Assembly: GCA_001799675.1 (NCBI GenBank)
Contig: MGTX01000032.1
Coordinates: 1 to 64,000, forward strand
Direction: 5' to 3'
From: Elusimicrobia bacterium GWA2_66_18
Lineage (GTDB): Bacteria > Elusimicrobiota > Elusimicrobia > UBA1565 > UBA9628
Length of the DNA stretch: 64,000 nt
The position numbers were made by a program, and so were the translations under genes. Below the pieces are notes generated by a model. That model made no database searches and was not told the origin of the DNA. It saw only the letters and a program-made list of their open reading frames with translations. This document shows, one piece after another, positions 1 to 64,000 of the stretch; the stretch's first letter is position 1; each line of letters begins with the position of its first letter.

Positions 1-99
1 GGTCTATTTCAGTGAGCGACGCCAGGCGGGTCAATTCTTGTTAGCAGGGGTGGGTCAAAATTCGTTAGCGGCGAAGTCCTGGCCGACTCCCGCTGAGAT

Positions 100-290
100 A
101 GGTCTGCCGGTCCTACCCGGGATAGGACCAACGACCCTCGAAACTCACGGCCTTCTCGGTTACCCTCATGATAGTCCTGAAGTAACCCCTCAAACCTGTG
201 TAGCCCAGGGGATTGGCCCTGGGGTATCCACGACTCGACCGTAATCGAGTGAGGCCACGGGAAACGAATAAAATCGTTTCCCTTTTTTTA
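100..290 (+). ncRNA. Candidate structured RNA, copy 1
   Basis: This copy and the one at 6525-6710 (minus strand) share an architecture. Perfect stems lie at 109-115/123-129, 204-210/217-223 and 233-238/245-250, followed by a terminator hairpin. The linker GGGGTATCCACGA and the loop ATTGG are identical in both copies, while the stem bases differ in a compensating way, for example ACTCGA/TCGAGT here and ATCCGA/TCGGAT there. Covariation with conserved loops indicates selected RNA structure. I do not recognise the family. It could be a riboswitch-like leader of the gene at 345 or a free small RNA, since the terminator ends 56 bases before that gene. Confidence 0.65.
259..289 (+). terminator. Rho-independent terminator of RNA copy 1
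   Basis: A 9-bp perfect stem (GGGAAACGA with TCGTTTCCC) and a 6-base A/T loop are followed directly by seven T residues. It closes the structured RNA and lies ahead of the start codon at 345, so it either ends a small RNA or works as a conditional attenuator. Confidence 0.85.
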
Positions 291-344
291 TTGGCCCGGA
301 GCGCGTCTCCTGGCGGTAAGAAGCGGGAACGTGGAGAGGTTACC

Positions 345-803
345 ATGAGCAAGACATGTGATGCGTCAGGATTGCAGGCCCCGCCCAGGGAGACTTCGGC
401 GGGCAGGCAGGTGCTGGATGACCGCGGTACGGCGGCGAGCCGCTTCAACCGCGGTCTGAAGAGGGTCGGGTCGCCTGTTCTCGTTGAGAAGGAGAGCGAC
501 CCGTGGCGGTATCTGTTGCGGCTGGTCGCGGCGGAATATCCTTACTGCACCATGTACGGCGTGAACATCGTGGGCGGGAACATCGTCTCCTGCGAAAACA
601 TCCAGAGGAGCCTCCTCTTCGGCCCGGAAGGGGGGAGGAGCGCCTCTGAGCCCGCGTTCGACGAGTATTGGGAGGCGCTCAAGGAGCTTTGCGGCAAGGT
701 CAAGGCCGGGACTCTCATTGAGCTTCATTTCAACCAGAGCCGGCCGGTGAGTGCTCGCAAGAGCGAGGGCGGACGCCGATTCAGGCGGTTACTTCAGCAA
801 TGA
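345..803 (+). CDS. Hypothetical protein downstream of structured RNA
   Basis: A 152-aa soluble protein with no signal peptide and no family I recognise. The start ATG at 345 is preceded by GGAGAGG at 7-8 bases, a good ribosome-binding site, so I prefer it to upstream in-frame codons that overlap the RNA terminator. The N-terminal 50 residues are polar and likely flexible. The middle (about residues 50-130) is more hydrophobic and contains a Tyr-rich patch (AAEYPYCTMYGV). It converges on the hydrolase gene at 809 with only 5 bases between stops. Its position behind RNA copy 1 at the edge of the peptide cluster suggests, but does not show, membership of the same system. Confidence 0.6.
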   Translation: MSKTCDASGLQAPPRETSAGRQVLDDRGTAASRFNRGLKRVGSPVLVEKESDPWRYLLRLVAAEYPYCTMYGVNIVGGNIVSCENIQRSLLFGPEGGRSASEPAFDEYWEALKELCGKVKAGTLIELHFNQSRPVSARKSEGGRRFRRLLQQ

Positions 804-808
804 GAAGG

Positions 809-1699
809 TCAAGCTTGCGATGTGCGAGCACTCCCATGGCGGGCAAGGAAGGCTTCAATGGATTCGAGGTATGCCGCGGGCTCCTCGATCATGGCCATGT
901 GGGCGCTCCTTTCAAAGACAATGAACTCTGAGTCCGGCACAAGTGAGTGGTAGTGGCGCGTGGACTCGGGAGTCGCCTCATCGTATCGCCCGCAGGTGAA
1001 CAGCGTAGGGACGCGGATTCGGCCCAGCTCGCGCGTCCGGTCATAATCCTTGAGGTTGCCCGTCGGATGGAATTCGCTCGGGCCCCACATATGGATGTAG
1101 ACCTGCATGTTGGCGTCGGCGAACGCATCGAGAACGTCTTGAGGGAGAGGGTTGATCCTACAGGCAAACCGCTTGACGTACTCCATGACCGCTTCCTGGT
1201 ATTCCTTGCTTTCCGTCGTCCCTTCGGCTTCGTGTCGGAGCAAGATGGCCTGCACGTTCCCCGGCAGTTCCAGGCGCAGCCGGTCGGCATCTTCCTTCCA
1301 CATCCGAGCGCTCAAGCACGGACTAGAAAGGATCAACGCCTCGACGCCGACGGGATTTGTCAGCATGTAATCGACAGCCAACATCGTTCCCCAGGAAGCG
1401 CCGAGCAGGATCACGCGATCAAGATGGAGCGCCTGGCGGACTTGCGCCAGCTCGCGGACGAAGCGGGCCGCGTTCCAAAGAGAGAGGTTGTCGGGGCGAT
1501 CGGATTTCCCGGAGCCGAGCTGGTCGTAGAAGATCACTTGCCGGTCGCGTGCCAGATCTCGGATCGGCAATAGGAGTGTATGGCTGAAGCCCGGCCCTCC
1601 GTGGAGGACTAGAATCGGCGTCTTTGAGCCGCTGCCGAATGTCCGGACGTAAACCCGGCCTCCTTCGACCGCGACGTAGGTCTCGTGAGCGGTGGTCAC
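809..1699 (-). CDS. Alpha/beta hydrolase, proline iminopeptidase-like
   Basis: A 296-aa alpha/beta-hydrolase of the proline iminopeptidase (S33) type. HGGPG (residues 33-37) forms the oxyanion hole, GASWG carries the nucleophile Ser, and CGRYDEATP and SAHMAMIEEP carry the likely acid and His. These are the hallmarks of enzymes that release N-terminal Pro or other small residues from peptides. There is no signal peptide, so it is cytoplasmic. The start is a GTG overlapping the TGA of the histidine kinase (GTGA), so it is the last gene of the operon that includes the peptide-binding protein, YcaO and kinase. That position suggests trimming of the modified or re-imported peptide, or self-immunity; this is inference. 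Confidence 0.85.
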   Translation of the reverse strand: MTTAHETYVAVEGGRVYVRTFGSGSKTPILVLHGGPGFSHTLLLPIRDLARDRQVIFYDQLGSGKSDRPDNLSLWNAARFVRELAQVRQALHLDRVILLGASWGTMLAVDYMLTNPVGVEALILSSPCLSARMWKEDADRLRLELPGNVQAILLRHEAEGTTESKEYQEAVMEYVKRFACRINPLPQDVLDAFADANMQVYIHMWGPSEFHPTGNLKDYDRTRELGRIRVPTLFTCGRYDEATPESTRHYHSLVPDSEFIVFERSAHMAMIEEPAAYLESIEAFLARHGSARTSQA

Positions 1700-3624
1700 T
1701 CTTCTTGGCTCCAGGGTGGTTCTTTGCCGACCACCCCGCGCAGATGCTTGTAAGCGGCGAACCTCGCCGCTTCATGCCCCGTCGCCAAGTGGATATCCTG
1801 GAAGCCCAGGTCGCGAACGCTGAGCGACTCCTGGGCGCCGTTCACGCCGTCCGCCAGATCGGCATCGATGTAGATGGGGGTTTCATGGCTGATCGCGGGA
1901 GCTTCTTTGAAGAACTCCGCCACCGTGGAGAAGGACTGGAACTTCTTGCCGGATCGCGTGGCCGCCATCGTCCATGTCATCCGCGTCAGGGGATCGTCGT
2001 CGATCAGAACGGCGTCGAGGCGCTCAGGAACTTCATCTTTCTTGATACGAATCGGCACGAAGCCGGCCAACGATTTCGGGATGAGCCTTGCCTTGAGCCT
2101 CAGAGAATCGGCCAACACGCCCTTCTCTTCGTAGCGGCTCGTCACGAGGATGGTGCGGGCGCCGATGCCGAGTTCCTCGGCGAGGCTGAGCCCCGTGTCG
2201 CGATAGCCCACCAGTTCGTAGTCCAGCAGATAGAGCGGGTCCTTGGCCGCTCGCGCGTCCGTCCGGGCCCAGGAGCGCAGTTCGGCGGGCGTCGAGAAGT
2301 GCAGGACCTCGACGCCGTGATCTTTGACGTGCACCGACTCGAAGCGCCCTTGCCAGACTTGGTGGATGCTCGCGTCGTCGTCGAGGACGACGATCGGGGC
2401 GCCGGGAGACAGGACGAGGCCCGAGACGAACCACTCCGGCGGACGGGCGCGCGGCAGGCGGATGGTCACGGCCGTGCCCTTTCCAAGCTCCGAGTCGATT
2501 ATGAGACTCCCGCCCCAGGACCCGACGCTCGTCTTGGCATGGTAGAGGCCGAGGCCGGAGCCTCCGGCCTTGCCGTGCGTCTCGCCCCTCTGCCCCAGTC
2601 GCGCGAGCACGTCTTGGGGGATTCCTTTGCCGTTGTCCTGGACCCGGATCTCGGTGCTGTCGCCGTTTGCGGCGAGTTGGACGGTGACCAGCCCCTTCTC
2701 CGGCAGGGACTCCACCGCGTTGTTGATCAGATTCGAGAGCACGCGTTTGAATTCGGACGGCGGGATCGCGGCGAAGAGGCCGTATGAGGACGGATCGAGT
2801 CGCGAATCGATCTCGATGCCGATTTGGGCCCGGAACTGCAGCCGCTTCTCGGTGATGAGGGAGTCGACGATGTTCGACAGGAGCTGGGCGGAGCCGGGCA
2901 CCGCCGCGGCCGGTTCATGGCCGCTTTCGCCCCGCGCCTCCTTGCGGTTCTGTTCAAGCAGGTTGTTGGCGATATCCCGGATGCGTCCGACGGCGCCGCG
3001 TATCATGACTCGTTTCTCTTCTGGAAGCTGCGAGAGGTCCTTTAGGACTGTGTCGAGAGCGGCCACCGGGGACCGGATATCATGAGCGACTTGAGCGGCT
3101 AGAGAGGCTTGGGAATCTTTGAGCTCGAATTTGAGGCGAAGTTCGTATTCGCGCGCGAGCTGCGCATTTTCACGGCGGACCACGGGGATGGAGATGAGGA
3201 TGAGCACCAGCCAGATCGCTATGGCGGTGGGAATCGAGGTCCATCTGGAGTAGTAGAAAAGAAGCTGCCCCGCCAGGCGGGTGGACTGCTCATCGAAGTA
3301 AATGGGAACGGCGGCCGTGCGATAGAGCAGGATATTCTGCGGTCCAAGGCCGATCGGCACTGAAAACGGCGCATCGCCGTTCTTGGGCACCCACACTGCT
3401 CCTCGGAAATCGCGAGATATCGGTCCGGACATTTGCGTTGAAACAGACCGGATATCGCCGGAGATGAGAGGCTCTCTCAGAGCTTCCGTCAGTTGCCCGG
3501 CCAAGCGATTCTTGAAATGGCCCGTGAACGCCACCGTCAGTCCGACGAGGGCAACGAGGGTGAGCAGCTGAAAGACCAAGAACTTGCGAAGGAGATTGTT
3601 GAGCGGCGGAGCTTTCATGTTCAT
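1696..3624 (-). CDS. Hybrid sensor histidine kinase with two receiver domains
   Basis: A 642-aa membrane kinase. TM1 lies at about residues 14-33 and TM2 at about 131-152, flanking a periplasmic sensor of about 100 residues. A HisKA domain follows (QVAHDIRSP, with the phosphorylated His), then an HATPase domain with an N box (NLINNAVE), DNGKGIP and GSGLGLY. Two receiver-like domains follow: IVVLDDD...LYLLDYE and DAVLIDDDPLTRMTW...IYIDADL. The start ATG overlaps the YcaO stop (ATGA). The kinase is closely related to the partial kinase at 62873. Placed directly behind a peptide-binding protein and YcaO, it probably senses the modified peptide. The NtrC-type regulator at 10550 is a plausible target, but this is inference. 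Confidence 0.9.
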   Translation of the reverse strand: MNMKAPPLNNLLRKFLVFQLLTLVALVGLTVAFTGHFKNRLAGQLTEALREPLISGDIRSVSTQMSGPISRDFRGAVWVPKNGDAPFSVPIGLGPQNILLYRTAAVPIYFDEQSTRLAGQLLFYYSRWTSIPTAIAIWLVLILISIPVVRRENAQLAREYELRLKFELKDSQASLAAQVAHDIRSPVAALDTVLKDLSQLPEEKRVMIRGAVGRIRDIANNLLEQNRKEARGESGHEPAAAVPGSAQLLSNIVDSLITEKRLQFRAQIGIEIDSRLDPSSYGLFAAIPPSEFKRVLSNLINNAVESLPEKGLVTVQLAANGDSTEIRVQDNGKGIPQDVLARLGQRGETHGKAGGSGLGLYHAKTSVGSWGGSLIIDSELGKGTAVTIRLPRARPPEWFVSGLVLSPGAPIVVLDDDASIHQVWQGRFESVHVKDHGVEVLHFSTPAELRSWARTDARAAKDPLYLLDYELVGYRDTGLSLAEELGIGARTILVTSRYEEKGVLADSLRLKARLIPKSLAGFVPIRIKKDEVPERLDAVLIDDDPLTRMTWTMAATRSGKKFQSFSTVAEFFKEAPAISHETPIYIDADLADGVNGAQESLSVRDLGFQDIHLATGHEAARFAAYKHLRGVVGKEPPWSQEE

Positions 3625-4607
3625 CCGTAGAAGTGAGGGACCGGCGCAAGAGTCCCGAGAGGTCTTCCGTTGAAGCGTTCAAGCCGGCGCAGCGACGGCT
3701 CATCCAGGGGAGCCGATCCGAATTGCGGACGCATGAACTGCTCGGATTGGGCCTGAACGACCACGAGGGGGAGGTCCGGCAGGATGGCGTCGAGGCTTTC
3801 TATTCTGCGGAACCGTACGTTTGAAATCGAGACATCTTCATGTTCCCATGATCCACGGTTGCCCGGCGGCGACGCCAGAAGCGTCTGTCGGACATAGTCC
3901 AGGCTCTCGGCGGTCTTGGCCATCCAGAAATGCCAGCGGGGATCGCTTCTCGCCGCGAGCGCCGCCAGGTCTTCCTCCTGATGGATTCCGCCGGCGAATA
4001 TGGCCGTGGCCGAACGAAGGCACTCAAGCAGCGCGTGCAGCGAGGCTGTTTCCGTCGAAGCGCCGCTTCCGAATCCTGCGACGAATCCGGGAACGGCGCT
4101 ATGAGAATCTTCGCTCCAGCAGAAAGCGACGCATGCTCGCGCGTCTCGCGTCGGACGCATCTCGCGGACATGCAACGATAGGGAGTGTTTTCTCAGCATC
4201 CCGCTCAAAGCGCTCAAGGTGTTCCGCGCGACAATCGATTCCAGGGGAACCGGGCGCAAATAAATCCCGCAAAAGTGATGGCAAAGCGCGCGGTCTATGC
4301 CGAGAAGTTCAAGGTAGGCATGATGGGACGCCTGCTCCATGTCAAGATGCGCGGCGGTCGCCCACGGTTCGACGAGATCCGATACGGCGGCGCGTTCCAT
4401 CGCCTCGGCGACTGCCTTCGTGAACGCGGCGGATTCATTCCGGTCCATACCCTGTCCAACATGCCTTATGCCGCGAAGAGGGATGGATACCCGGTAATCG
4501 AAGTAGCCCGGAAGCCATTCTTCCGGCCACGTCACGCGGACGACGTCAAGGTCGAGGCGGCCGGCGTTGGCGAGAGCCCAGGCCGTTAGGGGCGTTCCAG
4601 TCGCCAT
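3621..4607 (-). CDS. YcaO-domain protein
   Basis: A 328-aa YcaO enzyme. Members use ATP to activate peptide backbone amides for azoline, thioamide or amidine formation. The two expected nucleotide-site blocks are visible: a first block around residues 55-75 (DRNESAAFTKAVAEAMER) and a second around 180-205 (FGSGASTETASLHALLECLR). The C-terminus is APVPHFYG, not the PxPxP tail of classical cyclodehydratases. It has no fused leader-binding domain; the ThiF-like protein at 9029 could provide that. The start overlaps the end of the upstream gene by 22 bases and its stop overlaps the kinase start, so it is translationally coupled. A divergent paralogue lies at 60375. The exact chemistry is unknown. 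Confidence 0.88.
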   Translation of the reverse strand: MATGTPLTAWALANAGRLDLDVVRVTWPEEWLPGYFDYRVSIPLRGIRHVGQGMDRNESAAFTKAVAEAMERAAVSDLVEPWATAAHLDMEQASHHAYLELLGIDRALCHHFCGIYLRPVPLESIVARNTLSALSGMLRKHSLSLHVREMRPTRDARACVAFCWSEDSHSAVPGFVAGFGSGASTETASLHALLECLRSATAIFAGGIHQEEDLAALAARSDPRWHFWMAKTAESLDYVRQTLLASPPGNRGSWEHEDVSISNVRFRRIESLDAILPDLPLVVVQAQSEQFMRPQFGSAPLDEPSLRRLERFNGRPLGTLAPVPHFYG

Positions 4608-6160
4608 AGCGTGTCGCCTGCGTGCATTTTCGACAGATGCGGAGCCCAGGGCTTGCGGATGATGGTCGCATAGGGCGAGAACGCGATGGGTATCACATAG
4701 GCGTCGCTCAGGGTCTGGTAGTGGAGGTCTCGCAGCATCGGAATGCGTTTCGACTTGTCGGGCACTTCCATGTATCGACTCAGCCAGTCCGCGGCCTTCT
4801 TTCCGCGCAGGCTGAAGAAGTCCATGTGGGAATAGTAGGAAAGAAGCCCGATGTCCTCCAGGAAACTCATGTCGGTTCTCGTGAGAAAGACATCGGGCTC
4901 ATCAAGACCCTCTTTCTTGTAATCGACCAGTCCCGGAACCTTGCGGATGTACTGGATATGAGAGTTGGGAAAAGCCTTATGCACTTCGGGATCATCGCCG
5001 TTGAAACTCTTGATGATGTTCCAGATTGAAAGCGGCTCCGTGATGGCCTGATCTCCGCGCGAGTCTTCCCATTTTTGCGTTAATGTTTTTACTTGCTCGG
5101 TCGCAAGAGCGCCCTCTCCCGAAAAGGGGAATATCTGGTCCGCGGCTTCGAATCCCGCCCGTCCGGCATGTTGTTTTAAGAATAGTTTCTTCAGCGCCAT
5201 CCCAATGGCGATGCGCTGATTGAGATCGAGGCGCTTCATCCCTTTTTGAGTGAAGATCACCCCGTAAAAGCAGATCGGCAGGGTCGTGTGCAGGGTCACG
5301 TCGGGATGAGCGGCGGCGTATTCGATTTTGTCTTCCTGTGGATCGGTACCTACCTCAGGCACCACGTCCACGGTCCCCTCCGACATCAGTTGTAACGACG
5401 ACTTCTTGCTGTTGAGGGGGACAGGGTGGAGAATCAGTTCCTGCGGCATCTTGGGCGAATAGTGGAAGTGGTTCGGATTGGCCGAGAGCTCGATGTTCCC
5501 CTGGGGGCTATCCTTTTCCACGTAATAGGGGCCCGAGGTGTTCCGGTAGTCCCGGATGGCGAGCGTCTTGGGGTCGAGCGCGTCCCGAGGAATGACGGCA
5601 AAGTCGATCGCTGTGAGCATCGGGAAGAAGAACGGCATCGGCTTCTCAAAAAGGATGGTGAGGACTCGGCCGTTTTCCCGCACCTGCATCCCGGGGCAGG
5701 GGTCCGCCAATGTCTTGAGCGATTGGCCTGGGCACAGCATCGAGGCCAGATTCCCGTGAGTGTTCCCGCCGAGGATGAGGACGCGCTTGAACATGGCTTC
5801 CGCGTCGTAAGCATCGATGGCGCGGCCGTCGATGGTCTTGAGATTCTCGCGGATGGTAAAGCGAGCTTCGTTGCCGGTCCATTCAAAACGCTCGGCGATC
5901 GCCGAAACTAAACGACCATCAGCGGAATATTCCACAAGTGGCGAGTAGATATTGGCCAAGAAGACGTATTCGTAGGCCAGGTGGATCCTCATGGGATCAT
6001 AGGACGACGCGGAACCGGCAGGTGGGAATGCGATGGAGAGCTTCGTCTTGAGCTGAGGTTGTTTCATTTGTTGCTGGCTGATAACGATCCCGGCGATCGC
6101 GCCGAGGAGCGCGAGAACGACGGCAATCCTCCGACTCACGACGGTCGTCATATTTTGCAT
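4586..6160 (-). CDS. Oligopeptide-binding protein (SBP family 5), membrane-anchored
   Basis: A 524-aa extracellular solute-binding protein of family 5 (DppA/OppA type). A single hydrophobic N-terminal segment (about residues 9-28) looks like an uncleaved anchor or signal peptide without a lipobox Cys. Typical family blocks include IYSPLVEYSADGR, the N-lobe DAEAMFKRV and TSGPYYVEKD. No ABC permease or ATPase genes are nearby, so it is unlikely to be a conventional importer. Translational coupling to YcaO and the sensor kinase suggests a ligand-presenting co-receptor. The ribosome-binding site GGGGGA lies inside a strong hairpin just upstream (6163-6198). Confidence 0.88.
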   Translation of the reverse strand: MQNMTTVVSRRIAVVLALLGAIAGIVISQQQMKQPQLKTKLSIAFPPAGSASSYDPMRIHLAYEYVFLANIYSPLVEYSADGRLVSAIAERFEWTGNEARFTIRENLKTIDGRAIDAYDAEAMFKRVLILGGNTHGNLASMLCPGQSLKTLADPCPGMQVRENGRVLTILFEKPMPFFFPMLTAIDFAVIPRDALDPKTLAIRDYRNTSGPYYVEKDSPQGNIELSANPNHFHYSPKMPQELILHPVPLNSKKSSLQLMSEGTVDVVPEVGTDPQEDKIEYAAAHPDVTLHTTLPICFYGVIFTQKGMKRLDLNQRIAIGMALKKLFLKQHAGRAGFEAADQIFPFSGEGALATEQVKTLTQKWEDSRGDQAITEPLSIWNIIKSFNGDDPEVHKAFPNSHIQYIRKVPGLVDYKKEGLDEPDVFLTRTDMSFLEDIGLLSYYSHMDFFSLRGKKAADWLSRYMEVPDKSKRIPMLRDLHYQTLSDAYVIPIAFSPYATIIRKPWAPHLSKMHAGDTLWRLERP

Positions 6161-6162
6161 AA

Positions 6163-6198
6163 CGTCCCCCAGGCCCGCTGCCGGGCCTGGGGGACGTG
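6163..6198 (-). promoter_or_regulatory. Long hairpin covering the SBP ribosome-binding site
   Basis: A 16-bp perfect inverted repeat (arm ACGTCCCCCAGGCCCG) with a 4-base loop ends 2 bases from the ATG at 6160. On the minus strand the 3' arm contains GGGGGA at the right distance to serve as Shine-Dalgarno. There is no T-run after it, so it is not a standard terminator; control of translation or mRNA stability is more likely. Confidence 0.6.
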
Positions 6199-6259
6199 AG
6201 CAAGTCCCCTGTTCAGCGTAAGACCATACGGTTCAGTCTACCGCCAAGAAGGTCTAGAA

Positions 6260-6445
6260 TTAAGCGACGGACGAGTTCGGCGTCGTCTTATCCGGGCAGA
6301 TTGCGCCGATGAGCACCGGGGCCGTCCGAACCTTGACGGCCTTGTTGAGGCTGGCGCGGAAAGTCGTTCCGCCCTTCAGGTTCGCCCAGGCACTGGCAGC
6401 GAGAATCAAGGCCCCGGTCAGCAGGACGGCAATCTTATTCTTCAT
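6260..6445 (-). CDS. Small secreted peptide (61 aa)
   Basis: A 61-aa peptide with a clear signal sequence: MKNK, then a hydrophobic core, then ASAWA as a probable cleavage site near residue 21. The mature part of about 40 residues has one Cys, several Thr/Ser and the stretch NLKGGTTF. A strong GAGGAGAAA ribosome-binding site precedes the ATG at 6445. It lies between the terminator of RNA copy 2 and the peptide-binding protein. I do not recognise the family. It could be a secreted cofactor, a cargo or a second peptide signal. Confidence 0.7.
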   Translation of the reverse strand: MKNKIAVLLTGALILAASAWANLKGGTTFRASLNKAVKVRTAPVLIGAICPDKTTPNSSVA

Positions 6446-6524
6446 TTCGCGTTTCTCCTCGAATCCACGTCATTGTACCAGTTGCAGGTACGGACAATTT
6501 ACAGTTTACGGCCGGCGCATTCAA

Positions 6525-6569
6525 CGAAAAACCAGAGACTGCGGCGCAACAGCGCCGCGAGTCCCTGGT
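6525..6569 (-). terminator. Rho-independent terminator of RNA copy 2
   Basis: On the minus strand a long GC-rich stem (outer arms CCAGGGACT / AGTCTCTGG, inner GCGGCGC / GCGCCGC, loop TGTT) is followed by TTTTT. It occupies the same place relative to the conserved hairpins as the terminator of copy 1. Confidence 0.85.
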
Positions 6570-6710
6570 CTCATCCGATTTCGGTCGGATCGTGGATACC
6601 CCGGAGCCAATTCTCCGGGCTACAGAGCCGCCTTGTGGGCGATAAGAACAGTGTAAGAGAGCCTCCGATCTCGATCCAGGGGCGTATGGCCTATTTGCAG
6701 ATAGGCCCAT
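6525..6710 (-). ncRNA. Candidate structured RNA, copy 2
   Basis: Second copy of the element at 100-290, on the minus strand. Stems lie at 6701-6707/6688-6694, 6613-6619/6600-6606 and 6585-6590/6573-6578. The loops and the linker GGGGTATCCACGA are conserved while the stem bases covary with copy 1. It lies after the 44-aa ORF and ahead of the 61-aa peptide gene and peptide-binding protein, so it may gate expression of the sensor half of the cluster or be released as a small RNA. Confidence 0.65.
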
Positions 6711-6739
6711 TGTCCTGGAGAAACTTAGCATGGTCATCT

Positions 6740-6874
6740 CTAGAGTTGCCCGAGCAGCCGGAGGGGGGTCGTAATCAGCAAGGAAGTCGCGTCATTCTCC
6801 ATCCTGACCTGATGCGCGCCATCCCGTTGCATAACGGCGCAGAACTTCTGAAGACAGTCCATGATGATTTTCAT
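6740..6874 (-). CDS. Small ORF (44 aa) behind the internal sigma-54-like promoter
   Basis: A 44-aa ORF starting MKIIMDCLQKFC, with a strong AAAGGAG ribosome-binding site 6 bases before the ATG. It is the first gene after the -24/-12-like promoter at 6925-6943. It has two Cys, is amphipathic and shows no obvious signal peptide. I do not recognise it. The well-placed promoter and ribosome-binding site argue that it is translated; a precursor peptide, leader peptide or small regulator are all possible. Confidence 0.6.
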   Translation of the reverse strand: MKIIMDCLQKFCAVMQRDGAHQVRMENDATSLLITTPLRLLGQL

Positions 6875-6924
6875 GACGACTCCTTTCCGTGATTTTATAT
6901 TTGACGGCAGCGTCGCCCATTGTG

Positions 6925-6943
6925 GAGCAATTTATATGCCGGA
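6925..6943 (-). promoter_or_regulatory. Sigma-54-like promoter P2
   Basis: The minus strand reads CCGGCATATAAATTGCTCC. GG and GC are spaced as in the canonical TGGCAC-N5-TTGC sigma-54 promoter, and the -12 box TTGCT is exact. The promoter at 10441-10460 shares almost the whole motif. A dyad ACA.AAATTT.TGT just upstream (6945-6960) may be an activator site. Confidence 0.65.
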
Positions 6944-6967
6944 CAGAAATTTGTGTATACCGCGCGC

Positions 6968-7996
6968 CTATTTCATCAACGCGCGCCGAAGTTCGAATTC
7001 GGGGGCGCCCGTTGCCCGTATTTGCCCGACGGTCCGTGCCAGATATTCCCTGCATGATGTCGGAAGCTTCAATCCGGGGGCCGTTAACCACAGGGCCAGC
7101 GTTTCCAATCGGAGGCGTTGCGGGTCGTCCATCTCCATTTCCGGGGCGATGAGTCTTTCAGGAGTCTCGCTCCATGACTCCCAATCTTCCGCACCGGATT
7201 CTGCCGAGAGCCCGCAAGCGACCATGGCGGCAGGAGCAATCGGGGCCTTGAACGCAGCTTCAACGTCAGATAACAGGTCATGTGGAAGACTTCCGGTCCG
7301 ATTCGGCTGACGAAGGATTTTCGCCATATATTCCCGCAGCCAGCGGAATATTTCAGGCGGGGTCGCGGCGCGGGTAATAAGTTCCCGTCGTAGTGTTTCA
7401 ACCTCGAGGTTCGAGAATACCCAGGTCTGAGAAGCATAATGATCGAAAACGGCGGCGTGGAAACCCATGGACTCCGCCATTTCGCGGAATAAGGGCTCGA
7501 ATGGGTCATGCGCACGCGCATAACGGTAGAACCGATTCTCCGGTCGGAAGAGATGCACAAAGACGATGCCGTCAGGCTTGAGCTTGCTTCGCAATTGAGC
7601 GATGAATTCGGGGGCGAGGACCCTGGGAAGCAGCACCCCTTCCGCGCCGTAAAGATCGACCCATATCGTATCGAAGAGCTCTTGGGTTTGCGCGATAAAC
7701 CTAAATGCGTCGTCTTTTACGGCCGTGAGATCCCAGTCGCACGATGGATGCTGGGACGTGTCGAGGTCAACTCCCGTCTGGCGATGGGTCTTGTCGGTCA
7801 ACGCAAGTCGGCGCGGGCCCGAGGCCCCCGCAAGACCCAGGGTCAGGGTGTGGCCTCCAGGCTTCAGAATCCCCGATAGAGCCCAGTCGTCCCAGTAGTA
7901 ATAGGTGAGAGCTTCACCGGGGGGATAGTAACTCACCAGCATGTCCGCAGCCTTTGGCTGTTCCGAAGTTGACTCGACGATTAATACGCCATCCAT
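6968..7996 (-). CDS. Spermidine synthase-like SAM-fold protein
   Basis: A 342-aa protein. Residues 1-150 resemble the spermidine-synthase/class I SAM-dependent fold, with a YYPPGEALTYYYWDD segment, a Gly-containing strand-loop (TLTLGLAGASG), and FDTIWVDLYGAEG followed by LKPDGIVFVHLF. The C-terminal half (about 200-342) is helical and unassigned. The start ATG at 7996 has a strong GGAGGAG site. The gene overlaps the MFS gene by 83 bases. It may transfer a methyl or aminopropyl group to the peptide, as MccD does in microcin C. The SAM-binding Gly loop is not canonical, so substrate and activity are uncertain. Confidence 0.7.
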   Translation of the reverse strand: MDGVLIVESTSEQPKAADMLVSYYPPGEALTYYYWDDWALSGILKPGGHTLTLGLAGASGPRRLALTDKTHRQTGVDLDTSQHPSCDWDLTAVKDDAFRFIAQTQELFDTIWVDLYGAEGVLLPRVLAPEFIAQLRSKLKPDGIVFVHLFRPENRFYRYARAHDPFEPLFREMAESMGFHAAVFDHYASQTWVFSNLEVETLRRELITRAATPPEIFRWLREYMAKILRQPNRTGSLPHDLLSDVEAAFKAPIAPAAMVACGLSAESGAEDWESWSETPERLIAPEMEMDDPQRLRLETLALWLTAPGLKLPTSCREYLARTVGQIRATGAPEFELRRALMK

Positions 7997-9032
7997 AGAC
8001 TCCTCCGACAGCAAAAGTTCCGTAAAAACCAAGACCGAGCGCTGCGACTGGGCTGATCCCAACTTCTGCGAACAGCCCCGAGAGAACGATGCCGCTTGCC
8101 AATCCGCAGTACTTCGCGCTCAGCGCATCATTGAATGCCGCATGCTTGGAGAGCCATTGAGTCTCCACGTAACCAAAGCAGAAGCCCCAAGCAAAAAGAA
8201 TTATTGGGATCATCCAGGGCGTCGACATGAGGAACGCCGCAGGAATGCCGATGAATGCGGCCAGGAACCATCGCTCGTAGTCTCCGCCCAGAGCATTTTG
8301 AAGCCTTGCCCCCAGGGACGCGGAGAGCATCGGGAGGCACGCATAGAGACCGACATGCCACCCATCCAGCCGCAGTAATCGCAACGTGATGGGATAAATC
8401 ATGTTGCTTATCGCTCCGATTGCGGCTCCTGCTAAAAAGAGTACGGCCAGTGTTGTTCGTGCGGATTCACAAGGGCGCGGCTGGGAAGCCTCAGATGAAG
8501 CGGCGGCGGTCGATTGGGAACTCAGTTGCCGTATCAGTAATGCGAGCATTCCCATTCCAACCAATCCCACCGCAGTATTTGAAATATGCCGCAAATGAGA
8601 AAAAATGATCGGGCTCGCAATCAGGCTGATGCAGGAGATTCCCCATAAGGCGGAGTTTCCCGCGGCAAGACCGCCGGCGCTTTCCCTGGAGAACCAGGCT
8701 TGCAGGGCGGGGATGAGGAGCGCTTCCATGATCCCCAATAGGAGCGCAAGGAGCGAGTATCCGAGCAGCCCTATGCCATCGCGCGTCGCTGCTGTTACGC
8801 ACGCGAATGCGAGCGCCGCTGCCAGAGCCAGAGTTCCTACCCCGCGGCGCCTTTCCGTCGCCGCTCGCCAATGAAATGCGAAAATTGCCGGAGCGAACAT
8901 GAGCGCCGTGAAAATCGTCATCCCGAGGAACCCGGGATGATTCTCCAGCAGAAGGTCAATGAGACCGAAGCGATAGATGCCGACGTTGACCAGGGCGATT
9001 CCCAGTGCAAGCGTCATTTTCACCGGCGTCAT
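7914..9032 (-). CDS. MFS transporter, probable peptide exporter
   Basis: A 372-aa polytopic protein with about 12 hydrophobic segments and a charged central loop (about residues 180-200), typical of the major facilitator superfamily. The start ATG at 9032 overlaps the ThiF-like stop (ATGA), so the two are coupled. In microcin C clusters an MFS pump (MccC) follows the ThiF-like MccB gene and exports the product; the same order here suggests export of the modified 17-residue peptide. The substrate is inferred from context only. Confidence 0.82.
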   Translation of the reverse strand: MTPVKMTLALGIALVNVGIYRFGLIDLLLENHPGFLGMTIFTALMFAPAIFAFHWRAATERRRGVGTLALAAALAFACVTAATRDGIGLLGYSLLALLLGIMEALLIPALQAWFSRESAGGLAAGNSALWGISCISLIASPIIFSHLRHISNTAVGLVGMGMLALLIRQLSSQSTAAASSEASQPRPCESARTTLAVLFLAGAAIGAISNMIYPITLRLLRLDGWHVGLYACLPMLSASLGARLQNALGGDYERWFLAAFIGIPAAFLMSTPWMIPIILFAWGFCFGYVETQWLSKHAAFNDALSAKYCGLASGIVLSGLFAEVGISPVAALGLGFYGTFAVGGVYGWRINRRVNFGTAKGCGHAGELLSPR

Positions 9033-10108
9033 GCCGTGCCCTCGCAGGTTCCGCATCCAGGTGTTGGCGGCACGTTCTCAATGCGCAGTGCGCAGGCGTT
9101 GATATCGAATTCGCCGCGACAATTGATGAATCGCGGCTGCTCGCATCCCGTGAGGACGCGAATGATCTCCGGCATCTGGAGCGCCGCCATCGCGACGGTG
9201 GCGGGGAGGAATACCCCGGACTTCATTTCAGCGAGCCGCAGCTCTCCGAAGGGGGAGACCTTCTTCGCCGTCGTCCTCTCATAGCAATGCCAACAGGTTG
9301 AGCGTCCGGGAATCAGCGTGGGGGGAACGGATGTCATGTGTCCGTTATAGCCGCCTGCGGGAATCAGCGGGATTCTCAGGGGATAGCAGGCATCGAAAAG
9401 CCACCGGCTGGTTTCATCCATCGATGGGTAGTCGGCGCAGTTGATTACGAGATCGACGTTCGGCAGAATCTTATTGATCCATCCCGCCTCGCGAGTAAGT
9501 CTCTCGACGTGAGTCGTGACCGACGTCTCGGGGGAAATCTTCCCGATCACCGACCTGAGCACCTCCACCTTCAGTTCCCCAATGTGGTCGGCATAAAATA
9601 TCTGCCGTCCCAGATTTCCGATTTCGACGCGATCGTGATCCGCGATGGTGAGGTTCCCGACCCCCACGCCGGCCAACTGGACGGCCATATGGGAGCCGCC
9701 GCCGCCGGCTCCAACGATCAGAACCCTGCTGCGCAACAGCCTGTGTTGGAGATCTCTGGCTGTCTGGCCGGCCGGGGCGAGCCCCGAGAAATAGACGAGT
9801 TGGCGCTTCAGCCGAGCCTCGTAATTCGGCGGGAATTCCACCTTCGAGTCCGATGCGGCGTCTCTGAAAATCTTGTCATCGATGAGTCCCTGGAAAAAAG
9901 CCGCCAAATCCATGGGCGCCAGATCCGGTATGGCGAGACATTCCAGGATTTGTTGGAGAGGCCGTCTCCCATCGGCGAGCGGGATCGCGCGCCCGCCGAT
10001 CTCGTCGATTTCATAGGTGATCACCTGCGCTCTGTGGCAGCAATAAAATCGCATTGACGAGGGGCCTACGTCGATGAGCGTTATGTGTTCCCGCATGATC
10101 GGCTGCAT
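9029..10108 (-). CDS. ThiF/MccB-type adenylating enzyme with N-terminal peptide-binding domain
   Basis: A 359-aa E1-like enzyme. Residues 1-80 resemble the leader-binding (RRE-like) domain of 'ocin-ThiF' RiPP proteins (HITLIDVG...LADGRRPLQQIL). Residues 125-340 are a ThiF fold with the nucleotide loop GAGGGGSH, the DHDRVEIGNLGRQ block and two zinc CxxC pairs (CWHC, CGTC). Such enzymes activate a peptide C-terminus or partner a YcaO protein. AAAGGAG precedes the ATG, and the gene lies 69 bases after the second 17-residue peptide gene. It is the central enzyme of the cluster. Both an adenylating and a leader-presenting role are possible, since the ATP-site residues look intact. Confidence 0.88.
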   Translation of the reverse strand: MQPIMREHITLIDVGPSSMRFYCCHRAQVITYEIDEIGGRAIPLADGRRPLQQILECLAIPDLAPMDLAAFFQGLIDDKIFRDAASDSKVEFPPNYEARLKRQLVYFSGLAPAGQTARDLQHRLLRSRVLIVGAGGGGSHMAVQLAGVGVGNLTIADHDRVEIGNLGRQIFYADHIGELKVEVLRSVIGKISPETSVTTHVERLTREAGWINKILPNVDLVINCADYPSMDETSRWLFDACYPLRIPLIPAGGYNGHMTSVPPTLIPGRSTCWHCYERTTAKKVSPFGELRLAEMKSGVFLPATVAMAALQMPEIIRVLTGCEQPRFINCRGEFDINACALRIENVPPTPGCGTCEGTA

Positions 10109-10131
10109 GTTTGTTCTCCTTTCCGCCGTTC

Positions 10132-10163
10132 GCCGCCCGCTCCAAACGAGCGGAGCGGGCGGC
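10132..10163 (-). promoter_or_regulatory. Hairpin between peptide gene B and thiF-like gene
   Basis: A 12-bp perfect inverted repeat (GCCGCCCGCTCC with GGAGCGGGCGGC, 8-base loop) lies between the stop of the second peptide gene and the ThiF-like start, with no T-run. It may stabilise the peptide mRNA or reduce read-through, giving more precursor than enzyme. Confidence 0.55.
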
Positions 10164-10177
10164 CGTCGGCAGGATGC

Positions 10178-10231
10178 TTAGACGCCCTTGATGATGTCGA
10201 GGCGGGCGGCTTCGGTCTTGATGAGTTTCAT
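10178..10231 (-). CDS. Micro-gene B: 17-aa putative precursor MKLIKTEAARLDIIKGV
   Basis: An 18-codon gene encoding MKLIKTEAARLDIIKGV, preceded by AAAGGAGAAC at normal spacing. It differs from copy A by three residues (Q7E, S8A, G10R), with synonymous changes elsewhere. It has no signal peptide, no Cys and no Ser; the only conserved hydroxyl residue is Thr6. Its position immediately ahead of the ThiF-like enzyme matches MccA (7 aa) ahead of MccB. The conserved LDIIKGV end is probably what the enzyme sees. Confidence 0.75.
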   Translation of the reverse strand: MKLIKTEAARLDIIKGV

Positions 10232-10309
10232 GGTTGTTCTCCTTTGATGCATGGGTTTGATGGTCGCACTGCTTGGCGCGTTGAGCGCCGGACAAGAGTC
10301 TTTTGCGGA

Positions 10310-10363
10310 TTACACGCCCTTGATGATGTCGAGGCCGGCGCTCTGAGTCTTGATCAGCTTCAT
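10310..10363 (-). CDS. Micro-gene A: 17-aa putative precursor MKLIKTQSAGLDIIKGV
   Basis: An 18-codon gene encoding MKLIKTQSAGLDIIKGV, with a near-ideal AAAGGAGGAAAACC site before its ATG. It is the first gene after promoter P1 and lies 78 bases before copy B. The codons differ from copy B at many third positions while the peptide is kept, which is direct evidence that the protein sequence is under selection. Confidence 0.8.
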   Translation of the reverse strand: MKLIKTQSAGLDIIKGV

Positions 10364-10440
10364 GGTTTTCCTCCTTTCGTGCCCGATTTGTCATTCAGTT
10401 GCTGCTCGCCGCCTTCGTTCATGCGGCGACACCCTTCGGG

Positions 10441-10460
10441 GAGCAATTTTTATGCTGAAC
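10441..10460 (-). promoter_or_regulatory. Sigma-54-like promoter P1
   Basis: The minus strand reads GTTCAGCATAAAAATTGCTC. It matches P2 at the GCATA.AAATTGCTC core, with -12 TTGCT exact and the -24 dinucleotide AG in place of GG. About 70 bases of leader precede peptide gene A. The gene pair on the other side encodes an NtrC-type activator and a sigma-54-like factor. Confidence 0.65.
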
Positions 10461-10549
10461 GGTGTTGTGCGCCGCCCCGAGAGAGGGGAGGGGGCGGTCA
10501 GGCTTTTCGATTTTCAAATGAAAAATAATTGGTGTAAGATGGAGGTCCA

Positions 10550-11905
10550 ATGGACAAGCTGAAGATCCTGGTCGTCGAAGACGATCCGCTCGCCCGGAAG
10601 ATCATGGAGGCGCAGCTGAAGGGGCACGATGTCGAGTTCGCCCACGACGCTCCGTCCGCCCGCCGCAAGATCGCGAGCAAGCGCAGCGAGGTCTGCTTCA
10701 TCGACCTCAAGCTCGGCGACAAGGACAACTTCGGCGGCTTGGAGCTCATCCCCGAGGCGCTGGCCGCCGGCACGTACTCGGTCGTCATGTCCGCGCACGA
10801 CTCCGACAAGATAGTCGAGCGTGCCTACGCCCTGGGCTGCGAGGACTTCTACGCCAAGGGCAACGAGTCCGAGAACGTCCAGGCGGTCCTGAAGCGCTTC
10901 CTGCGAAAACGCCAGGAGGCCCGCGCGGACCGCATCTTCCAGGATCAGTTCGTGACCGAGGACGGAGCCACGCGCGCGGGCATCTCCTCCGCGCTGCGCT
11001 ACGCGGGTTCGGAACTACCGATCATGATCCTCGGGCCTTCCGGCTCTGGAAAGACGAACCTGGCCCGGATCATCCATGAGCGCTCCGGCCGCCCCGGTCA
11101 GTTCGTGGCGATCAACTGCGCGGCCTACACGGAAGATCTGCTGGAAGCGGAGTTATTCGGCTACCGCAAAGGGGCCTTCACTGGCGCTGCGGACAGCCGC
11201 AAAGGCAAGCTCCTGGCGGCTGACGAGGGCACGTTGTTCCTGGACGAGGTCGGCTCGATGAGCCTCAATATGCAGACCAAGCTCCTCAAGGCCATCGAGG
11301 AGAAGTCCTTCTACCCTCTCGGCTGCGACCGGCCCGAGACCTCGCGCTTCCGGGTCATCAGCGCGACGCTGGAGGACATGCCGGCGCTGGTGAAGGCTGG
11401 GAAGATCAGATTCGACTTCTCGCAGCGCATCCGCGGCCTGACGATCGGGCTCTCGCCCCTCTCCAAGCGGAAGGGGGATATCCTCCCGTTGATCGGGTTC
11501 TTCACCCGCGGCGGAAGGCGGCTGTCCTTCGCCGAGGAGGCGAAGCGGAAGCTCCTGGGTTACGAGTGGCCGGGCAACGTCCGCGAGCTTCGGAAGTTCG
11601 TCGAACTCGCGACGGTGGGCCAACCCGGACGCATCACGGCGGAGGCGGTGGCGGAGTTGCTCGCGACGGCGCGCGTCGAGGCCGAGCCGGATGAATTCAT
11701 CTCGGAAGCGCAGTACCGGCTGGCGTTGGACAAGGGCCTCGATCACGCCGTGGAGCGTTATGTGGACGCGATCATCCACCGCAACCTGACGGAGAACGCC
11801 GGGCGCAAGACCCAGGTCCTTTCCGACCTGAAGATATCGACGCGCATCCTCTATGCGTCCTCCCGGAGAAGCGGGAAGCCGGAGGGGAAGAACCATGGGA
11901 AATGA
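10550..11905 (+). CDS. NtrC-family response regulator (sigma-54 activator)
   Basis: A 451-aa protein with the complete bacterial enhancer-binding layout. The receiver is at residues 1-120 (EDD acidic pocket, FIDLKLG phospho-Asp, VVMSAHD, YAKG). The AAA+ domain follows, with Walker A GPSGSGKT, the sigma-54 contact loop GAFTGA, Walker B GTLFLDEVG and WPGNVREL. A Fis-type helix-turn-helix lies at the C-terminus. GGAGGT precedes the ATG, and a plausible -10 (TGTAAGAT) sits just upstream. It is divergent from the peptide operon and overlaps the next gene. It probably activates P1 and P2 with the sigma-54-like protein at 12095. Confidence 0.92.
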   Translation: MDKLKILVVEDDPLARKIMEAQLKGHDVEFAHDAPSARRKIASKRSEVCFIDLKLGDKDNFGGLELIPEALAAGTYSVVMSAHDSDKIVERAYALGCEDFYAKGNESENVQAVLKRFLRKRQEARADRIFQDQFVTEDGATRAGISSALRYAGSELPIMILGPSGSGKTNLARIIHERSGRPGQFVAINCAAYTEDLLEAELFGYRKGAFTGAADSRKGKLLAADEGTLFLDEVGSMSLNMQTKLLKAIEEKSFYPLGCDRPETSRFRVISATLEDMPALVKAGKIRFDFSQRIRGLTIGLSPLSKRKGDILPLIGFFTRGGRRLSFAEEAKRKLLGYEWPGNVRELRKFVELATVGQPGRITAEAVAELLATARVEAEPDEFISEAQYRLALDKGLDHAVERYVDAIIHRNLTENAGRKTQVLSDLKISTRILYASSRRSGKPEGKNHGK

Positions 11906-12098
11906 CGACGCCCTGACAAGCCTCGTGCACGACATCAAGGCAAAATGCGCCAACCTCAAGAGCGCGGCGGCCATGCTGCGCGGGGAGGCTTCCAAGGAAG
12001 AGCATGAGCTTCTCAGGCTCATGAGCCGGCAGGCGCGCTCCCTGGCCGATGAGATTTCAGCCTACCAGGCTCGCCGCCTGGGCGAACGCTTGAAGTGA
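11895..12098 (+). CDS. Stand-alone HisKA-like protein (67 aa)
   Basis: A 67-aa protein whose whole length looks like the dimerisation/phosphoacceptor helices of a histidine kinase. SLVHDIKAKCANL matches an H-box (compare VAHDIRSPVAAL in the kinase at 1696), and a second amphipathic helix follows (ELLRLMSRQARSLADEI). There is no ATP-binding domain. Its ATG lies inside the end of the NtrC-type gene (11-base overlap), and its end overlaps the sigma-54-like gene. It may be a phosphotransfer intermediate between the hybrid kinase and the regulator. The family assignment is from motif only. Confidence 0.65.
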   Translation: MGNDDALTSLVHDIKAKCANLKSAAAMLRGEASKEEHELLRLMSRQARSLADEISAYQARRLGERLK

Positions 12099-13135
12099 AG
12101 TTCCGGACCGCGACGTCGTCGCGCACCGGCGTCCAGGCGGGCATGAAGCTCGCCCGCCTGATGGAGATGTCGGAGGGGGACTTCGAGTCCCGCGTCCGCG
12201 AGCTCGAAGGCGATCCTGTTTTCCGCCGCCTGCTCGACACGCGGGTCATCGCGGTCCAGCCCTATGACAGCGCCGGTTTCGCGGCTCGCCGTTTCGGCGG
12301 CTGGGGGCTGAGGACGTCCGGCGACGGTCTTTCCTCGGTCCTGGATGGTCAGGGAGAGATGGCGAAGCTCCTGCACAAGGTCGGCCAGGAACGCTTCGAG
12401 GAATGCTTCCTTCGCGACGAGGCCATGACCGACGCGGAGCGCGCGCGCCTCTGTAAGATTCCCCGGGAGGAAGCTGCCAAGCTCCGGGAGATGGTCAACC
12501 GCCTCTACATCCAGGCCGAGTTCGACGGGGCTTCCTCGGAAGCCGCGCCGCCGAAGGTCTACAGCGCGGTCGCCGGGATCATGGTGGAGGACGGGCGCGC
12601 CGCCCTCGCCTTTTTCAACCGCGAGATTTGGAAGGGGCGCTATCGGGTCGACGAGCATAAGCGGCGGCAGCTGCTCGACGCGATGTCCGCCGCCGAGGCC
12701 AAGCGCGCGGACAGGATTCTCCGCGACCTGGAGTTCCTCGACCGGCGCAAGACCACGCTGTATCGCCTGCTCGAAGTCCTCATCGAAGCTCAAGCCCGGT
12801 TCTTCGTTTCCGGCGATCCTGACCAGCGTGAGCCGCTGACTCAGCGCGCCGTGTCCGAGAAGCTGGACGTGCTGCCGAGCGTCTTCAACCGCCTGATATC
12901 GAACAAGTCGATCGAGCTTCCTTGGGGTCTTGAAACCCCTCTCAGGACGCTTTTCCCCAGCCGTAAGTCCCTGCTCCTGGACCGTCTCCATGAACTGATC
13001 CGGGAGACTCCCTCCGCCACGGACGATGAGCTGAGCAAGCTGCTCGCCCGCATGTATGCGGCGAAGCTGTCCTGCCGCTCCATCGCCCAATACCGGGCCG
13101 AACTCGGCCTGGGCACCAGCCGCACGCGGCGGTAG
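12095..13135 (+). CDS. Divergent sigma-54 (RpoN-like) factor
   Basis: A 346-aa protein, shorter than the usual 430-500 aa. The N-terminus (KLARLMEMSEGDFESRVREL) aligns with RpoN region I but lacks its Gln richness. The DNA-binding part is recognisable: LTQRAVSEKLDVLPSVFNRL resembles the RpoN helix-turn-helix, and SCRSIAQYRAELGLGTSR corresponds to the RpoN box (ARRTVAKYRE-type), with several box residues changed. The acidic region II is essentially absent. It is co-transcribed with an NtrC-type activator beside two near-consensus -24/-12 promoters, so I infer a dedicated alternative sigma-54 for this cluster rather than the housekeeping RpoN. Confidence 0.82.
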   Translation: MKFRTATSSRTGVQAGMKLARLMEMSEGDFESRVRELEGDPVFRRLLDTRVIAVQPYDSAGFAARRFGGWGLRTSGDGLSSVLDGQGEMAKLLHKVGQERFEECFLRDEAMTDAERARLCKIPREEAAKLREMVNRLYIQAEFDGASSEAAPPKVYSAVAGIMVEDGRAALAFFNREIWKGRYRVDEHKRRQLLDAMSAAEAKRADRILRDLEFLDRRKTTLYRLLEVLIEAQARFFVSGDPDQREPLTQRAVSEKLDVLPSVFNRLISNKSIELPWGLETPLRTLFPSRKSLLLDRLHELIRETPSATDDELSKLLARMYAAKLSCRSIAQYRAELGLGTSRTRR

Positions 13136-13195
13136 CCCACCCCACGCCGCAGCCTCCCCCCCTCGTGTTCCCGCCAACGGCATGGTTATTGCTCA

Positions 13196-13412
13196 CCGGC
13201 TGTTGACGGCGCCGGCGGGCGATGGCTCGCCAATGCGTCGTCGTCGGCCGAGGTGACGCGCTTCGGGCTATGATTCGCCCGATAAGAGCGGAGGTGAAGT
13301 CCTCCGGCTCCCGAAAAGGGAGACGCCGCCCGCCCCCTGGAAAACCAGGCTTGGCGGGAACGGTCAGGAGCGCGGCCTCGGCAAGGCGCATCCGGCAACG
13401 CCGGACGCCTCA
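13196..13412 (+). ncRNA. Candidate structured RNA of unknown family
   Basis: A dense series of perfect hairpins without a coding frame: CGGAGG/CCTCCG (13289-13306), CTCCC-GAAAA-GGGAG (13308-13322), CCCGCC/GGCGGG (13329-13358) enclosing CCTGG-AAAA-CCAGG, and GGCG..TCCGGC-AAC-GCCGGA-CGCC (13385-13409). The loops are A-rich while the stems are GC-only, as in folded RNAs. It has no T-run terminator. The strand is set by the A-rich loops and is uncertain. It lies downstream of the sigma-54-like gene. Confidence 0.45.
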
Positions 13413-13914
13413 ATAAATCGCTCAGCCCACCGAGAACCGGCGGCCAAGTGAAGGGATGGTGCCTTCCATGGCCCCTACGCACACCGCCGTTGCCGCTGTC
13501 GTTGCCGTCTCCCGTCCGGACGCCGAACTGCAAAGCCGCCGCGTCCCTCGTCCAGCCGCACAAAACCCCCGAGCAGATCGCCGGTGACCTGCTGGAGCGC
13601 CTCCCAAATCCAAAGCCGTCGTCATGAATGGAAAGGGACCGGCAGCCAGATATTGTTTACCCTAATTCGCGATTCGCACTTGGCGATCCCTTGGCGATCG
13701 ATCCTTCCTCAGCGCGGTATCTACAGCGTGATTGTCCGCGAGATTTGGCCACGGGTCGTGGCCAAGGTCGAAGCGTTGGTATCGGGGCGTGGATTTTACT
13801 GGCGACTGGGATGGGCTCTTGCAATGGCGGGGAAGGTGGGCTACGATGATCGGGTGAGGCGGCTTCAGGCGGAATGCGCGCTGGAAATTCCTGCTTCGTT
13901 TGATGCGTCCCGGC
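13413..13914. other. Intergenic stretch without a convincing gene
   Basis: About 500 bases between the candidate RNA and the GT39-like gene. Open frames here change frame repeatedly, have no ribosome-binding sites and resemble nothing I recognise; decayed coding DNA is possible. Confidence 0.5.
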
Positions 13915-16086
13915 ATGCTCGAGGTTGAAGTGCCGGTTCGTTGGGAAAGGATCGCCGCGGCGATACTCATGGCCTGCGTCGCCATCGTCCTAACGACGGC
14001 ATTGACGAGATCTCGGACGAACGTCGGCTCTTATTTTTCTTATTCCGATCTGGCGATGGCCGAAAACCTGCTGCACGGCCTGCCCTCTGCCTCCATCTCG
14101 ACGAACCTGCCCATGCAGAGCGTCGTGACTGGGCTCATCTTCAATCACGGACCGTTCTGGCTGCAGCAATGGGCTCCGGAGCTCCTTTGGGTGGGGACGC
14201 TGGCTCTGGTCTTTACTTTGGGCTGCCTTCTGCGCTCGCTGCTTTGTGGCGGGCTGGCCGCGCTACTGATGGCTTTGGCCGTGCCCTTCTCGGGTTTTTA
14301 TTTCATGTCGGTCTATGCTTTTCTGGTGCTCCTGGCTGCAAATGTAATGGTTTGGGCGGCGGGCCAGGAGCAGGCGGAGCGATCCTCCGCCTCATGGCGC
14401 TACGCCGCGCTTGGTCTCGCCCTTGGTTTAACTCTTCTACAACGTTCTCCCTTATTTCTATTCCCATTTCTCCTCGCTGGATACCTATGGGCGTTGCGTT
14501 GCCGCCAGGGTACGCCCGCACCCATCAAGGAAATATTTCTGTTATGCGCGCTGCCGTTCGTTCTGCTTCTGCCCTGGATGCGGCTGAACTGGCTGAGCTC
14601 TGGAGAGTGGGTGCTCTTCGAGCACGGACGTGCGCGCTTCAACATCATCACTGGCGCTATGGGGCACGTCTCGACCTTGGAAGGTCGCCTTGTGGACATC
14701 GGCCCATCCGCGCGCGACAACGTGCTCTTCTGGGCCGTGACGCAGGTACTCCTCCATCCACTCGTCTACCTCTGCGCCTTCGCCCTGAGGTTGTGGACCG
14801 TCTTGTCCCTCCATCCTTGGCTCATGGCGCTGGCGGTTTTTTCCGGATGGCTCTTCCGCAGAAGTCCGCGCCATCAGCAGGTTGTGCTTCTGGCCGCTTA
14901 CTATGTGTCGATACACTGCCTGATGCCCGTGAAGCCATCCTATTTTGACGCGCTTTGGCCCATCGTGGCCGCCCTTGCCGCCAGTTCGTTGACCGCTCTG
15001 TTACGCCCCGCAAGCGATCTGGGAAAGCGGACATGCGCGGTCGTGGTGGGCGTGGCGCTGGCCTCGGCTTCGGTCTTGGGGGCCTATACCCTGTATATCG
15101 TGTTCGTCTATCCCGGCCATGCGGCGGAGCCAGCACGCTTGGCCGCCGAAGTGGATCGGCATCCCGAGCTTTCGTGCCTGAGGGCGGAATACGGCAGGCT
15201 GCTGCTGCGGCAGGGGCAGGTCGAGGCGGCCGTCTTCCATTTACGCAGAGCCCAGCTTGGAAGTCCCCGCAAGGATCGTGAGATCGACCTGGCTTGGGGA
15301 CTCTTGGCGCAAGGCGGGTCACAGTCCAGCTTCATCGACGGCGTGGACCTGACGGCGGGCACCTGGGACGACAGGGTGAAAGGCCATATCGTGCGCATGC
15401 TCGGCGCGCTGCAGCGGGATCGGCGTCAAGCGGCCATGGCCGACTTTGTTGAAGCCGATCGCCTCCATGCCCAGCCCTATAACTTGGCTTTGGGATCCAC
15501 TTCGAAGGACCAGGACGCGCAGCGAAATCTTGCTCTGTCCGACACCGGCATCGGAGGGCTCATCTTAGATCTTCTCCAGGCCTGGCCCGTGAAGCGGCAA
15601 GTCCTGCTGCTGGAGCGATTCCGGGTATCGATCCTCCCGTCTTTCCCTACCATGCGTTTTCCGGGCCAATCCGGTCATCAGTTCGAGGGGGAAAATATAT
15701 TGGCGCAGGCTTGGCTGGACAGGGCCGAAAGGGCGGAACAATCAAACCAGCGGCGGGCGGCTTTGGAGAGCTTGGCTTTTGCCGAGAGCCTGAGGCTGGA
15801 TCCGGAGAGAACCCGCGAATTGGCCCTTGCTTACCGGGACCTCGGCAGTTATTCCCGTTCGCTGTCCGTCCTGAAGCGGGCGGACATGAAGGGGCCTAAA
15901 GACGTCGATCTGCTCCTGGATCTTGCCGTCAGGGCCGCGCGAGACAACCAGCGGTCGGCGGCTCTGGAGATATCAGCTTTCGTCGAGAGCTTGAAGCTTG
16001 ATCCGGAGAGCATCCGTCAATTGGCCCTACAACAAGGTAGGAGAAATGAGCCCGCCTCCCGCCGCAGCGGCCTTCACAAACGATGA
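13915..16086 (+). CDS. GT39-like polytopic membrane protein with C-terminal TPR region
   Basis: A 723-aa protein. The N-terminal ~400 residues have about 10 membrane helices, with an early loop containing YSDLAMAENLL, as in GT-C/GT39 lipid-linked sugar transferases. The C-terminal ~300 residues contain TPR-like helical repeats (SLAFAESLRLDPERTRELALAYRDLG and a second copy ISAFVESLKLDPESIRQLAL). The last 18 residues (from GRRNEPASRR) lie within a dispersed repeat also found at 19475, so the original C-terminus may have been lost by recombination there. A decayed paralogue follows at 16217. Confidence 0.7.
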   Translation: MLEVEVPVRWERIAAAILMACVAIVLTTALTRSRTNVGSYFSYSDLAMAENLLHGLPSASISTNLPMQSVVTGLIFNHGPFWLQQWAPELLWVGTLALVFTLGCLLRSLLCGGLAALLMALAVPFSGFYFMSVYAFLVLLAANVMVWAAGQEQAERSSASWRYAALGLALGLTLLQRSPLFLFPFLLAGYLWALRCRQGTPAPIKEIFLLCALPFVLLLPWMRLNWLSSGEWVLFEHGRARFNIITGAMGHVSTLEGRLVDIGPSARDNVLFWAVTQVLLHPLVYLCAFALRLWTVLSLHPWLMALAVFSGWLFRRSPRHQQVVLLAAYYVSIHCLMPVKPSYFDALWPIVAALAASSLTALLRPASDLGKRTCAVVVGVALASASVLGAYTLYIVFVYPGHAAEPARLAAEVDRHPELSCLRAEYGRLLLRQGQVEAAVFHLRRAQLGSPRKDREIDLAWGLLAQGGSQSSFIDGVDLTAGTWDDRVKGHIVRMLGALQRDRRQAAMADFVEADRLHAQPYNLALGSTSKDQDAQRNLALSDTGIGGLILDLLQAWPVKRQVLLLERFRVSILPSFPTMRFPGQSGHQFEGENILAQAWLDRAERAEQSNQRRAALESLAFAESLRLDPERTRELALAYRDLGSYSRSLSVLKRADMKGPKDVDLLLDLAVRAARDNQRSAALEISAFVESLKLDPESIRQLALQQGRRNEPASRRSGLHKR
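16033..16076. repeat. Dispersed 44-bp repeat, copy 1
   Basis: Begins CAAGGTAGGAG and ends GCCGCAGCGGCCTTCA. It matches 19475-19519 at roughly 85-90% of positions, with one single-base indel. Here it forms the 3' end of the GT39-like gene. Confidence 0.7.
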
Positions 16087-16216
16087 CTACACAGGCGCCA
16101 AGTTTCCGTCGCACAGGCTCGCCAAGCGAGCCGCAGATCGGATCGCGAAGCTCGGCGGTCAATAGCCGTTTGAAAATAGACGCGGCGGCGCATTCTTTGC
16201 GGTCTCGTTTTGACCA

Positions 16217-17000
16217 TTGAGCTTCTTCCTTCCCACCACGACGGCACGGTCTATCCCCTGGCGGACGGCCCTGGCAGGCGTACTCCTCGCGATTTCCGCG
16301 CTGCGCCTCGCCGCGGTCGTCGAGGAAATGCGCGGGAAATACGTCCGAGACGATTACTGCATGGCCGAAGTGGACTTCAACCCCGAGGGCGGTGAAGCTC
16401 TCTTTCACGGCATCAAAGGACGCGTTTCCTGGAGCATGCCGGCCTACAGTGTGGCCAACGCTCTCATCTGTCAAGGGAAATCCCCGGAAGAGGTTTTATC
16501 TCTCCCGGCGGCGGCGATATTCCTCTGCGCTTTGCTTGTTTTTGGCATCGGCGCCCTTCTCGCCGATGCCTTGACCGGCGCGGTCGGCCTCGCGGCCTAC
16601 GCCTTCCTCTCAGCGGGCCCGGACTCATTTCGTGAGCGCTGGCTCTTCACCCTGAGCGTTGCCCTGACGGCGTTTCTGCTGGTCTGGCGGGCTCGCTCGC
16701 CCTCTCCGGCCAAGACCGTGCTGCTGGCGGCAAGCATCGGCCTGGCAGACCCAGCAGGCAAGGCTACTCCTGCGGTCAATTCTGGAAGTCTCCGAGTCGC
16801 GTCAATCTGAAACTTCTTATGTCGAGATGATGCGCAGCTTGACTGGAATCGCGCTCAAAGCCGGTGACCGGGCCACGGCTTTAGAGGCTCTGCGCCGGCT
16901 GATCCGATGCAAGCCGGGGGACGCCCAAGCTTTGATGGAACTTGCTCGATTAGGAAGCCCTCGCGAAGCCCTAAAACAAATCGACGGCCGGGCTCATTGA
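16217..17000 (+). pseudogene. Decayed GT39/TPR protein with internal deletion
   Basis: The first part (16217 to about 16745, from TTG) encodes an N-terminal membrane region like that of the gene at 13915. The frame then breaks. From about 16757 another frame encodes a TPR tail (RLLLRSILEVSES...TALEALRRLIRCKPGDAQALMELARLG) ending in TGA at 16998-17000. Because the first part stops at membrane helix 4-5 and the second is the far C-terminus, a large internal deletion joined them. The 3' part overlaps the opposite-strand protease gene. Confidence 0.75.
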
Positions 17001-18228
17001 CGAGTTTGACGGCGTCGGGAAGACCGGCGCCCTGCCCGATGTCTGGTACGTTCGGCAATTTGTGCGAAGCCTCCGCCAGGGCGGCTCGCGCCTGAGCGGG
17101 AGTGGCTCCCTTGTGCTTGGCGACGTAGAGCGCCATGAGACCGGACACGTGCGGCGCGGCCATGGAGGTTCCCGACCGGATTTTATAGCCGTCTTGTATC
17201 GAGGTCGACCTTACCTCCATGCCCGGGGCGATGAACGCGATCTCGGGACCGCGGTTGGATAACAAAGAGATATTGTCATTGATGTCGGAGGCGGTGATGG
17301 CGATCGCCCCCGGGTAGGCCGCCGGATAACCCACCGGTCCTTGGGAGTTGCCGGCCGCCGCGACGAAGATCACGCCCGCCTGCACCATGGCGGAGACCAT
17401 GTCGGCGATGTCCGGGTAGAACTCATTGGAACCCAGGCTCATGTTGACGATCTCCATCTTATGGTCGACGGCCCACTGCATGCCGGCGAGTATGTCATCG
17501 ACGTTGCCCAAGCCGTTCTTATCTAGGACTTTGACGCTGTAGAGGCTGACTTTCGGCGCCACTCCGACTACGCCCTGGTCGTTGTCGACGGCCGCGATCG
17601 TGCCGGAAATGTGCGAACCGTGCCCGTGGTCGTCGTTGAAATCGTCTTCAGTGGTGATGGCGTTCCAACCTCCCTTGATGTTGGGCGCCAAGTCCGGGTG
17701 AGTTAGGTCGATTCCCGTGTCGATGACGGCGAGTTTGACGCCCTCGCCTTGCGTGACATTCCATGCCGCCGGAGCCTGAACCTTCGTGATGCCCCAGGGC
17801 GTTTCCTGGCCGACGGGAGGTTTCGGCGTTTGCGGCGGGTAGAAAGCGTTGCGCCGAGCGAGATCGCGGGAGGGCGCGGTGAGAATCTCCAGGCTCGGCG
17901 CATCGAAGTCCGGGCTAGAGGCGTTCTCCATCAGCAGCCAGTTGATCTTAGGGTCCTTGTCGATGCGGGCGACCTCGGCGGACATCCTTAGCGTGATTTC
18001 CACCGTGTTGGCTTGCGTGTCGGGCATCTCAATGACGATTGCATTGATGAGCGGCAATTCACGCACGATCCTGGAGCCGAACGATTGTGCGAGAAGCAAG
18101 CGCTGGGGCTGCGGCACGTCGGATTTAAAGACCACGATGCGGCGCTGGGATTGCGTCTGAGCTGGCGCAGGTTCCGGCGACAATAATCCGATAGCCAGGA
18201 TCCCTAGGATTTGAATGGATCTGGCCAT
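16855..18228 (-). CDS. Secreted subtilisin-like serine protease (S8)
   Basis: A 457-aa protein: signal peptide (MARSIQILGILAIGLLSPEPAPAQ), an I9-type propeptide (about residues 32-100) and an S8 domain. The catalytic triad is visible: Asp in AVIDTGIDLTHPDL, His in DDHGHGSHISG, Ser in RSGTSMAAPHVSG. GGAGGT before the ATG at 18228 decides the start. The last ~50 residues (from about VNEPGRRF) are encoded antisense to the TPR remnant ending at 17000, so the natural C-terminus was probably lost and replaced by read-through. The catalytic domain is complete, so it may still be active. Confidence 0.9.
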   Translation of the reverse strand: MARSIQILGILAIGLLSPEPAPAQTQSQRRIVVFKSDVPQPQRLLLAQSFGSRIVRELPLINAIVIEMPDTQANTVEITLRMSAEVARIDKDPKINWLLMENASSPDFDAPSLEILTAPSRDLARRNAFYPPQTPKPPVGQETPWGITKVQAPAAWNVTQGEGVKLAVIDTGIDLTHPDLAPNIKGGWNAITTEDDFNDDHGHGSHISGTIAAVDNDQGVVGVAPKVSLYSVKVLDKNGLGNVDDILAGMQWAVDHKMEIVNMSLGSNEFYPDIADMVSAMVQAGVIFVAAAGNSQGPVGYPAAYPGAIAITASDINDNISLLSNRGPEIAFIAPGMEVRSTSIQDGYKIRSGTSMAAPHVSGLMALYVAKHKGATPAQARAALAEASHKLPNVPDIGQGAGLPDAVKLVNEPGRRFVLGLREGFLIEQVPSKLGRPPACIGSAGAEPLKPWPGHRL

Positions 18229-18431
18229 AACCCACCTCCGGTGCATCGTCACTTCGACCCCTCACGGCGTGCGGTCAAGAGACATATATCAAATTTCCTG
18301 GCGCACCTCGACGGTTGAGCGATCGTATTTTCCTGTCTCCAGGGGCTTTAAAATATCGGGTCGCATGATCCATTTTCCTGTTGAGTCGTCGAAATGATTT
18401 TGCCAAGCTTAAATCACATAGGGGGTGTGAG

Positions 18432-19406
18432 ATGAACAAAGTTGCCGCTGCCGCCGTTGTGGGCGCCTTGGTCCTGCTTGTCGGAACTGCCGCGCAAGCC
18501 TCGCAAGGCGTTTATCGGGAGTCGTTTCTTCCCGAAAACGACATGAACATTCCCGTTGGGTCCGCTGAGGACCAGGGTATCTCACTGGCGGAATTCAACG
18601 CAGTCATGGACGAGCTTGAAGCGATATACACGCCGATCATCGCCGCACGCGGAGGCAGGTTCATTATCAACCGGCTCTGGGGCAACCCGAATGTCAACGC
18701 AACAGCCACACGCATTGGCGACGATTACATCATCAACATGTTCGGCGGCCTGGCTCGCCATCCCGCGACCACGCAAGACAGCATGTCCCTAGTCGCCTGC
18801 CACGAAATCGGACATCACCTGGGCGGCGCGCCGAAGTACGACCGATACGGCCCTGATACATGGGTGTCGGCCGAGGGCGAGGCCGACTACTTCGCGACCA
18901 CGAAATGCCTGCACCGGGTCTTCTCTCGATCGACGTCGGCCAACTTCACTCGAATGGAAGACGACAATCAGATCGCGCGCAAGTCCTGCGCCAACTCTTA
19001 CCAGGACAAGACCGCACAGGACATCTGCTACCGCTCGGCGCAGGCGTCCCTGTCGGCCACGGCGTTCCGCGGCCCGGTCAACCACTTCGACACGCCCGAC
19101 CCGTTGCGGGTCACTTGGACCAGAGACGGTCACTCGAACTTCCAATGCCGCCTGGATACCCTCTTCCAGGGATCTCTGTGCACGAAACCGTGGACGACAG
19201 ACCTAGACGACGTCGACCCCGGAGTCGGCGCCTGCGTCGCGTCACAGGGCTATAAAGTCGGATTGCGCCCGCGCTGCTGGTACATGCCGCCGCCGACCGA
19301 GCCCGACGCCCAGGACGCCGTCACGATCCGCACCACGAACTCCCGCGCCTCTCAGTCCGCCGCCCTGGCGATTCTGGGCAACGGGAACGTCTTCTCAGGG
19401 TTCTAA
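18432..19406 (+). CDS. Secreted HExxH putative metalloprotease
   Basis: A 324-aa protein with a signal peptide (MNKVAAAAVVGALVLLVGTAAQA). The motif CHEIGHHLGG matches a zinc-protease HExxH, and a downstream EGEADYFAT could supply the third ligand, in the order seen in gluzincin-like enzymes. It has about eight Cys in the second half, consistent with disulfides outside the cytoplasm. GGGGGTG precedes the ATG. It is divergent from the protease at 16855; both are exported proteases and may be co-regulated. I do not recognise the exact family. Confidence 0.72.
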   Translation: MNKVAAAAVVGALVLLVGTAAQASQGVYRESFLPENDMNIPVGSAEDQGISLAEFNAVMDELEAIYTPIIAARGGRFIINRLWGNPNVNATATRIGDDYIINMFGGLARHPATTQDSMSLVACHEIGHHLGGAPKYDRYGPDTWVSAEGEADYFATTKCLHRVFSRSTSANFTRMEDDNQIARKSCANSYQDKTAQDICYRSAQASLSATAFRGPVNHFDTPDPLRVTWTRDGHSNFQCRLDTLFQGSLCTKPWTTDLDDVDPGVGACVASQGYKVGLRPRCWYMPPPTEPDAQDAVTIRTTNSRASQSAALAILGNGNVFSGF

Positions 19407-19416
19407 GCCCGTACGT

Positions 19417-19453
19417 GTGAGCCTGACCGCCGCCTGGCGGCGGTCAGGCTCAC
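19417..19453. terminator. Bidirectional hairpin between convergent genes
   Basis: An 18-bp perfect inverted repeat (arm GTGAGCCTGACCGCCGCC) with an almost absent loop, 10 bases after the stop of the metalloprotease gene and ahead of the opposing polymerase gene. It has no T-run on either strand. Confidence 0.55.
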
Positions 19454-19474
19454 GTCGCGCGTCAGCCCGGATAG

Positions 19475-19519
19475 CAAGGCAGGGGAAAATGAGCCCGCTG
19501 CCTGCCGCAGCGGCCTTCA
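19475..19519. repeat. Dispersed 44-bp repeat, copy 2
   Basis: Begins CAAGGCAGGGG and ends GCCGCAGCGGCCTTCA. It is the second copy of the sequence at 16033-16076 and abuts the 3' end of the Y-family polymerase gene. Confidence 0.7.
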
Positions 19520-20746
19520 TCAGACCTCGCTCTCGTCAGGAATCCTCGTGAAGGCGATCCGAAGCGGAGCCAGTCCCGCCGACTCGTGGACCGCCCCATA
19601 ATGGACGGCATCCTTTCCGAATTTCTCATTCAGCCGATCAAGCGTCTTGATCAATTGGTTTCGGCGCTGATCCTCAAACAGCGATGGAGCATGAAACGCT
19701 TCCGGCACTAACCCGGTCAGAACCACGCCTACCGCGTAGATCGAGCCTGCGGGCAGCTCTTTCCAAAGCGTTCCGATGGCGTTAATAAATGCCGATGTGT
19801 CTTGCGTTTCCAGCAGTCCGCAGCGGGCTTTCCAGGCATCTTGCCCCATAAACCTGACGAAGATTTTAATTCCCGAGGCGAAGAATCCCTCTTGACGAAG
19901 TCTTGTAGCGGCTTTGGCGGTCAGCTTCTTGAGAACCTGCTGAGCGCCCGGCTCATGGCGCAGTTTGGGGGGCAAAACATGGGAGTGGCTGATCGATTTT
20001 TGCTCCGTCGTTTTTTCCGGCAGCTCCTCACCGCGTAAAAGAAGCCACATCTCCTCGCCACCAATGCTCCCCCATGCCTGGCTCATTTCTTTTGGGGACA
20101 TGGAGCAGAGCTTCTCGAGGCTGTCGATATGCTTTTGGTTGAGCCTTGATTCCATTTTGGCGCCAATACCGGGAAGATCTCGAAGCCGCAGTTGATGAAG
20201 GATCTGGGGGAGATCACAGGGGCGAATGGCGGTAAAGCCGTCCGGCTTTTTCATGTCGCCTGCAATCTTGGCCAGGTAACGATTGGGGGCGGCGCCAATG
20301 GAGCATCTCAGCGATGAGCCGACCCTGCTCCTGATCGTGGACTTGATTTGAACCGCCAGGGCTTCAGCGGTTTTCAGATCTTGTTGAGATCCAGTCAGGC
20401 GGCACGCCATTTCATCAATTGAGCAGACTGACTCGATAGGCAGGCAGGACTCAACGGCTTCAACGATCTGGTTGTGATATTTAATATAGTTGCCGTGGTC
20501 GCCCTCAATGAACTGCATCTGGGGGCATAGTCTCTTAGCTTCGCCGACTTTGGTGCCGGTTTTAACGCCCCAAGCCTTCCCCTCGCAACTGACGGCGATG
20601 CAGCATGTGGTATCGGCATGCAGGGGCACGACCGCCACGGGCTTGCCTCGCAGGGAGGGGTTCATCTCCTGCTCGACGGACGCAAAGAAGGAGTTCATGT
20701 CCAGATAAAGCCACCTGACAAGCTGGGATGGATCGCGAGGGTTCAT
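19520..20746 (-). CDS. Y-family DNA polymerase (UmuC/DinB-like)
   Basis: A 408-aa translesion polymerase. YLDMNSFFASVEQ is motif I with the first metal Asp and the steric residues, CSIDEM is the catalytic SxDE motif, and LPGIGAKMESRL is the thumb helix-hairpin-helix. The C-terminal region has little-finger character, with a C-terminal UmuC/DUF4113-like end (YGAVHESAGLAPLRIAFTRIP). It copies past DNA lesions with low fidelity. The start at 20746 (MNPRDPSQ) is chosen because the motif I strand begins 12 residues later. No umuD-like gene or clear LexA box is seen. Confidence 0.9.
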   Translation of the reverse strand: MNPRDPSQLVRWLYLDMNSFFASVEQEMNPSLRGKPVAVVPLHADTTCCIAVSCEGKAWGVKTGTKVGEAKRLCPQMQFIEGDHGNYIKYHNQIVEAVESCLPIESVCSIDEMACRLTGSQQDLKTAEALAVQIKSTIRSRVGSSLRCSIGAAPNRYLAKIAGDMKKPDGFTAIRPCDLPQILHQLRLRDLPGIGAKMESRLNQKHIDSLEKLCSMSPKEMSQAWGSIGGEEMWLLLRGEELPEKTTEQKSISHSHVLPPKLRHEPGAQQVLKKLTAKAATRLRQEGFFASGIKIFVRFMGQDAWKARCGLLETQDTSAFINAIGTLWKELPAGSIYAVGVVLTGLVPEAFHAPSLFEDQRRNQLIKTLDRLNEKFGKDAVHYGAVHESAGLAPLRIAFTRIPDESEV

Positions 20747-21032
20747 TGATTGTTGGATATTTTCCGGCCGCGTGCTTTGTCCGGCGTGCTCGCCGTGCGC
20801 TTGTCGTGATCCTGATGCCCGGGACATCACGAACGGCGGCCCATCATACCATGAATGGCCCGCGGAAGTTCGTGGGACGCGCGGCGGGTATTCCTGAGGC
20901 GAGACGTTTGGCGTCGGATCAGCCGTGGAGCGGCGCGTCAGTCAACTGCTTGCCGGTAAGCGCTATGCGGGGGGGTCCTTTGTCGGATGAGAACTGCCCT
21001 TTCGACCTATAGGGAAATTTCGCTTTGGCTCA

Positions 21033-21038
21033 TAGAAT
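21033..21038 (+). promoter_or_regulatory. -10 element TAGAAT, leaderless-type
   Basis: TAGAAT ends 7 bases before the ATG at 21046, so transcription would start at or within 1-2 bases of the start codon. Confidence 0.55.
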
Positions 21039-21045
21039 ACGAATC

Positions 21046-21870
21046 ATGATCGCCAACAGATTGAAGTCATGGTCAGCTCTTGCCGCACTGCTCTGCTGCT
21101 GCATCGCCGGCAGCCGAGCCGACGCCTCGCAGGAACCCGGCATCGCGCAAGCGCTCGCAATTATAAGGGAATCGGTTTCCAGCCAGTGGGATACGCAACT
21201 CATGCAGGCTAACCCGGAAGGAGAGAAAAGGCTCAAGCCGTTCTTGGATTACTTGAATTCCGGGGTTCTTCCCGAGATAAGCTTCGATTCCACGGGGAAA
21301 CTGAGCTTAAGCGAGTGGGGAATGTATTTCGCGGAGGAGGACGTTATTCTTCTGCAAAAAGCCCTTGATTCAGCCTCCGTTCCCAAGGAGGTCATGGCAG
21401 CCGTGCTGGTCCACGAGCTTAGGCATCGTTTCGACCGGCGGATTCAGAACCGATGGATCGGCTCGGCGGATGCCGGTTCGGTCGACAGCGAATTTCGCGC
21501 CATAGAAACCCAAACCCTCTTCTGGGCTTGGGTGCGCGAGACGCACACCCAATTGCCGCAGCAGACCATAGCCCAGTTGGACGATCGCTTAGCCGACATG
21601 CAAAGAGGGTTTCTTAGGAATATCGTGGAAATCATTTATGGCGAGCCCACGGCCAAGCAGCGCCTGATTACGGTGCGCTATCGCATCAAAGGGCTGGAGA
21701 AACTCCTGGCCGATTTGCCCAAGGAAGGCGATTTTGATTTACCCAAGGAAGGCGATGCTGATTTGCCCGAGGAAACCTATCTGGACGCTTTGAAGAAGCG
21801 CTTGAGCATGTTCCAAGAAGAGGAGCGACTAGTCTTGGAGGACATAAAACTTCAAAACATGGGCCTTTAA
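21046..21870 (+). CDS. Secreted protein with HELRH motif
   Basis: A 274-aa protein with a signal peptide (hydrophobic ALAALLCCCIAGSRA, cleavage near residue 23). VLVHELRHRFD is an HExxH-like zinc motif near residue 118, and EFRAIETQ about 25 residues later could give a third ligand. Near the C-terminus there is a short tandem repeat (LPKEGD repeated, then LPEE). There is no ribosome-binding site; a -10 lies immediately upstream. I do not recognise the family, and protease activity is only suggested by the motif. Confidence 0.65.
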   Translation: MIANRLKSWSALAALLCCCIAGSRADASQEPGIAQALAIIRESVSSQWDTQLMQANPEGEKRLKPFLDYLNSGVLPEISFDSTGKLSLSEWGMYFAEEDVILLQKALDSASVPKEVMAAVLVHELRHRFDRRIQNRWIGSADAGSVDSEFRAIETQTLFWAWVRETHTQLPQQTIAQLDDRLADMQRGFLRNIVEIIYGEPTAKQRLITVRYRIKGLEKLLADLPKEGDFDLPKEGDADLPEETYLDALKKRLSMFQEEERLVLEDIKLQNMGL

Positions 21871-21875
21871 CGCGA

Positions 21876-23375
21876 TCAGAGACCGTATATCTCGCCGTAT
21901 TTTTCCGCGAGATATCTCAGATACGGACCCGCCTCGATCGGACGACCCGTCGACCGCCGCACCAATTCCTGGGCGCTGTATTTCTTGCCGTGTCGGTGGA
22001 CGTTCTCCTTGAGCCAGAGCAGGAGCGGGGAGAGACGCCCTTCTTCGATGTCGCGAGGAATGCCGGGCTGTTCGGCCAGCGCCGCCTCCCAGAGTTGGAC
22101 GGAGATCGCATTGCCCAGAGCGTAGGTGGGGAAATAGCCGAACAGCCCCGCCGCCCAATGAACATCCTGGAGGACGCCGCGCGCATCGTCCGGCGGCGCG
22201 ATTCCCAAATCGTTCTTCATCCTCTCATTCCAGACTTGAGGCAGCTCGCCCACCTTAACGCGACCCGCCAGCAGGTCCCGCTCCAACTCGAAGCGCAGGA
22301 GGATGTGCAGGCTGTAGGTCAACTCGTCGGCTTCGACCCGGATGAAGGTCGCCTCGGATTTATTGATTGCGAGGTAGAAGTTTTCCGGACTTACGCCCGC
22401 GGCTTGGGGAAATAATTCCTGTAAAGGCGGCAGCCACTGCTTCCAGAATCCCCGGCTACGCCCCACGATGTTCTCCCAGAGCCGCGACTGCGACTCGTGC
22501 ATCGCCATCGTCGCCCCTGCGCAGAGCGGCGTTCCCTTGAGTGCGTCGTCGACTCCCTGCTCGTAGAGACCGTGTCCCGTCTCGTGCATCGTCCCGAACA
22601 AGCCGCCTAGAATATGGTCTTCGTGGTAGCGCGTCGTCAGCCGAACGTCGCCCGGCGAACAGCTCATCGTGAAAGGATGCGAGGAAAGGTCCAGGCGCCC
22701 GCGCTCGAAGTCGAAACCCATCGCCCGGGCGATCTTCTCGGAGAGCGTGCGCTGGAGGGCCAGGTCGAAGCGCCCGCGCACGGGCGCATCGCAGACCCTT
22801 CCCCTCTTGGCCGCGACGGCCTTCACGAGAGGAACGAGACCTCCCTTTAGGTCGGCTAGTATCCGCGAGGTCTCGGCCGTGGACAAGCCCGGCTCGAACT
22901 CCTCCAGCCACGCGTCGTAGAGGTCGTCGCGCGGTCCTAGGGCCTCTGCCTGGCGGCGCTTCAGCGCCACCACCTTCTCCAGGGCGGGGTGAAAGGAAGG
23001 AAAGTCGTTCTTGGCGCGCGCCTCGGCCCACACGTCCTGGGCGAGCGAGGTCTGCCGGGCCAGTTGGGTCACCATCTCGGAGGGGAGTTTGCGCTTGCGT
23101 CCCCATTCGCGGCGGGCCCAGCGCAGCATGGAGGCCTCGTCGCAGTCGCCGTCTTGCGTTATGCTCTTGGCGGCCGCGTCGATAAGCCTGCCGACCTCAT
23201 CGCAGGCGAAGCGCTCGTGGGCCGCGCCCTTGATCGCGCCGTACTGCTCCATGCGCGCCTCGCCGCCGCCGCGCGGCATGACGACCTGCTGGTCCCATTC
23301 GAGGAGCTCGGCGGCCTTCTCGAGGGCATGGATCTCGCGCAGGCGTTCCAGCAGACGGCGGTAGGAGGAGGTCAT
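21876..23375 (-). CDS. Carboxypeptidase Taq (M32)
   Basis: A 499-aa cytosolic metallocarboxypeptidase. [11 protein letters not shown] is the HExxH zinc site, and the following [16 protein letters not shown] carries the third ligand Glu, as in all M32 enzymes. The length matches the family (about 500 aa). It removes C-terminal residues from peptides except Pro. A TATACT hexamer lies 7 bases before the ATG at 23375, so the mRNA is probably leaderless. It is divergent from the acyl-CoA carboxylase at 23457, with the two promoters in an 81-base gap. Confidence 0.93.
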
Positions 23376-23382
23376 GACGGAC

Positions 23383-23388
23383 AGTATA
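23383..23388 (-). promoter_or_regulatory. -10 element TATACT, leaderless-type
   Basis: TATACT on the minus strand ends 7 bases before the ATG of the M32 carboxypeptidase. Confidence 0.6.
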
Positions 23389-23444
23389 GGAACTTGCGGG
23401 ATCAGTCGCGTCGGTCGATGAGGCTCGCACGGGGGGGATTTTTG

Positions 23445-23450
23445 TATCAT
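23445..23450 (+). promoter_or_regulatory. -10 element TATCAT, leaderless-type
   Basis: TTGTATCAT, with an extended -10 TG one base upstream, ends 6 bases before the ATG at 23457; there is no Shine-Dalgarno. Confidence 0.6.
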
Positions 23451-23456
23451 CCCGGC

Positions 23457-25076
23457 ATGACCGAGTTCGACGCCGACACACCCCCGATTCCCTCCGTCGT
23501 CGACCGAGACTGCGCGGAATACCAGGCCAACTCCGCGCACCACCAGGGACTGCTCACGGACCTGCGCGCGCGCCTGGAGCGCATCCGCTCGGGCGGCCCG
23601 AAGAAATCGGTGGACCTGCACCGCCTGCGCGGCAAGCTCACCGCGCGCGAGCGCATCGAGCGGCTCATCGACCTGGGCGGAGACTTCCTGGAACTGTCGG
23701 CCATGGCGGCCATGGGGATGTACGATGACGAGGTCCCCTCGGGGGGCGTAGTCGCGGGGCTGGGCGTGGTCAGCGGACGGCTCTGCGTCATCGTGGCCAA
23801 CGACGCCACGGTCAAGGGCGGCACCTACTACGCCGAGACCATCAAGAAGCACCTGCGCGCGCAGGAGATCGCGCAGGAGAACCGCCTGCCCTGCATCTAC
23901 CTGGTGGACTCGGGCGGCGTCTTTTTGCCCAAGCAGTCCGAGGTCTTTCCGGACAAGGAGCACTTCGGCCGCATCTTCTACAACCAGGCCGTGATGAGTT
24001 CCCTGAACATCCCCCAAATATCGGTGGTCATGGGCATGTGCACGGCGGGCGGGGCCTATGTGCCGGCCATGTCGGACGAATCGGTCATCGTTCGTGAGCA
24101 GGGAACCATCTATCTGGGCGGCCCGCCCCTGGTCAAGGCCGCGACCGGCGAGGAGTCCACGGCCGAGGAGTTGGGCGGCGGCGACATGCACAGCCGTATC
24201 TCGGGCGTGACCGACCACCTGGCCGACGACGACGAGCACGCCCTGCAAATTTGCCGAGCGATCATCGATAACCTCAACGCGCCCGTCTACCGCCCCGAGG
24301 AGGGAGAGGCGCCGCTCTATCCGGCCGAGGAACTCTACGGCCTGATGCATCGAGACCTGCGCCGCCCTTGCGACCCCAAGGAGGTCATCGCGCGCATCGT
24401 GGACGGTTCGCGCTTCCACGAGTTCAAGAAGCTCTACGGAGTCACGCTGACCTGCGGATTTGCCCGCATCCACGGCCGCCCGGTCGGCATCCTGGGCAAC
24501 CGCGGCATCCTGTTCTCGGAGTCCTCGCTCAAGGGCGCGCACTTCATCCAGCTTTGCGACCAGCGCCGCGTGCCGCTGTTGTTCCTGCAGAACATCACGG
24601 GTTTCATGGTCGGGCGCGAATTCGAGCAGGGCGGGATCATCAAGAACGGCGCCAAGCTGGTTCAGGCGGTCTCGACGACCCGCGTGCCCAAGGTGACGGT
24701 CGTCATCGGCTCCTCGAACGGGGCCGGCAACTACGCGATGTGCGGCCGCGCCTACGGCGCCCGCTTCCTGTTCACCTGGCCCAACGCGCGCGTCTCGGTG
24801 ATGGGCGCCGAGCAGGCGGCCAAGGTCATGACCATCATCAAGCGCGAGCAGCTCAAGCGCCAGGGAGCCGAACTCTCCGTCGATGACGCCGAGAAGATCT
24901 CGGCGCCCATCCGCGCGCAGTACGAGGCCGAGGGCCATCCTTATTACGGAACGGCGCGGCTCTGGGACGACGGCATCATCGAGCCGGCCGACACGCGCCG
25001 GGTGCTGGGCATGGCCTTCGCGGCGGCGGCGCACGCGCCCATCGGCGACCTCGACCGGCCCGTCTTCCGGATGTGA
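23457..25076 (+). CDS. mccB: Methylcrotonyl-CoA carboxylase beta subunit
   Basis: A 539-aa carboxyltransferase of the acyl-CoA carboxylase beta family. The N-terminal ClpP/crotonase half contains the [13 protein letters not shown] strand and [18 protein letters not shown]. The C-terminal half has [22 protein letters not shown], typical of methylcrotonyl/geranyl-CoA carboxylases. It transfers carboxyl from biotin to 3-methylcrotonyl-CoA in leucine breakdown. The next two genes encode a hydratase and HMG-CoA lyase, the following steps, which supports this over propionyl-CoA. The biotin (alpha) subunit is not in the window. Confidence 0.9.
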
Positions 25077-25078
25077 GC

Positions 25079-25858
25079 ATGGAACACATCAAGGTCGTGG
25101 AAGGCGCGGTCGCGCGCATCGTCCTCAACCGTCCCGGCGCGCGCAACGCGATGAGCGACCTGACCCTGCTCGAACTCACTCAGGCGTTCCAGGGACTGGC
25201 CGCTGACGACGCCGTGCGCGCCGTGGTCGTCACGGGCGAGGGTCAGGACTTCTGCGCCGGGGCCGACATTGAGTGGATGCGCCGCGCGGGCCGGCTGCCC
25301 CCGGCGGAGGGCCGAAAGGACGCGCGCCTGCTGGCCGAGATGCTTGGGGCCGTCGACGAATGCCCCGTGCCGGTCGTCGTGGCGGCCCACGGCAACATCT
25401 TCGGGGGGGGGCTGGGCCTGCTCGCGGCCTGCGACATCGCCTTCATCGCCGAGGGAGCCAAGCTCTGCTTCTCCGAGTGTCGTCTCGGCATCATACCCGC
25501 GATCATCTCCTCCTGGATCCTGCCCAAGATCGGCGTCGCGAACGCCCGGCGCTACTACCTCACCGCGGAGGCCTTCGGCGCGAAGGAGGCCGTGGCGATG
25601 GGGCTGGCGCACGAGGCGGCGCCCGCGGAGGAGCTCTGCGCCCGCGCGGACGCCGCTTGCCGGAATATCCTCAAGAACGGCCCCAAGGCGGTCCGCGCGG
25701 CCAAGGCCCTGCTCCCTCAGCTGGCGGGTCTGACGGCTGAGGCGCGCGTGGACCTCACTATTGAGACGCTGGTCCGCCTGCGCTCCTCGCCGGAGGGGCA
25801 GGAGGGACTGACGGCCTATCTCGAGAAGAGGCTCGCGAAGTGGGCCGACCAGCCGTGA
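25079..25858 (+). CDS. Enoyl-CoA hydratase, probable methylglutaconyl-CoA hydratase
   Basis: A 259-aa crotonase-family enzyme. The oxyanion-hole segments are CAGADIEWMRR and the strand-turn GNIFGGGLGLLAACDIAF; the family Glu lies in FSECRLGIIPAIIS. It would hydrate 3-methylglutaconyl-CoA to HMG-CoA, given its place between mccB and HMG-CoA lyase. The start could also be GTG at 25073, which overlaps the previous stop (GTGA) as the next gene pair does. Substrate comes from context. Confidence 0.87.
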   Translation: MEHIKVVEGAVARIVLNRPGARNAMSDLTLLELTQAFQGLAADDAVRAVVVTGEGQDFCAGADIEWMRRAGRLPPAEGRKDARLLAEMLGAVDECPVPVVVAAHGNIFGGGLGLLAACDIAFIAEGAKLCFSECRLGIIPAIISSWILPKIGVANARRYYLTAEAFGAKEAVAMGLAHEAAPAEELCARADAACRNILKNGPKAVRAAKALLPQLAGLTAEARVDLTIETLVRLRSSPEGQEGLTAYLEKRLAKWADQP

Positions 25859-26739
25859 GCGGACCCACGCCTCGCCTCGTCGAGGTGGGACCGCGCGACG
25901 GCCTGCAGAATGAGAAGTTCGTGGCGCCGCTCGACGCCAAGGTCGCCTATGTCGACGCGCTTTCCGGCTCGGGCCTGCGCGAGATCGAGGTCGGCGCCTT
26001 CGTCAGTCCGAAGGTCGTCCCGCAGATGGCCGACTCGGAGCGGGTCTTCGCGCGTATCGCTCGCCGCCCAGGAGTCGTCTATTCGGCGCTGGTGCCCAAC
26101 GAGAAGGGCTTCGAACGCGCGCTGGCGGCCAAGGCGGGCAAGGTGGCGGTCTTCACGGCCGCCTCTGAAACATTCAATCTTAAGAACATAAACGCGTCCA
26201 TCGCCGAGTCCATCGAGCGCTTCAAACCGGTCATCGTTCTGGCTCAGAAGGAAAGATTGCCGGTGAGGGCCTATGTCTCCACGGCTTTTTATTGTCCTTA
26301 TGAGGGCGCCGTTGCGCCTGAGGCGGTGGTGAGCGTCGTTCGGCGCCTGCTCGACCTATCGGTCACGGAGATCTCCATCGGCGACACGATCGGCAAGGCC
26401 CAAACCGAGGACGTCAAACGGCTTTTGAGCCCTCTGCTCGACGTTGTCGCGACGGAGAGCGTGTTCCTGCATTTCCACGACACCTATGGTCATGCCGTCG
26501 AAAATGCGCTGACGGCCTGGCGGGAGTTCGGCGTCTCCGGCTTCGACGCCTCGACCGGAGGGGTGGGGGGATGCCCCTACGCGCCGGGCGCCTCGGGCAA
26601 CGTCGCGACGGAAGCGCTCGTCTGCGCGTTCAAGGCCGCGGGCTCAGATCCCGGCGTTGATGAGGCCAAACTTAAGGCCGCCGCCGCCGGTCTCTTCACG
26701 CACCTGGGGCGCCCGGGCGGCGCCCGGCCCGCGAAATAA
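25855..26739 (+). CDS. mvaB: Hydroxymethylglutaryl-CoA lyase
   Basis: A 294-aa TIM-barrel lyase. VGPRDGLQNE is the family N-terminal motif, ISIGDTIG and HFHDTYG supply metal ligands, and GGVGGCPYAPGASGN carries the catalytic Cys loop. It splits HMG-CoA to acetoacetate and acetyl-CoA, the last step of leucine degradation. The GTG start overlaps the preceding TGA, giving tight coupling. About 110 bases follow before the tRNA. Confidence 0.95.
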   Translation: MSGPTPRLVEVGPRDGLQNEKFVAPLDAKVAYVDALSGSGLREIEVGAFVSPKVVPQMADSERVFARIARRPGVVYSALVPNEKGFERALAAKAGKVAVFTAASETFNLKNINASIAESIERFKPVIVLAQKERLPVRAYVSTAFYCPYEGAVAPEAVVSVVRRLLDLSVTEISIGDTIGKAQTEDVKRLLSPLLDVVATESVFLHFHDTYGHAVENALTAWREFGVSGFDASTGGVGGCPYAPGASGNVATEALVCAFKAAGSDPGVDEAKLKAAAAGLFTHLGRPGGARPAK

Positions 26740-26849
26740 CGGCGGGCGCCGGTTTCGGATGCGCCTTAATTCCGCAGGCTCTCGATAACCCCGACCTGCC
26801 GGACGCGCTAGGGCCCTTTTTAAGGTAAAATAGAAAAAGTTCCTACCTT

Positions 26850-26924
26850 GCGCCCGTGGTGAAATGGATATCACAGCAGCCTCCGAAGCTGCGGGTTCAG
26901 GTTCGATTCCTGACGGGCGCACCA
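26850..26924 (+). tRNA. tRNA-Arg (CCG)
   Basis: The acceptor GCGCCCG pairs with CGGGCGC. The anticodon arm GCAGC-CTCCGAA-GCTGC gives CCG, and the T arm is CAGG-TTCGATT-CCTG. The CCA is encoded. A TAAAAT hexamer lies about 20 bases upstream. An integrase remnant sits just after it. Confidence 0.95.
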
Positions 26925-27023
26925 CTTTACGACGGAGATCGTCGAGAAACGCGAGCGGTCTGAGGGGTTCGGGAGGCCGAAAAGGGCCTGTCAAACCCAC
27001 AGCCTCGTCCCATGGAGGATTCC

Positions 27024-27250
27024 ATGGCCGACATAGACCTCGTCACCCTCAAACCCGAAGACCTCACCTGGGACGCGGCGGTGCGGATGTTCACGCTGCG
27101 CTGCAAGTCGGCGAATAGCTCAGAGCGGACGCATGTGATTTACGCCGAGAAGATGCGGGCGCTGCGTCTCTGGTTGTCTCAGAACGGCAGTCCGAGCCCG
27201 GCTCAGATCACCCCCACTTACCTTCGAGCCTACCTCCAGCGGGACCAAGG
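27024..27250 (+). pseudogene. N-terminal remnant of a tyrosine recombinase
   Basis: About 75 residues (MADIDLVTLKPEDLTWDAAV...MRALRLWLSQNG...ITPTYLRAYLQ) resemble the SAM-like core-binding domain of phage integrases, after which similarity stops abruptly. No catalytic R..HxxR..Y domain follows. With tRNA-Arg 100 bases upstream, this looks like the scar of an excised or decayed tRNA-integrated element. Confidence 0.6.
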
Positions 27251-27393
27251 ATTTCATCGGCGCCCCCGGATGAGAGCAAATGCCTTTCCGCGGAATGGGC
27301 AACGGATCATTTCCCATCCAGGCAGGAGCGACCACTCAAGCCGGCGACGCGGGGCGAACTCCGCCCTGCGAAAATATATGTTATATCTTGGCC

Positions 27394-27990
27394 ATGACAA
27401 CGGCTGCCCTCGTCCTCCTGCTCGCCGTCCCCGCCCCCGCCTCTCCCGCGCTCCGTCCGAAGGACCAGCGCGCCGAGCTCAGGGCCGCGCTTGAGGCGCA
27501 CATGGACGGCGACGACGCGCAGGCGCGCCGCCACCTCGCCGCCTGCGTAAAAATAGCGCCCGAGAGCGACGACGCCTCCGGCTGCAGGATTTACTTGGAG
27601 TGGTGGGCCAAGGGCGTGAAGCAGGGAGACAAGCCGAGCAACCCCCTCTCGCGCCGGCTGTACAGTCTCGGGGCCGAGGCATACAAGAAGGGAGACCGCG
27701 CGTTGGCGGGAGCCGCGTGGCGCGAATGCCTCGGCAAGTCCGTGGTCGGCACGGCGGTGCGAAACGATTGCCTGGCCATGATCGACCTCGTCCCGAAGAC
27801 CGGAGTCCCGGCCGATGAGGCCGCGAGTCGCGGGGTATATATGGAAGGCTTCCTGCTCTACGGGAAGGGCGATGCCGCCCGAGCCCGGGAGAAGTGGCTG
27901 CTATGCCTCGACGCCGCGCCGAAGGGCGGTCCCACCTGGTCCGATTGCCAAGCCGGGCTCGAGAAACTCGACGCCTCCTCGAAGAAGTAG
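27394..27990 (+). CDS. Secreted TPR-like protein
   Basis: A 198-aa protein. The short signal peptide (MTTAALVLLLAVPAPASP) is followed by three TPR-like units, each ending in a Cys-containing helix (RRHLAACVKIAP, GAAWRECLGK, REKWLLCLDAAP). Paired Cys (C..C in each unit) suggest disulfides in the periplasm. There is no Shine-Dalgarno; AT-rich -10-like sequence (TTATAT) lies about 12 bases before the ATG. Function unknown. Confidence 0.65.
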   Translation: MTTAALVLLLAVPAPASPALRPKDQRAELRAALEAHMDGDDAQARRHLAACVKIAPESDDASGCRIYLEWWAKGVKQGDKPSNPLSRRLYSLGAEAYKKGDRALAGAAWRECLGKSVVGTAVRNDCLAMIDLVPKTGVPADEAASRGVYMEGFLLYGKGDAARAREKWLLCLDAAPKGGPTWSDCQAGLEKLDASSKK

Positions 27991-28031
27991 GCCGATACGG
28001 ATGGTGACCCTAGTAGATCTCCTTGTACGGT

Positions 28032-28646
28032 TTACCGGTCTCCGAACGTTTTCCATGAAATGTCCAGTTTATTGAAAAGCCCTGGTCGGCAAAACGCCGG
28101 CCCTCCGACTTCGTAGGAGACGTTCATGGTTTGAATGGCCAGGTTGGCTTCAAAAGCAAAATCCTTCGCCTCCCGAGTGAACGGGTAGCCGTCCATTCCA
28201 ATGCACGCAGGGGTCTGATAGGCGAGGATAGCGGCGGCGGGAGAGCCCTTGAAATCAACTCGAACGGTGTATTGGGCTCCCGCCACATGGACGCACTGCC
28301 CCCGCGCGATCAGGCCGGCTCGCCCGGCAATGCGCTCCAGAAACCCAGCGATGATGTTGCATCCCGCGACAGAGTAATCCCGGATCGAGGAATCATACCG
28401 CCCGCTGGAGACATCAGGTTCGAGGTCCATGAGGGGTGCAGCGGTTATCGACATGAGCTTGCGCAGGTCCGCGTTCTGTTTGACCATGCTGATTTCCGAC
28501 ATGATCTGGCGCAGCTTCGCGTCCGGGTTGAGATTCAGGCCGCCGCTCTGGGCGTATGCTGTGGAGGCTGCCAGGATCCAGACAAGCGCCCAGGCCGGAG
28601 GGCATCGATGCGGCTTGCTTAACGGCGGGGATGTCCATTTTTTCAT
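28032..28646 (-). CDS. Secreted hypothetical protein
   Basis: A 204-aa protein. The N-terminus MKKWTSPPLSKPHRC is followed by the hydrophobic segment ALVWILAASTAYAQ, a likely signal peptide. The mature part has about five Cys, and no family is recognised. The gene AGGAAGGAATAGCC site lies before the ATG. It converges on the TPR-like gene at 27394. Confidence 0.6.
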   Translation of the reverse strand: MKKWTSPPLSKPHRCPPAWALVWILAASTAYAQSGGLNLNPDAKLRQIMSEISMVKQNADLRKLMSITAAPLMDLEPDVSSGRYDSSIRDYSVAGCNIIAGFLERIAGRAGLIARGQCVHVAGAQYTVRVDFKGSPAAAILAYQTPACIGMDGYPFTREAKDFAFEANLAIQTMNVSYEVGGPAFCRPGLFNKLDISWKTFGDR

Positions 28647-28719
28647 GGCTATTCCTTCCTAGCAATAGGTTCACAGTAACGACCTGCGTCCGTATTTATG
28701 CCATAAATGGGCTTTCCAA

Positions 28720-28846
28720 GGGAAGGCGCTTCGACCTTGCCGCTCGGATTGGAGCCCGAGCTCCAGGCCGCGACCTTCCCTGCGCCGTGGCGCCGGGCGA
28801 AGCCCTCGGCCATTTGTGAGCGGTCGGAACAGCGGGGTCTGGTCAA
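28720..28846 (-). pseudogene. Remnant of low-molecular-weight phosphatase / arsenate reductase
   Basis: The fragment DRSQMAEGFARRHGAGKVA followed by SSGSNPSGKVEAPS matches the start of ArsC/LMW-PTP enzymes just after the C-x5-R loop. The catalytic Cys end and the C-terminal two thirds are missing. It lies immediately behind the transporter gene. Confidence 0.6.
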
Positions 28847-30639
28847 CTCTTCTTCGCTTTTTTCGCGACTTCGAGATACTTATGCTCGCGGCCCATGCGC
28901 CAGGAGGCATAGAGCCAGAGCAGCGCCAGCGGGATGCCGAGCAAGGCCGCCCCGGTCAGGCCGCCCTGCAGCCACGCCACGCCGAGCAGCAGCAGACCGG
29001 CCAAGCCGCGCGCGAAGCGGTAGACGAACATCTCAATGAAGGCCTTCACGCGATAGATCGTGTCATGGTCGGTCGCCGCGTAAGTGGACTCCTTTGCGGT
29101 CTTAAACCAGGTGTAGCGCGTCACGCCGTCAAGGCCGAAGAACAGCGCCGCGACGCCGAGCGTGGGCATGAACGGGAAGAGCGCGAACAGCGCCAGGTTG
29201 ACCAAGCCGGCGGTCATCAAGCTGCTGCCCGTGCCGATCTTGCGCAAGGTCAGGCCGACAAGAAGGCTGCTCGCGGTGAACGAGGCGATGCTCGTGTAGA
29301 AGTTGACGTTGGCGAACATCTGGGCCATGCCCTTCGGGTCGCCGGCATAGGCAACTGACGCCGCGACGCTATATAAATAATTGGTGATGTCGGGTACGAG
29401 CCGCTCGAGGGCGACGACGATGGTCAGGAAGATCAGTAACGGGGAGGCCAGGATCGTCTTGACTATCCCCTTTTCGGGAGCCGGCGAGGCGGCCTGCCCA
29501 GCGGGCACCGTGCCCCGCTCCTTGGAGCGGCGCTCCATGAAGAAGAAGATTGGAAGCACCGCCGCGAAAATACCCGCCGCGATCATCAACATCGGGATCG
29601 GCCCCATCGTGCCGACAAGCACCTTCATGAGCAGGGCTCCCGCGATCGAGCCGAGCGGCGCGCCGGCGGCGATGAGGCCGAACACGCGCTTCGACTCGTC
29701 GCGCGTGAACACGTCGTTCGCGTACGTCCAGAATAACGTGGCCGACATGATGCCGAACACGTCGGTCCACAGAAAATAGCCGAACGCGACGGACGGCAGC
29801 GCCGTGGCCGAAACGGCGAACGCGCCGGCGACCAAGGTGACCGCGAGCATGGCCAGAGAGCCGCCGATCAACAGCTTGCGCGGCGCGTGCGAGAAGCGGC
29901 TGTATACGAAGACGACGGCTCCGGTCAACGCGGCGCTGGCCAGGTATACCCACGGCAAAGTGTCCGGGCCAAATTTCGTCATCAGGAGGACGCCGCGTGC
30001 AGGACCGATGATCGAGTAGGCGGCAATCGCGAGGAAATTCCAGACGAATGCCGCGATCACGAGCGGGCCGGAGCCGTTGGTCCTAAATGATTTCCAACGC
30101 GCGATGAGCGGTTCCTTCTTCGCGGAGGCGGCGGACGGAACGGACGGGAGAAGAGACGGCGTCGGGGAAGCGGAGAAACGGACGGGGATCGGCGTTTCAT
30201 CGGACGGGACGCGCGGCGTATCGCCCGAGAACACTTCGTCGCCCGCCCTCTTGCCGTCGGAGGCGGGGCGGTCGGGGGCCGAGGCGGCGGCGAGGCGTGA
30301 CGCCGCCATTGAAAGGACGTTTCCAGGAAGGAGAGGACGTTCGCGAGGAGCGTGCTTTGCCTGAATAACCGGCGTTTTCAGAGAGAGGGTTTGCGTTATC
30401 GCCGGTTGAACGGAGACGGCAACGGATGGAGAATAGATCGACGGCGTTAACGGCATTAACGGCGGCGACGGAAATGAAATGTTTGAGAGAGCAAGCGGGC
30501 CCACCATTCCCGGCAAGACCTGAATACCCATCGGCGCAACAGAGTGCGCAGCCGATGGAAGCACGGCGCGCGCCTGGGCGAAGGCTTCCATGGGCGCCGA
30601 AACGGCAAGACAGAGCCAAACGGCGATTAAACGGCGCAT
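28843..30639 (-). CDS. MFS / nucleotide-transporter (NTT)-like membrane protein with long N-terminal extension
   Basis: A 598-aa protein. A signal-like N-terminus (MRRLIAVWLCLAVSAPMEAFAQA) precedes about 170 Ala/Pro/Ser-rich residues, then about 12 membrane helices with ESKRVFGLIAAGAPLGSIAGALL, a segment seen in NTT/Npt1-type MFS proteins. NTT proteins exchange nucleotides or act as ion/solute carriers; the substrate here is unknown. The exported low-complexity extension is odd for a transporter. The start at 30639 is chosen for its signal peptide and the GGAGG just upstream. Confidence 0.7.
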   Translation of the reverse strand: MRRLIAVWLCLAVSAPMEAFAQARAVLPSAAHSVAPMGIQVLPGMVGPLALSNISFPSPPLMPLTPSIYSPSVAVSVQPAITQTLSLKTPVIQAKHAPRERPLLPGNVLSMAASRLAAASAPDRPASDGKRAGDEVFSGDTPRVPSDETPIPVRFSASPTPSLLPSVPSAASAKKEPLIARWKSFRTNGSGPLVIAAFVWNFLAIAAYSIIGPARGVLLMTKFGPDTLPWVYLASAALTGAVVFVYSRFSHAPRKLLIGGSLAMLAVTLVAGAFAVSATALPSVAFGYFLWTDVFGIMSATLFWTYANDVFTRDESKRVFGLIAAGAPLGSIAGALLMKVLVGTMGPIPMLMIAAGIFAAVLPIFFFMERRSKERGTVPAGQAASPAPEKGIVKTILASPLLIFLTIVVALERLVPDITNYLYSVAASVAYAGDPKGMAQMFANVNFYTSIASFTASSLLVGLTLRKIGTGSSLMTAGLVNLALFALFPFMPTLGVAALFFGLDGVTRYTWFKTAKESTYAATDHDTIYRVKAFIEMFVYRFARGLAGLLLLGVAWLQGGLTGAALLGIPLALLWLYASWRMGREHKYLEVAKKAKKS

Positions 30640-30841
30640 CCTCCATAGAGTATCCCGAAGACACGGTCGTTTCCATGGGCCAGAAGGCCCTCTGTTCAGG
30701 ACGTTGGACCTACCCCTCAAGACGCGCTTCCAGGACCTTGCGCGTCTCGGTCGGGATGCAGTCTCGTCCTGCCGTAGAGACCTCATAGATCAAGTGAGAT
30801 GGCGCCTCTCGTAAATAGTAAATTTAAAGTCAATGTTGCTC

Positions 30842-32269
30842 ATGATCAAGCGCGTGCTCCCGGCGATTTGGAGCGGGATCGCGGCCCTTCATATTTACTG
30901 GGCCCTGATCACCCCGGTAGGAATATACAACGACGACGCCATATGCCTATTGCTCGCGCGGGCGCTTCGACGCGGGGTGTACGCTCTCCCCGACGGCCTT
31001 AACCTTCCCGCTACCTATCCGCCGCCTTTATTCCCTCTCATCATCGCGCCATTGACCTGGGCGTTGGAACCCAAGTGGGAGGCGATGCGCATCGTGGGCC
31101 TGGCGTCTTCGGCCCTGTTGGTGTTCATGTCGTGGAGGCTCGCGCGCAGAATCTTGAGTGAGGCATGGGCGATTGCCGCGGCGCTTCTCGTTTCCCTGAA
31201 TAATGTTCTTATGGTCTATTCCGGCGTGGTCATGCCGGACATCGCCTATGCCGCTTTTTCCCTCGCAATTTTCACCGCGTTCTCCAAAGAAAATAGGGGC
31301 CCTCGCAGGCTCATGGTGTTGGCGACTGCGGCGGGCTTGACGGCTTTGCTGCGGCCGCATGGCGTCATTCTGATCGGCAGTCTCTGTCTTGCTTTTTGGA
31401 CGCGTCGCGAGTTTCTTCGCGGAATTCTATTTTTGATTATCTCGATGTTTCTGCCCGGGATGTGGATGGCGAGGAATTTCGCTGTCGCAGGCACGAGCTC
31501 CGGTTATGGGTCGTATTGGGCGACGATGTGGTCTCAGTGGAATGTCCATGCCCAGTTCGCTCATTCGGTCCGCGTCATGGCGATTTACTTCGGCCAGGGA
31601 CTCTTGGGGCTAGTGGACCTTGCGTCCCAGCCCCAACTCCTTATTGCCGCAGCCGCGGTTGCCGTCGTTTTGACGGCTTATGGCGTGAGGCGAGCGCTCA
31701 AGGCGCACCATGATCTTGGAATTACGGCGATGGCCATTTATTTGTCGCTCATGGTCATCGTTCAGATGGCCTGGAGCATCGAAGTCGTCCGCTATCTTAT
31801 TCCGATTCTTCCTCTTTGCTGGATTTTTATGTTGAAGGCCGGGACTGAACTTTCCGGGCGCCGCCAGTGGTTGGCGGCGTGTTTTCTCCTTCTGGCGGCG
31901 GCAGCCGCTGTGCGCCCGGATATTTTCCTGCTTAAGGGAGAGAGACCGGCCGCCATCTGGCGACCGGCCACCATGGCCTGGATAAATAGGAATGTGCCGG
32001 AATCATCCCGTCTCATGGCGCCCCGCGAAGGTGCCGTGATGTTGCTGTCGGGACGCCGAGCGCTTCCGATGACCAGCGGTATGACTGTCAATCAATGGCT
32101 GGCGGAGATAAGGAGTTATCATGTGGAGTATCTTTTCCTGGAGTCCTCGCAGATGATGCGAAAAATGGCTTGGTTGACTCAGAGTCAAGGCGCAAATGAG
32201 GTTTATCGCAACCTGGATGAGGACACTTTTGTCCTGAGATTGGGCCCACCAGCCCCGACCGGGCATTAG
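30842..32269 (+). CDS. GT39/ArnT-like glycosyltransferase, membrane
   Basis: A 475-aa protein with about 10-11 membrane helices. The early periplasmic loop GIYNDDAICLLLAR carries the acidic pair of GT-C enzymes of the dolichyl-phosphate mannosyltransferase (PMT/ArnT) type, and there is a C-terminal soluble region (about 380-475). It probably transfers a sugar from a polyprenyl carrier outside the cytoplasmic membrane. It is divergent from the transporter at 28843. The substrate is unknown. Confidence 0.75.
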   Translation: MIKRVLPAIWSGIAALHIYWALITPVGIYNDDAICLLLARALRRGVYALPDGLNLPATYPPPLFPLIIAPLTWALEPKWEAMRIVGLASSALLVFMSWRLARRILSEAWAIAAALLVSLNNVLMVYSGVVMPDIAYAAFSLAIFTAFSKENRGPRRLMVLATAAGLTALLRPHGVILIGSLCLAFWTRREFLRGILFLIISMFLPGMWMARNFAVAGTSSGYGSYWATMWSQWNVHAQFAHSVRVMAIYFGQGLLGLVDLASQPQLLIAAAAVAVVLTAYGVRRALKAHHDLGITAMAIYLSLMVIVQMAWSIEVVRYLIPILPLCWIFMLKAGTELSGRRQWLAACFLLLAAAAAVRPDIFLLKGERPAAIWRPATMAWINRNVPESSRLMAPREGAVMLLSGRRALPMTSGMTVNQWLAEIRSYHVEYLFLESSQMMRKMAWLTQSQGANEVYRNLDEDTFVLRLGPPAPTGH

Positions 32270-32365
32270 GATGCTGCCTCTTCGTAGGGTCTGATCTTTT
32301 CTTGGGAAGATGTTACGGGATGATAAAAAGATGGTTTTGATTGGTAAAAATACGGTTGCGTCATC

Positions 32366-32394
32366 TTGCGCCCGGGAGAAACCAGGCTTATAAT
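32366..32394 (+). promoter_or_regulatory. Sigma-70-type promoter, leaderless
   Basis: TTGCGC, 17 bases, TATAAT; the -10 ends 6 bases before the ATG at 32401, placing +1 at or next to the start codon. Confidence 0.75.
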
Positions 32395-32400
32395 CATGGC

Positions 32401-33042
32401 ATGGGTGGCAAGGATAAAAAGGACAGTCTTCCAAAGGAAAGGTGGTTGGAGGCGGCGGAGACGGCCAGCGGCTGGGCCTTCCTAGTGCTGGGGCTTTATG
32501 CGCTGTTGTTTGCCGACCCCAGCGGCAACGGGCGTGTCTGGGACGCGGTGAAGGGAGTGGTCCAGGACGCAGTGCCGGTCGAGCCTCAGGCCATCGCCTG
32601 CCACACCGTCCATCTAGACGAGCGTTTCGTGGACCCGCTCGATAAATACCAGAGCAGAATGCTCATGCTTCCGAGAGGCTATGACAAGGAGATATCGATC
32701 GAGGTCCTAGACGAGAATCAGCCCCGCTCGGCCGCAGCCATGATCGATGCGCCTTCGGACAAGAACTCAACCGAGGATTGGAAGAAGCACCTGCGGGGCA
32801 AGTTGAGGAGGTTCATCGTCTATGGAGCGGGGGAGAGCACGACCTCGTCCTCCGTCTCGGTGGACGCGCGGACGGCTGCCTCCGGGGCCGCCGCCGGACC
32901 CGCCGTCGCGCCCGAGCCCGCAGTCGAGGCCTCCTCCGCCCAGACTGGGGCCTCCTCCGAGGCCCGCCCCGGAATTTCCTCCCGCGTGAGATGGGTCTCG
33001 AACGGCGCTTCGGACTCGGTGCGAAACTTCGCGGGTCGTTAG
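32401..33042 (+). CDS. Hypothetical protein with one membrane helix
   Basis: A 213-aa protein. The charged N-terminus (MGGKDKKDSLPKER) is followed by a hydrophobic helix (WAFLVLGLYALLFA, about residues 25-38) and a soluble domain with a DWKKHLRGKLRRFIVY patch. The tail is Ala/Ser-rich. The start is fixed by the TATAAT box directly upstream. Its stop overlaps the alaS stop on the other strand. No family recognised. Confidence 0.6.
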   Translation: MGGKDKKDSLPKERWLEAAETASGWAFLVLGLYALLFADPSGNGRVWDAVKGVVQDAVPVEPQAIACHTVHLDERFVDPLDKYQSRMLMLPRGYDKEISIEVLDENQPRSAAAMIDAPSDKNSTEDWKKHLRGKLRRFIVYGAGESTTSSSVSVDARTAASGAAAGPAVAPEPAVEASSAQTGASSEARPGISSRVRWVSNGASDSVRNFAGR

Positions 33043-35642
33043 TCCTGCGCGCCCGCGATGTTCGAGGTGAGGCTGGCGACGGCGGCGTCCCAGTCCTGGT
33101 CCGCTGCCCCGCCTTGGGCGAAGTCGGCGCGTCCACCGGCCGAGCCGCCGTTGGCGGCGCAGAAGGCCTTGGCGATCTTGGCGGCGTCGACGCCTTTGGC
33201 CGCCAGGTCCGCGGTGGCCGCCAGCACGAAGCTGAGCTTGCCGCCGCCGGGGGTCGCCAGGAAGACCAAACCCGAGCCGAGTTCGGCCTTGATCTTGTCC
33301 GAGAGGCCGCGCAGGCTTTTGGGGTCGGCTCCGTCGAGGCGCTGGACGCAGACCTTCACGCCCTTGACCTCCAGGATCTGCTTGCCTGCCTCGGCCTGGG
33401 CGGCCAGCTTGTTCGCCTTCAGCGCGTCGAGTTGGTTCTCCAGAGCATTGAGCCCCTCGATGCGGACGGGGGCTTTCCCGCCCAGCGCTTCGATGGCGGC
33501 CGTGAGTTCGCGCTGACGGGACTCGCGCTCGATCTCGGCCTTGAGGCGCGACGCGTGCTGCGCGGCGGAGAACTCCTCGACGGCCTTGCCCGCGAGGGCC
33601 TCGATACGGCGCACGCCGGCGGAGGCGGAGGTCTCGCGGATGATCTTGAAGGCGAGGATCTCGGAGGTGTTGTCCACGTGAGTGCCGCCGCACAGCTCCA
33701 GGCTGAAGCGATCCTGGGGGTCCTTCCAGCCCTGGGGCCCGATGAGCAGGAAGCGGGGCTCGGCGCCATAGTCCTCGCCGAGCAGCGTGGTCGCGCCGAG
33801 CTCGGCCACCATGGCGACGGGGCGGCACTTCGCGGCCACGGAGTGCGCGGCCTTGATCTCGTCGTTGACGATGGCCTCGATCTTCTCGATTTCGTCGGGG
33901 GTCAGCGCCTTGGGGTGGGTGAAGTCGAAGCGCAGCTTGTCCGGGCCCACGTAGGAGCCGGCCTGCCGGATGTGTCCGCCCAGGACGCGCTTCATCGCCT
34001 CGTTCATCAAATGCGTCGCGGTGTGGTGCGGCGCGATGCGAGCGCGGCGCTCGGCGTCCACCTGGGCGCGGACCTCGGTGCCGACGAGAAGGCGCACGCC
34101 CTCCTCCAGGAGGTGCACGAAGACGGCGCCGTGCTTGCGGGTGTCGGCCACGCGGGCCAGCACGCGCGAACCGTCGGCCGCGATGAGGTCGCCGGTGTCT
34201 GCGACCTGGCCGCCGCCCTCGGCGTAGAAGGGGGTCCGATCGAGCACGGCCAGCCCCGGCGAGGAGGCGACGACGGTGGCGCGGCACTCCAGGCAGGAAT
34301 AGCCCGCGAACTCGGTGCGGGGGGCGTTGGCCGAGATCGCGAGGAGGTCCTTCTCCCCGGAGCCCTTCCATGACGAGCGCGCCTTCTGCGCGGCCTTGCT
34401 CCGGGCCGTCTTGAAGCCGGATTCCTCGACGGCGACGCCGGAGTGGCCGCAGATCTCCTTGGTTAGCTCCAGAGGAAAGCCAAAGGTCTCGTAGAGGCGG
34501 AAAGCGGACTCTCCGGAGAGGATCGAGCCGGATTTCTCGAGCATCCTGCGCAGTTCGCCCTCGCCGGCGAGCAGCGTCGCGAGGAAATTCGCCTCCTCGG
34601 TCTTCATCACGGTCTGAACCTGGGCCGAGGCCGCGCGCAGTTCCGGGTAGCCGGGAGCGAAGATGTCGACGGCCGCGGGCACGAGTTCGTGGAGGAAGGG
34701 CGTGTCGCGGCCCATAAGCTGGCCGTAACGCGCCGCGCGGCGCACGAGACGGCGCAGGACGTAGCCTCGCTCCACGTTGGTGGGGACGATGCCCTCGCTC
34801 ATGAGCATGGTCGCCGCGCGCGCGTGATCGGCGATCACGCGGTAGGCAAGCCGGTTCTTGGGGTCGAGGGGGTCGGTCCTGAGGATCGACGCGGCCTTCT
34901 CCACGATGGGCCAGAAGAGGTCGGTCGCGAAGGGGGAGGACTTTCCCTGGACGCAGAAGGCCAGGCGCTCCAGGCCCATGCCGGTGTCTATGCAGGCTCG
35001 AGCGAGGGGCTTCAATGAGCCGTCGGCTTGGCGGTCGAAGCCGGTGAAGACGAGATTCCATATCTCTATGTAGCGGTCGCCGTCGCCTCCGACCTCGTCG
35101 CCTCGCCCGGACGCGTACTCCGCGCCGAGGTCATAATAGATTTCGGAGCAGGGGCCGCAGGGGCCGGTGGGGCCCATGTTCCAGAAGTTGGTGTCTTCGC
35201 CCAGGCGCACGGCGGGGTTCGGGCAGCCGGTTTTCTTCCACAGCGAGACGGCCTCGTCGTCTTCCTTGAAGACGGTCGGGTGGAGGCGCTCGGGGTCCAG
35301 GCCCGCTTCCTTTGTGAGGAAATCCCAGGCCCAGGCCACGGTCTCGGCCTTGAAGTAGTCTCCGAAGGAGAAGTTGCCGAGCATCTCGAAGAAAGTCAGG
35401 TGGCGCAGGGTCGTGCCCACGCGCTCGATGTCGGTGGTGCGAAAGCACTTCTGGCTGGAGGTCGCGCGCGAAAGATCCTTTTTCAAGCCCAGGAAGTAGG
35501 GCTTGAAAGGTACCATGCCCGCCGAGTTGAACATCAGCGTGGCGTCGCCCTGGGGCACGATCGGAGTCGAGGCCTTGAGGATGTGGCCGTTGCGCGCGAA
35601 GAAATCAAGATACGATTGGCGGAGTTGGGCGCTTGTCTTCAT
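33039..35642 (-). CDS. alaS: Alanyl-tRNA synthetase
   Basis: An 867-aa class II synthetase. The catalytic core has motif 1 near residue 35 (MFNSAGMVPFKPYF), motif 2 (RATSSQKCFRTTDIE) and motif 3 (DTGMGLERLA). The editing domain has HHTATHLMNEA and the zinc Cys/His pair CGGTHVDNT. A C-terminal C-Ala/DHHA1-type region follows. It charges tRNA-Ala. An extended -10 (TGGTATAAT, 35658-35666) lies 15 bases before the ATG and leaves a leader of about 9 bases without Shine-Dalgarno. Confidence 0.97.
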   Translation of the reverse strand: MKTSAQLRQSYLDFFARNGHILKASTPIVPQGDATLMFNSAGMVPFKPYFLGLKKDLSRATSSQKCFRTTDIERVGTTLRHLTFFEMLGNFSFGDYFKAETVAWAWDFLTKEAGLDPERLHPTVFKEDDEAVSLWKKTGCPNPAVRLGEDTNFWNMGPTGPCGPCSEIYYDLGAEYASGRGDEVGGDGDRYIEIWNLVFTGFDRQADGSLKPLARACIDTGMGLERLAFCVQGKSSPFATDLFWPIVEKAASILRTDPLDPKNRLAYRVIADHARAATMLMSEGIVPTNVERGYVLRRLVRRAARYGQLMGRDTPFLHELVPAAVDIFAPGYPELRAASAQVQTVMKTEEANFLATLLAGEGELRRMLEKSGSILSGESAFRLYETFGFPLELTKEICGHSGVAVEESGFKTARSKAAQKARSSWKGSGEKDLLAISANAPRTEFAGYSCLECRATVVASSPGLAVLDRTPFYAEGGGQVADTGDLIAADGSRVLARVADTRKHGAVFVHLLEEGVRLLVGTEVRAQVDAERRARIAPHHTATHLMNEAMKRVLGGHIRQAGSYVGPDKLRFDFTHPKALTPDEIEKIEAIVNDEIKAAHSVAAKCRPVAMVAELGATTLLGEDYGAEPRFLLIGPQGWKDPQDRFSLELCGGTHVDNTSEILAFKIIRETSASAGVRRIEALAGKAVEEFSAAQHASRLKAEIERESRQRELTAAIEALGGKAPVRIEGLNALENQLDALKANKLAAQAEAGKQILEVKGVKVCVQRLDGADPKSLRGLSDKIKAELGSGLVFLATPGGGKLSFVLAATADLAAKGVDAAKIAKAFCAANGGSAGGRADFAQGGAADQDWDAAVASLTSNIAGAQD

Positions 35643-35697
35643 AGTAGATGAAATTAGATTATACCAATTATGGAATTGCCGGCCCCTCGGCGATAGG

Positions 35698-35950
35698 ATG
35701 GAGACCTTCGACGTCGTCATCCTGGGCGCGGGCGGCGCGGGGATGATGTGCGCGTTCCAGGCGGCCCTCCGTGGGCGCCGCGTAGCGCTTCTGCGACCTC
35801 TACCTGCCGAACCTGGTGGACATAGGCAACCTTCCCAAGAAGGAACTGGAGGTTTTTTGCTCGCAACTGAAGGATTGGACCTTCGTGCCGGAGGGCACGG
35901 TGGGTTATGAGAAAGCGGTGGATGCGGCGGCTATCCGTGGCACTTCTTGA
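35698..35950 (+). pseudogene. Decayed BaiN/HI0933-type flavoprotein
   Basis: The N-terminal 31 residues (METFDVVILGAGGAGMMCAF...) are an FAD Rossmann motif. After about 35790 a different frame encodes KKELEVFCSQLKDWTFVPEG then TVGYEKAVDAA, which resembles the C-terminal region of HI0933-like oxidoreductases (usually about 400 aa). A large internal deletion plus frameshift explains this. Confidence 0.7.
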
Positions 35951-36425
35951 ATTTCTTGCCGGAGCCGCAGCGGCAGGGGTCGTTGCGGCCCACGTCGGGG
36001 CCCGTCTTCACGAAGGTGTCGGGCTTGGGAGACTTCCCGTCGACAAAGCACCAGGCTCCGTTCTGCTTGCGGAAGGTCGCGATCTCGCGGTGTTCGTAGT
36101 TCTCGCCGCCGGAGCCGAAGCGGGCCACGAAGCTGACTGCGCCCGTGGAGTCATCCTCCCGGCCGTCCTTGACCGCGACCACGGTCAAGCCTTTCCATAC
36201 GGAGTTCTTCGCCCACTTCTCCGAGGCCTCGCGGTCGAAATCGACGCGGCTCTCGGGGGCGTGGGTCTTCTCCACGAAGTCGATGCGGCCCGTCGCGTAA
36301 CTCGTGTAGCGGGCGCGCATGAGCACTTCGGCCGTCGGGGCCGCGGCCTTGCCGGTGAGGTAAGGCTCGCAGCAGGAGGCGAAGGACTTGCCGGACGAGC
36401 AGGGGCATTCGGTGGGGGTGGTCAT
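35931..36425 (-). CDS. YchJ-like SEC-C motif protein
   Basis: A 164-aa protein with SEC-C zinc motifs at both ends: [13 protein letters not shown] at the N-terminus and [16 protein letters not shown] at the C-terminus. An NTF2-like middle ([20 protein letters not shown]) is characteristic of the YchJ/UPF0225 family. The molecular role of the family is not established. Its 3' end overlaps the flavoprotein remnant by 20 bases. Confidence 0.87.
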
Positions 36426-36515
36426 GGTGGGAATTATAGCGGATCAACGAGTCGCCAAGTAAAAGAAGAACGGCGGAGTTGTCAAGGGGGCCGGGAAATT
36501 TCGCATTTCTTTGCG

Positions 36516-36544
36516 TTGACAGGTCTTGAAGAGTCTGTTATAAC
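36516..36544 (+). promoter_or_regulatory. Sigma-70 promoter TTGACA-17-TATAAC
   Basis: A consensus -35, 17-base spacer and TATAAC (with TG one base upstream) end 9 bases before the GTG at 36554, leaving a leader of 0-3 bases. Confidence 0.85.
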
Positions 36545-36553
36545 ATCATTGAC

Positions 36554-37543
36554 GTGAAAGTCTCCCAGAAGATCGTCGGCGCTCTCTCGCGACGCCTCAC
36601 GGTGCTCATCATTCCCCAGACAAGGATGAAGCCGTGGCGGCTGCAGTGCAGCACGGCTTTTTTCATCTTCATGCTGTTCCTGTGGTCCGGCGTGACGGTC
36701 TGGTCCGGGATCGTCGTCGGCAGGCACACGGACTACTGGATCACGAAGGCGGACAACCAGGTCATGCTCGCCAAGATGACGCGCTTGGCCCAGGAGATGG
36801 AGCAGGCCCGGCATACCCTCGACCAGGCCACCGCCACGGATCGCCAACTCCGGGGCCTGCTCACCATGGCCCGGGACCGCGACCCCATCGACGCGGCCAC
36901 AGGAGTGGGCGGCCCCAGTCTGTCCGACCGGCTTTCCTTGAACCGGATGCTGAGCGGGCGCGCGGACTCCATGCGCCAAGCCGACTGGCACCATGAAATC
37001 AGCCGCCTGCGCAAGGACGCCGAGCGCCGGCTGGCCAGCTTCCAGGAGATCGCTTGGTACGTGGGCAACCAGAAGAGCCTGCGCAACGCCACCCCCAGCC
37101 TCTGGCCCACCGAGGGTCAGATCACCTCCCTCTTCGGCTACCGCTTCTCGCCCATGAGCCGCGAAGACGCCGAGAGCGGGGAGTTTCATCCCGGCCTCGA
37201 CATCGCCAACAGCCCGGACACGCTCATCTACGCCACCGCCGACGGCACGGTCCGCTTCTCGCGCTGGTCCCAAGGCTACGGCAACATGATCATCATCGAC
37301 CATGGCTACGGCCTGAGCACCCTCTACGGCCACACCTCCAAGGCCGTCGTCAAGACCGGCGACCGCGTGATCAAGGGACAGGTCATCGGCTACATGGGCA
37401 CCACCGGCCGCTCGACCGGCGCGCACCTCCATTACGAGGTCTGGCGTCAGGGCCGAGCCGTCAACCCGATGACCTTCCTGAAGGTCCGCGCCGCCGGCGA
37501 GCTGCTTGGCGAGGCGCCCCGCCCCCCACGGGCCCAGAGTTGA
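36554..37543 (+). CDS. M23 family metallopeptidase with coiled coil
   Basis: A 329-aa protein. One membrane helix (about residues 33-52) is followed by a coiled coil (about 60-110 and 135-165) and an LytM/M23 domain. The zinc residues are in FHPGLDIA (H, D) and HLHYEVW, and the core motif YGNMIIIDHGYGLSTLYGH is present. It cuts peptidoglycan cross-links or acts as an EnvC-like activator. The GTG start is set by a consensus promoter 9 bases upstream. It heads a run with bactofilin, which in other bacteria localises M23 enzymes and shapes cells. Confidence 0.9.
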   Translation: MKVSQKIVGALSRRLTVLIIPQTRMKPWRLQCSTAFFIFMLFLWSGVTVWSGIVVGRHTDYWITKADNQVMLAKMTRLAQEMEQARHTLDQATATDRQLRGLLTMARDRDPIDAATGVGGPSLSDRLSLNRMLSGRADSMRQADWHHEISRLRKDAERRLASFQEIAWYVGNQKSLRNATPSLWPTEGQITSLFGYRFSPMSREDAESGEFHPGLDIANSPDTLIYATADGTVRFSRWSQGYGNMIIIDHGYGLSTLYGHTSKAVVKTGDRVIKGQVIGYMGTTGRSTGAHLHYEVWRQGRAVNPMTFLKVRAAGELLGEAPRPPRAQS

Positions 37544-37545
37544 CC

Positions 37546-37965
37546 ATGTTCGGCGGCAAACCCCGGGGAGACTCGCACGAAGGGATGACCCTGATCTGCG
37601 AAGAGGCCTTTTTCCACGGAACCCTGGCGGCCAAGGGCTCCCTGCGCGTGGAGGGGACCTTCGAGGGCGACATCTCCGACGCCGTGGACGTGGAAGTGGG
37701 CGCCAAGGGCCGCATTCTAGGCAACATCGCAGCCGAGACTCTCATTGTGGCCGGCGAGGTCGTCGGCAATGCGGTGGCGTCTCACTCGGTGGAGCTTCTG
37801 GCCAGCTCGAAGTTCAGCGGGGATGTCCGCACCCCGAAACTCAAGGTCGACGAGGGGGCGTTCTTCGACGGGACCTCCTCCATGGGCTCCTCCGAGGACA
37901 AGCCTCGCAGGCGCCGCAAGACCGAGTCGGAAACCGAACAGCCTCAGGCAGACAGCGTCGCCTGA
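37546..37965 (+). CDS. Bactofilin
   Basis: A 139-aa protein with the DUF583 beta-helix of bactofilins: repeated hydrophobic-Gly steps (GTLAAKGSLRVEGTFEGDI, AKGRILGNIAAETLIVAGEVVGN), flanked by a short polar N-terminus and a basic/acidic tail. It polymerises without nucleotide into cytoskeletal filaments at the membrane. It follows the M23 gene by 2 bases, a common pairing in cell-shape operons. Confidence 0.92.
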   Translation: MFGGKPRGDSHEGMTLICEEAFFHGTLAAKGSLRVEGTFEGDISDAVDVEVGAKGRILGNIAAETLIVAGEVVGNAVASHSVELLASSKFSGDVRTPKLKVDEGAFFDGTSSMGSSEDKPRRRRKTESETEQPQADSVA

Positions 37966-37990
37966 CACCCGGAAATCGCACACCTCTCCC

Positions 37991-38695
37991 ATGATATCCT
38001 TCCTCCGCCGACATCAGAAGAGCATCTTCGCCGCGACCTTGGCCGTCTTCTTCGGCGGCACGTTCGTCGGCTTCGGAGGCTACTGGTTCACGGACCGGGA
38101 CCTCCAGGGCGCGGTCGCGCGCGTGGGGAAGGTGAAGATCTCCTACCAGCGGCTCATGACCCATGTCAACCTTTACGCGGACCGCCTGCGCGAGAAGGGG
38201 ACTGACCTCGACGACGCCAAGCTGACCCAGCTCAAGCGCGAGATGCTCAACAATATGATGGTCGAGGAACTGCTCGCCATCAAGGCCGACGAACTGGGCC
38301 TCGTGGTGACCGACGAGGAACTCTCTCGTGACATCCGCGCGACCCCTGCGTTTGTCCGCAACGGCCAGTTCGACCAGGATACCTACTTCCAGGCCGTGCG
38401 CTCGCACTTCCGCGTCACGCCCCAGGAGTATGAGCGCGACCGCCGCAAGTCCATCAAGACGGCCCGCCTCAAGAGCCTCTTCCACCGCGTGGCCAAGATC
38501 TCCCCGGCCGAACTGCGCGAGATCTACGCCGCCGTCAATAAGGGGAGCATGAAGTCCTTCGAGAAGGACAAGGAATCCTTCGCCGCCCGCCTCCAGCAGC
38601 AGCGGGCGCTCGAGCTCATCAACCACTGCCTGCGCCAGATGCAATCGCAGGTCGAGATCCAGAACCTCCTCGATCGCGTCGAACACGGTGTCTGA
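37991..38695 (+). CDS. SurA_N / PpiD-like protein without PPIase domain
   Basis: A 234-aa protein. A single N-terminal membrane anchor (SIFAATLAVFFGGTFVGFG) is followed by a SurA N-terminal-like chaperone fold (VGKVKISYQRLM, LKREMLNNMMVEELLAIKADELGLVVTDEELSRDI). The usual parvulin domain is absent, so it is probably a periplasmic chaperone only. It lies in the M23-bactofilin run. Confidence 0.82.
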   Translation: MISFLRRHQKSIFAATLAVFFGGTFVGFGGYWFTDRDLQGAVARVGKVKISYQRLMTHVNLYADRLREKGTDLDDAKLTQLKREMLNNMMVEELLAIKADELGLVVTDEELSRDIRATPAFVRNGQFDQDTYFQAVRSHFRVTPQEYERDRRKSIKTARLKSLFHRVAKISPAELREIYAAVNKGSMKSFEKDKESFAARLQQQRALELINHCLRQMQSQVEIQNLLDRVEHGV

Positions 38696-38723
38696 CGGCG
38701 GGCTCCCCAGGAGAGACTTCCAC

Positions 38724-39674
38724 GTGAACACCATCCTCGTCGTCGGCTCCGTCGCGCTCGACACCGTCAAGACCTTCTCGGGCGCCAGCCATGACGCCCT
38801 CGGCGGCTCGGCCACCTTCTTCTCCTTGGCCGCCCGCCACTTCGCGCCGGTCCAGCTCGTGGGCGTCGTGGGTTCTGACTTCCCGCGTGAGCACCGCGTC
38901 CTCCTCTCCGAGCGCGGCATCGACCTCAGCGGCCTCAAGATCGCCAAGGGCAAGACCTTCCGCTGGTCCGGCAGGTACGGCAAGGACGCCTCCGTGGCCA
39001 AGACCCTGGCGACCCACCTCAACGTCTTCAAGGATTTCTCGCCGAAGCTGGACGAGGCGCACCGCAAGGCGCCGGTCGTCTTCCTGGCCAACATCGACCC
39101 CGCGCTCCAGGCCGAGGTGCTGGCACAGATGAAAGCGCCCGCGCTGGTCGCCGCCGATACGATGAACTTCTGGATCAAATCCAAGCCCCAGGCGATCAAG
39201 GAACTGTTGGCTAAGGTCGATATCTTCTTCTGCAACGAGGACGAGGCCGAAGAGCTTGCCGAGCGCCCGAACCCACTGCAGGCCGCCGAGGTCATCGCTT
39301 CCTGGGGGCCGTCCGTGGTCGTAGTCAAGAAGGGCGAGCATGGCGCGCTCATGAAGATCGGTTCGCGCTTCTACATCTTTCCGCCCTTCCCCCTGGCCGA
39401 CATCAAGGACCCGACGGGCGCCGGCGACACTTTCGCCGGCGGCTTTCTCGGCTATCTGGCCTCGACCGGCGTCTACGACGACGTGGACCACCTCAAGCGC
39501 GCCATGGCCTACGGTTCGGTGCTGGCCTCCTTCAACGTCGAGGATTTCTCGACCAAGAACATCGAGGACCTCGACCGAGAGGGCATCGACGAGCGCTTCC
39601 ACGATTTCGTCGACCGCATGAGCGTGCCCCGCAGCGACGAGTTGCTCAAGTCCCGCAAAGCCGCCCTGGCCTAG
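38724..39674 (+). CDS. PfkB-family carbohydrate kinase
   Basis: A 316-aa ribokinase-fold enzyme. The N-terminal GG switch motif is ALGGSATFFS, and the C-terminal signature DPTGAGDTFAGGF contains the catalytic base Asp and the anion hole. It phosphorylates a sugar or nucleoside that cannot be named from sequence. The GTG start at 38724 follows AGGAGAG; earlier in-frame codons overlap the upstream gene. Confidence 0.9.
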   Translation: MNTILVVGSVALDTVKTFSGASHDALGGSATFFSLAARHFAPVQLVGVVGSDFPREHRVLLSERGIDLSGLKIAKGKTFRWSGRYGKDASVAKTLATHLNVFKDFSPKLDEAHRKAPVVFLANIDPALQAEVLAQMKAPALVAADTMNFWIKSKPQAIKELLAKVDIFFCNEDEAEELAERPNPLQAAEVIASWGPSVVVVKKGEHGALMKIGSRFYIFPPFPLADIKDPTGAGDTFAGGFLGYLASTGVYDDVDHLKRAMAYGSVLASFNVEDFSTKNIEDLDREGIDERFHDFVDRMSVPRSDELLKSRKAALA

Positions 39675-39680
39675 CCCTCC

Positions 39681-40433
39681 TTGATCGAGATAGAAGGACT
39701 CGTCAAGCGCTTCGGTTCGTACACGGCCGTGGCCGGCCTGGATCTACGCGTGGAATCCGGGGAGATTTTCGGCTTCCTAGGGCCCAACGGCGCCGGCAAG
39801 ACCACCACGGTCAAGCTGATCACGGGCCTGCTCAAGCCCACCGCGGGACGGGTGCGCGTGGCGGGCTTCGACGTCGCGCTCCAGACCCTGCAGGCCAAGC
39901 GCGCCATGGGGCTGGTCCCCGACGAGCCTTTCGTCTATCCGAAGCTGACGGGGACCGAGTACCTCCGCTTCGTGGGCGAACTCTACGGCGTGCCGCTCGC
40001 AGACATGCGCAAGCGCGTCCCCGAACTTCTGGAGATGTTCGAGTTCGGGTCTTGGGGCGCAGAGCTGGTGGAGAGCTACTCTCACGGGATGCGCCAGAAG
40101 CTGGTCCTGGCCGGTATTTTATTGCACGATCCCGAAGTCCTGGTGCTCGACGAACCCATGGTGGGCCTCGACCCCAAGAGCGCGCGCCTCGTCAAGGACA
40201 TTTTCCTTAAGCTGGCCGGGCGCGGCAGGACGATCTTCATGTGCACTCATATCCTGGGGATCGCCGAGAAGCTTTGCGACCGCATCGCCATCATGATCGA
40301 GGGGAAGATGGCGGCCTGCGGGACCCTGGAGGAACTCCAGGTGCAGGCGAAGAAAGGGGGTCTGGATCTGGAGGAAATCTTCCTGAGCCTTACCGGCGGC
40401 GGCGAGTACGCAGCGCTCCTGCGCTACCTGTAG
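39681..40433 (+). CDS. ABC transporter ATP-binding protein
   Basis: A 250-aa ATPase with Walker A GPNGAGKTTT, a degenerate signature ESYSHGMRQKL (YSHGM), Walker B VLVLDEP and an H-loop (CTHIL). This CcmA/ABC-2-type nucleotide-binding subunit presumably energises the membrane protein at 40438. The start is probably TTG at 39681, 7 bases after the kinase stop; no ATG is available before Walker A. Confidence 0.93.
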   Translation: MIEIEGLVKRFGSYTAVAGLDLRVESGEIFGFLGPNGAGKTTTVKLITGLLKPTAGRVRVAGFDVALQTLQAKRAMGLVPDEPFVYPKLTGTEYLRFVGELYGVPLADMRKRVPELLEMFEFGSWGAELVESYSHGMRQKLVLAGILLHDPEVLVLDEPMVGLDPKSARLVKDIFLKLAGRGRTIFMCTHILGIAEKLCDRIAIMIEGKMAACGTLEELQVQAKKGGLDLEEIFLSLTGGGEYAALLRYL

Positions 40434-40437
40434 CGCG

Positions 40438-42066
40438 ATGCTTGCTCTCCTCCTGCGCCGTCGCGCGCGCTCCCTGGGCAACACCCTGCGCCGCTTCACG
40501 CGATACGAGTGGACGCGCAACCTGGCATTCTTCTGCGCGGGTCTTGGTCTGCTCTACGGCCTGCACCACGGCTTCTACCGCCTTCTTTCCTATCTGACGG
40601 CCATCGAACTCATCGGCGTGCTTCTGATGTGGAAGCTGACGGCGATGATGCTCTTGATGACGCTCTCCATGGTGACGGTCTCGAGCCTGCTCACATCCCT
40701 GACGACCCTCTATTATTCCCACGACCTGTGCTTCCTGATGAAGGCTCCGGTGAGCCTGCGCACGGTCTTCCTCGACAAGTCCCTGGAGAGCGCCTTCTTC
40801 GCCTCCTGGATGATCGGACTGATCCTGGCGCCCTACGTCCTGGCCGTCCAGCGCGTGGCGCACCTGGGCTGGAGCTTCTTCGCGGCCTTCGTCGCGGTTC
40901 TTCCGCCCTTCCTTCTCCTGGCGGCTTCCTTCGGCATCGGCTTTACTTTGCTCCTTTTGTATCTGTTCCCGTCCTCCCGGACGCGGGACGTGGTCTGGGT
41001 CTTCTCGAGCCTCTCGTTGAGCGTGATGTACGGCTTGGTCCGTTTCGCCCAGCCCGAGCGCTTGATACGTCCCGATGCCCTCAAGGTGGTCGCCGAGTAC
41101 CTGGGCTTCCTTCAGGCCCCGACCGCCGCCTATCTGCCCTCCTGGTGGCTGGCGCGCGGCCTGCAGGCGGCGGCTCGAGGCCGTTGGGGCGCGTACGCCC
41201 GCGACGCCGCCATCCTCTGGGGCGCGGCCCTCGCCGTGTACGCGGTCCTAGTGGCGCTGGCCGGGGCGACCTACTTCGCCGGCTACAGCGGCGCGCAGGA
41301 GGGGACGCTGAAAAAACGCGTGCACTCCTACTCGCGCCTGCGCGTGCCGCCCCTCTTGTGGAAGGAGTGGGTGACCTTCCTGCGCGACGTGAAGAACTGG
41401 TCTCAAATGCTCCTCATCGGGGGCCTCGTATTCGTCTACCTCTTCAGCATCCGGCGCCTGCCGCTGGACTCCCCGGACCTGCGCAGCCTCATCGCCTTCT
41501 TGAACGTGGGAACCGCGGGTTTCGTCATCGCAGCCCTCGGCCTGCGCTTCACTTTCCCGTCCGTGAGCCTGGAAGGCAAGGCCTGGTGGATCCTCCGCTG
41601 CGCCCCGTTGGACGTCTCCCAGGTGATGCGCCAGAAGTTCGCCTTCTCGGCCGTGCCGACACTGGCCGTGACCCTCGTGTTGGGGCTCATGACCAACCAA
41701 ATACTGGACGCCGACCACTTCACGGCCTGCCTCTCGCTCGGAGCGCTCTTGAGCGTTGCTCTCGTCGTTTGCGCGATGGGCATCGGCTTCGGCGCGCTCT
41801 TCCCGCGCTTCAGCGTCGAGAACATCCACCAGATCGAGTCCTCCCTGGGAGGGTTCGTGTACATGGCGGCCAGTCTTTTCTACATCATGCTGACTCTCGC
41901 CATCCTCGCATGGCCCATGCAGATGCACTTCTCTCAGCGTTTCGGGAGGGCGGCCTGGGATTGGCGAGTTGCGGCCTTCGCGGTCGCGGCGTGGCTGGCA
42001 TTGAACGGCGTTGCCCTCGCGTTGCCCTGGACTCTCGGCCGCAAGTCCCTGGAGAACCATGAATAA
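40438..42066 (+). CDS. ABC-2 type transporter membrane subunit
   Basis: A 542-aa protein with about 12 membrane helices in two halves, separated by a hydrophilic loop (GAQEGTLKKRVHSYSRLRVPPLLWKEWVTF). It starts 4 bases after the ATPase stop, so together they form an exporter. The substrate is unknown; the shape/cell-wall neighbours suggest an envelope component. Confidence 0.85.
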   Translation: MLALLLRRRARSLGNTLRRFTRYEWTRNLAFFCAGLGLLYGLHHGFYRLLSYLTAIELIGVLLMWKLTAMMLLMTLSMVTVSSLLTSLTTLYYSHDLCFLMKAPVSLRTVFLDKSLESAFFASWMIGLILAPYVLAVQRVAHLGWSFFAAFVAVLPPFLLLAASFGIGFTLLLLYLFPSSRTRDVVWVFSSLSLSVMYGLVRFAQPERLIRPDALKVVAEYLGFLQAPTAAYLPSWWLARGLQAAARGRWGAYARDAAILWGAALAVYAVLVALAGATYFAGYSGAQEGTLKKRVHSYSRLRVPPLLWKEWVTFLRDVKNWSQMLLIGGLVFVYLFSIRRLPLDSPDLRSLIAFLNVGTAGFVIAALGLRFTFPSVSLEGKAWWILRCAPLDVSQVMRQKFAFSAVPTLAVTLVLGLMTNQILDADHFTACLSLGALLSVALVVCAMGIGFGALFPRFSVENIHQIESSLGGFVYMAASLFYIMLTLAILAWPMQMHFSQRFGRAAWDWRVAAFAVAAWLALNGVALALPWTLGRKSLENHE

Positions 42067-42784
42067 CATCCTGCTTGCCGCGGTTCTCCTCTTCGCCGTT
42101 CCCTCCTTCGCCGGACCGAAGGTGGCGATCGTGCTGGATGATTTCGGCCTGACCTATAAGAAGAACCCGCCCGACGAGGAGTGGATGGCGCTCGCCCAGA
42201 CGTTGACCTTCGCGGTGATGCCGGAGTCGCCGCGCACCAAGAAGGCGGCCAAGGCGACGCTGGAGGCGGGCAAGGAACTCATCATCCACTACCCCTTCGA
42301 CCCTTTCCAGAAGCTGGCCTTGGCCAAGGACGCCGCGACGCCCGAGGACGTGGCCAGCGCGACGAAGCTCCTGGATCAGTGCCTTCGGGACATTCCAGGC
42401 GCGGCCGGCCTCAACAACCATCGCTCCTATCGCGGGACCCAGAACCGCCCGCTCATGCGCGAGTTCATGAAGGTCCTCAAGACCAAGAATCTCTATTACC
42501 TGGACTCGAGAGTCTCACCCAAGACCGTGGCCTACGAGGAGGCTAAGGCCGCGCACATCCCCGCCGCGATGAACTTCATCTTCCTCGATACGGCTGAGAT
42601 CCACACCCGGGCCTTCTGCGCGAAGAATCTGGCCGACGTCGTGGCGCACGCGCGCAAGCATGGGGAGGCGGTGGCCATCGGCCACCACTACTTTCGGGGC
42701 ACGCTGGACTGCCTGAAGGAAGGGATGCCGCGCTACGCGAAAGAGGGCGTGGAGTTCGTCAAGGCGTCAGCGCTGGCGCGTTGA
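42059..42784 (+). CDS. Divergent polysaccharide deacetylase (YibQ-like)
   Basis: A 241-aa protein with signal peptide MNNILLAAVLLFAVPSFA. KVAIVLDDFGL is the first metal-binding Asp pair of the family, and LNNHRSYRG carries the metal His. IGHHYFRGTL near the end completes a deacetylase-like fold. It would act on an extracytoplasmic glycan. It overlaps the permease gene by 8 bases. Confidence 0.88.
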   Translation: MNNILLAAVLLFAVPSFAGPKVAIVLDDFGLTYKKNPPDEEWMALAQTLTFAVMPESPRTKKAAKATLEAGKELIIHYPFDPFQKLALAKDAATPEDVASATKLLDQCLRDIPGAAGLNNHRSYRGTQNRPLMREFMKVLKTKNLYYLDSRVSPKTVAYEEAKAAHIPAAMNFIFLDTAEIHTRAFCAKNLADVVAHARKHGEAVAIGHHYFRGTLDCLKEGMPRYAKEGVEFVKASALAR

Positions 42785-43393
42785 CCGGCGCAGGACGGTT
42801 TCCCACGAGCGCGGGGGCGCGCCGGGGACCGAAGACCAGACGGTGACGCGCAGGGCATCCTCGCCTTCGAACGCCCAGCGCGCGCGGTGTGACGCGCCGT
42901 TGGCGAAGACGACTTCGAACATATGCCGGCCCGACGCCGCGGCGTCGGGCGCGGTCGTGAAGAGGGCCTCGCCTTTGAGTGCCGCCGCCGGCAGGCTGTC
43001 CGTGGACAGCGCGGCGCCGTAGCGGCCCTTGCCCTTGGCGGGAGTAAGCTTCAGGCGGTGCCCGAGGTGTTCGCGGAACTGAAGTTCCTTGAGGGCGAGG
43101 GTTCCGTGCGCGCGTCCCAGCCAGCCGACCTCGAGCGTGGCGAGGATCTGGTAGCGGCCGAAGCCCTGGACGGCGGAACCTTCCCAGGTCCCCGACAAGG
43201 CCTTAAGGTCCGGCTTCTGCGCAACTGAGGGTTCCACGGGCAGCGAAGCGGCGACGGCGGCCGCCGTCGAACATTCGATCGGCACGAAGAGGTCTCCCGT
43301 CATCCGCGGCGGCCGGCCGCCGGCGCAGGACGGCCCGGCGGCGCGCGCGGCGGGGCAGAGGAACGCGACGACGAGAAGAGTTCCGATCTTCAT
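42767..43393 (-). CDS. Secreted hypothetical protein
   Basis: A 208-aa protein with signal peptide MKIGTLLVVAFLCPAARA. The mature part has a central LSGTWEGSAVQGFGRYQILATL segment with a beta-rich, lipocalin-like pattern. GGGGAACGACA precedes the ATG. Its GTG/ATG region overlaps the lipoprotein gene upstream (43390) by 4 bases, so the two are an operon. No family recognised. Confidence 0.6.
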   Translation of the reverse strand: MKIGTLLVVAFLCPAARAAGPSCAGGRPPRMTGDLFVPIECSTAAAVAASLPVEPSVAQKPDLKALSGTWEGSAVQGFGRYQILATLEVGWLGRAHGTLALKELQFREHLGHRLKLTPAKGKGRYGAALSTDSLPAAALKGEALFTTAPDAAASGRHMFEVVFANGASHRARWAFEGEDALRVTVWSSVPGAPPRSWETVLRRSTRQR

Positions 43394-43920
43394 TGTCGTT
43401 CCCCGGGGTCGGAGGTCGGCGGGGAACCAAATATTGGGGTCACCGGATAGCATTGACCGTATTGCCAGGAGAACCCTGTCGGACATCGTGATGATCCCTC
43501 AGCGGACGAGGCTTGACTTGCAGGGGCTATCATCACGTCTTCATTGGTATTGAGGTAGTGGTCGAAGCAGTGCCGTATTTCATCAGGATTCGGAATGCAT
43601 TTTTTAATGCCGCAGCTTGCTGAAATAAGTATCCGGTACTCACCGTTGCCTAGAGGCAATTTCGCGGCGGAAAAGGCGTAGGAATCGCCGGTCGTTCCGT
43701 AAGTGTGGATGATCGCATCCGTGACAAGTTGAATCTTCTGGCGCGAATGGTTGGCAATCCAGATTTGAGCCAGAGCCCACTTATCTAGACACGTCTTCCA
43801 ATCGCATGTCGGCGTCGGCTCATAGGCGATGCGATCGAGCGCCGCGCGGAGTTCGGGCGAGACTGGAAGCGCGGCGCAGCCGACCAACAGGACTGAGGCG
43901 AGCAGGCACAGATGCTTCAC
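43390..43920 (-). CDS. Putative lipoprotein
   Basis: A 176-aa protein starting at GTG 43920 with a lipobox LLVGC (KHLCLLASVLLVGC), so it is a likely lipoprotein. It has many Cys (about eight) in the mature part and a Pro/Ser tail. There is no recognised domain. The last codons overlap the next gene's ATG. Confidence 0.6.
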   Translation of the reverse strand: MKHLCLLASVLLVGCAALPVSPELRAALDRIAYEPTPTCDWKTCLDKWALAQIWIANHSRQKIQLVTDAIIHTYGTTGDSYAFSAAKLPLGNGEYRILISASCGIKKCIPNPDEIRHCFDHYLNTNEDVMIAPASQASSAEGSSRCPTGFSWQYGQCYPVTPIFGSPPTSDPGERQ

Positions 43921-43973
43921 GGCGTTCTCCGCGGTTGCATCGGATATCCTTGGGTTGTTCCGTCGATAAACCT

Positions 43974-44057
43974 TGCCGGCGGTGGGAGTCGAACCCACAC
44001 GAGGTTACCCCCGAGCGATTTTGAGTCGCTTGCGTCTGCCAGTTCCGCCACGCCGGC
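43974..44057 (-). tRNA. tRNA-Leu (CAA)
   Basis: An 84-base class II tRNA. The acceptor GCCGGCG pairs with CGCCGGC, the anticodon arm AGCGA-CTCAAAA-TCGCT gives CAA, and the long variable arm is CGGGGGTAACCTCG. The T loop is GTTCGACTC. The CCA is not encoded. Confidence 0.95.
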
Positions 44058-44189
44058 TCTATTGATTTTCCGAGGTCCGTTCGTATCGAGTTCGGCGTCA
44101 AACCGAGTCCGAACCCATCCGTGCAGCGAAGCGCATTCTAGCAGATTTGCTCTTTCGTATCTTGATCTGCAGATACTGTCTCGAACTGA

Positions 44190-44195
44190 TAGAAT
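44190..44195 (+). promoter_or_regulatory. -10 element TAGAAT, leaderless-type
   Basis: CTGATAGAAT, with TG one base upstream of the hexamer, ends 8 bases before the ATG at 44204. Confidence 0.65.
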
Positions 44196-44203
44196 AATCA
44201 ATC

Positions 44204-44785
44204 ATGATCATTTTACTGATGGGTTCGGTCTGCTTGACCCCTGTTTCTCCTTGGGCGGTCCAAGTTTCTGCCGTGCGCCAGGCTCCAGCGCGCCCGGCCG
44301 CGCCGCCTGCGTTCTCCCTGGGCGTGATGGCGCCAGCAGGGATTGCTCCCCTTGCCGCCCTGTCGGCTCCAGGGGCTGCCGCAGTCATCGCTGTTTCCGC
44401 GGGCCCGCAAGAGGCCGCGACTGCCGCGGCGTCTCTACGGGAGCTGGTTGCGGGGCAGGAGGTGCGGACCTCGGATCAGGGTGACGTCGCAAGCGCGTCG
44501 GCCGCGATCGAGCGCGTTTTCGATGGACGCCGCAGCCGGGATGTTTCGGCAAAGGCTGAGGATACTCTTGTGACCTTATTGGGATTTCAAGTGGATCACG
44601 GCTGGACAGCTTCTTACGTGATTGATCGTGGGGGCTTCCTTGTCTTGGTGGCGCTGGTGCGGGGCAAAGAGAAGACCTTTGTCCGCCTCGATCTCGACAA
44701 GATGCATTTCATCGACCCTCTCCGGGATGGAGCGTCTTTGTCCAAGCGATACGCCGTCAAGATCGCGGGAATGATCTCCCCGTAG
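44204..44785 (+). CDS. Secreted Ala/Pro-rich hypothetical protein
   Basis: A 193-aa protein with a short signal-like start (MIILLMGSVCLTPVSPWAVQVSA), then an Ala/Pro-rich linker (about 25-75) and a small folded domain (about 85-193). The style of exported low-complexity N-terminus matches the proteins at 28843 and 44757. The start follows a TAGAAT box. The 3' end overlaps the opposing gene by 29 bases. Function unknown. Confidence 0.6.
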   Translation: MIILLMGSVCLTPVSPWAVQVSAVRQAPARPAAPPAFSLGVMAPAGIAPLAALSAPGAAAVIAVSAGPQEAATAAASLRELVAGQEVRTSDQGDVASASAAIERVFDGRRSRDVSAKAEDTLVTLLGFQVDHGWTASYVIDRGGFLVLVALVRGKEKTFVRLDLDKMHFIDPLRDGASLSKRYAVKIAGMISP

Positions 44786-46376
44786 CTCTGCGCCCGAGCC
44801 AGTCCCAGCCCGCGCCGAGCAGGCCGCCGCCGAGCGCGCCGAGCAGGACCGCCAGGGCGACGACCCCGGCGCGGAAGCGCTTCACGTCGAAACCTTTCTT
44901 GAAGTTCTTGGTGTAGATCTCCTTGGTGATGGAGAGGACTTCCTTGGAGAGCTTCTTCGCGTTTCCGGGTTTATGATCGAGCTGGACCGCGATGAGCTCC
45001 TGGATCTTCGCCTTCAGCACCGGGGTCATCGCGCGCGTGTACTCCACGCCCTCCAGCACCTCGAAGACGGAGCGTTCCAAGTCGCGGCCGTGGGAGAGGG
45101 CGCGCTCGACGGTCTGATACTCGCGCGGTCCGGAGTCCGAGTGGGAGGTGGTGGTGTAGCGCTCATCGTGCGCGCCGCTCTTCTCGGCGCGCCACTGGTC
45201 CGCATCGAGGGCCAGCTCGCCCAGACGGGCGTGGATGACGGGCAGGTTCGTCATCAAGGTGGAGCCGTACTTCCAGACGCTGGCGTATCCCATCGCTTCT
45301 TGCGGGGAGAGGGCTTGGCGCAGGCCCCGGCTCTTCTCGGCCGCGTACTCACCGTCGGCGTTGGTCTGCTTGGCGATGCGCATGTCCTCGGTGAAGGAGG
45401 CCGCGCGACCCTTCCGGGTCAGGGCGTCGAGGCTCGACGAGGACGCCTCGCCGTGGGCGCGGTCGTACGAATAGCGGTGGATGGTGTAGTCGTAGACCTG
45501 CGTGGAGTAGGTCTCCTTGTGGCTCCGGCCGTTGCCATCGTCGACCGTTCGGGTGTGCCACTCCGTGTGCGTGACGTCGTGGTGGCTCTCGTCCCAGGTG
45601 CGGGAGAGCTGGGCGTCGGCATCGGCCGCCTGGAGGCGGACCTGCTCGTAGGGCTCGAGCAGGCGGCGCGCGGCGTCGGCCTCGTCCGGGAGGGACTTGA
45701 AGTAGTGCGGCAGTTCGTAGTGATGGATGCGCAGCTTCTGGCCGGCGTTGTAATCCAGCTCGGAGGCGAAGTTCGGCACGGGGCTGCCGACCAGGGTGCG
45801 CTCGTTGGCCTTGTTCCAGGCGTTGAAGACGTTCATGGTCATGTCGTTGGTTCCGGCCAGGTAGCGCGCCATGGGACCGATCTGACGGCCCTCGGATTCG
45901 GCGTCGCGCTCCATCTGGTGGATCTCGGAGAAGCCGACCGGGATGGACGCCTCGCGGGCCGCTTCGTGGTTCCAACCCAGACCGAGGCCGACCATCAGGC
46001 CGAAGGTCCCGAGGATGGCCACCTCCGCCGGAGTGTCGCGCAGGACCTGCTTGGTCTTGGCCCAGGCGGCGCGCGTCTTCCGTTTCCAGCCGGGTTCGTC
46101 CGGCTCTCCGCCAGGCTCCCCGCCCGACGGGGACGCGGCGAGGCTGAAAGAGGGGAGGATGGGCGTCGAGGGGACGGCCATGACGGAGACCGGAAGAGCG
46201 GCGAGCGTCGCGACGCTGGGGGTCAGGGCGGCGGGGGCGCTCGGGATCACGGCCGGCAGAGACGGCACGGTCGCAACGGATATCGGGGCGCGGAAGGCCT
46301 GGGCGGCGGCGTCCGCGGCGAAGGGTCCGGGGGCGACGAGAGCCAGGGCGAGGGCCCAGCTCAGGATGTTCTTCAT
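44757..46376 (-). CDS. Exported two-helix hypothetical protein
   Basis: A 539-aa protein. The signal peptide (MKNILSWALALALVAPGPFAADAAA) is followed by an Ala/Pro/Val linker, a membrane helix (about residues 120-140, ILGTFGLMVGLGLGW), a large soluble domain rich in His/Tyr/Thr (HYELPHYFK, HTEWHTRTV), and a C-terminal Gly-rich helix (VVALAVLLGALGGGLLGAGWDW). No family recognised. Confidence 0.6.
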   Translation of the reverse strand: MKNILSWALALALVAPGPFAADAAAQAFRAPISVATVPSLPAVIPSAPAALTPSVATLAALPVSVMAVPSTPILPSFSLAASPSGGEPGGEPDEPGWKRKTRAAWAKTKQVLRDTPAEVAILGTFGLMVGLGLGWNHEAAREASIPVGFSEIHQMERDAESEGRQIGPMARYLAGTNDMTMNVFNAWNKANERTLVGSPVPNFASELDYNAGQKLRIHHYELPHYFKSLPDEADAARRLLEPYEQVRLQAADADAQLSRTWDESHHDVTHTEWHTRTVDDGNGRSHKETYSTQVYDYTIHRYSYDRAHGEASSSSLDALTRKGRAASFTEDMRIAKQTNADGEYAAEKSRGLRQALSPQEAMGYASVWKYGSTLMTNLPVIHARLGELALDADQWRAEKSGAHDERYTTTSHSDSGPREYQTVERALSHGRDLERSVFEVLEGVEYTRAMTPVLKAKIQELIAVQLDHKPGNAKKLSKEVLSITKEIYTKNFKKGFDVKRFRAGVVALAVLLGALGGGLLGAGWDWLGRRATGRSFPRS

Positions 46377-46498
46377 TGTCTTCAGGATAGACGAAGCGCG
46401 CGGCGGCCGGAAGGGTGTCCGATGGTCCCGGGCCGATCCCCAAGGGCCTAGGGGAGGACCTAGGCCTTGGGAAGGTGGTAGGCGAGATCAGTCGAGGC

Positions 46499-47179
46499 TT
46501 AATGCAGGAGCTGCGGATAGAAGCGGCGGATGATCTTGTCGAGCATGCCGCGCTTATGAGCGGTCAAAGTCGTGGCCAGGCTGCGATAGTAGCGCACGAG
46601 GGCCTCATCCTCGGCATCGACGCGCCCGTTGGAGAGAAGCTCGCGCGCCGCGGGGGCAAGGCGCTCGGGGACGACGATCGGCACCATGACGCCCAAGGTG
46701 GGAGACCCCGTCTCGACGACCTCCCCCGAAAGCCAGCCGAGCCGCAGCGCGATGAGCGTGGCCTTGGCCTGGACCTCGTGGGCGCGAATCTCGCCGTCGA
46801 AAGTCTCGGTCGCGAGCAGGCCTTTTTCGTGCTCATGCATGTGCTGGAACTCGTGGGCCGCGGCGGGGACCGCGTGCTCGGCCGGAATCGTCGCGAGCAG
46901 GGATGCGAGCGTCACGCGGCGGGCGTCGAAGTCGTAATGGCCGGACCCGTCCGTCGGGGCGTAGCGAACAACGCCTAGACGAAAGGCGTACGGCTCCAGG
47001 TGCTCCAGCTGGACCGAAGGCGACTGGAGCGTCAGGGCCAGTCGCCCCAAGATGACCTGCACCGGAAGCGGCGCCGGGACGCCGACGATGGATCCCGGGA
47101 TAGTCCCGGAGACGACGCCGCGCGCCGCGCAGGCCGGAAGCGCGGCGGCCCAAAGCAGAAGGCAGAGCAATATTCTCAT
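46499..47179 (-). CDS. Secreted protein with HEFQH motif
   Basis: A 226-aa protein with signal peptide MRILLCLLLWAAALPACAA. PAAAHEFQHMHEHEKG is an HExxH zinc site, with a following EIRAHEVQAKA segment giving a third ligand candidate. A C-terminal helical region completes it. It is probably a small extracytoplasmic metallopeptidase; the family is not identified. Third protein of this HExxH-plus-helix type in the window (compare 18432 and 21046). Confidence 0.65.
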   Translation of the reverse strand: MRILLCLLLWAAALPACAARGVVSGTIPGSIVGVPAPLPVQVILGRLALTLQSPSVQLEHLEPYAFRLGVVRYAPTDGSGHYDFDARRVTLASLLATIPAEHAVPAAAHEFQHMHEHEKGLLATETFDGEIRAHEVQAKATLIALRLGWLSGEVVETGSPTLGVMVPIVVPERLAPAARELLSNGRVDAEDEALVRYYRSLATTLTAHKRGMLDKIIRRFYPQLLH

Positions 47180-47249
47180 TAGGGAAAGGGTAGTACCGGA
47201 ACCTCGTCTGGGGCTGGGCCTTATGGCCCCTGGGAAGGCCGCAAAAGCC

Positions 47250-49313
47250 CTACCTGAGGAGCTTTTGGATGAAGGCGTCTTCGTTGGGCTCCCGGCCCAG
47301 GTAGGCGCGCATGGAGTCGATCTCCGGGCGCGAGGAGCCCTTCTCCAGCACCTCGCGGCGCCAGAGCATGCCCACGACGGAGTTGAGCACGCCCTCCTTG
47401 GCAAAGCGCGTGAAGGCGTCGTCGGCTAACACCTCCGACCACAGATAGCCGTAGTAGCCGGCGCTGTAGCCGGCCATCAGGTGGCCGAAAGAGGCCTCGC
47501 GTTTGACTCCGTCGGGGGAGGGGATCAGGCCGACCAACTCCATGAACTGGCCAAAAAGCATCGACGTCTCCTTAGGCACGATCATGTGCAGCGTCATGTC
47601 GGCCATGCCGAAGGCGATCTGGCGGAGGTAGAGCAGGCCCCTGTTGAAGGAACGCGCGGCCAGCATCTTCTCGAAAAGTTCGGGGGGCAGCTTGCGGCTT
47701 GCGTCCTCGTAATGACCGGATATCTCGTCTAGCACCTCGCGCTGCCAAGCGAAGTTCTCGAGCATCTGCGAGGGCGTCTCGACGAAGTCGCGCGCCACCG
47801 ACGTGCCCGAGAACGAGGCGTACTTGGCCTTCGTGAGTATCTGGTGCAGGCCGTGGCCGAACTCGTGCATATAGGTGACGGCATCCTCGTGGCGCATGAG
47901 GGCCGGCTTGCCGGGCACGGCCTCCGGGAAGTTGGCCATCATCAGCGCCACGGGCCTTTGGTACCGGCCGTTCTCAAGCTCGCGTCCCTTGATGAGGCCG
48001 GCCACGGCGGCATGCGTGTACTTGCCCTCTCGCGGGTGGAGATCGAGGTAAAAATAGCCCAGCGTCCCGCCGCCGGCCGCGTCATCGACGCGCAGCAAGC
48101 GCACGTCCGGATGGTGGGCGCCCTCGGCCGGGACCTCCGAGAACTTCACGCCGAAGAGCTTTTCATAGACGCGCATCGTCCCGCTGACGACCTTGTCGAC
48201 GGGGAAATACTTCGCCACTTCCTCTTCATCGAAAGCAAACTTCGCCTTGCGCAGCTTCTCGCCGTAATACGACGTTTCCCAAGCTTCCAGGCGCTTTGCC
48301 GTCGGGTCGTCCTGGAGCTTGACCTCCAGCATAGCCTTGAGCTCGGCTTGGCCGCGGTCGCGCACCATCGCGTAGAGGCGCTTGAGGAAGTCCATCACCT
48401 GCCCGGGGCTCTTGGCCATGCGATTTTCGAGCTGCATCGCGGGAAAAGAGGGGTATCCCAGGAGTATCGCCGACTCGTCGCGCAGCCGCAGCGCCTCCAC
48501 CATCAGCGGCGGGTTTTTCTTCGCGGCGCGGTTATTGAACTTGGTCCAGAGCTGGCGGCGCATCTCGGCGCTGTGAGCGCCGTCCATGAAGGGGATGTAA
48601 TGCGGGTAAGCCAGCGTGACGCGGTGCTTGCCCTCGGGCGTGCGCTTCAGGGAGGCGATATAGTCCTCCGACATGCCCTTGAGATCCTCGATCGGCATGT
48701 CGATAAAGCCCTGATCGTCGGCGATGTTGGCCTCGAACTGGGTCGAGAGGACCGTCAGGCGCTGGCGTATCTGCGACAGCTTGGCTCGGTCCGCCTCCGA
48801 AAGAGCGTGGCCGCTGCTCTTGAAGCCGCGCTCCGTCTCTTCGAGCAGCCGCGCATCCTCGCCGGTCAGCGTCTCTTTTTTGTCGGCGTACTGCTTGAAA
48901 GCCCGGTATATTTCGGGCCGCGCCCAAAGCGCCACTTGATACTGGCCCGCTTCCTCCTCGAGGCTGCGCGCGGCCTCGCGCACCAAGGGGTCCGCGGCCA
49001 CATAACCCAAGATCGACATCGGCTCCACTGCGTCGGAGAAGTCCGCGGAGGCCGACTCCATGGCTTTGACCGTGTTGGCGAAGGTCCGTTGGTCGGCCGG
49101 CAGGGCCACGACGAGCCGCAGCGCCGCCTCGAGCTGAGCCTTGGCCGACGTGTAGCGCTGGGTGATCTGCTGCGGCGTGAGTTGAAACGAGATGCCGGTC
49201 CCGACGGCGCGCGGCAGAGCTGGGGGCGCTGCGGATGCGATGCTGCCCGCCGACGCCTGGAGGGGGGAGATGAATAACGATAAGCCGGCCAGCAGAGCGG
49301 ACAAGGTTTTCAT
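47250..49313 (-). CDS. Secreted M3 family oligopeptidase
   Basis: A 687-aa protein of the thimet oligopeptidase/Dcp (M3) family. The signal peptide is MKTLSALLAGLSLFISPLQASA. YMHEFGHGLHQ is the HExxH site, with DFVETPSQMLENF giving the third-ligand Glu and GYSAGYYGYLWSE the substrate-binding Tyr block. It degrades short peptides in the periplasm, unlike the cytosolic E. coli enzymes. TAAAAT lies 6 bases before the ATG. Confidence 0.94.
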   Translation of the reverse strand: MKTLSALLAGLSLFISPLQASAGSIASAAPPALPRAVGTGISFQLTPQQITQRYTSAKAQLEAALRLVVALPADQRTFANTVKAMESASADFSDAVEPMSILGYVAADPLVREAARSLEEEAGQYQVALWARPEIYRAFKQYADKKETLTGEDARLLEETERGFKSSGHALSEADRAKLSQIRQRLTVLSTQFEANIADDQGFIDMPIEDLKGMSEDYIASLKRTPEGKHRVTLAYPHYIPFMDGAHSAEMRRQLWTKFNNRAAKKNPPLMVEALRLRDESAILLGYPSFPAMQLENRMAKSPGQVMDFLKRLYAMVRDRGQAELKAMLEVKLQDDPTAKRLEAWETSYYGEKLRKAKFAFDEEEVAKYFPVDKVVSGTMRVYEKLFGVKFSEVPAEGAHHPDVRLLRVDDAAGGGTLGYFYLDLHPREGKYTHAAVAGLIKGRELENGRYQRPVALMMANFPEAVPGKPALMRHEDAVTYMHEFGHGLHQILTKAKYASFSGTSVARDFVETPSQMLENFAWQREVLDEISGHYEDASRKLPPELFEKMLAARSFNRGLLYLRQIAFGMADMTLHMIVPKETSMLFGQFMELVGLIPSPDGVKREASFGHLMAGYSAGYYGYLWSEVLADDAFTRFAKEGVLNSVVGMLWRREVLEKGSSRPEIDSMRAYLGREPNEDAFIQKLLR

Positions 49314-49319
49314 GCGGCG

Positions 49320-49325
49320 ATTTTA
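49320..49325 (-). promoter_or_regulatory. -10 element TAAAAT, leaderless-type
   Basis: TAAAAT on the minus strand ends 6 bases before the ATG of the M3 oligopeptidase; there is no Shine-Dalgarno. Confidence 0.55.
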
Positions 49326-49394
49326 TCGCAATCCAGGCGCGTACGATTGGATCGAAAGGCCTAATCCTGCGGCGATAAAAGACCTGGTATTAAG

Positions 49395-50546
49395 GTGCTA
49401 GACTTGCTCATCATCTTCACTCTTTGCGTCGCGAGCTGGTTGGGCACGGCGGGGCTGTGGGCCTGCCTGCGCTCGACGCTGCGCCGCTTCCGCGGCGGCC
49501 CCGCGCAGCCCTGCGACCTGGCCATGACCCTCATCAAGCCGGTGCGCGGCCTCGACGACATGCTGGAGGAGGGATTGCTCTCCATCGTGGAGTCCGACCC
49601 GCTCAAGACCCTCCAGGTCCTCATCGCCCTTGAGACCGCCGACGATCCCGCCTATCCTCTGGCGCGGGCCTTCCGCGAGGCGCACCCCGACCGCGACATC
49701 TCCGTGGTCCTCACCGGCCCCGCCGGCGCGCGCATGGGCAAGGCCCACAACATGATCGAGGCCCTGCCCCGGGCCCGGAGCCGCTTCATCCTCTTCTGCG
49801 ACGCGGACACCCGCCTGACGCGGGGCCTGCTGTCCGACGCGGCGCGCGCTTTCCGCGCGGGGGTCGACGCGGTGTACGCCATGCCCTACCACGCGAAGTC
49901 CTCGGGAGTGGGCGGCTGGTGGTTCATGATCGCCTTCAACCACTGCTTCTGCGTTCCGGCGGCGCTGAGCGCCGACTGGGGTCAATTACGGTCCTTCGCC
50001 GGAGCCTTCATGGGCTACACCCGCGAGGCCTTGGAGAAGATCGGGGGACTCGAGCGCTTCTCGAACGTCATCGCCGAGGACCTGTGCTTGGGCCTGGCCG
50101 CGCGGCGAGCGGGCCTGCGCCAGGAACTATTGAGCGAGCCGGTCCTCGTGCGCGAGACGGGAACATCCCCGGCGGAGGCCTTCGCCCACATCCTCAAGTG
50201 GTCGACCATCGTGCTCTGGAGCTGCCCGACGGCGTGGCTTCTGGCGCCCTTGTTCAACCCCGTGCTTCAGGCCGCCGCGGCGCTGGCGCTGGCCGCCGCC
50301 TCTGGGCGAAGCCTCGTCCTTCCGGGGGCCGCGCTGGCGGCGGCCCTGGGCTCGCGCGTCTCGATCGCCGTGATCCAGGACCGGGCGCTGGCGTCCTACC
50401 GTATCCCGGTCGCGGCGTACTGGCGCATCCTTCTCGCCGACTTGGGAGGACTGATCTTCTGGCCGCTGAGCCTGAGACGGACCATCTCCTGGAGGGGCCG
50501 CCGCTACCTCCTCGGCCCCGGCGGGACCTGCGCGGTCCTGCCCTGA
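49395..50546 (+). CDS. Ceramide glucosyltransferase-like GT21 (HpnI-type)
   Basis: A 383-aa membrane glycosyltransferase. One N-terminal helix is followed by a GT-A domain with LIKPVRGLDDMLEEGL, the DxD-type FILFCDADTRL, and VIAEDLCLGLAARRAG as acceptor motif. C-terminal membrane helices (about 260-345) follow. This matches GT21 enzymes such as HpnI and ceramide glucosyltransferase. The usual QxxRW is not evident (KWST..W). The acceptor lipid is unknown. Start GTG at 49395. Confidence 0.85.
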   Translation: MLDLLIIFTLCVASWLGTAGLWACLRSTLRRFRGGPAQPCDLAMTLIKPVRGLDDMLEEGLLSIVESDPLKTLQVLIALETADDPAYPLARAFREAHPDRDISVVLTGPAGARMGKAHNMIEALPRARSRFILFCDADTRLTRGLLSDAARAFRAGVDAVYAMPYHAKSSGVGGWWFMIAFNHCFCVPAALSADWGQLRSFAGAFMGYTREALEKIGGLERFSNVIAEDLCLGLAARRAGLRQELLSEPVLVRETGTSPAEAFAHILKWSTIVLWSCPTAWLLAPLFNPVLQAAAALALAAASGRSLVLPGAALAAALGSRVSIAVIQDRALASYRIPVAAYWRILLADLGGLIFWPLSLRRTISWRGRRYLLGPGGTCAVLP

Positions 50547-50572
50547 TATGGACGGATTGTCGGACAAAGTGA

Positions 50573-50578
50573 TAGTCT
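50573..50578 (+). promoter_or_regulatory. -10 element TAGTCT, leaderless-type
   Basis: GTGATAGTCT, with TG one base upstream, ends 7 bases before the ATG at 50586. Confidence 0.5.
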
Positions 50579-50585
50579 TCCGGCG

Positions 50586-51053
50586 ATGCCGCGCCCCATC
50601 CTCGTCGTGGACGACGACCGCCGCTATCACGAGTTCCAGGTGCGCGTGAGCTATGCCGACACGGACAAGATGGGGATCATCTACTACGCCAATTATCTGA
50701 GGTACTTCGAGCAGGGGCGCACGGAGCTTCTCCGCTCCCTGGGCGTGCGCTATCGCGACCTCGAGATCCAGCGCAAGCTCTTCCTGCCGGCCGTCGAGGC
50801 TCGCTGCCGGTACCTCGCTCCCAGCCGCTACGACGACCTGCTCACCGTGCGCACTTGGATCGCGGAACTGGGGCGCGCCAGCGTCGTCTTCGAGTGCGAC
50901 GTGCTGGACAGGGAGTTGGGCGCCAAGGTCGTGGCGCGCGGCTATTCCCGCCACGCCCTGGTCGACGACCTCTGGCGCATCGCGCGCATGCCCGACGACC
51001 TGCGCGGTCTTATGGCCCCGTTCGTGGGCCGCGGCCCCTGCGCGCCGCAATAG
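50586..51053 (+). CDS. Acyl-CoA thioesterase (YbgC/FadM-type, 4HBT)
   Basis: A 155-aa hot-dog fold thioesterase. VRVSYADTDKMGIIYYANYLRYFEQGR is the YbgC-type active-site helix with the catalytic Asp (YADTD). It hydrolyses acyl-CoA or acyl-ACP. A TAGTCT hexamer 7 bases upstream suggests its own leaderless promoter. About 100 bases separate it from the convergent YARHG gene. Confidence 0.92.
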   Translation: MPRPILVVDDDRRYHEFQVRVSYADTDKMGIIYYANYLRYFEQGRTELLRSLGVRYRDLEIQRKLFLPAVEARCRYLAPSRYDDLLTVRTWIAELGRASVVFECDVLDRELGAKVVARGYSRHALVDDLWRIARMPDDLRGLMAPFVGRGPCAPQ

Positions 51054-51158
51054 ACCTCGGCGGGTCGCGCGCGGCCCCGCGCCGTCAGGTGCCATGATTG
51101 AGCCGCCCGATGATGTTGATCGTGTGGAGCGACTGCCACTGCGCCTTCGAAAAGGCAT

Positions 51159-52202
51159 TCAAAATGGAGCAGGCAACGGCTTGGATTCGGCAATCCGCTT
51201 TTCCTTCTTCTGTATTCGAGCAATCATCTCGCGCTCGATGTCGCTCAAACTTGATTCAAACCCGTTTTGCGGTTCGTACCATTCTTTGCGGAGGAAGAAT
51301 TGTCTTAACTCGGGATCCTTAAAGACTCTCCCATGGCGAGCAAAAACGGCATTCCGCTTGATCTTGAGCAGGGCTAGAGTTTGGGTATTCGAATCCATGT
51401 CGTCTGCGCTGGTGATGATATCGCAATAGGCTGAATTGCTGCTCAGGGCAAGGCAGGCATCTCGCCGGTGAAAGAAAACCGTCAGGCTCGCGGAGCTGAG
51501 TGGATTGATGCCATTCAAGTCGAAAACAATCTGCCCACGACTGCGGTGACGCGGCGAGGACAAATCTTCCTTTTGTCCATCTTGTCGGCTATACACGACG
51601 CCGAGTCCGAGCCAATCTTCATCAAATCGAATATCGAACGATGCTTTTCCAATAGGGCCTTTCCATGATCCCCCAGTCCCATAGTCGTACGGGACCCACG
51701 ATCCGCCATCGGAAGAGCGGCCGTATGGGGCTTCATATTCAACAACGGAGGTGGTGGTGCTGCGAGCGGGGAAATCGACGTATTTGACTTTAAAATAGTA
51801 GGAAGTACCAGTTTTCATGTCTTCTTCGAGGGGTGCAACGTATCCTTCGACGAAGTTTGGAATATTTTTTGTGGAGACAATCTGCCCATTAACCCAGGTT
51901 TTAAAGTACAGGAAGTCATCTGACGCCGACGCTTCTGGTCCCCATCCATCGGCCGGGAACCCTACGGCAACCGTTGTGGATGGTCCGGCATTGTAGAAAT
52001 GGAACTCCGCTTTCACTCGGTACTTGTCCGGCAGCATGGTGATAAGGACATATTCGTCCGACATCGAGATTGCAGGGTGCTCGGCCATAAGACGGGCAGA
52101 TCCGCCCGCGATGTCCACCGCGCCGTCATCAGCAAAGCATTGTACGGGAAGAAGCCATGCGGCGATTCCTAGACCGAAGAGCAAAATGCGTTTATGGTTC
52201 AT
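51159..52202 (-). CDS. Secreted YARHG-domain protein
   Basis: A 347-aa protein. The signal peptide (MNHKRILLFGLGIAAWLLPVQCFA) is followed by a beta-rich domain (about residues 35-235). It ends in a YARHG domain (RNAVFARHGRVFKDPELRQFF, WYEP), a module of extracytoplasmic proteins of unknown function. An upstream in-frame ATG at 52217 is possible. TTGACA lies about 35 bases upstream. AT-content is higher than that of neighbours, hinting at recent acquisition. Confidence 0.75.
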   Translation of the reverse strand: MNHKRILLFGLGIAAWLLPVQCFADDGAVDIAGGSARLMAEHPAISMSDEYVLITMLPDKYRVKAEFHFYNAGPSTTVAVGFPADGWGPEASASDDFLYFKTWVNGQIVSTKNIPNFVEGYVAPLEEDMKTGTSYYFKVKYVDFPARSTTTSVVEYEAPYGRSSDGGSWVPYDYGTGGSWKGPIGKASFDIRFDEDWLGLGVVYSRQDGQKEDLSSPRHRSRGQIVFDLNGINPLSSASLTVFFHRRDACLALSSNSAYCDIITSADDMDSNTQTLALLKIKRNAVFARHGRVFKDPELRQFFLRKEWYEPQNGFESSLSDIEREMIARIQKKEKRIAESKPLPAPF

Positions 52203-52229
52203 ATTTAATGCAGCCATCTAACGGATATG

Positions 52230-53309
52230 TCAAGTGTAGGGAACGCCGGCGCCCGGGTCCCGGGGCGCTTCGAGGCCGGTTTCGCTGGCGTACCATGACC
52301 AACTGACCTTGAGCAGGGCCTTGAGGATGCAGGCCGCGGGGATGGCGAAGACCAGGCCCATGAAGCCGAACATCTCCCCGCCCAGGATCAGGGCGAGAAG
52401 AAAGACCATCGGATGAAGGTGGACCGAGTGCCTGGCGATGATCGGCTGAAGGAATATCTCGTCGGCGAGGCGGATGCCCGCGAAGAGGACGACGACTTTG
52501 ACCCCCGCCCAGAGCGAGCCGAACTGATAGAGAGCCATGCCGCCGCCGACCACGGCTCCCATCACGGCGCCCAAATAGGGCACGAAGGAGCTTACTCCCG
52601 AGAGGATCGCGATGGCGACGGCGTTGTCCACGCCCATCAGGAAAAGCCCGGCGAAAGAGGCCGCCGTGATGGCCAGGGCCACGATGATGATTCCTCTGAG
52701 GTAATTGCCCAAGGCCGTGTCGATCTCGCTGGTGAGGTGGATGGCCTGCTCGACATAGCGGCTGGGAACGGCCTGGATGAGGCTTGCAAATCCATTAGGG
52801 CCGTCTAAGAGGAAGAAGAAGCCGATGAAGGGGATGAGCAGGGCGTGCGCGAACAAGGGCACCAGACCGAAGAGATGCGAAGGGATATTCTGCAGCTTCT
52901 CGAGTCCCGTGCCCATCATGGATTCCAGGGCTCGCTGCGCGACTTTGGGCGGCAGGGGGAGCCGGCGGCTGAGCTTGGCCTGCTGGACGTCCGCCAGCTT
53001 CTGGATCTGCCGGAGGTAGACGGGGGCGTCGGCGCCCAGGCGCTCGAATTGCTCGCGGATCAGGGGCTTGAGGCCCGCGTAGGAGGCCGCGCCCAGGCAC
53101 ACGGCCAGAAGGTAACCCCCTGCGACTAAGATCGAGCGGCGCGCGCCGTGCGCCTCGAAGGAGGTGATGATCGGGTTGACCACGTAGGCGAAGGCCGCGG
53201 CCAGCACGAACGGGGTCAGGACCTCGCGGACGCGGTAGACGGCGTAGAGGGCCGCGACCGCCGTGACGACGACGCTCAGCAAGGGGAACGGCCGGCGGTT
53301 CTCAGTCAT
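52230..53309 (-). CDS. AI-2E family transporter
   Basis: A 359-aa protein with about eight membrane helices in the PerM/YdiK/AI-2E pattern: N-terminal pair, a large soluble loop (about residues 95-150), then GVSSFVPYLGAVMGAV and LQPIIARHSVHLHPMVFLLALILGG, both signature segments. Members export small molecules or act as ion/proton antiporters. The gene start overlaps the cNMP-binding gene's end by 8 bases. Confidence 0.92.
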   Translation of the reverse strand: MTENRRPFPLLSVVVTAVAALYAVYRVREVLTPFVLAAAFAYVVNPIITSFEAHGARRSILVAGGYLLAVCLGAASYAGLKPLIREQFERLGADAPVYLRQIQKLADVQQAKLSRRLPLPPKVAQRALESMMGTGLEKLQNIPSHLFGLVPLFAHALLIPFIGFFFLLDGPNGFASLIQAVPSRYVEQAIHLTSEIDTALGNYLRGIIIVALAITAASFAGLFLMGVDNAVAIAILSGVSSFVPYLGAVMGAVVGGGMALYQFGSLWAGVKVVVLFAGIRLADEIFLQPIIARHSVHLHPMVFLLALILGGEMFGFMGLVFAIPAACILKALLKVSWSWYASETGLEAPRDPGAGVPYT

Positions 53310-53808
53310 CCTTGGCGGGGAGGGGCCGCAGATCGCTCGTGACGCGCCGCAAGCGCGCCGAGAGCAGGCGCGCCAGATGGCTCATGATGGTCACGCCGAT
53401 GCGGGGCTCGGCCTGGAGCAAGGCGTCGAGCTTGGAGCGGTAGAGCAGATGAACGCGGGAGGGCTCCAGGGCCGCGGCCGAGGCCGAGCGCGGCAGGGAC
53501 TCGAGCAGGGCCATCTCGCCGAAAAAGTCGCCGGGCTTGAGGGTGTAGAGCGGGATCGGCTTGCCGTCCGGCCCCGAGCGGGCCAGACTCACGGAGCCGC
53601 TTTCGAGGAGGAAGAGGGCCCGGCCGATGTCTCCCTCCACGAAGATGACCTCGCCTTCGCGGTAGGTTCGCGAGTGCAGGGACTGCACGAGATGGCCGAA
53701 CTCCCTTTCCTTGAGATCCTTGAAGATGTCCAGGGAGCGCAGGAAATTCTTCTTGCGCGAGAACTGGGGATCGATGAACCAGTGCTTGAGGGATCTGAGC
53801 GGACCCAT
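53302..53808 (-). CDS. Cyclic nucleotide-binding domain protein
   Basis: A 168-aa protein with a Crp-type cNMP-binding barrel (EGEVIFVEGDIGRALFLLESGSV; GDFFGEMALLESLPRSASA) but no DNA-binding domain. The phosphate-binding GEMALL-x-SLPRSA cassette is intact, so it could bind cAMP or cGMP. Basic flanks (MGPLRSLKHWF) may bind the membrane. Co-transcribed with the transporter at 52230, which it may regulate. Confidence 0.88.
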   Translation of the reverse strand: MGPLRSLKHWFIDPQFSRKKNFLRSLDIFKDLKEREFGHLVQSLHSRTYREGEVIFVEGDIGRALFLLESGSVSLARSGPDGKPIPLYTLKPGDFFGEMALLESLPRSASAAALEPSRVHLLYRSKLDALLQAEPRIGVTIMSHLARLLSARLRRVTSDLRPLPAKDD

Positions 53809-53813
53809 CGCCG

Positions 53814-54047
53814 TCAGCCGCAGCGGAAGAGCTGGAGGCCCGCGCTGAAGAGGGTCTTGAAGGCCGAGCCCCAGCCGGATCTCAGCGACTGGCCGAAGGA
53901 GAGGACCTCCTGGTCTACGCGGTAGGCGGCCGTTTCGACGGCTGAGGCGGCGGCCTTGACCTTGAGCATCGCGACCGCGAACACGGCGATCATGGCGGCG
54001 AGCTCGAGAACGATGAGTCCGAGGCAGACGGCGATGAAAGTCTCCAT
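53814..54047 (-). CDS. Small DUF948-like membrane protein
   Basis: A 77-aa protein with an N-terminal membrane helix (about residues 3-30) and a soluble helix with QSLRSGWGSAF. The size and layout resemble DUF948/YtxH-like small proteins. It heads the unit with the cNMP-binding and transporter genes (5-base gap). It is divergent from ileS. Confidence 0.6.
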   Translation of the reverse strand: METFIAVCLGLIVLELAAMIAVFAVAMLKVKAAASAVETAAYRVDQEVLSFGQSLRSGWGSAFKTLFSAGLQLFRCG

Positions 54048-54068
54048 GCCGGCATCCTATCAAATTGA

Positions 54069-54074
54069 TAGAAT
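54069..54074 (+). promoter_or_regulatory. -10 element TAGAAT, leaderless-type
   Basis: TTGATAGAAT, with TG one base upstream, ends 7 bases before the ileS ATG at 54082. Confidence 0.65.
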
Positions 54075-54081
54075 CGCGCCC

Positions 54082-56853
54082 ATGGAGGCAAGAACAGACT
54101 GGTCGGCGACCGTCCGCCTGCCCAAGACCGACTTCCCCATGAAGGGGGATCTCGCCAAGCGCGAGCCCGAGCTTCTCAAGTTCTGGGAGGACATGGGCTT
54201 GTACGCGCTTATCCAGGAGCGCCGGAAGGGCCGTCCCTCCTTCCTCCTCCACGACGGCCCGCCTTACGCCAACGGCCACATTCACATCGGCCACGCCCTC
54301 AATAAGATCTTGAAGGACATGACCGTGAAGGCCCGAGCCCTCATGGGCTGCGCGGCCCCGTTCGTCCCCGGCTGGGACTGCCACGGCCTGCCCATCGAGA
54401 CCGCGCTCCTCAAGGAAATGAAGATGAGCAAGCGGGGCGTGACCGACATCCCTCGATTCCGCCGGGACGCGGCCGCCTTCGCCGAGCGCTTCATCGGCCT
54501 CCAGCGCGACGAGTTCAAGCGTTTGGGCGTCCTGGGGGATTGGAACGCGCCCTACAAGACGATGGACCGGGCCTACGAGGCCGACATCCTGCGCGCCTTG
54601 CGCCTGCTCGTCTTGAATGGCCACGTCTACCGGGGACTCAAGCCCGTGCAATGGTGCGTGACTTGCGAGACCGCTCTCGCCGAGGCCGAGGTGGAGTATC
54701 AAGACAAGACCTCGCCGTCCGTCTATGTCGCCCTGCCCGTCGTCGACGCGTCGGTTCCGGAGTTGAAGGACGCGGAACTCTTGATTTGGACGACGACTCC
54801 TTGGACGCTTCCCGCCAATAGGGCGGTCGCTTTTCATCCGCTGCTCGACTACGCGCTGGTTCGAGCCGAATTCGCGGATGGGAGCGCGCGCAGGCTCATC
54901 GTGGCACGGGCGCGTCTCGATGCGGTGATGGAGCTGCTCAAGACGCCGCATCTCCGTTCCTACCGGGTGCTCCACACGTGGAAGGGCAGCGAGATCGTCT
55001 CCTTGTGCTCCTATCGCCTGCCGTATTCCGCGGACGGCGCGGCGCCCGGCCGGTGCGTGAGCGCCGATTATGTGACCGCCGAGGACGGAACCGGCCTGGT
55101 GCACACGGCGCCCGGACACGGCGAGGACGACTTCAACACGGGAAAGCGCGAAGGGCTCGAAATCTGCAACCCCGTCGACGCCTCCGGGCGATTCACGGAC
55201 AAGGCCCCGCGCTGGACCGGCAAGCACATCTTTAAGGAAGGGAACCCCGAGATCATCGCGGACCTGGCGGAGAGGGGGCTGCTCCTCGCTCGGCAGGATA
55301 TCCGGCATTCCTATCCGCACTGCTGGCGCTGCAAGAACCCGGTCGTCTCGCGCACGACGGAGCAGTGGTTTCTGCGCCTGACGGACGGCCTGCGCGAGCG
55401 GCTGCTCTCCCAGATCGATTCGACGCAGTGGGTCCCGGCCGAGGGCCGCAGCCGCATCGCGGCGATGGTCCAGAACCGCCCGGACTGGTGCCTCTCGCGT
55501 CAGCGGGTGTGGGGCGTTCCGATCACGGTCCTCTATTCGATCAAGACCGGCGCTCCGGTGACCGATGACGCCGTCCTCCAGGCCATCGAGCGTCACGCGT
55601 CTTCCCATGGAACGGATTTTTGGTTTGAGCGTTGGGGGGAGATCCTCAAGCCCTCCGATTGGCCGTTCTTGCCGCTTCACCCGGATCTGACGGATGGATT
55701 TCGCCGCGAGTCGGACATCCTGGACGTCTGGCTCGACTCGGGCGTGTCCTGGCTGAGTGTGCTGGGCCCGGACGCGGTCGCAGACCTCTATCTCGAGGGC
55801 TCCGACCAGCATCGCGGCTGGTTCCAGAGTTCGCTCGTCATGTCCACGGCCCTGCGCGGGCGCGCGCCCTACAAGGCCGTTCTGACCCACGGCTTCGTCT
55901 TGGACGAGAAGGGCCGGGCCATGCACAAGTCTTCCGGCAACGTCGTCGCTCCGCAGGAGGTCATCTCCAAGTGGGGCGCCGACGTCCTGCGCCTGTGGGC
56001 GGCTTTGTCCGATTACAACGACGACGTGCGCATTTCCGACAAGCTTCTGGAGGGGCCGGCCGACTCCTACCGGCGCGTGCGCAACACGCTGCGCTACCTC
56101 TTGGGCAGCCTCTGCGACTTCGATCCCGCGCGGGCCGTTCCTTTCGAGGATCTCCCGGAGCTGGAACGCTTGATGCTGCACCGGCTCGCGGCGCTCCAGG
56201 GCGAGACTCTGGAGGATTACCGGAACTACCGCTACCGCGCCGCGGCGCGGCGCTTGGCGGACTTCTGCGCTTTCGACCTCTCCGCCTTCTATCTCGACGC
56301 GACCAAGGACCGCCTCTACACCTTCCGCGCCGACGCCCCCGAGCGTCTGGCGACGCAGACGGTCATGGCCGAGGTCCTGCGGCGCCTGTGCGCGCTCCTT
56401 TCTCCCATCCTTTCTTTTACGGCCGAGGAGGCATGGCGCTTCCAGGCGGCGCCGCCGGCGCCGAGCGTCTTCCTCTGGGACCTTCCGGATACGGACGCGC
56501 GCTGGACCGACGCCGCCATGGCGGGACGCTGGGATGCCGTCGCGGGCGCGCGCTCCATCGTGCAGAAGGCGCTCGAGGAGGCGCGGGCCGCGAAGGTCAT
56601 CGGCTCCTCGCTGCAGGCCCGGGTGGTCTTGAAGGGCCCCGCGCGGGCCCTCGCCCCGCTCGAAAGATTGGACCTTCCCGAGTTCCTGATCGTCTCAGAG
56701 GTCTCGATGGAGACCACCGGCGACGCGCTGGCCGTCGACGTGTCCCGGGCGTCCGGGGCGAAGTGCCCGCGTTGCTGGCGCTGGCGGCCGGACATCGGCT
56801 CGCAGCCGTCTCAACCTGAGCTATGCGCTCGCTGCGCCCGGCAACTGTCCTAG
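54082..56853 (+). CDS. ileS: Isoleucyl-tRNA synthetase
   Basis: A 923-aa class Ia synthetase. NGHIHIGHALNK is the HIGH motif, TTPWTLPANRAVAFHP lies in the editing domain, DVWLDSGVSW follows, and a C-terminal zinc finger (CPRCWRW...CARC) is present. The KMSKS loop reads GRAMHKSSGN, with His in place of the first Ser, a known but less usual variant. It charges tRNA-Ile and proofreads Val. The start is set by the TAGAAT box 7 bases upstream. lspA overlaps its end by 31 bases. Confidence 0.97.
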   Translation: MEARTDWSATVRLPKTDFPMKGDLAKREPELLKFWEDMGLYALIQERRKGRPSFLLHDGPPYANGHIHIGHALNKILKDMTVKARALMGCAAPFVPGWDCHGLPIETALLKEMKMSKRGVTDIPRFRRDAAAFAERFIGLQRDEFKRLGVLGDWNAPYKTMDRAYEADILRALRLLVLNGHVYRGLKPVQWCVTCETALAEAEVEYQDKTSPSVYVALPVVDASVPELKDAELLIWTTTPWTLPANRAVAFHPLLDYALVRAEFADGSARRLIVARARLDAVMELLKTPHLRSYRVLHTWKGSEIVSLCSYRLPYSADGAAPGRCVSADYVTAEDGTGLVHTAPGHGEDDFNTGKREGLEICNPVDASGRFTDKAPRWTGKHIFKEGNPEIIADLAERGLLLARQDIRHSYPHCWRCKNPVVSRTTEQWFLRLTDGLRERLLSQIDSTQWVPAEGRSRIAAMVQNRPDWCLSRQRVWGVPITVLYSIKTGAPVTDDAVLQAIERHASSHGTDFWFERWGEILKPSDWPFLPLHPDLTDGFRRESDILDVWLDSGVSWLSVLGPDAVADLYLEGSDQHRGWFQSSLVMSTALRGRAPYKAVLTHGFVLDEKGRAMHKSSGNVVAPQEVISKWGADVLRLWAALSDYNDDVRISDKLLEGPADSYRRVRNTLRYLLGSLCDFDPARAVPFEDLPELERLMLHRLAALQGETLEDYRNYRYRAAARRLADFCAFDLSAFYLDATKDRLYTFRADAPERLATQTVMAEVLRRLCALLSPILSFTAEEAWRFQAAPPAPSVFLWDLPDTDARWTDAAMAGRWDAVAGARSIVQKALEEARAAKVIGSSLQARVVLKGPARALAPLERLDLPEFLIVSEVSMETTGDALAVDVSRASGAKCPRCWRWRPDIGSQPSQPELCARCARQLS

Positions 56854-57281
56854 CGCTTCTCGCCGTCGACCGGGCGACGAAGCTCTGGGCGATGCGCGAC
56901 CTGCGCGTGCGCGGACCGATCCCGGTCCTCCCCTTCTTCGAGTTCTCCTACGTGGAGAACACGGGCGCCGCCTTCGGCATGGGCCGGGGCGCCAACGGCG
57001 CCTTTATCGCGATTTCCGTCGTCATGATCGCGGTCCTCGTCAGGATCCTGCGCCGCTGGCCCAAGGACGACTTTTGTCTTCAGGCGGGAGGGACCTTGGT
57101 CTTGGCCGGGGCGCTGGGAAATCTTTACGACCGGCTCTTCTACGGCTACGTCGTCGACTTCCTCTTCCTGCACCACTGGCCGGTCTTCAACGCCGCCGAC
57201 TCCTGCATCACCGTGGGGGCCGTCCTGCTCGCCTGGGGGCTGAAGGACCCCGAGAAAAAGGCGCCGATCAATCCTTCGTGA
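56823..57281 (+). CDS. lspA: Signal peptidase II (prolipoprotein)
   Basis: A 152-aa aspartyl protease of the inner membrane, with four helices. Both catalytic regions are present: GNLYDRLFYGYVVDFL and FNAADSCITVG, together with SYVENTGAAFG. It cleaves lipoprotein signal peptides after lipidation. The ileS-lspA order is common in bacteria. Overlap with ileS suggests translational coupling. Confidence 0.96.
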   Translation: MRSLRPATVLALLAVDRATKLWAMRDLRVRGPIPVLPFFEFSYVENTGAAFGMGRGANGAFIAISVVMIAVLVRILRRWPKDDFCLQAGGTLVLAGALGNLYDRLFYGYVVDFLFLHHWPVFNAADSCITVGAVLLAWGLKDPEKKAPINPS

Positions 57282-58839
57282 GCTTGCTGACGCCCCAGAA
57301 CAGAGCGAAGCCGATCGCGGCTCCGACGAGGATGCCGACGGGCCCGAAGAAAGTTCCGACCAGCGCCCCGGGGATGGCTCCGACCGCGCCGGTCTTGACG
57401 GCCAGCCATTTGTTCGGGTCTTTCTTCTCGTCCTTCTTGCCGCCCTCGGTATCGGAACCGGGCTTGGTGGGGTCGGGGGGGATGCTTGCCTTGAGGTTCG
57501 TCTTCGATTGGCTTCGGGGCTTGTCGGCCAGGAAATCAGCGCAGGCTTGGCGCAGCTTGTCGACCTCGGTCTTGGCGATCCGAGGCAGAGGGGCGGCGGC
57601 GACGGTGTTGTTATGAGGCAGATTGCCGGAAAAGATTCCAGTTGCGGAATCATCACTGTCGGCTGCCTTTTCAACCTGTGTTTTGGCGGGCGCGACCACT
57701 TGGTAGCCGCCGAGGAAGCCGTCGTTGGAGGCGCTGCCCAGGTCGTCGCAAAACTTGCCCTTCTGTGCCGGGGTAAGAGCCGTGAACTCAGCCACGGTCG
57801 TCGGGGTCTTTTCCAGCGCTCTGGCGCGGGCCTTTTGGCGGTATTCGGCGATGACGGCCGCGATCCCCGCGGGGTCCTTCTTCTTCCGGGCTTGTTTGAG
57901 GTTTAGTTTGTAGGTCTTCCGTTCGCCCTTCATCAGATTATTTTCCTCGCTCTTATCGAGTTCCTTGAGATCTAGGGTCACGACGGCATTGGATGAAGAG
58001 TCGGGCTTCTTGGCTGCGGCCGCCGCGATCTTGTCGCGCGAGGCCTTATAGGCGTCGGCGAGCTTGTCCGGATCGCCGGCGGCGGCGAGGACGTCCTTAA
58101 TATACTGGGAGGCTTCATCGGGGGGGAGCTTGGCAAGTTCGTCGGACGTCAACGCGCCCGTTCCCGCGGGAGCGTTCGGCGTCGGGACCAGGCCGCGGTA
58201 CTTGGCGGCGGCGCGGCGCAGAATGGGATTGGACCGGCGCCCTTTGATTTCGGCCTGGTAGTTTTCTTTTTGCGTTTTGCCGGCGGGGTCCTTAATATTG
58301 TCGAGGGCGGCCAGCTCGTCTTCGCTCAGGGCCTTATCGGCCGCCGGCCGGTCTTCGGCGACCTGCGTCGGCGGAGGGACGATCATGATGTAGCCCTCCG
58401 GCAGCCGCGATTCGACGTCATGGATGTCGAAGGCGAGCGAGGCGCCGGGGATGACGGCCCGGTGAGGCGTTTGGCTGACATCGAGTTTATACATCGACAA
58501 GAACGTCGTGTAATAAGCTTTCGCGGACTTCACAGGAAGGTCTTCTGGATCTTTGCGGTAGTCGTAGTATTCGGTTTTTTCACGCTGGAGGACGTAGAGA
58601 TTGACCGGTCGTGTCGACTTCTTGTTCCATGCGCACTCGTCCCTGCGACACCAGAGCGGATGCGCCTTGCCGGTCTCATCCTCAAAGGAGATTGCGCGCC
58701 AGGACCATGTGGATTCTCCAACCGTTTCCCATGTTGGGAGGCTCGTTGGGCGCGATTTCGCGGTCGCCTTATGATCCGCCGGCAGGGCGGGGACGGCGAG
58801 GGCGACGGCGAGGGCGAGAAGGGAGAGGGGGTGTCTCAT
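57268..58839 (-). CDS. Secreted hypothetical protein with C-terminal Gly-zipper helix
   Basis: A 523-aa protein with signal peptide MRHPLSLLALAVALAVPALPA. The middle is helical and charged (about residues 160-420), and a C-terminal Gly-rich helix (about residues 490-515, AIPGALVGTFFGPVGILVGAAIG) could insert in a membrane. Some similarity in layout to the protein at 44757, but no shared motif that I can prove. The 3' end overlaps lspA by 14 bases. Function unknown. Confidence 0.6.
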   Translation of the reverse strand: MRHPLSLLALAVALAVPALPADHKATAKSRPTSLPTWETVGESTWSWRAISFEDETGKAHPLWCRRDECAWNKKSTRPVNLYVLQREKTEYYDYRKDPEDLPVKSAKAYYTTFLSMYKLDVSQTPHRAVIPGASLAFDIHDVESRLPEGYIMIVPPPTQVAEDRPAADKALSEDELAALDNIKDPAGKTQKENYQAEIKGRRSNPILRRAAAKYRGLVPTPNAPAGTGALTSDELAKLPPDEASQYIKDVLAAAGDPDKLADAYKASRDKIAAAAAKKPDSSSNAVVTLDLKELDKSEENNLMKGERKTYKLNLKQARKKKDPAGIAAVIAEYRQKARARALEKTPTTVAEFTALTPAQKGKFCDDLGSASNDGFLGGYQVVAPAKTQVEKAADSDDSATGIFSGNLPHNNTVAAAPLPRIAKTEVDKLRQACADFLADKPRSQSKTNLKASIPPDPTKPGSDTEGGKKDEKKDPNKWLAVKTGAVGAIPGALVGTFFGPVGILVGAAIGFALFWGVSKLTKD

Positions 58840-59100
58840 GGGAGAAGAATAGCTCCGGGGGGCGATTCGCGCAAGTCCCCGAAGGCCTATGTAAAGTTTA
58901 GGACTTTCGACCTATATTCGTCTTGACCGGCAGGAGGCGCGCGCCGCGCAGGAAGGTCTCCCAATCAGCGTACAAAGCCGCCTGCAGCGCCCGCAAGAGA
59001 AATGTTTTCCGTGAAATGTTTTCCGGTCATGCGGGGCCCGAACAAATAGGTGGAGTGCTTAAGGGGGACCAGGTGAAGAGAGCGCTTAAAGCGCAGGCTT

Positions 59101-59118
59101 GAGCCTGTTGCACAAACC
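59101..59118 (+). repeat. Terminal inverted repeat, left
   Basis: GAGCCTGTTGCACAAACC; the right repeat at 59945-59962 reads GAGCCTGTCGCACAAACC on the other strand. Confidence 0.8.
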
Positions 59119-59154
59119 GTCTGAGGCCATAAAAATCTGTCGGCACGGGGTCGT

Positions 59155-59876
59155 TCACGCATAGACCGGGGCGAAAGTCGGCGTCCCGAGAGAAAAACGC
59201 TCCGAAATCCGCCGTATCTTCGCCTTCCCGCTCCTCCAAAGCTTGAGCAAGTTGTGCGTCGTGCACAGCAGCGACCATTCGCTGTCGGCTGCCTTCACGC
59301 CTCGCCGTGAGAACCCGTCGCATCCCCGGACGTCTTGTCCTCCGCTGCGTCCCGGGCCTTCGCCTCCTCGAATCAGTGATCCACGTCCTTCTTCAAATGC
59401 TCGTAGTCTCGGTTCGCCGAGAGAGCCGCGTTCGCCTTCATCTTCGTTCCGTCAAGCGAGATCGCTCCCGCCTTCACAGGGTCCCCTTCCCGGCACAACC
59501 GCAAGACCTCCAGAAACAGCCCCTTCAACGCGCCGTCGTGCTCCGCACGGAACCGGCAGATCGTCGCGTGGTCCGGACGCCCATTACCAGCCACCACCCG
59601 AAAGGCCACGTCCACCTCGCACGCCTTCTCGATCTCCCGGGAAGACTGCTCCCCAAGGCAGTACGAGTACAACAGCAGCGCTGTCATCATCTTCGGCTCG
59701 TACGCCGCGCGCCCTCAGCCGCCGCTACGATACGCCAAGTAAAACTTCTTCAGGCCCAACGACTCCACGGCATCAACGATGAACCATGCCAGATGGTTCG
59801 CGGGCAGCCACTCGCGCATGTTCGGCGGCAGCAAGTACGCCGTCTCGCGGTCCACGTTCTTGAAGTTGTAGCCCAT
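59155..59876 (-). pseudogene. IS1182-family transposase, broken
   Basis: Recognisable pieces in order are MGYNFKNVDRETAYLLPPN, an AWFIVDAVE segment, MMTALLLYSYCLG, SLDGTKMKANAAL and, after a junction with frame change, EWSLLCTTHNLLKLW at the C-terminus. Two in-frame TGA codons interrupt the first part (after YRSGG and DVDH), and the DDE catalytic middle is deleted. It cannot move itself. Confidence 0.85.
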
Positions 59877-59944
59877 TCTCTCGCTTGCTCCGTACGCGCA
59901 CGCGCACACGCGCGCGCGTACGAGGATTTTCTCAAATCAGGAGG

Positions 59945-59962
59945 GGTTTGTGCGACAGGCTC
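59945..59962 (-). repeat. Terminal inverted repeat, right
   Basis: Reverse complement of the left repeat at 59101-59118 with one mismatch. Confidence 0.8.
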
Positions 59963-60200
59963 TTAAATAACGACTCAAAAAATACCCGCACACGGGGGGT
60001 GCTGAATTCCAGCCCGACGAAGCTGCCCAGCTCGCGGTCTGCGATGGTCAGGTGCGGACCCTCGTTGTGCGAAGCGCGATAGGCCTCGACAAGATCGGCG
60101 CCTGCCGCGTCGAATGGGCGCGCCGTTTTGATTCCTCGCGGCAACTCCGTCGCCAGGAACCCGGCAACGATCCAACTACCAGTTGCTGATGCCTGATTGG
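59963..60200 (-). pseudogene. Gene fragment cut by the insertion sequence
   Basis: An open frame of about 75 residues (GSWIVAGFLATELPRGIK...GPHLTIADRELGSFVGLEF) runs on the minus strand into the IS boundary. It follows the small ORF at 60310 but in another frame, so it may be the body of the same gene after a frameshift. No family recognised. Confidence 0.4.
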
Positions 60201-60310
60201 TCTTCCTGGAAGACCGTCCTCGCACAACCTGCCCGGTCAAAAACCGTATTGTGGAAACTGAAGATGATCAGGCTATACATGCATCCGGCCAACGCGAATA
60301 TCTTTTTCAT
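60176..60310 (-). CDS. Small ORF (44 aa) with signal-like N-terminus
   Basis: Encodes MKKIFALAGCMYSLIIFSF followed by about 25 polar residues. GGGGG lies 5 bases before the ATG. The N-terminus is a plausible signal or lipoprotein sequence (LAGC). It lies divergent to the second YcaO gene, behind a sigma-54-like sequence at 60367, so its position recalls the small ORFs of the first cluster. It could also be the first part of the broken gene at 59963. Confidence 0.45.
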   Translation of the reverse strand: MKKIFALAGCMYSLIIFSFHNTVFDRAGCARTVFQEDQSGISNW

Positions 60311-60366
60311 AGCACCCCCAGCGCAATCCAGTCCAACCGTTGTATATTGTACACTGGATTCGCAAT

Positions 60367-60382
60367 CAATTTCCGTGTCAAC
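60367..60382 (-). promoter_or_regulatory. Possible sigma-54-like promoter P3
   Basis: The minus strand reads TGACACGGAAATTGAT, matching the P1/P2 pattern at G.CA....AAATTG with the same spacing; the -24 and -12 dinucleotides are GA instead of GG/GC. Weak by itself, but placed about 45 bases before the small ORF. Confidence 0.35.
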
Positions 60383-61307
60383 AACCGAACTCCTGCGGTT
60401 CATTAGCCCCCGAAGCGGCCCCATAGTGGCCATCACCTCGGCGCCCTATCCCAGTTCTTGGCGCAGGAGACTCTGGTATTCCACCGCGAAGCTGCATCCG
60501 CGATGGCAGGACCCTACCCGCAAGTGCGGCGTACTTCTGTTCGGCGGCGGCGGCTGGTCAACTGACAAGGAAGAAAGCCAGTGCAAAGCCGTAACGGAGG
60601 CCATTGAAAGGTGGGCTTTCCGGTATTACGCGATCTCCCATCCCGAGGAGATCGGCTTTGAATCGGATCCCACCACCAACGGATTCGCCGCCCTCCCTGC
60701 TGCAATGGGGTCTCGTCCACTGATACGACATGCGTACCATGAGGCCCTTGAGCGGTGGGCGTTGAATCGCTTCTGGGACGAAGGGAATATCTCGTTTAAC
60801 GAGGTCACGCCGCCCCAGGACGCCGTCAGCCTCTTTGGGCAATTCAAGGGACGCGTAAGCTGTTATGTGGCCGCGCTCCAGGACCAGTCGCCGAAGGCTC
60901 TGCGCGCGGGAACCATCTCCTTCTGTCTCGCCATTTTCACCAACGATGCCGGCGGGGTCGTTCCAGGATCGGCGTGCGGGGATGACTTGGCGGCGACGAC
61001 GATGCGCGCCTCGCTGGAAGCGTACATCCACGCTCGCGCCGCCGCGAATCTGAAGGGGAAGGCGCCCCTGCGGCAACTCGACATAACGGAGCAGCGCCTG
61101 CTGCATTTCTCAACGAGCGCCCTGGCGGGAGCCTCCGTCAAGGAGCGTCTGCTCTTATCGCGGACATCCGTACCTCGTCCGACACCCCCGATCATGTTCT
61201 CAAAACACCTGCCCGGGCCCTGGGAACCCGAGATCCGGGTGCACCGAGTGCTCGTCGCGGACTCCAAGCCCATCACATGTGGCGGGATCGACCGCTTCAT
61301 TATTTGA
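60375..61307 (+). CDS. YcaO-domain protein, second copy
   Basis: 310 aa from GTG at 60375; an open frame extends upstream to 60183. I chose this start because from here it aligns with the N-terminus of the YcaO at 3621. The ATP-site blocks are STDKEESQCKAVTEAIERWA and CGDDLAATTMRASLEAYIHARA. Identity to the first copy is low, but the spacing of blocks is kept. The C-terminus (GGIDRFII) lacks the PxPxP of cyclodehydratases. The next gene, a peptide-binding protein, starts 10 bases later. Confidence 0.82.
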   Translation: MSTTELLRFISPRSGPIVAITSAPYPSSWRRRLWYSTAKLHPRWQDPTRKCGVLLFGGGGWSTDKEESQCKAVTEAIERWAFRYYAISHPEEIGFESDPTTNGFAALPAAMGSRPLIRHAYHEALERWALNRFWDEGNISFNEVTPPQDAVSLFGQFKGRVSCYVAALQDQSPKALRAGTISFCLAIFTNDAGGVVPGSACGDDLAATTMRASLEAYIHARAAANLKGKAPLRQLDITEQRLLHFSTSALAGASVKERLLLSRTSVPRPTPPIMFSKHLPGPWEPEIRVHRVLVADSKPITCGGIDRFII

Positions 61308-61317
61308 TCGCCGGCCA

Positions 61318-62868
61318 ATGAGAAGAATCTTCGTCTTGACGCTGGTTTTGGCGTTATTTTTTGGCGGGCCAGCAAACTCCAAAGGAGAATCAGAAATGCA
61401 GCAGCCGCCCCTGCGGTATTGGTTTTGGTGGCCGATCCGAACCCTTGACACCTTCGAGGCGGACACGCCGCCGGTCATGCAGGTCGCGCGCAACATCTAC
61501 GCGCCTCTTGTCTCCGAATTTCTCGATGGCAAGGCGCAGGGGTTGGTCGCGGAAGACTGGCGAGTCGATCAAACCGGGAAGAACTGGACGTTCCGAATAC
61601 GGAAAGGACTTGTCTTTGACGACGGAGATCCCATCACGCCGAAGGTGGTCTTGGCGAATTTCCGACGCATCCTCTGGCTGACCCGCGGCGAAAAACTCGC
61701 CCTTAACGCGCTCCTCCCCGAGATCGCGGGATGGAAGGATTTCAAAGCGCCTCTCCAGAGCCTCCATGCCGATCAAGACAGCCTTTATTTCCATTTCGAT
61801 CGACGGCCCGTGGACCTGTTCGAGGCCATCGGCCAACCGATATACGGCATCGCCAATCCGAAGTGCTTCGATCATCAGGGGCTTTGGAAGGACCCCTTCT
61901 GTCATTCCGCTTCGGGGCAATACCGGATCATCGAACGTTCCCCGAACAGGGTCGTTCTGCGGTCCCGGAACATATTTCCGGCCGCCGTCAACGCGCCGGA
62001 AACCGTGGAAATCAATGCCCCGGTGGAACGCGACGATAACGTCGTCCAGGCGCTTCGGGACGGTCGTGGAGACCTGACCGTCGAGCACAGTTTCGCCATC
62101 AGTCGCCGGTCTCTCCGGGAGATCGGTGATTCCGGTTTGAAGATGGTGGCTGAGCCTCCCGTGCGCATGCACTTCATGCATCTCAACGCGTCTCGGAGAC
62201 CATTCAAGAGCAAAGCCCTGAGACAGTCGCTGCGCGACTCATTCCTGCGCGCGCTGAAATCCGACGCGCGCTATGCGTCGTCCGGGATCGAAGTGGACCC
62301 ATCGTTCATCCCGAAGGGGGGCGTCGGGTACGCCCACCTCGATGTGCCGCGGCCCGGACAGGTTGCAAAAGCATCGGGGGAGCCGGTCGACGTCCTATTT
62401 TTTCCTCTGGCTGCGGAGCGGGAAACCCAGGAGGCGATCGAGGACAGCGTGGTGTCCTCTCTCAAAGCGCACGGCCTTGTGCCGAGGGTCAAACGATATC
62501 CCGACCGGTTCGAGCCCTTCAACCGCATGAGACGAGGGGACTTCGACGTCATCATCCGTGGGACGGGCATCCTCGTCAACAATCCCTACGCCGACCTGCG
62601 GATGATGTTCATGAGCAAAATCGGCGCCATGATCCCGGACCCTTCAGGCGCTGTTGCGGGGCTGATTGAAAAAGCCGAGCGGGAACAAGACTCATCCAAG
62701 AGGTCGCGCCTCGTGGAAGAGATCAACCGCTCGGTTTTCGAGGAAGCGGCAATCATCACCTTCGCGCATTCGAACCTGCTTTACATCCATAACCGCGGCG
62801 TGGACCTCTCCCATCTCAACATCTTCGCCGATCCCATCGAGTTTAGAGCCGTCAGTTGGAACCCCTAG
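61318..62868 (+). CDS. Oligopeptide-binding protein (SBP family 5), second copy
   Basis: A 516-aa exported protein: signal peptide MRRIFVLTLVLALFFGGPANS, then a DppA/OppA-type binding domain (NIYAPLVSEFLDGKAQGLVAEDW and HSASGQYRIIERSPN blocks). As at 4586, no permease or ATPase lies nearby, and the gene sits between a YcaO and a sensor kinase. This supports a sensory role. The ligand is unknown. Confidence 0.88.
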   Translation: MRRIFVLTLVLALFFGGPANSKGESEMQQPPLRYWFWWPIRTLDTFEADTPPVMQVARNIYAPLVSEFLDGKAQGLVAEDWRVDQTGKNWTFRIRKGLVFDDGDPITPKVVLANFRRILWLTRGEKLALNALLPEIAGWKDFKAPLQSLHADQDSLYFHFDRRPVDLFEAIGQPIYGIANPKCFDHQGLWKDPFCHSASGQYRIIERSPNRVVLRSRNIFPAAVNAPETVEINAPVERDDNVVQALRDGRGDLTVEHSFAISRRSLREIGDSGLKMVAEPPVRMHFMHLNASRRPFKSKALRQSLRDSFLRALKSDARYASSGIEVDPSFIPKGGVGYAHLDVPRPGQVAKASGEPVDVLFFPLAAERETQEAIEDSVVSSLKAHGLVPRVKRYPDRFEPFNRMRRGDFDVIIRGTGILVNNPYADLRMMFMSKIGAMIPDPSGAVAGLIEKAEREQDSSKRSRLVEEINRSVFEEAAIITFAHSNLLYIHNRGVDLSHLNIFADPIEFRAVSWNP

Positions 62869-62872
62869 ACCA

Positions 62873-64000
62873 ATGCGTCTCGCCCCGCTGAAGGACCCCA
62901 GGCTTCTCCTCTCATGGCTGCTGGGCGTCTGTCTCATCGCGGCGACGTTCTACGGCGCGACTTCCCGGCTGTGGACTGAGGCAGAGAGCGCCCGGGCCGC
63001 TTCGACGGAAAAGACCGTCGTTGCCGCCTTGGCTGGAGACTTGGCCGAAGGCAACCTGTTCAAGCTCGGCGCGACCGTTTTGAGGCTGAAGCGTGAGGGG
63101 CAACTGAGATCGGCGAGAATATTTGCCATCCGCGATGCGGCCGCAAGCGTCCTATTCCAAACCCCGGAAGCGAACGGCCTCGATGAAGCCCTTTCCCGGA
63201 CGTTCCGTTGCAAAGAACGGAAGCGGGTCGCGCGGCGCTCCGGCGGAGGCGTGGACGTGTGGACGATCCTGCCCGCCAGAATCTCCGGTTTTGATTGCGT
63301 CGCACTGTATTTCAGCTCCGACCTTCCACCCGAACTGGATCTGTTTAAGAGCCGCCTGCTGGCCTCATCCGGAGGACTCATCCTTGTCCTCATCGTGCTT
63401 TTTTCATGGCTGGCGCTGTCCTGGCATCACCGGATATTGAACTTGGAGCTGGCCGCCTCTCGCATGAAAGTCGAAAAGGAATCCGCGATCGAGCAGATCG
63501 CCGCCCAGGTTGCCCACGATATCCGCTCTCCCTTGGCGGCCCTGGAAATCGTTTCCGGGGCTATCGCCCAGCTTCCGGAAGACAAGCGCATCCTGATTCG
63601 CGCCGCCGTCGGCCGCATCCGCGACATCGCCAACAATCTCTTGGACCGTCGGCGCGCCCGAGTTGCCGGGGCCGGGAGCCCATCCGCCGCTTCCGTCGCG
63701 CCCGAGGCGGCATCCCCGCGACTCCTCTCCAGCCTGATCGACCCCGTCGTCAGCGAGAAGCGCCTCCAGTTTAGGTCCCATTCCCGCGTCGACATCGAGC
63801 CCAGGCTCGACGCCTCATCCTACGGGCTTTTTGCCGCGGTGCAGCCCGTGGAGTTCAAGCGTCTGCTCTCCAACCTCGTCAACAACGCGGTCGAGGCCTT
63901 CGGCGAAGGCGCGGGCGCGGTGAGCGTGAGCCTGAGCGCCCGCGAAGGCCGCGCCCTGGTCAGCGTGCAGGACAACGGCAAGGGTATCCCACCCGAGGTG
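62873..64000 (+). CDS. Sensor histidine kinase, partial (runs off window)
   Basis: The first 376 residues are visible. TM1 lies at about residues 10-28 and TM2 at about 163-180, around a periplasmic sensor. HisKA (AAQVAHDIRSPLAALEI) and the start of HATPase (NLVNNAVEAF, QDNGKGIPPEV) follow. It is clearly a paralogue of the kinase at 1696 in the kinase core (IRAAVGRIRDIANNLL nearly identical), while the sensor domains differ. It begins 4 bases after the binding-protein stop. Receivers may follow beyond the window. Confidence 0.9.
   Translation, partial: MRLAPLKDPRLLLSWLLGVCLIAATFYGATSRLWTEAESARAASTEKTVVAALAGDLAEGNLFKLGATVLRLKREGQLRSARIFAIRDAAASVLFQTPEANGLDEALSRTFRCKERKRVARRSGGGVDVWTILPARISGFDCVALYFSSDLPPELDLFKSRLLASSGGLILVLIVLFSWLALSWHHRILNLELAASRMKVEKESAIEQIAAQVAHDIRSPLAALEIVSGAIAQLPEDKRILIRAAVGRIRDIANNLLDRRRARVAGAGSPSAASVAPEAASPRLLSSLIDPVVSEKRLQFRSHSRVDIEPRLDASSYGLFAAVQPVEFKRLLSNLVNNAVEAFGEGAGAVSVSLSAREGRALVSVQDNGKGIPPEV

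Follow-up and report, generated by a model that had tools for sequence, protein, structure and literature searches.

A probable plug-in RiPP island in Elusimicrobia, with a microcin C-like peptide cassette, a private sigma-54 paralog, and a sensor operon behind a predicted 2'-deoxyguanosine riboswitch

The locus described here is probably a plug-in RiPP island, in which a microcin C-like peptide maker is placed on a private sigma-54 switch and the accompanying sensor is gated by deoxyguanosine. It lies within the window, the 64,000-nt stretch of DNA that was analyzed, and, judged from its sequence, is built from three conserved blocks: a peptide/ThiF cassette; a regulator trio (NtrC, a 67-amino-acid histidine mini-protein, and a sigma-54 paralog) with its promoter word; and a sensor operon (a 61-amino-acid micropeptide, SBP, YcaO, and hybrid kinase) behind a 2'-dG-II riboswitch. 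All genes named in the earlier note were recovered in place. That note had described two divergent units; the minus-strand genes form two units rather than one, split by approximately 0.8 kb that contains a second sigma-54-type promoter word, a 44-amino-acid ORF, a 2'-dG-II riboswitch with its terminator, and the 61-amino-acid micropeptide gene. The features are as follows:

193..263, plus strand: second 2'-dG-II riboswitch, preceding the 345–803 gene and in ON geometry
345..803, plus strand: uncharacterized gene behind the second riboswitch
809..1699, minus strand: proline-iminopeptidase-type hydrolase (clear family profile match)
1696..3624, minus strand: hybrid sensor kinase with two membrane helices, HisKA/HATPase, and two receiver-like stretches (receivers by eye)
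3621..4607, minus strand: YcaO-like protein of the sensor operon (Pfam profile, just under cut-off)
4586..6160, minus strand: SBP_bac_5 protein (clear profile match), N-terminal membrane anchor, no permease adjoining
6162..6197, minus strand: strong hairpin in the gap between the 61-amino-acid micropeptide gene and the SBP gene
6260..6445, minus strand: 61-amino-acid micropeptide with an N-terminal signal-like helix
6527..6570, minus strand: terminator whose 5' arm is the 3' P1 strand of the aptamer (ON-switch geometry)
6560..6630, minus strand: 2'-dG-II riboswitch aptamer (80.0 bits, cut-off 60)
6740..6874, minus strand: 44-amino-acid ORF with a ribosome-binding site, candidate micropeptide
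6928..6939, minus strand: second promoter word, GCATATAAATTG, upstream of the 44-amino-acid ORF and riboswitch
6968..7996, minus strand: spermidine-synthase-fold protein (ATG at 7996; listed ORF start 8062)
7914..9056, minus strand: MFS-like exporter, without a family match of its own
9029..10108, minus strand: MccB-type ThiF adenylyltransferase with an RRE-like N-terminal domain
10123..10172, minus strand: strong hairpin in the gap between the last peptide gene and ThiF (5/5 loci; three pairs changed on both sides)
10178..10231, minus strand: precursor peptide 2, MKLIKTEAARLDIIKGV, 17 amino acids
10310..10363, minus strand: precursor peptide 1, MKLIKTQSAGLDIIKGV, 17 amino acids
10444..10455, minus strand: sigma-54-type promoter word, GCATAAAAATTG, with -24/-12 spacing, upstream of the peptide genes
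10550..11905, plus strand: NtrC-type response regulator with GAFTGA loop (clear profile match)
11895..12098, plus strand: 67-amino-acid mini-protein with an invariant H-box-like histidine, candidate phosphotransfer protein
12095..13135, plus strand: sigma-54 paralog with Sigma54_DBD and RpoN-box-like RSIAQYR

Neither riboswitch appears in the earlier note, which also lacks the hairpin that follows the 17-mer genes, the second of the two promoter words, and the second micropeptide.

The cassette runs from 17-codon peptide genes through a strong hairpin to the MccB-type ThiF, the MFS-like exporter, and the spermidine-synthase-fold protein at all five ThiF loci, each with a short precursor gene directly upstream of ThiF. 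Micropeptides, on whose presence at homologous loci the earlier note had staked its single-system view, were found at 5/5. Both 17-codon genes in the window have a good ribosome-binding site. The nine peptides from the five loci are all 17 residues long, all end in Val or Ile, and all conserve Lys2 and Lys15; none has a C-terminal Asn, a C-terminal Cys, or any Trp. Pantocin chemistry (PaaA, 5ff5) uses a Glu pair, whereas no Glu is conserved in the 17-mers. All four relatives found have both the cassette and peptides of 17 residues, which is more than chance would give. Purifying selection on the peptide genes was not seen between the window and the related locus L015 (one synonymous versus six nonsynonymous codons, both pairs). 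The hairpin between peptide genes and ThiF is also present at 5/5 loci; in these five sequences, the observed both-side pair changes were matched in 81 of 500 shuffles and the observed further pair types in 468 of 500.

The ThiF protein scored 153.9 bits to PF00899, and in its AlphaFold model three strands and three helices make up an N-terminal domain. Its best full-length fold match is MccB, which supports the RiPP-type peptide modification proposed earlier. For the spermidine-synthase-like protein, the sequence profile match was weak (22.1 bits; cut-off 22.9), but the fold match was better (SpeE fold). The MFS-like exporter has no Pfam or NCBIfam match; it has nine hydrophobic segments over the threshold chosen for the analysis, and one of three homologs scanned matches MFS_1, weakly (13.3 bits; cut-off 33.4).

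Microcin C was compared using the mccABCDE cluster and the MccB structures 3h5n and 6om4. As described in the relevant parts of PMC6495379, that system shares with the island the order of micropeptide, hairpin, ThiF with an N-terminal peptide-binding domain, MFS, and SAM-type transferase, as well as a near-fixed precursor length, and the tiny peptide/ThiF/MFS order that the earlier note had taken from mcc was borne out. In microcin C clusters the hairpin at this position is a terminator, a role that the island hairpin may share. The same account gives precursors of seven residues in most members, with longer exceptions, and a chemistry that needs a C-terminal Asn, whereas the island peptides have 17 residues and a Val/Ile end (PMC6495379). 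The exporter and transferase are also without detectable homology to MccC and MccD (no BLAST similarity for the exporter versus MccC or the SpeE-like protein versus MccD; gene position is kept). Profile searches found no MccE- or MccF-like gene among the ten locus proteins scanned, and regulation here would fall to a sigma-54 paralog. It is improbable that the island is a strict microcin C relative, in which ThiF joins a nucleotide to the peptide end to yield a Trojan-horse antibiotic: the MccB fold and the shared gene order (PMC6495379) would fit, but 0/9 peptides end in Asn, none has seven residues, and MccE- and MccF-like genes are missing from the scanned proteins. IndF, a ThiF-like enzyme from Streptococcus pneumoniae whose product is described as a Trp-Ile indolylamide macrocycle (PMC12150305), offers a second comparison, made by its description. 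Like the island enzyme, it is an RRE-ThiF fusion; it acts on a short peptide that has an internal Trp nucleophile and a C-terminal Ile with its alpha-carboxylate positioned for adenylation (PMC12150305). The island peptides end in Val or Ile, have no Trp, and keep Lys2 and Lys15 instead.

In the plug-in island that we favor, the private sigma-54 paralog and its NtrC partner likely fire the cassette. ThiF would grip the peptide via its RRE-like domain and adenylate the C-terminal Val/Ile carboxylate, with the caveat for MccB-type chemistry that the 17-mers lack the C-terminal Asn on which, as described for MccB, that chemistry rests (PMC6495379). The activated end could then be captured by an internal Lys, a candidate because Lys2 and Lys15 occur in every one of the nine peptides, or else by an amine or a nucleotide supplied from outside the peptide. 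The captured product may then be aminopropylated, and the MFS-like exporter would release it.

The promoter word GCATANAAATTG has two copies in the whole assembly, both in the island. Across 58 genomes there are 48 copies, of which 19 have a sigma-54 paralog within 10 kb, with 0.17 expected. The other 29 have none within that distance, the exact word is missing within 20 kb at 16 of 31 paralog loci, and several words precede genes that were not recognized as encoding RiPP maturases, for example genes for receiver-only proteins in L072 and L096. The L017 genome, a 75%-complete MAG, keeps the pattern of the word and no paralog was found in it; therefore, ordinary sigma-54 may read the word. The paralog itself matches PF04552 (60 bits; cut-off 22.8) and shows full-length similarity, at 25%–33%, to other sigma-54 matches; no Pfam match was found to the N-terminal activator-interaction region or the core-binding domain. 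Its C-terminal stretch contains RSIAQYR, which resembles the RpoN box consensus. Profile searches gave no HisKA match for the 67-amino-acid protein; its H-box-like histidine is invariant in 16/16 sequences, and the protein is present in 12 of 20 paralog loci examined. The private promoter word supports the earlier idea that a dedicated sigma-54/NtrC pair probably acts on the cassette. Sigma-54 control of natural-product loci has been described in Myxococcus (PMC7910581), where sigma-54-type promoters and enhancer-binding activators are likewise found; according to that description, the cell's own sigma-54 is used there, in contrast to the island-encoded paralog with its own promoter word here.

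The two aptamers (80.0 and 79.9 bits with the covariance model) exceed the gathering cut-off of 60 for the 2'-dG-II family, RF03165 as described in PMC9295807 and PMC8872408. They flank the sensor operon, and both have a terminator in ON geometry; the prediction is that expression of the operon requires abundant 2'-deoxyguanosine. Of 58 Elusimicrobiota-group genomes, 31 contain the family, which here precedes sensor operons of RiPP islands, and homologs of the 345–803 gene also follow 2'-dG-II in L010, L072, L077, and L096. No homolog of the 44-amino-acid ORF was seen in other ThiF loci. SBP_bac_5 and the hybrid kinase gave clear profile matches; the YcaO-like protein scored 25.2 bits against a Pfam cut-off of 25.7, which proteins in the same slot pass (32.6 bits in L072 and 31.6 in L018).

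The earlier note had joined these parts into a single autoinducer circuit, in which ThiF and YcaO together modify the 17-mer and, once exported, the 17-mer binds to the SBP and is sensed by the kinase to fire its own cluster. All of the parts do lie within 12.3 kb, the SBP belongs to oligopeptide-binding family 5 and has no adjoining permease, and the kinase has a stretch between its two membrane helices, but the sensor and the peptide travel separately (window/L015, L072, L017, L096, and L014). The earlier note had itself counted ThiF and YcaO genes apart from the regulators in relatives against a single system, and its view fails that test. The ThiF cassette stands alone, without regulators, in L017; ThiF occurs without YcaO in L015 and L017; and SBP-YcaO-kinase occurs without ThiF in L072, L096, and L014, the last being a second copy in the same genome as the window. 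One sensor operon is paired with a ThiF cassette in one genome but, in L072, with a radical-SAM cassette. The window and L015 have near-identical peptides and ThiF proteins at 84%, yet unrelated SBPs, and the L015 sensor operon has a radical-SAM enzyme as its modifying enzyme. The SBPs beside this kinase family even switch fold family, to Peripla_BP_6 in L076 and L086 and to NMT1 in L077. Across the loci compared, the sensor follows neither the peptide nor ThiF. Because the blocks reassort, the 17-mer is not an obligate ligand; the claim that ThiF and YcaO act on one peptide sensed by SBP and kinase is not supported, and a single circuit is very unlikely. The presence of other peptide-making genes on the same regulators in relatives makes a plug-in system likely, rather than one fixed circuit.

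The sensor operon could instead have an autoinducer of its own: the micropeptide between riboswitch and SBP (61 amino acids here), modified by YcaO or, in L015, by the radical-SAM enzyme, would be secreted and sensed by the SBP and kinase, with the 17-mer only an output. All five SBP_bac_5 sensor operons examined (window, L015, L018, L072, and L096) have a small signal-like peptide next to the SBP. Where the operons are alike (L018 and L072), the peptides look alike too, by eye, and the peptide shares its operon with a modifying-enzyme gene. A strong hairpin follows the peptide in L018, L072, and the window, just as one follows the 17-mers, but does not stand out in L015 or L096; L014, the second sensor copy, showed no peptide of this kind, and the same kinase core is used by sensors with small-molecule SBPs. 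Sec export of a peptide already modified in the cytoplasm would also be unusual. An autoinducer of this kind is a real but minority possibility. A fuller model, in which Elusimicrobiota possess a novel type of plug-in system serving as weapon or signal, is tentative and, taken whole, doubtful: the private sigma-54 switch, addressed through its promoter word, would run RiPP cassettes that can replace one another (here, 17-mer/ThiF/aminopropyltransferase; in relatives, B12 or SPASM radical-SAM); the sensor operon, armed only by 2'-deoxyguanosine from decaying DNA, would make and sense its own YcaO- or radical-SAM-modified secreted micropeptide; and the 17-mer product would represent a new class of ThiF RiPP with an activated Val/Ile end.

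For the plug-in island in general, the kinase would read a cue bound by the SBP, and phosphate would pass from the kinase receivers via the 67-amino-acid histidine protein to NtrC, opening the promoters of the paralog. In this genome one of the predicted paralog promoters also precedes the riboswitch, and any feedback onto the sensor operon would therefore require deoxyguanosine. GrcB thiolactone RiPPs (GRC, Glu-Cys thiolactones) and radical-SAM RiPPs are reported to adjoin quorum-sensing operons (PMC12250964). They are alike in coupling RiPP cassettes, with exchangeable maturases, to a sensing system; going by that report, the island is unlike them in its use of sigma-54, a two-component relay, and a nucleoside riboswitch, and its 17-mers lack the C-terminal Cys that GRC peptides pair with Glu.

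At the level of sequence, the cassette order, the 17-residue length, the hairpin, the locus-restricted promoter word, the riboswitches with their terminators, and the reassortment are established. With them, 2'-dG-II riboswitches gain a role that can be tested, in which they gate the sensor of islands for peptide products. The promoter word of the sigma-54 paralog is specific enough to locate targets genome-wide and is a handle for RiPP mining in an uncultured phylum. The ThiF proteins form a clade of MccB-type enzymes with predicted substrates of exactly 17 residues and, because these 17-mers lack the Asn required by microcin C chemistry, new chemistry is expected.

The assembly totals 2.79 Mb in 34 contigs, of which the window is C32. 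Its ThiF family is rare, with 12 proteins, the window's own counted, that reach 56% identity, and the organism names on its relatives are Elusimicrobia; the closest genome with a ThiF cassette belongs to the window's genus. These two points place the host among the Elusimicrobiota. ThiF was found in 5 of 58 near genomes and, with the threshold set to E 1e-40, in 5 of 340 genomes from the phylum. A search of the 58 at E 1e-20 gave six genomes, the sixth of which (G049), a partial 37% match, was left out of the count.

Two 17-codon genes lie upstream of ThiF in the window, and micropeptide genes precede ThiF in all five cassette loci (the window and L015, L016, L017 and L018 in relatives). All nine micropeptides have 17 residues, and by reading the sequences, Met1, Lys2, Leu3, Leu11, Lys15 and Val/Ile17 are present in every one. 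The constant length and type of last residue fit a reaction at the gene-encoded C-terminal carboxyl group, as for mcc. MccA length is likewise conserved (PMC6495379), but MccA ends in Asn, whereas the nine peptides here end in Val/Ile. The earlier note's analogy with mcc was a good one.

A GC-rich hairpin separates the last peptide gene from ThiF in all five loci, with energies of -38 to -52 kcal/mol compared with -20 to -30 kcal/mol in base shuffles. Each of its 13 pairs forms in all five sequences, with both sides changed at 3 pairs. The covariation score was matched by 1 of 500 shuffles, both-side changes by 81 of 500 and further pair types by 468 of 500; the five sequences form two groups, hence independent events are few. 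A hairpin also occupies this position in the mcc operon of E. coli, where it is described as a terminator that lets peptide outnumber enzymes (PMC6495379). No T-run follows the peptide-ThiF hairpin, so stabilization of a short mRNA would be as possible a role as termination.

Sigma-54 matches in the 58 genomes split into 31 above 260 bits, the paralog family that includes the window's, and 62 below 145 bits, presumably ordinary RpoN. Among the 120 database relatives of the paralog listed, 7 carry an organism name, in each case Elusimicrobia or Elusimicrobiota. Each of the five ThiF loci has a GG-N10-GC-like promoter word ahead of its peptide genes, in L017 as a one-base variant, and no paralog was found in the 75%-complete genome of L017. 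The exact word GCATANAAATTG has only two copies in the window's whole assembly:

10444-10455, minus strand: promoter word GCATANAAATTG
6928-6939, minus strand: promoter word GCATANAAATTG

There are 48 copies in 27 of the 58 genomes, against 11 of the reversed pattern, and 19 of the 48 are within 10 kb of a paralog (expected, 0.17). The word occurs within 10 kb in 14 of the 31 paralog loci and is absent inside 20 kb in 16; it was found inside 20 kb of none of the 62 other sigma-54 matches. Conservation extends beyond the searched bases: among 26 aligned instances, a pyrimidine stands at -2 before the word in 26, T at two bases after it in 25 and C at three bases in 22. L015 and L018 also carry a second, outward-facing word just downstream of the paralog, ahead of further genes. 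The neighboring NtrC has the GAFTGA loop. The 67-aa protein, found in only 12 of 20 paralog loci examined for it, has an invariant His (16/16 sequences); with a hybrid kinase and the receiver of NtrC also present, the natural reading would be a phosphorelay that runs through the 67-aa protein.

The sensor operon is flanked by two Rfam matches:

193-263, plus strand: 2'-dG-II aptamer
6560-6630, minus strand: 2'-dG-II aptamer

The same pair occurs in L015/L010 and in L072, loci of relatives. The 6560-6630 aptamer is followed by the gene of a signal-like micropeptide (61 aa), a strong hairpin, and the genes of the SBP, YcaO, the kinase and a hydrolase of the proline-iminopeptidase type. Small peptides of a comparable sort adjoin the SBP in L015, L018, L072 and L096; the hairpin is prominent in the window, L018 and L072, but not in L015 or L096. 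A word copy and a 44-aa ORF sit upstream of this riboswitch in the window, so the operon would there answer to both controls; no word was found at the corresponding position in L015, L018 or L072. The 44-aa ORF (6740-6874) and a 40-aa ORF in L069 (downstream of a word at 5929) have a common short stretch by eye (FCAVMQ/ICALMQ) and are candidate precursors of another kind.

In all 11 leaders folded, drawn from 101 over-cut-off 2'-dG-II matches in the 58 genomes, the terminator starts within the aptamer 3' strand (overlap read from the folds); ligand binding would therefore block termination and let expression through, a predicted ON switch. The class, placed in Bacteroidetes by PMC8872408, is here common in Elusimicrobiota-group genomes (31/58 over cut-off). 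Only 8 of the 101 matches are within 10 kb of a paralog, most being elsewhere, which argues that 2'-dG-II is a wider signal and that the islands are not its sole home. Two further riboswitches on other contigs of the window's genome (L094, 5058-5128; L095, 5215-5285) precede unrelated genes. An uncharacterized gene family recurs behind the aptamer (window 345-803, behind 193-263; L072 3237-3608; L077 13401-13715; L096 3208-3651).

The earlier note named the parts correctly, but its single circuit making, exporting and sensing one peptide is not what the relatives show, because cassette, regulators and sensor reassort. L018, with a ThiF cassette, and L072 have the sensor operon in common (SBP 67%, YcaO 79%, kinase 74% including the N terminus), whereas the L072 cassette is a radical-SAM TIGR03975 (656.7 bits, cut-off 281.85) and no ThiF was found in its genome. 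The NtrC, ThiF, MFS, SpeE-like and kinase frames of L018 (CP096137, 9140-12700 and 19950) are each broken once, which could be assembly sequencing errors or decay. Conversely, the window and L015 have ThiF at 84% and near-identical peptides, but their SBPs are not alignable, a radical-SAM protein occupies the YcaO slot in L015, and similarity between the two kinases begins only near residue 175. L017 has the ThiF cassette alone among housekeeping genes. L014, in the window's own genome (G000:C5, 4380-8715), holds another set of SBP, YcaO and kinase (the kinase 79% identical over residues 162-544), with ThiF, promoter word and riboswitch all absent at the locus. In L096 the riboswitch and micropeptide occur together with SBP, YcaO and kinase, and neither ThiF nor paralog was found in its genome. 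The same kinase core lies beside SBPs of other families in L076, L086 and L077.

The genes behind the word also differ. The window and L069 have NtrC at 95% and sigma at 96.5%, and the L069 word is followed by genes for a 40-aa peptide and for a radical-SAM enzyme; in the same position are TIGR03975 in L070 (659.4 bits) and, in L075, a SPASM-type enzyme under its family cut-offs. No RiPP enzyme was recognized behind other copies in L072, L096, L073, L074, L086, L097-L099 or L101, where few genes were family-scanned; L072 and L096 have receiver-only proteins behind further copies, and the remaining loci have uncharacterized genes. The receiver-domain-like proteins directly behind the word are:

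L072, 2424-2894
L072, 531-935
L096, 2557-2982

Chemistry, ligand and the part played by deoxyguanosine are inferred. Read across these loci, the regulators are the chassis, and the inputs and products are exchanged between genomes.
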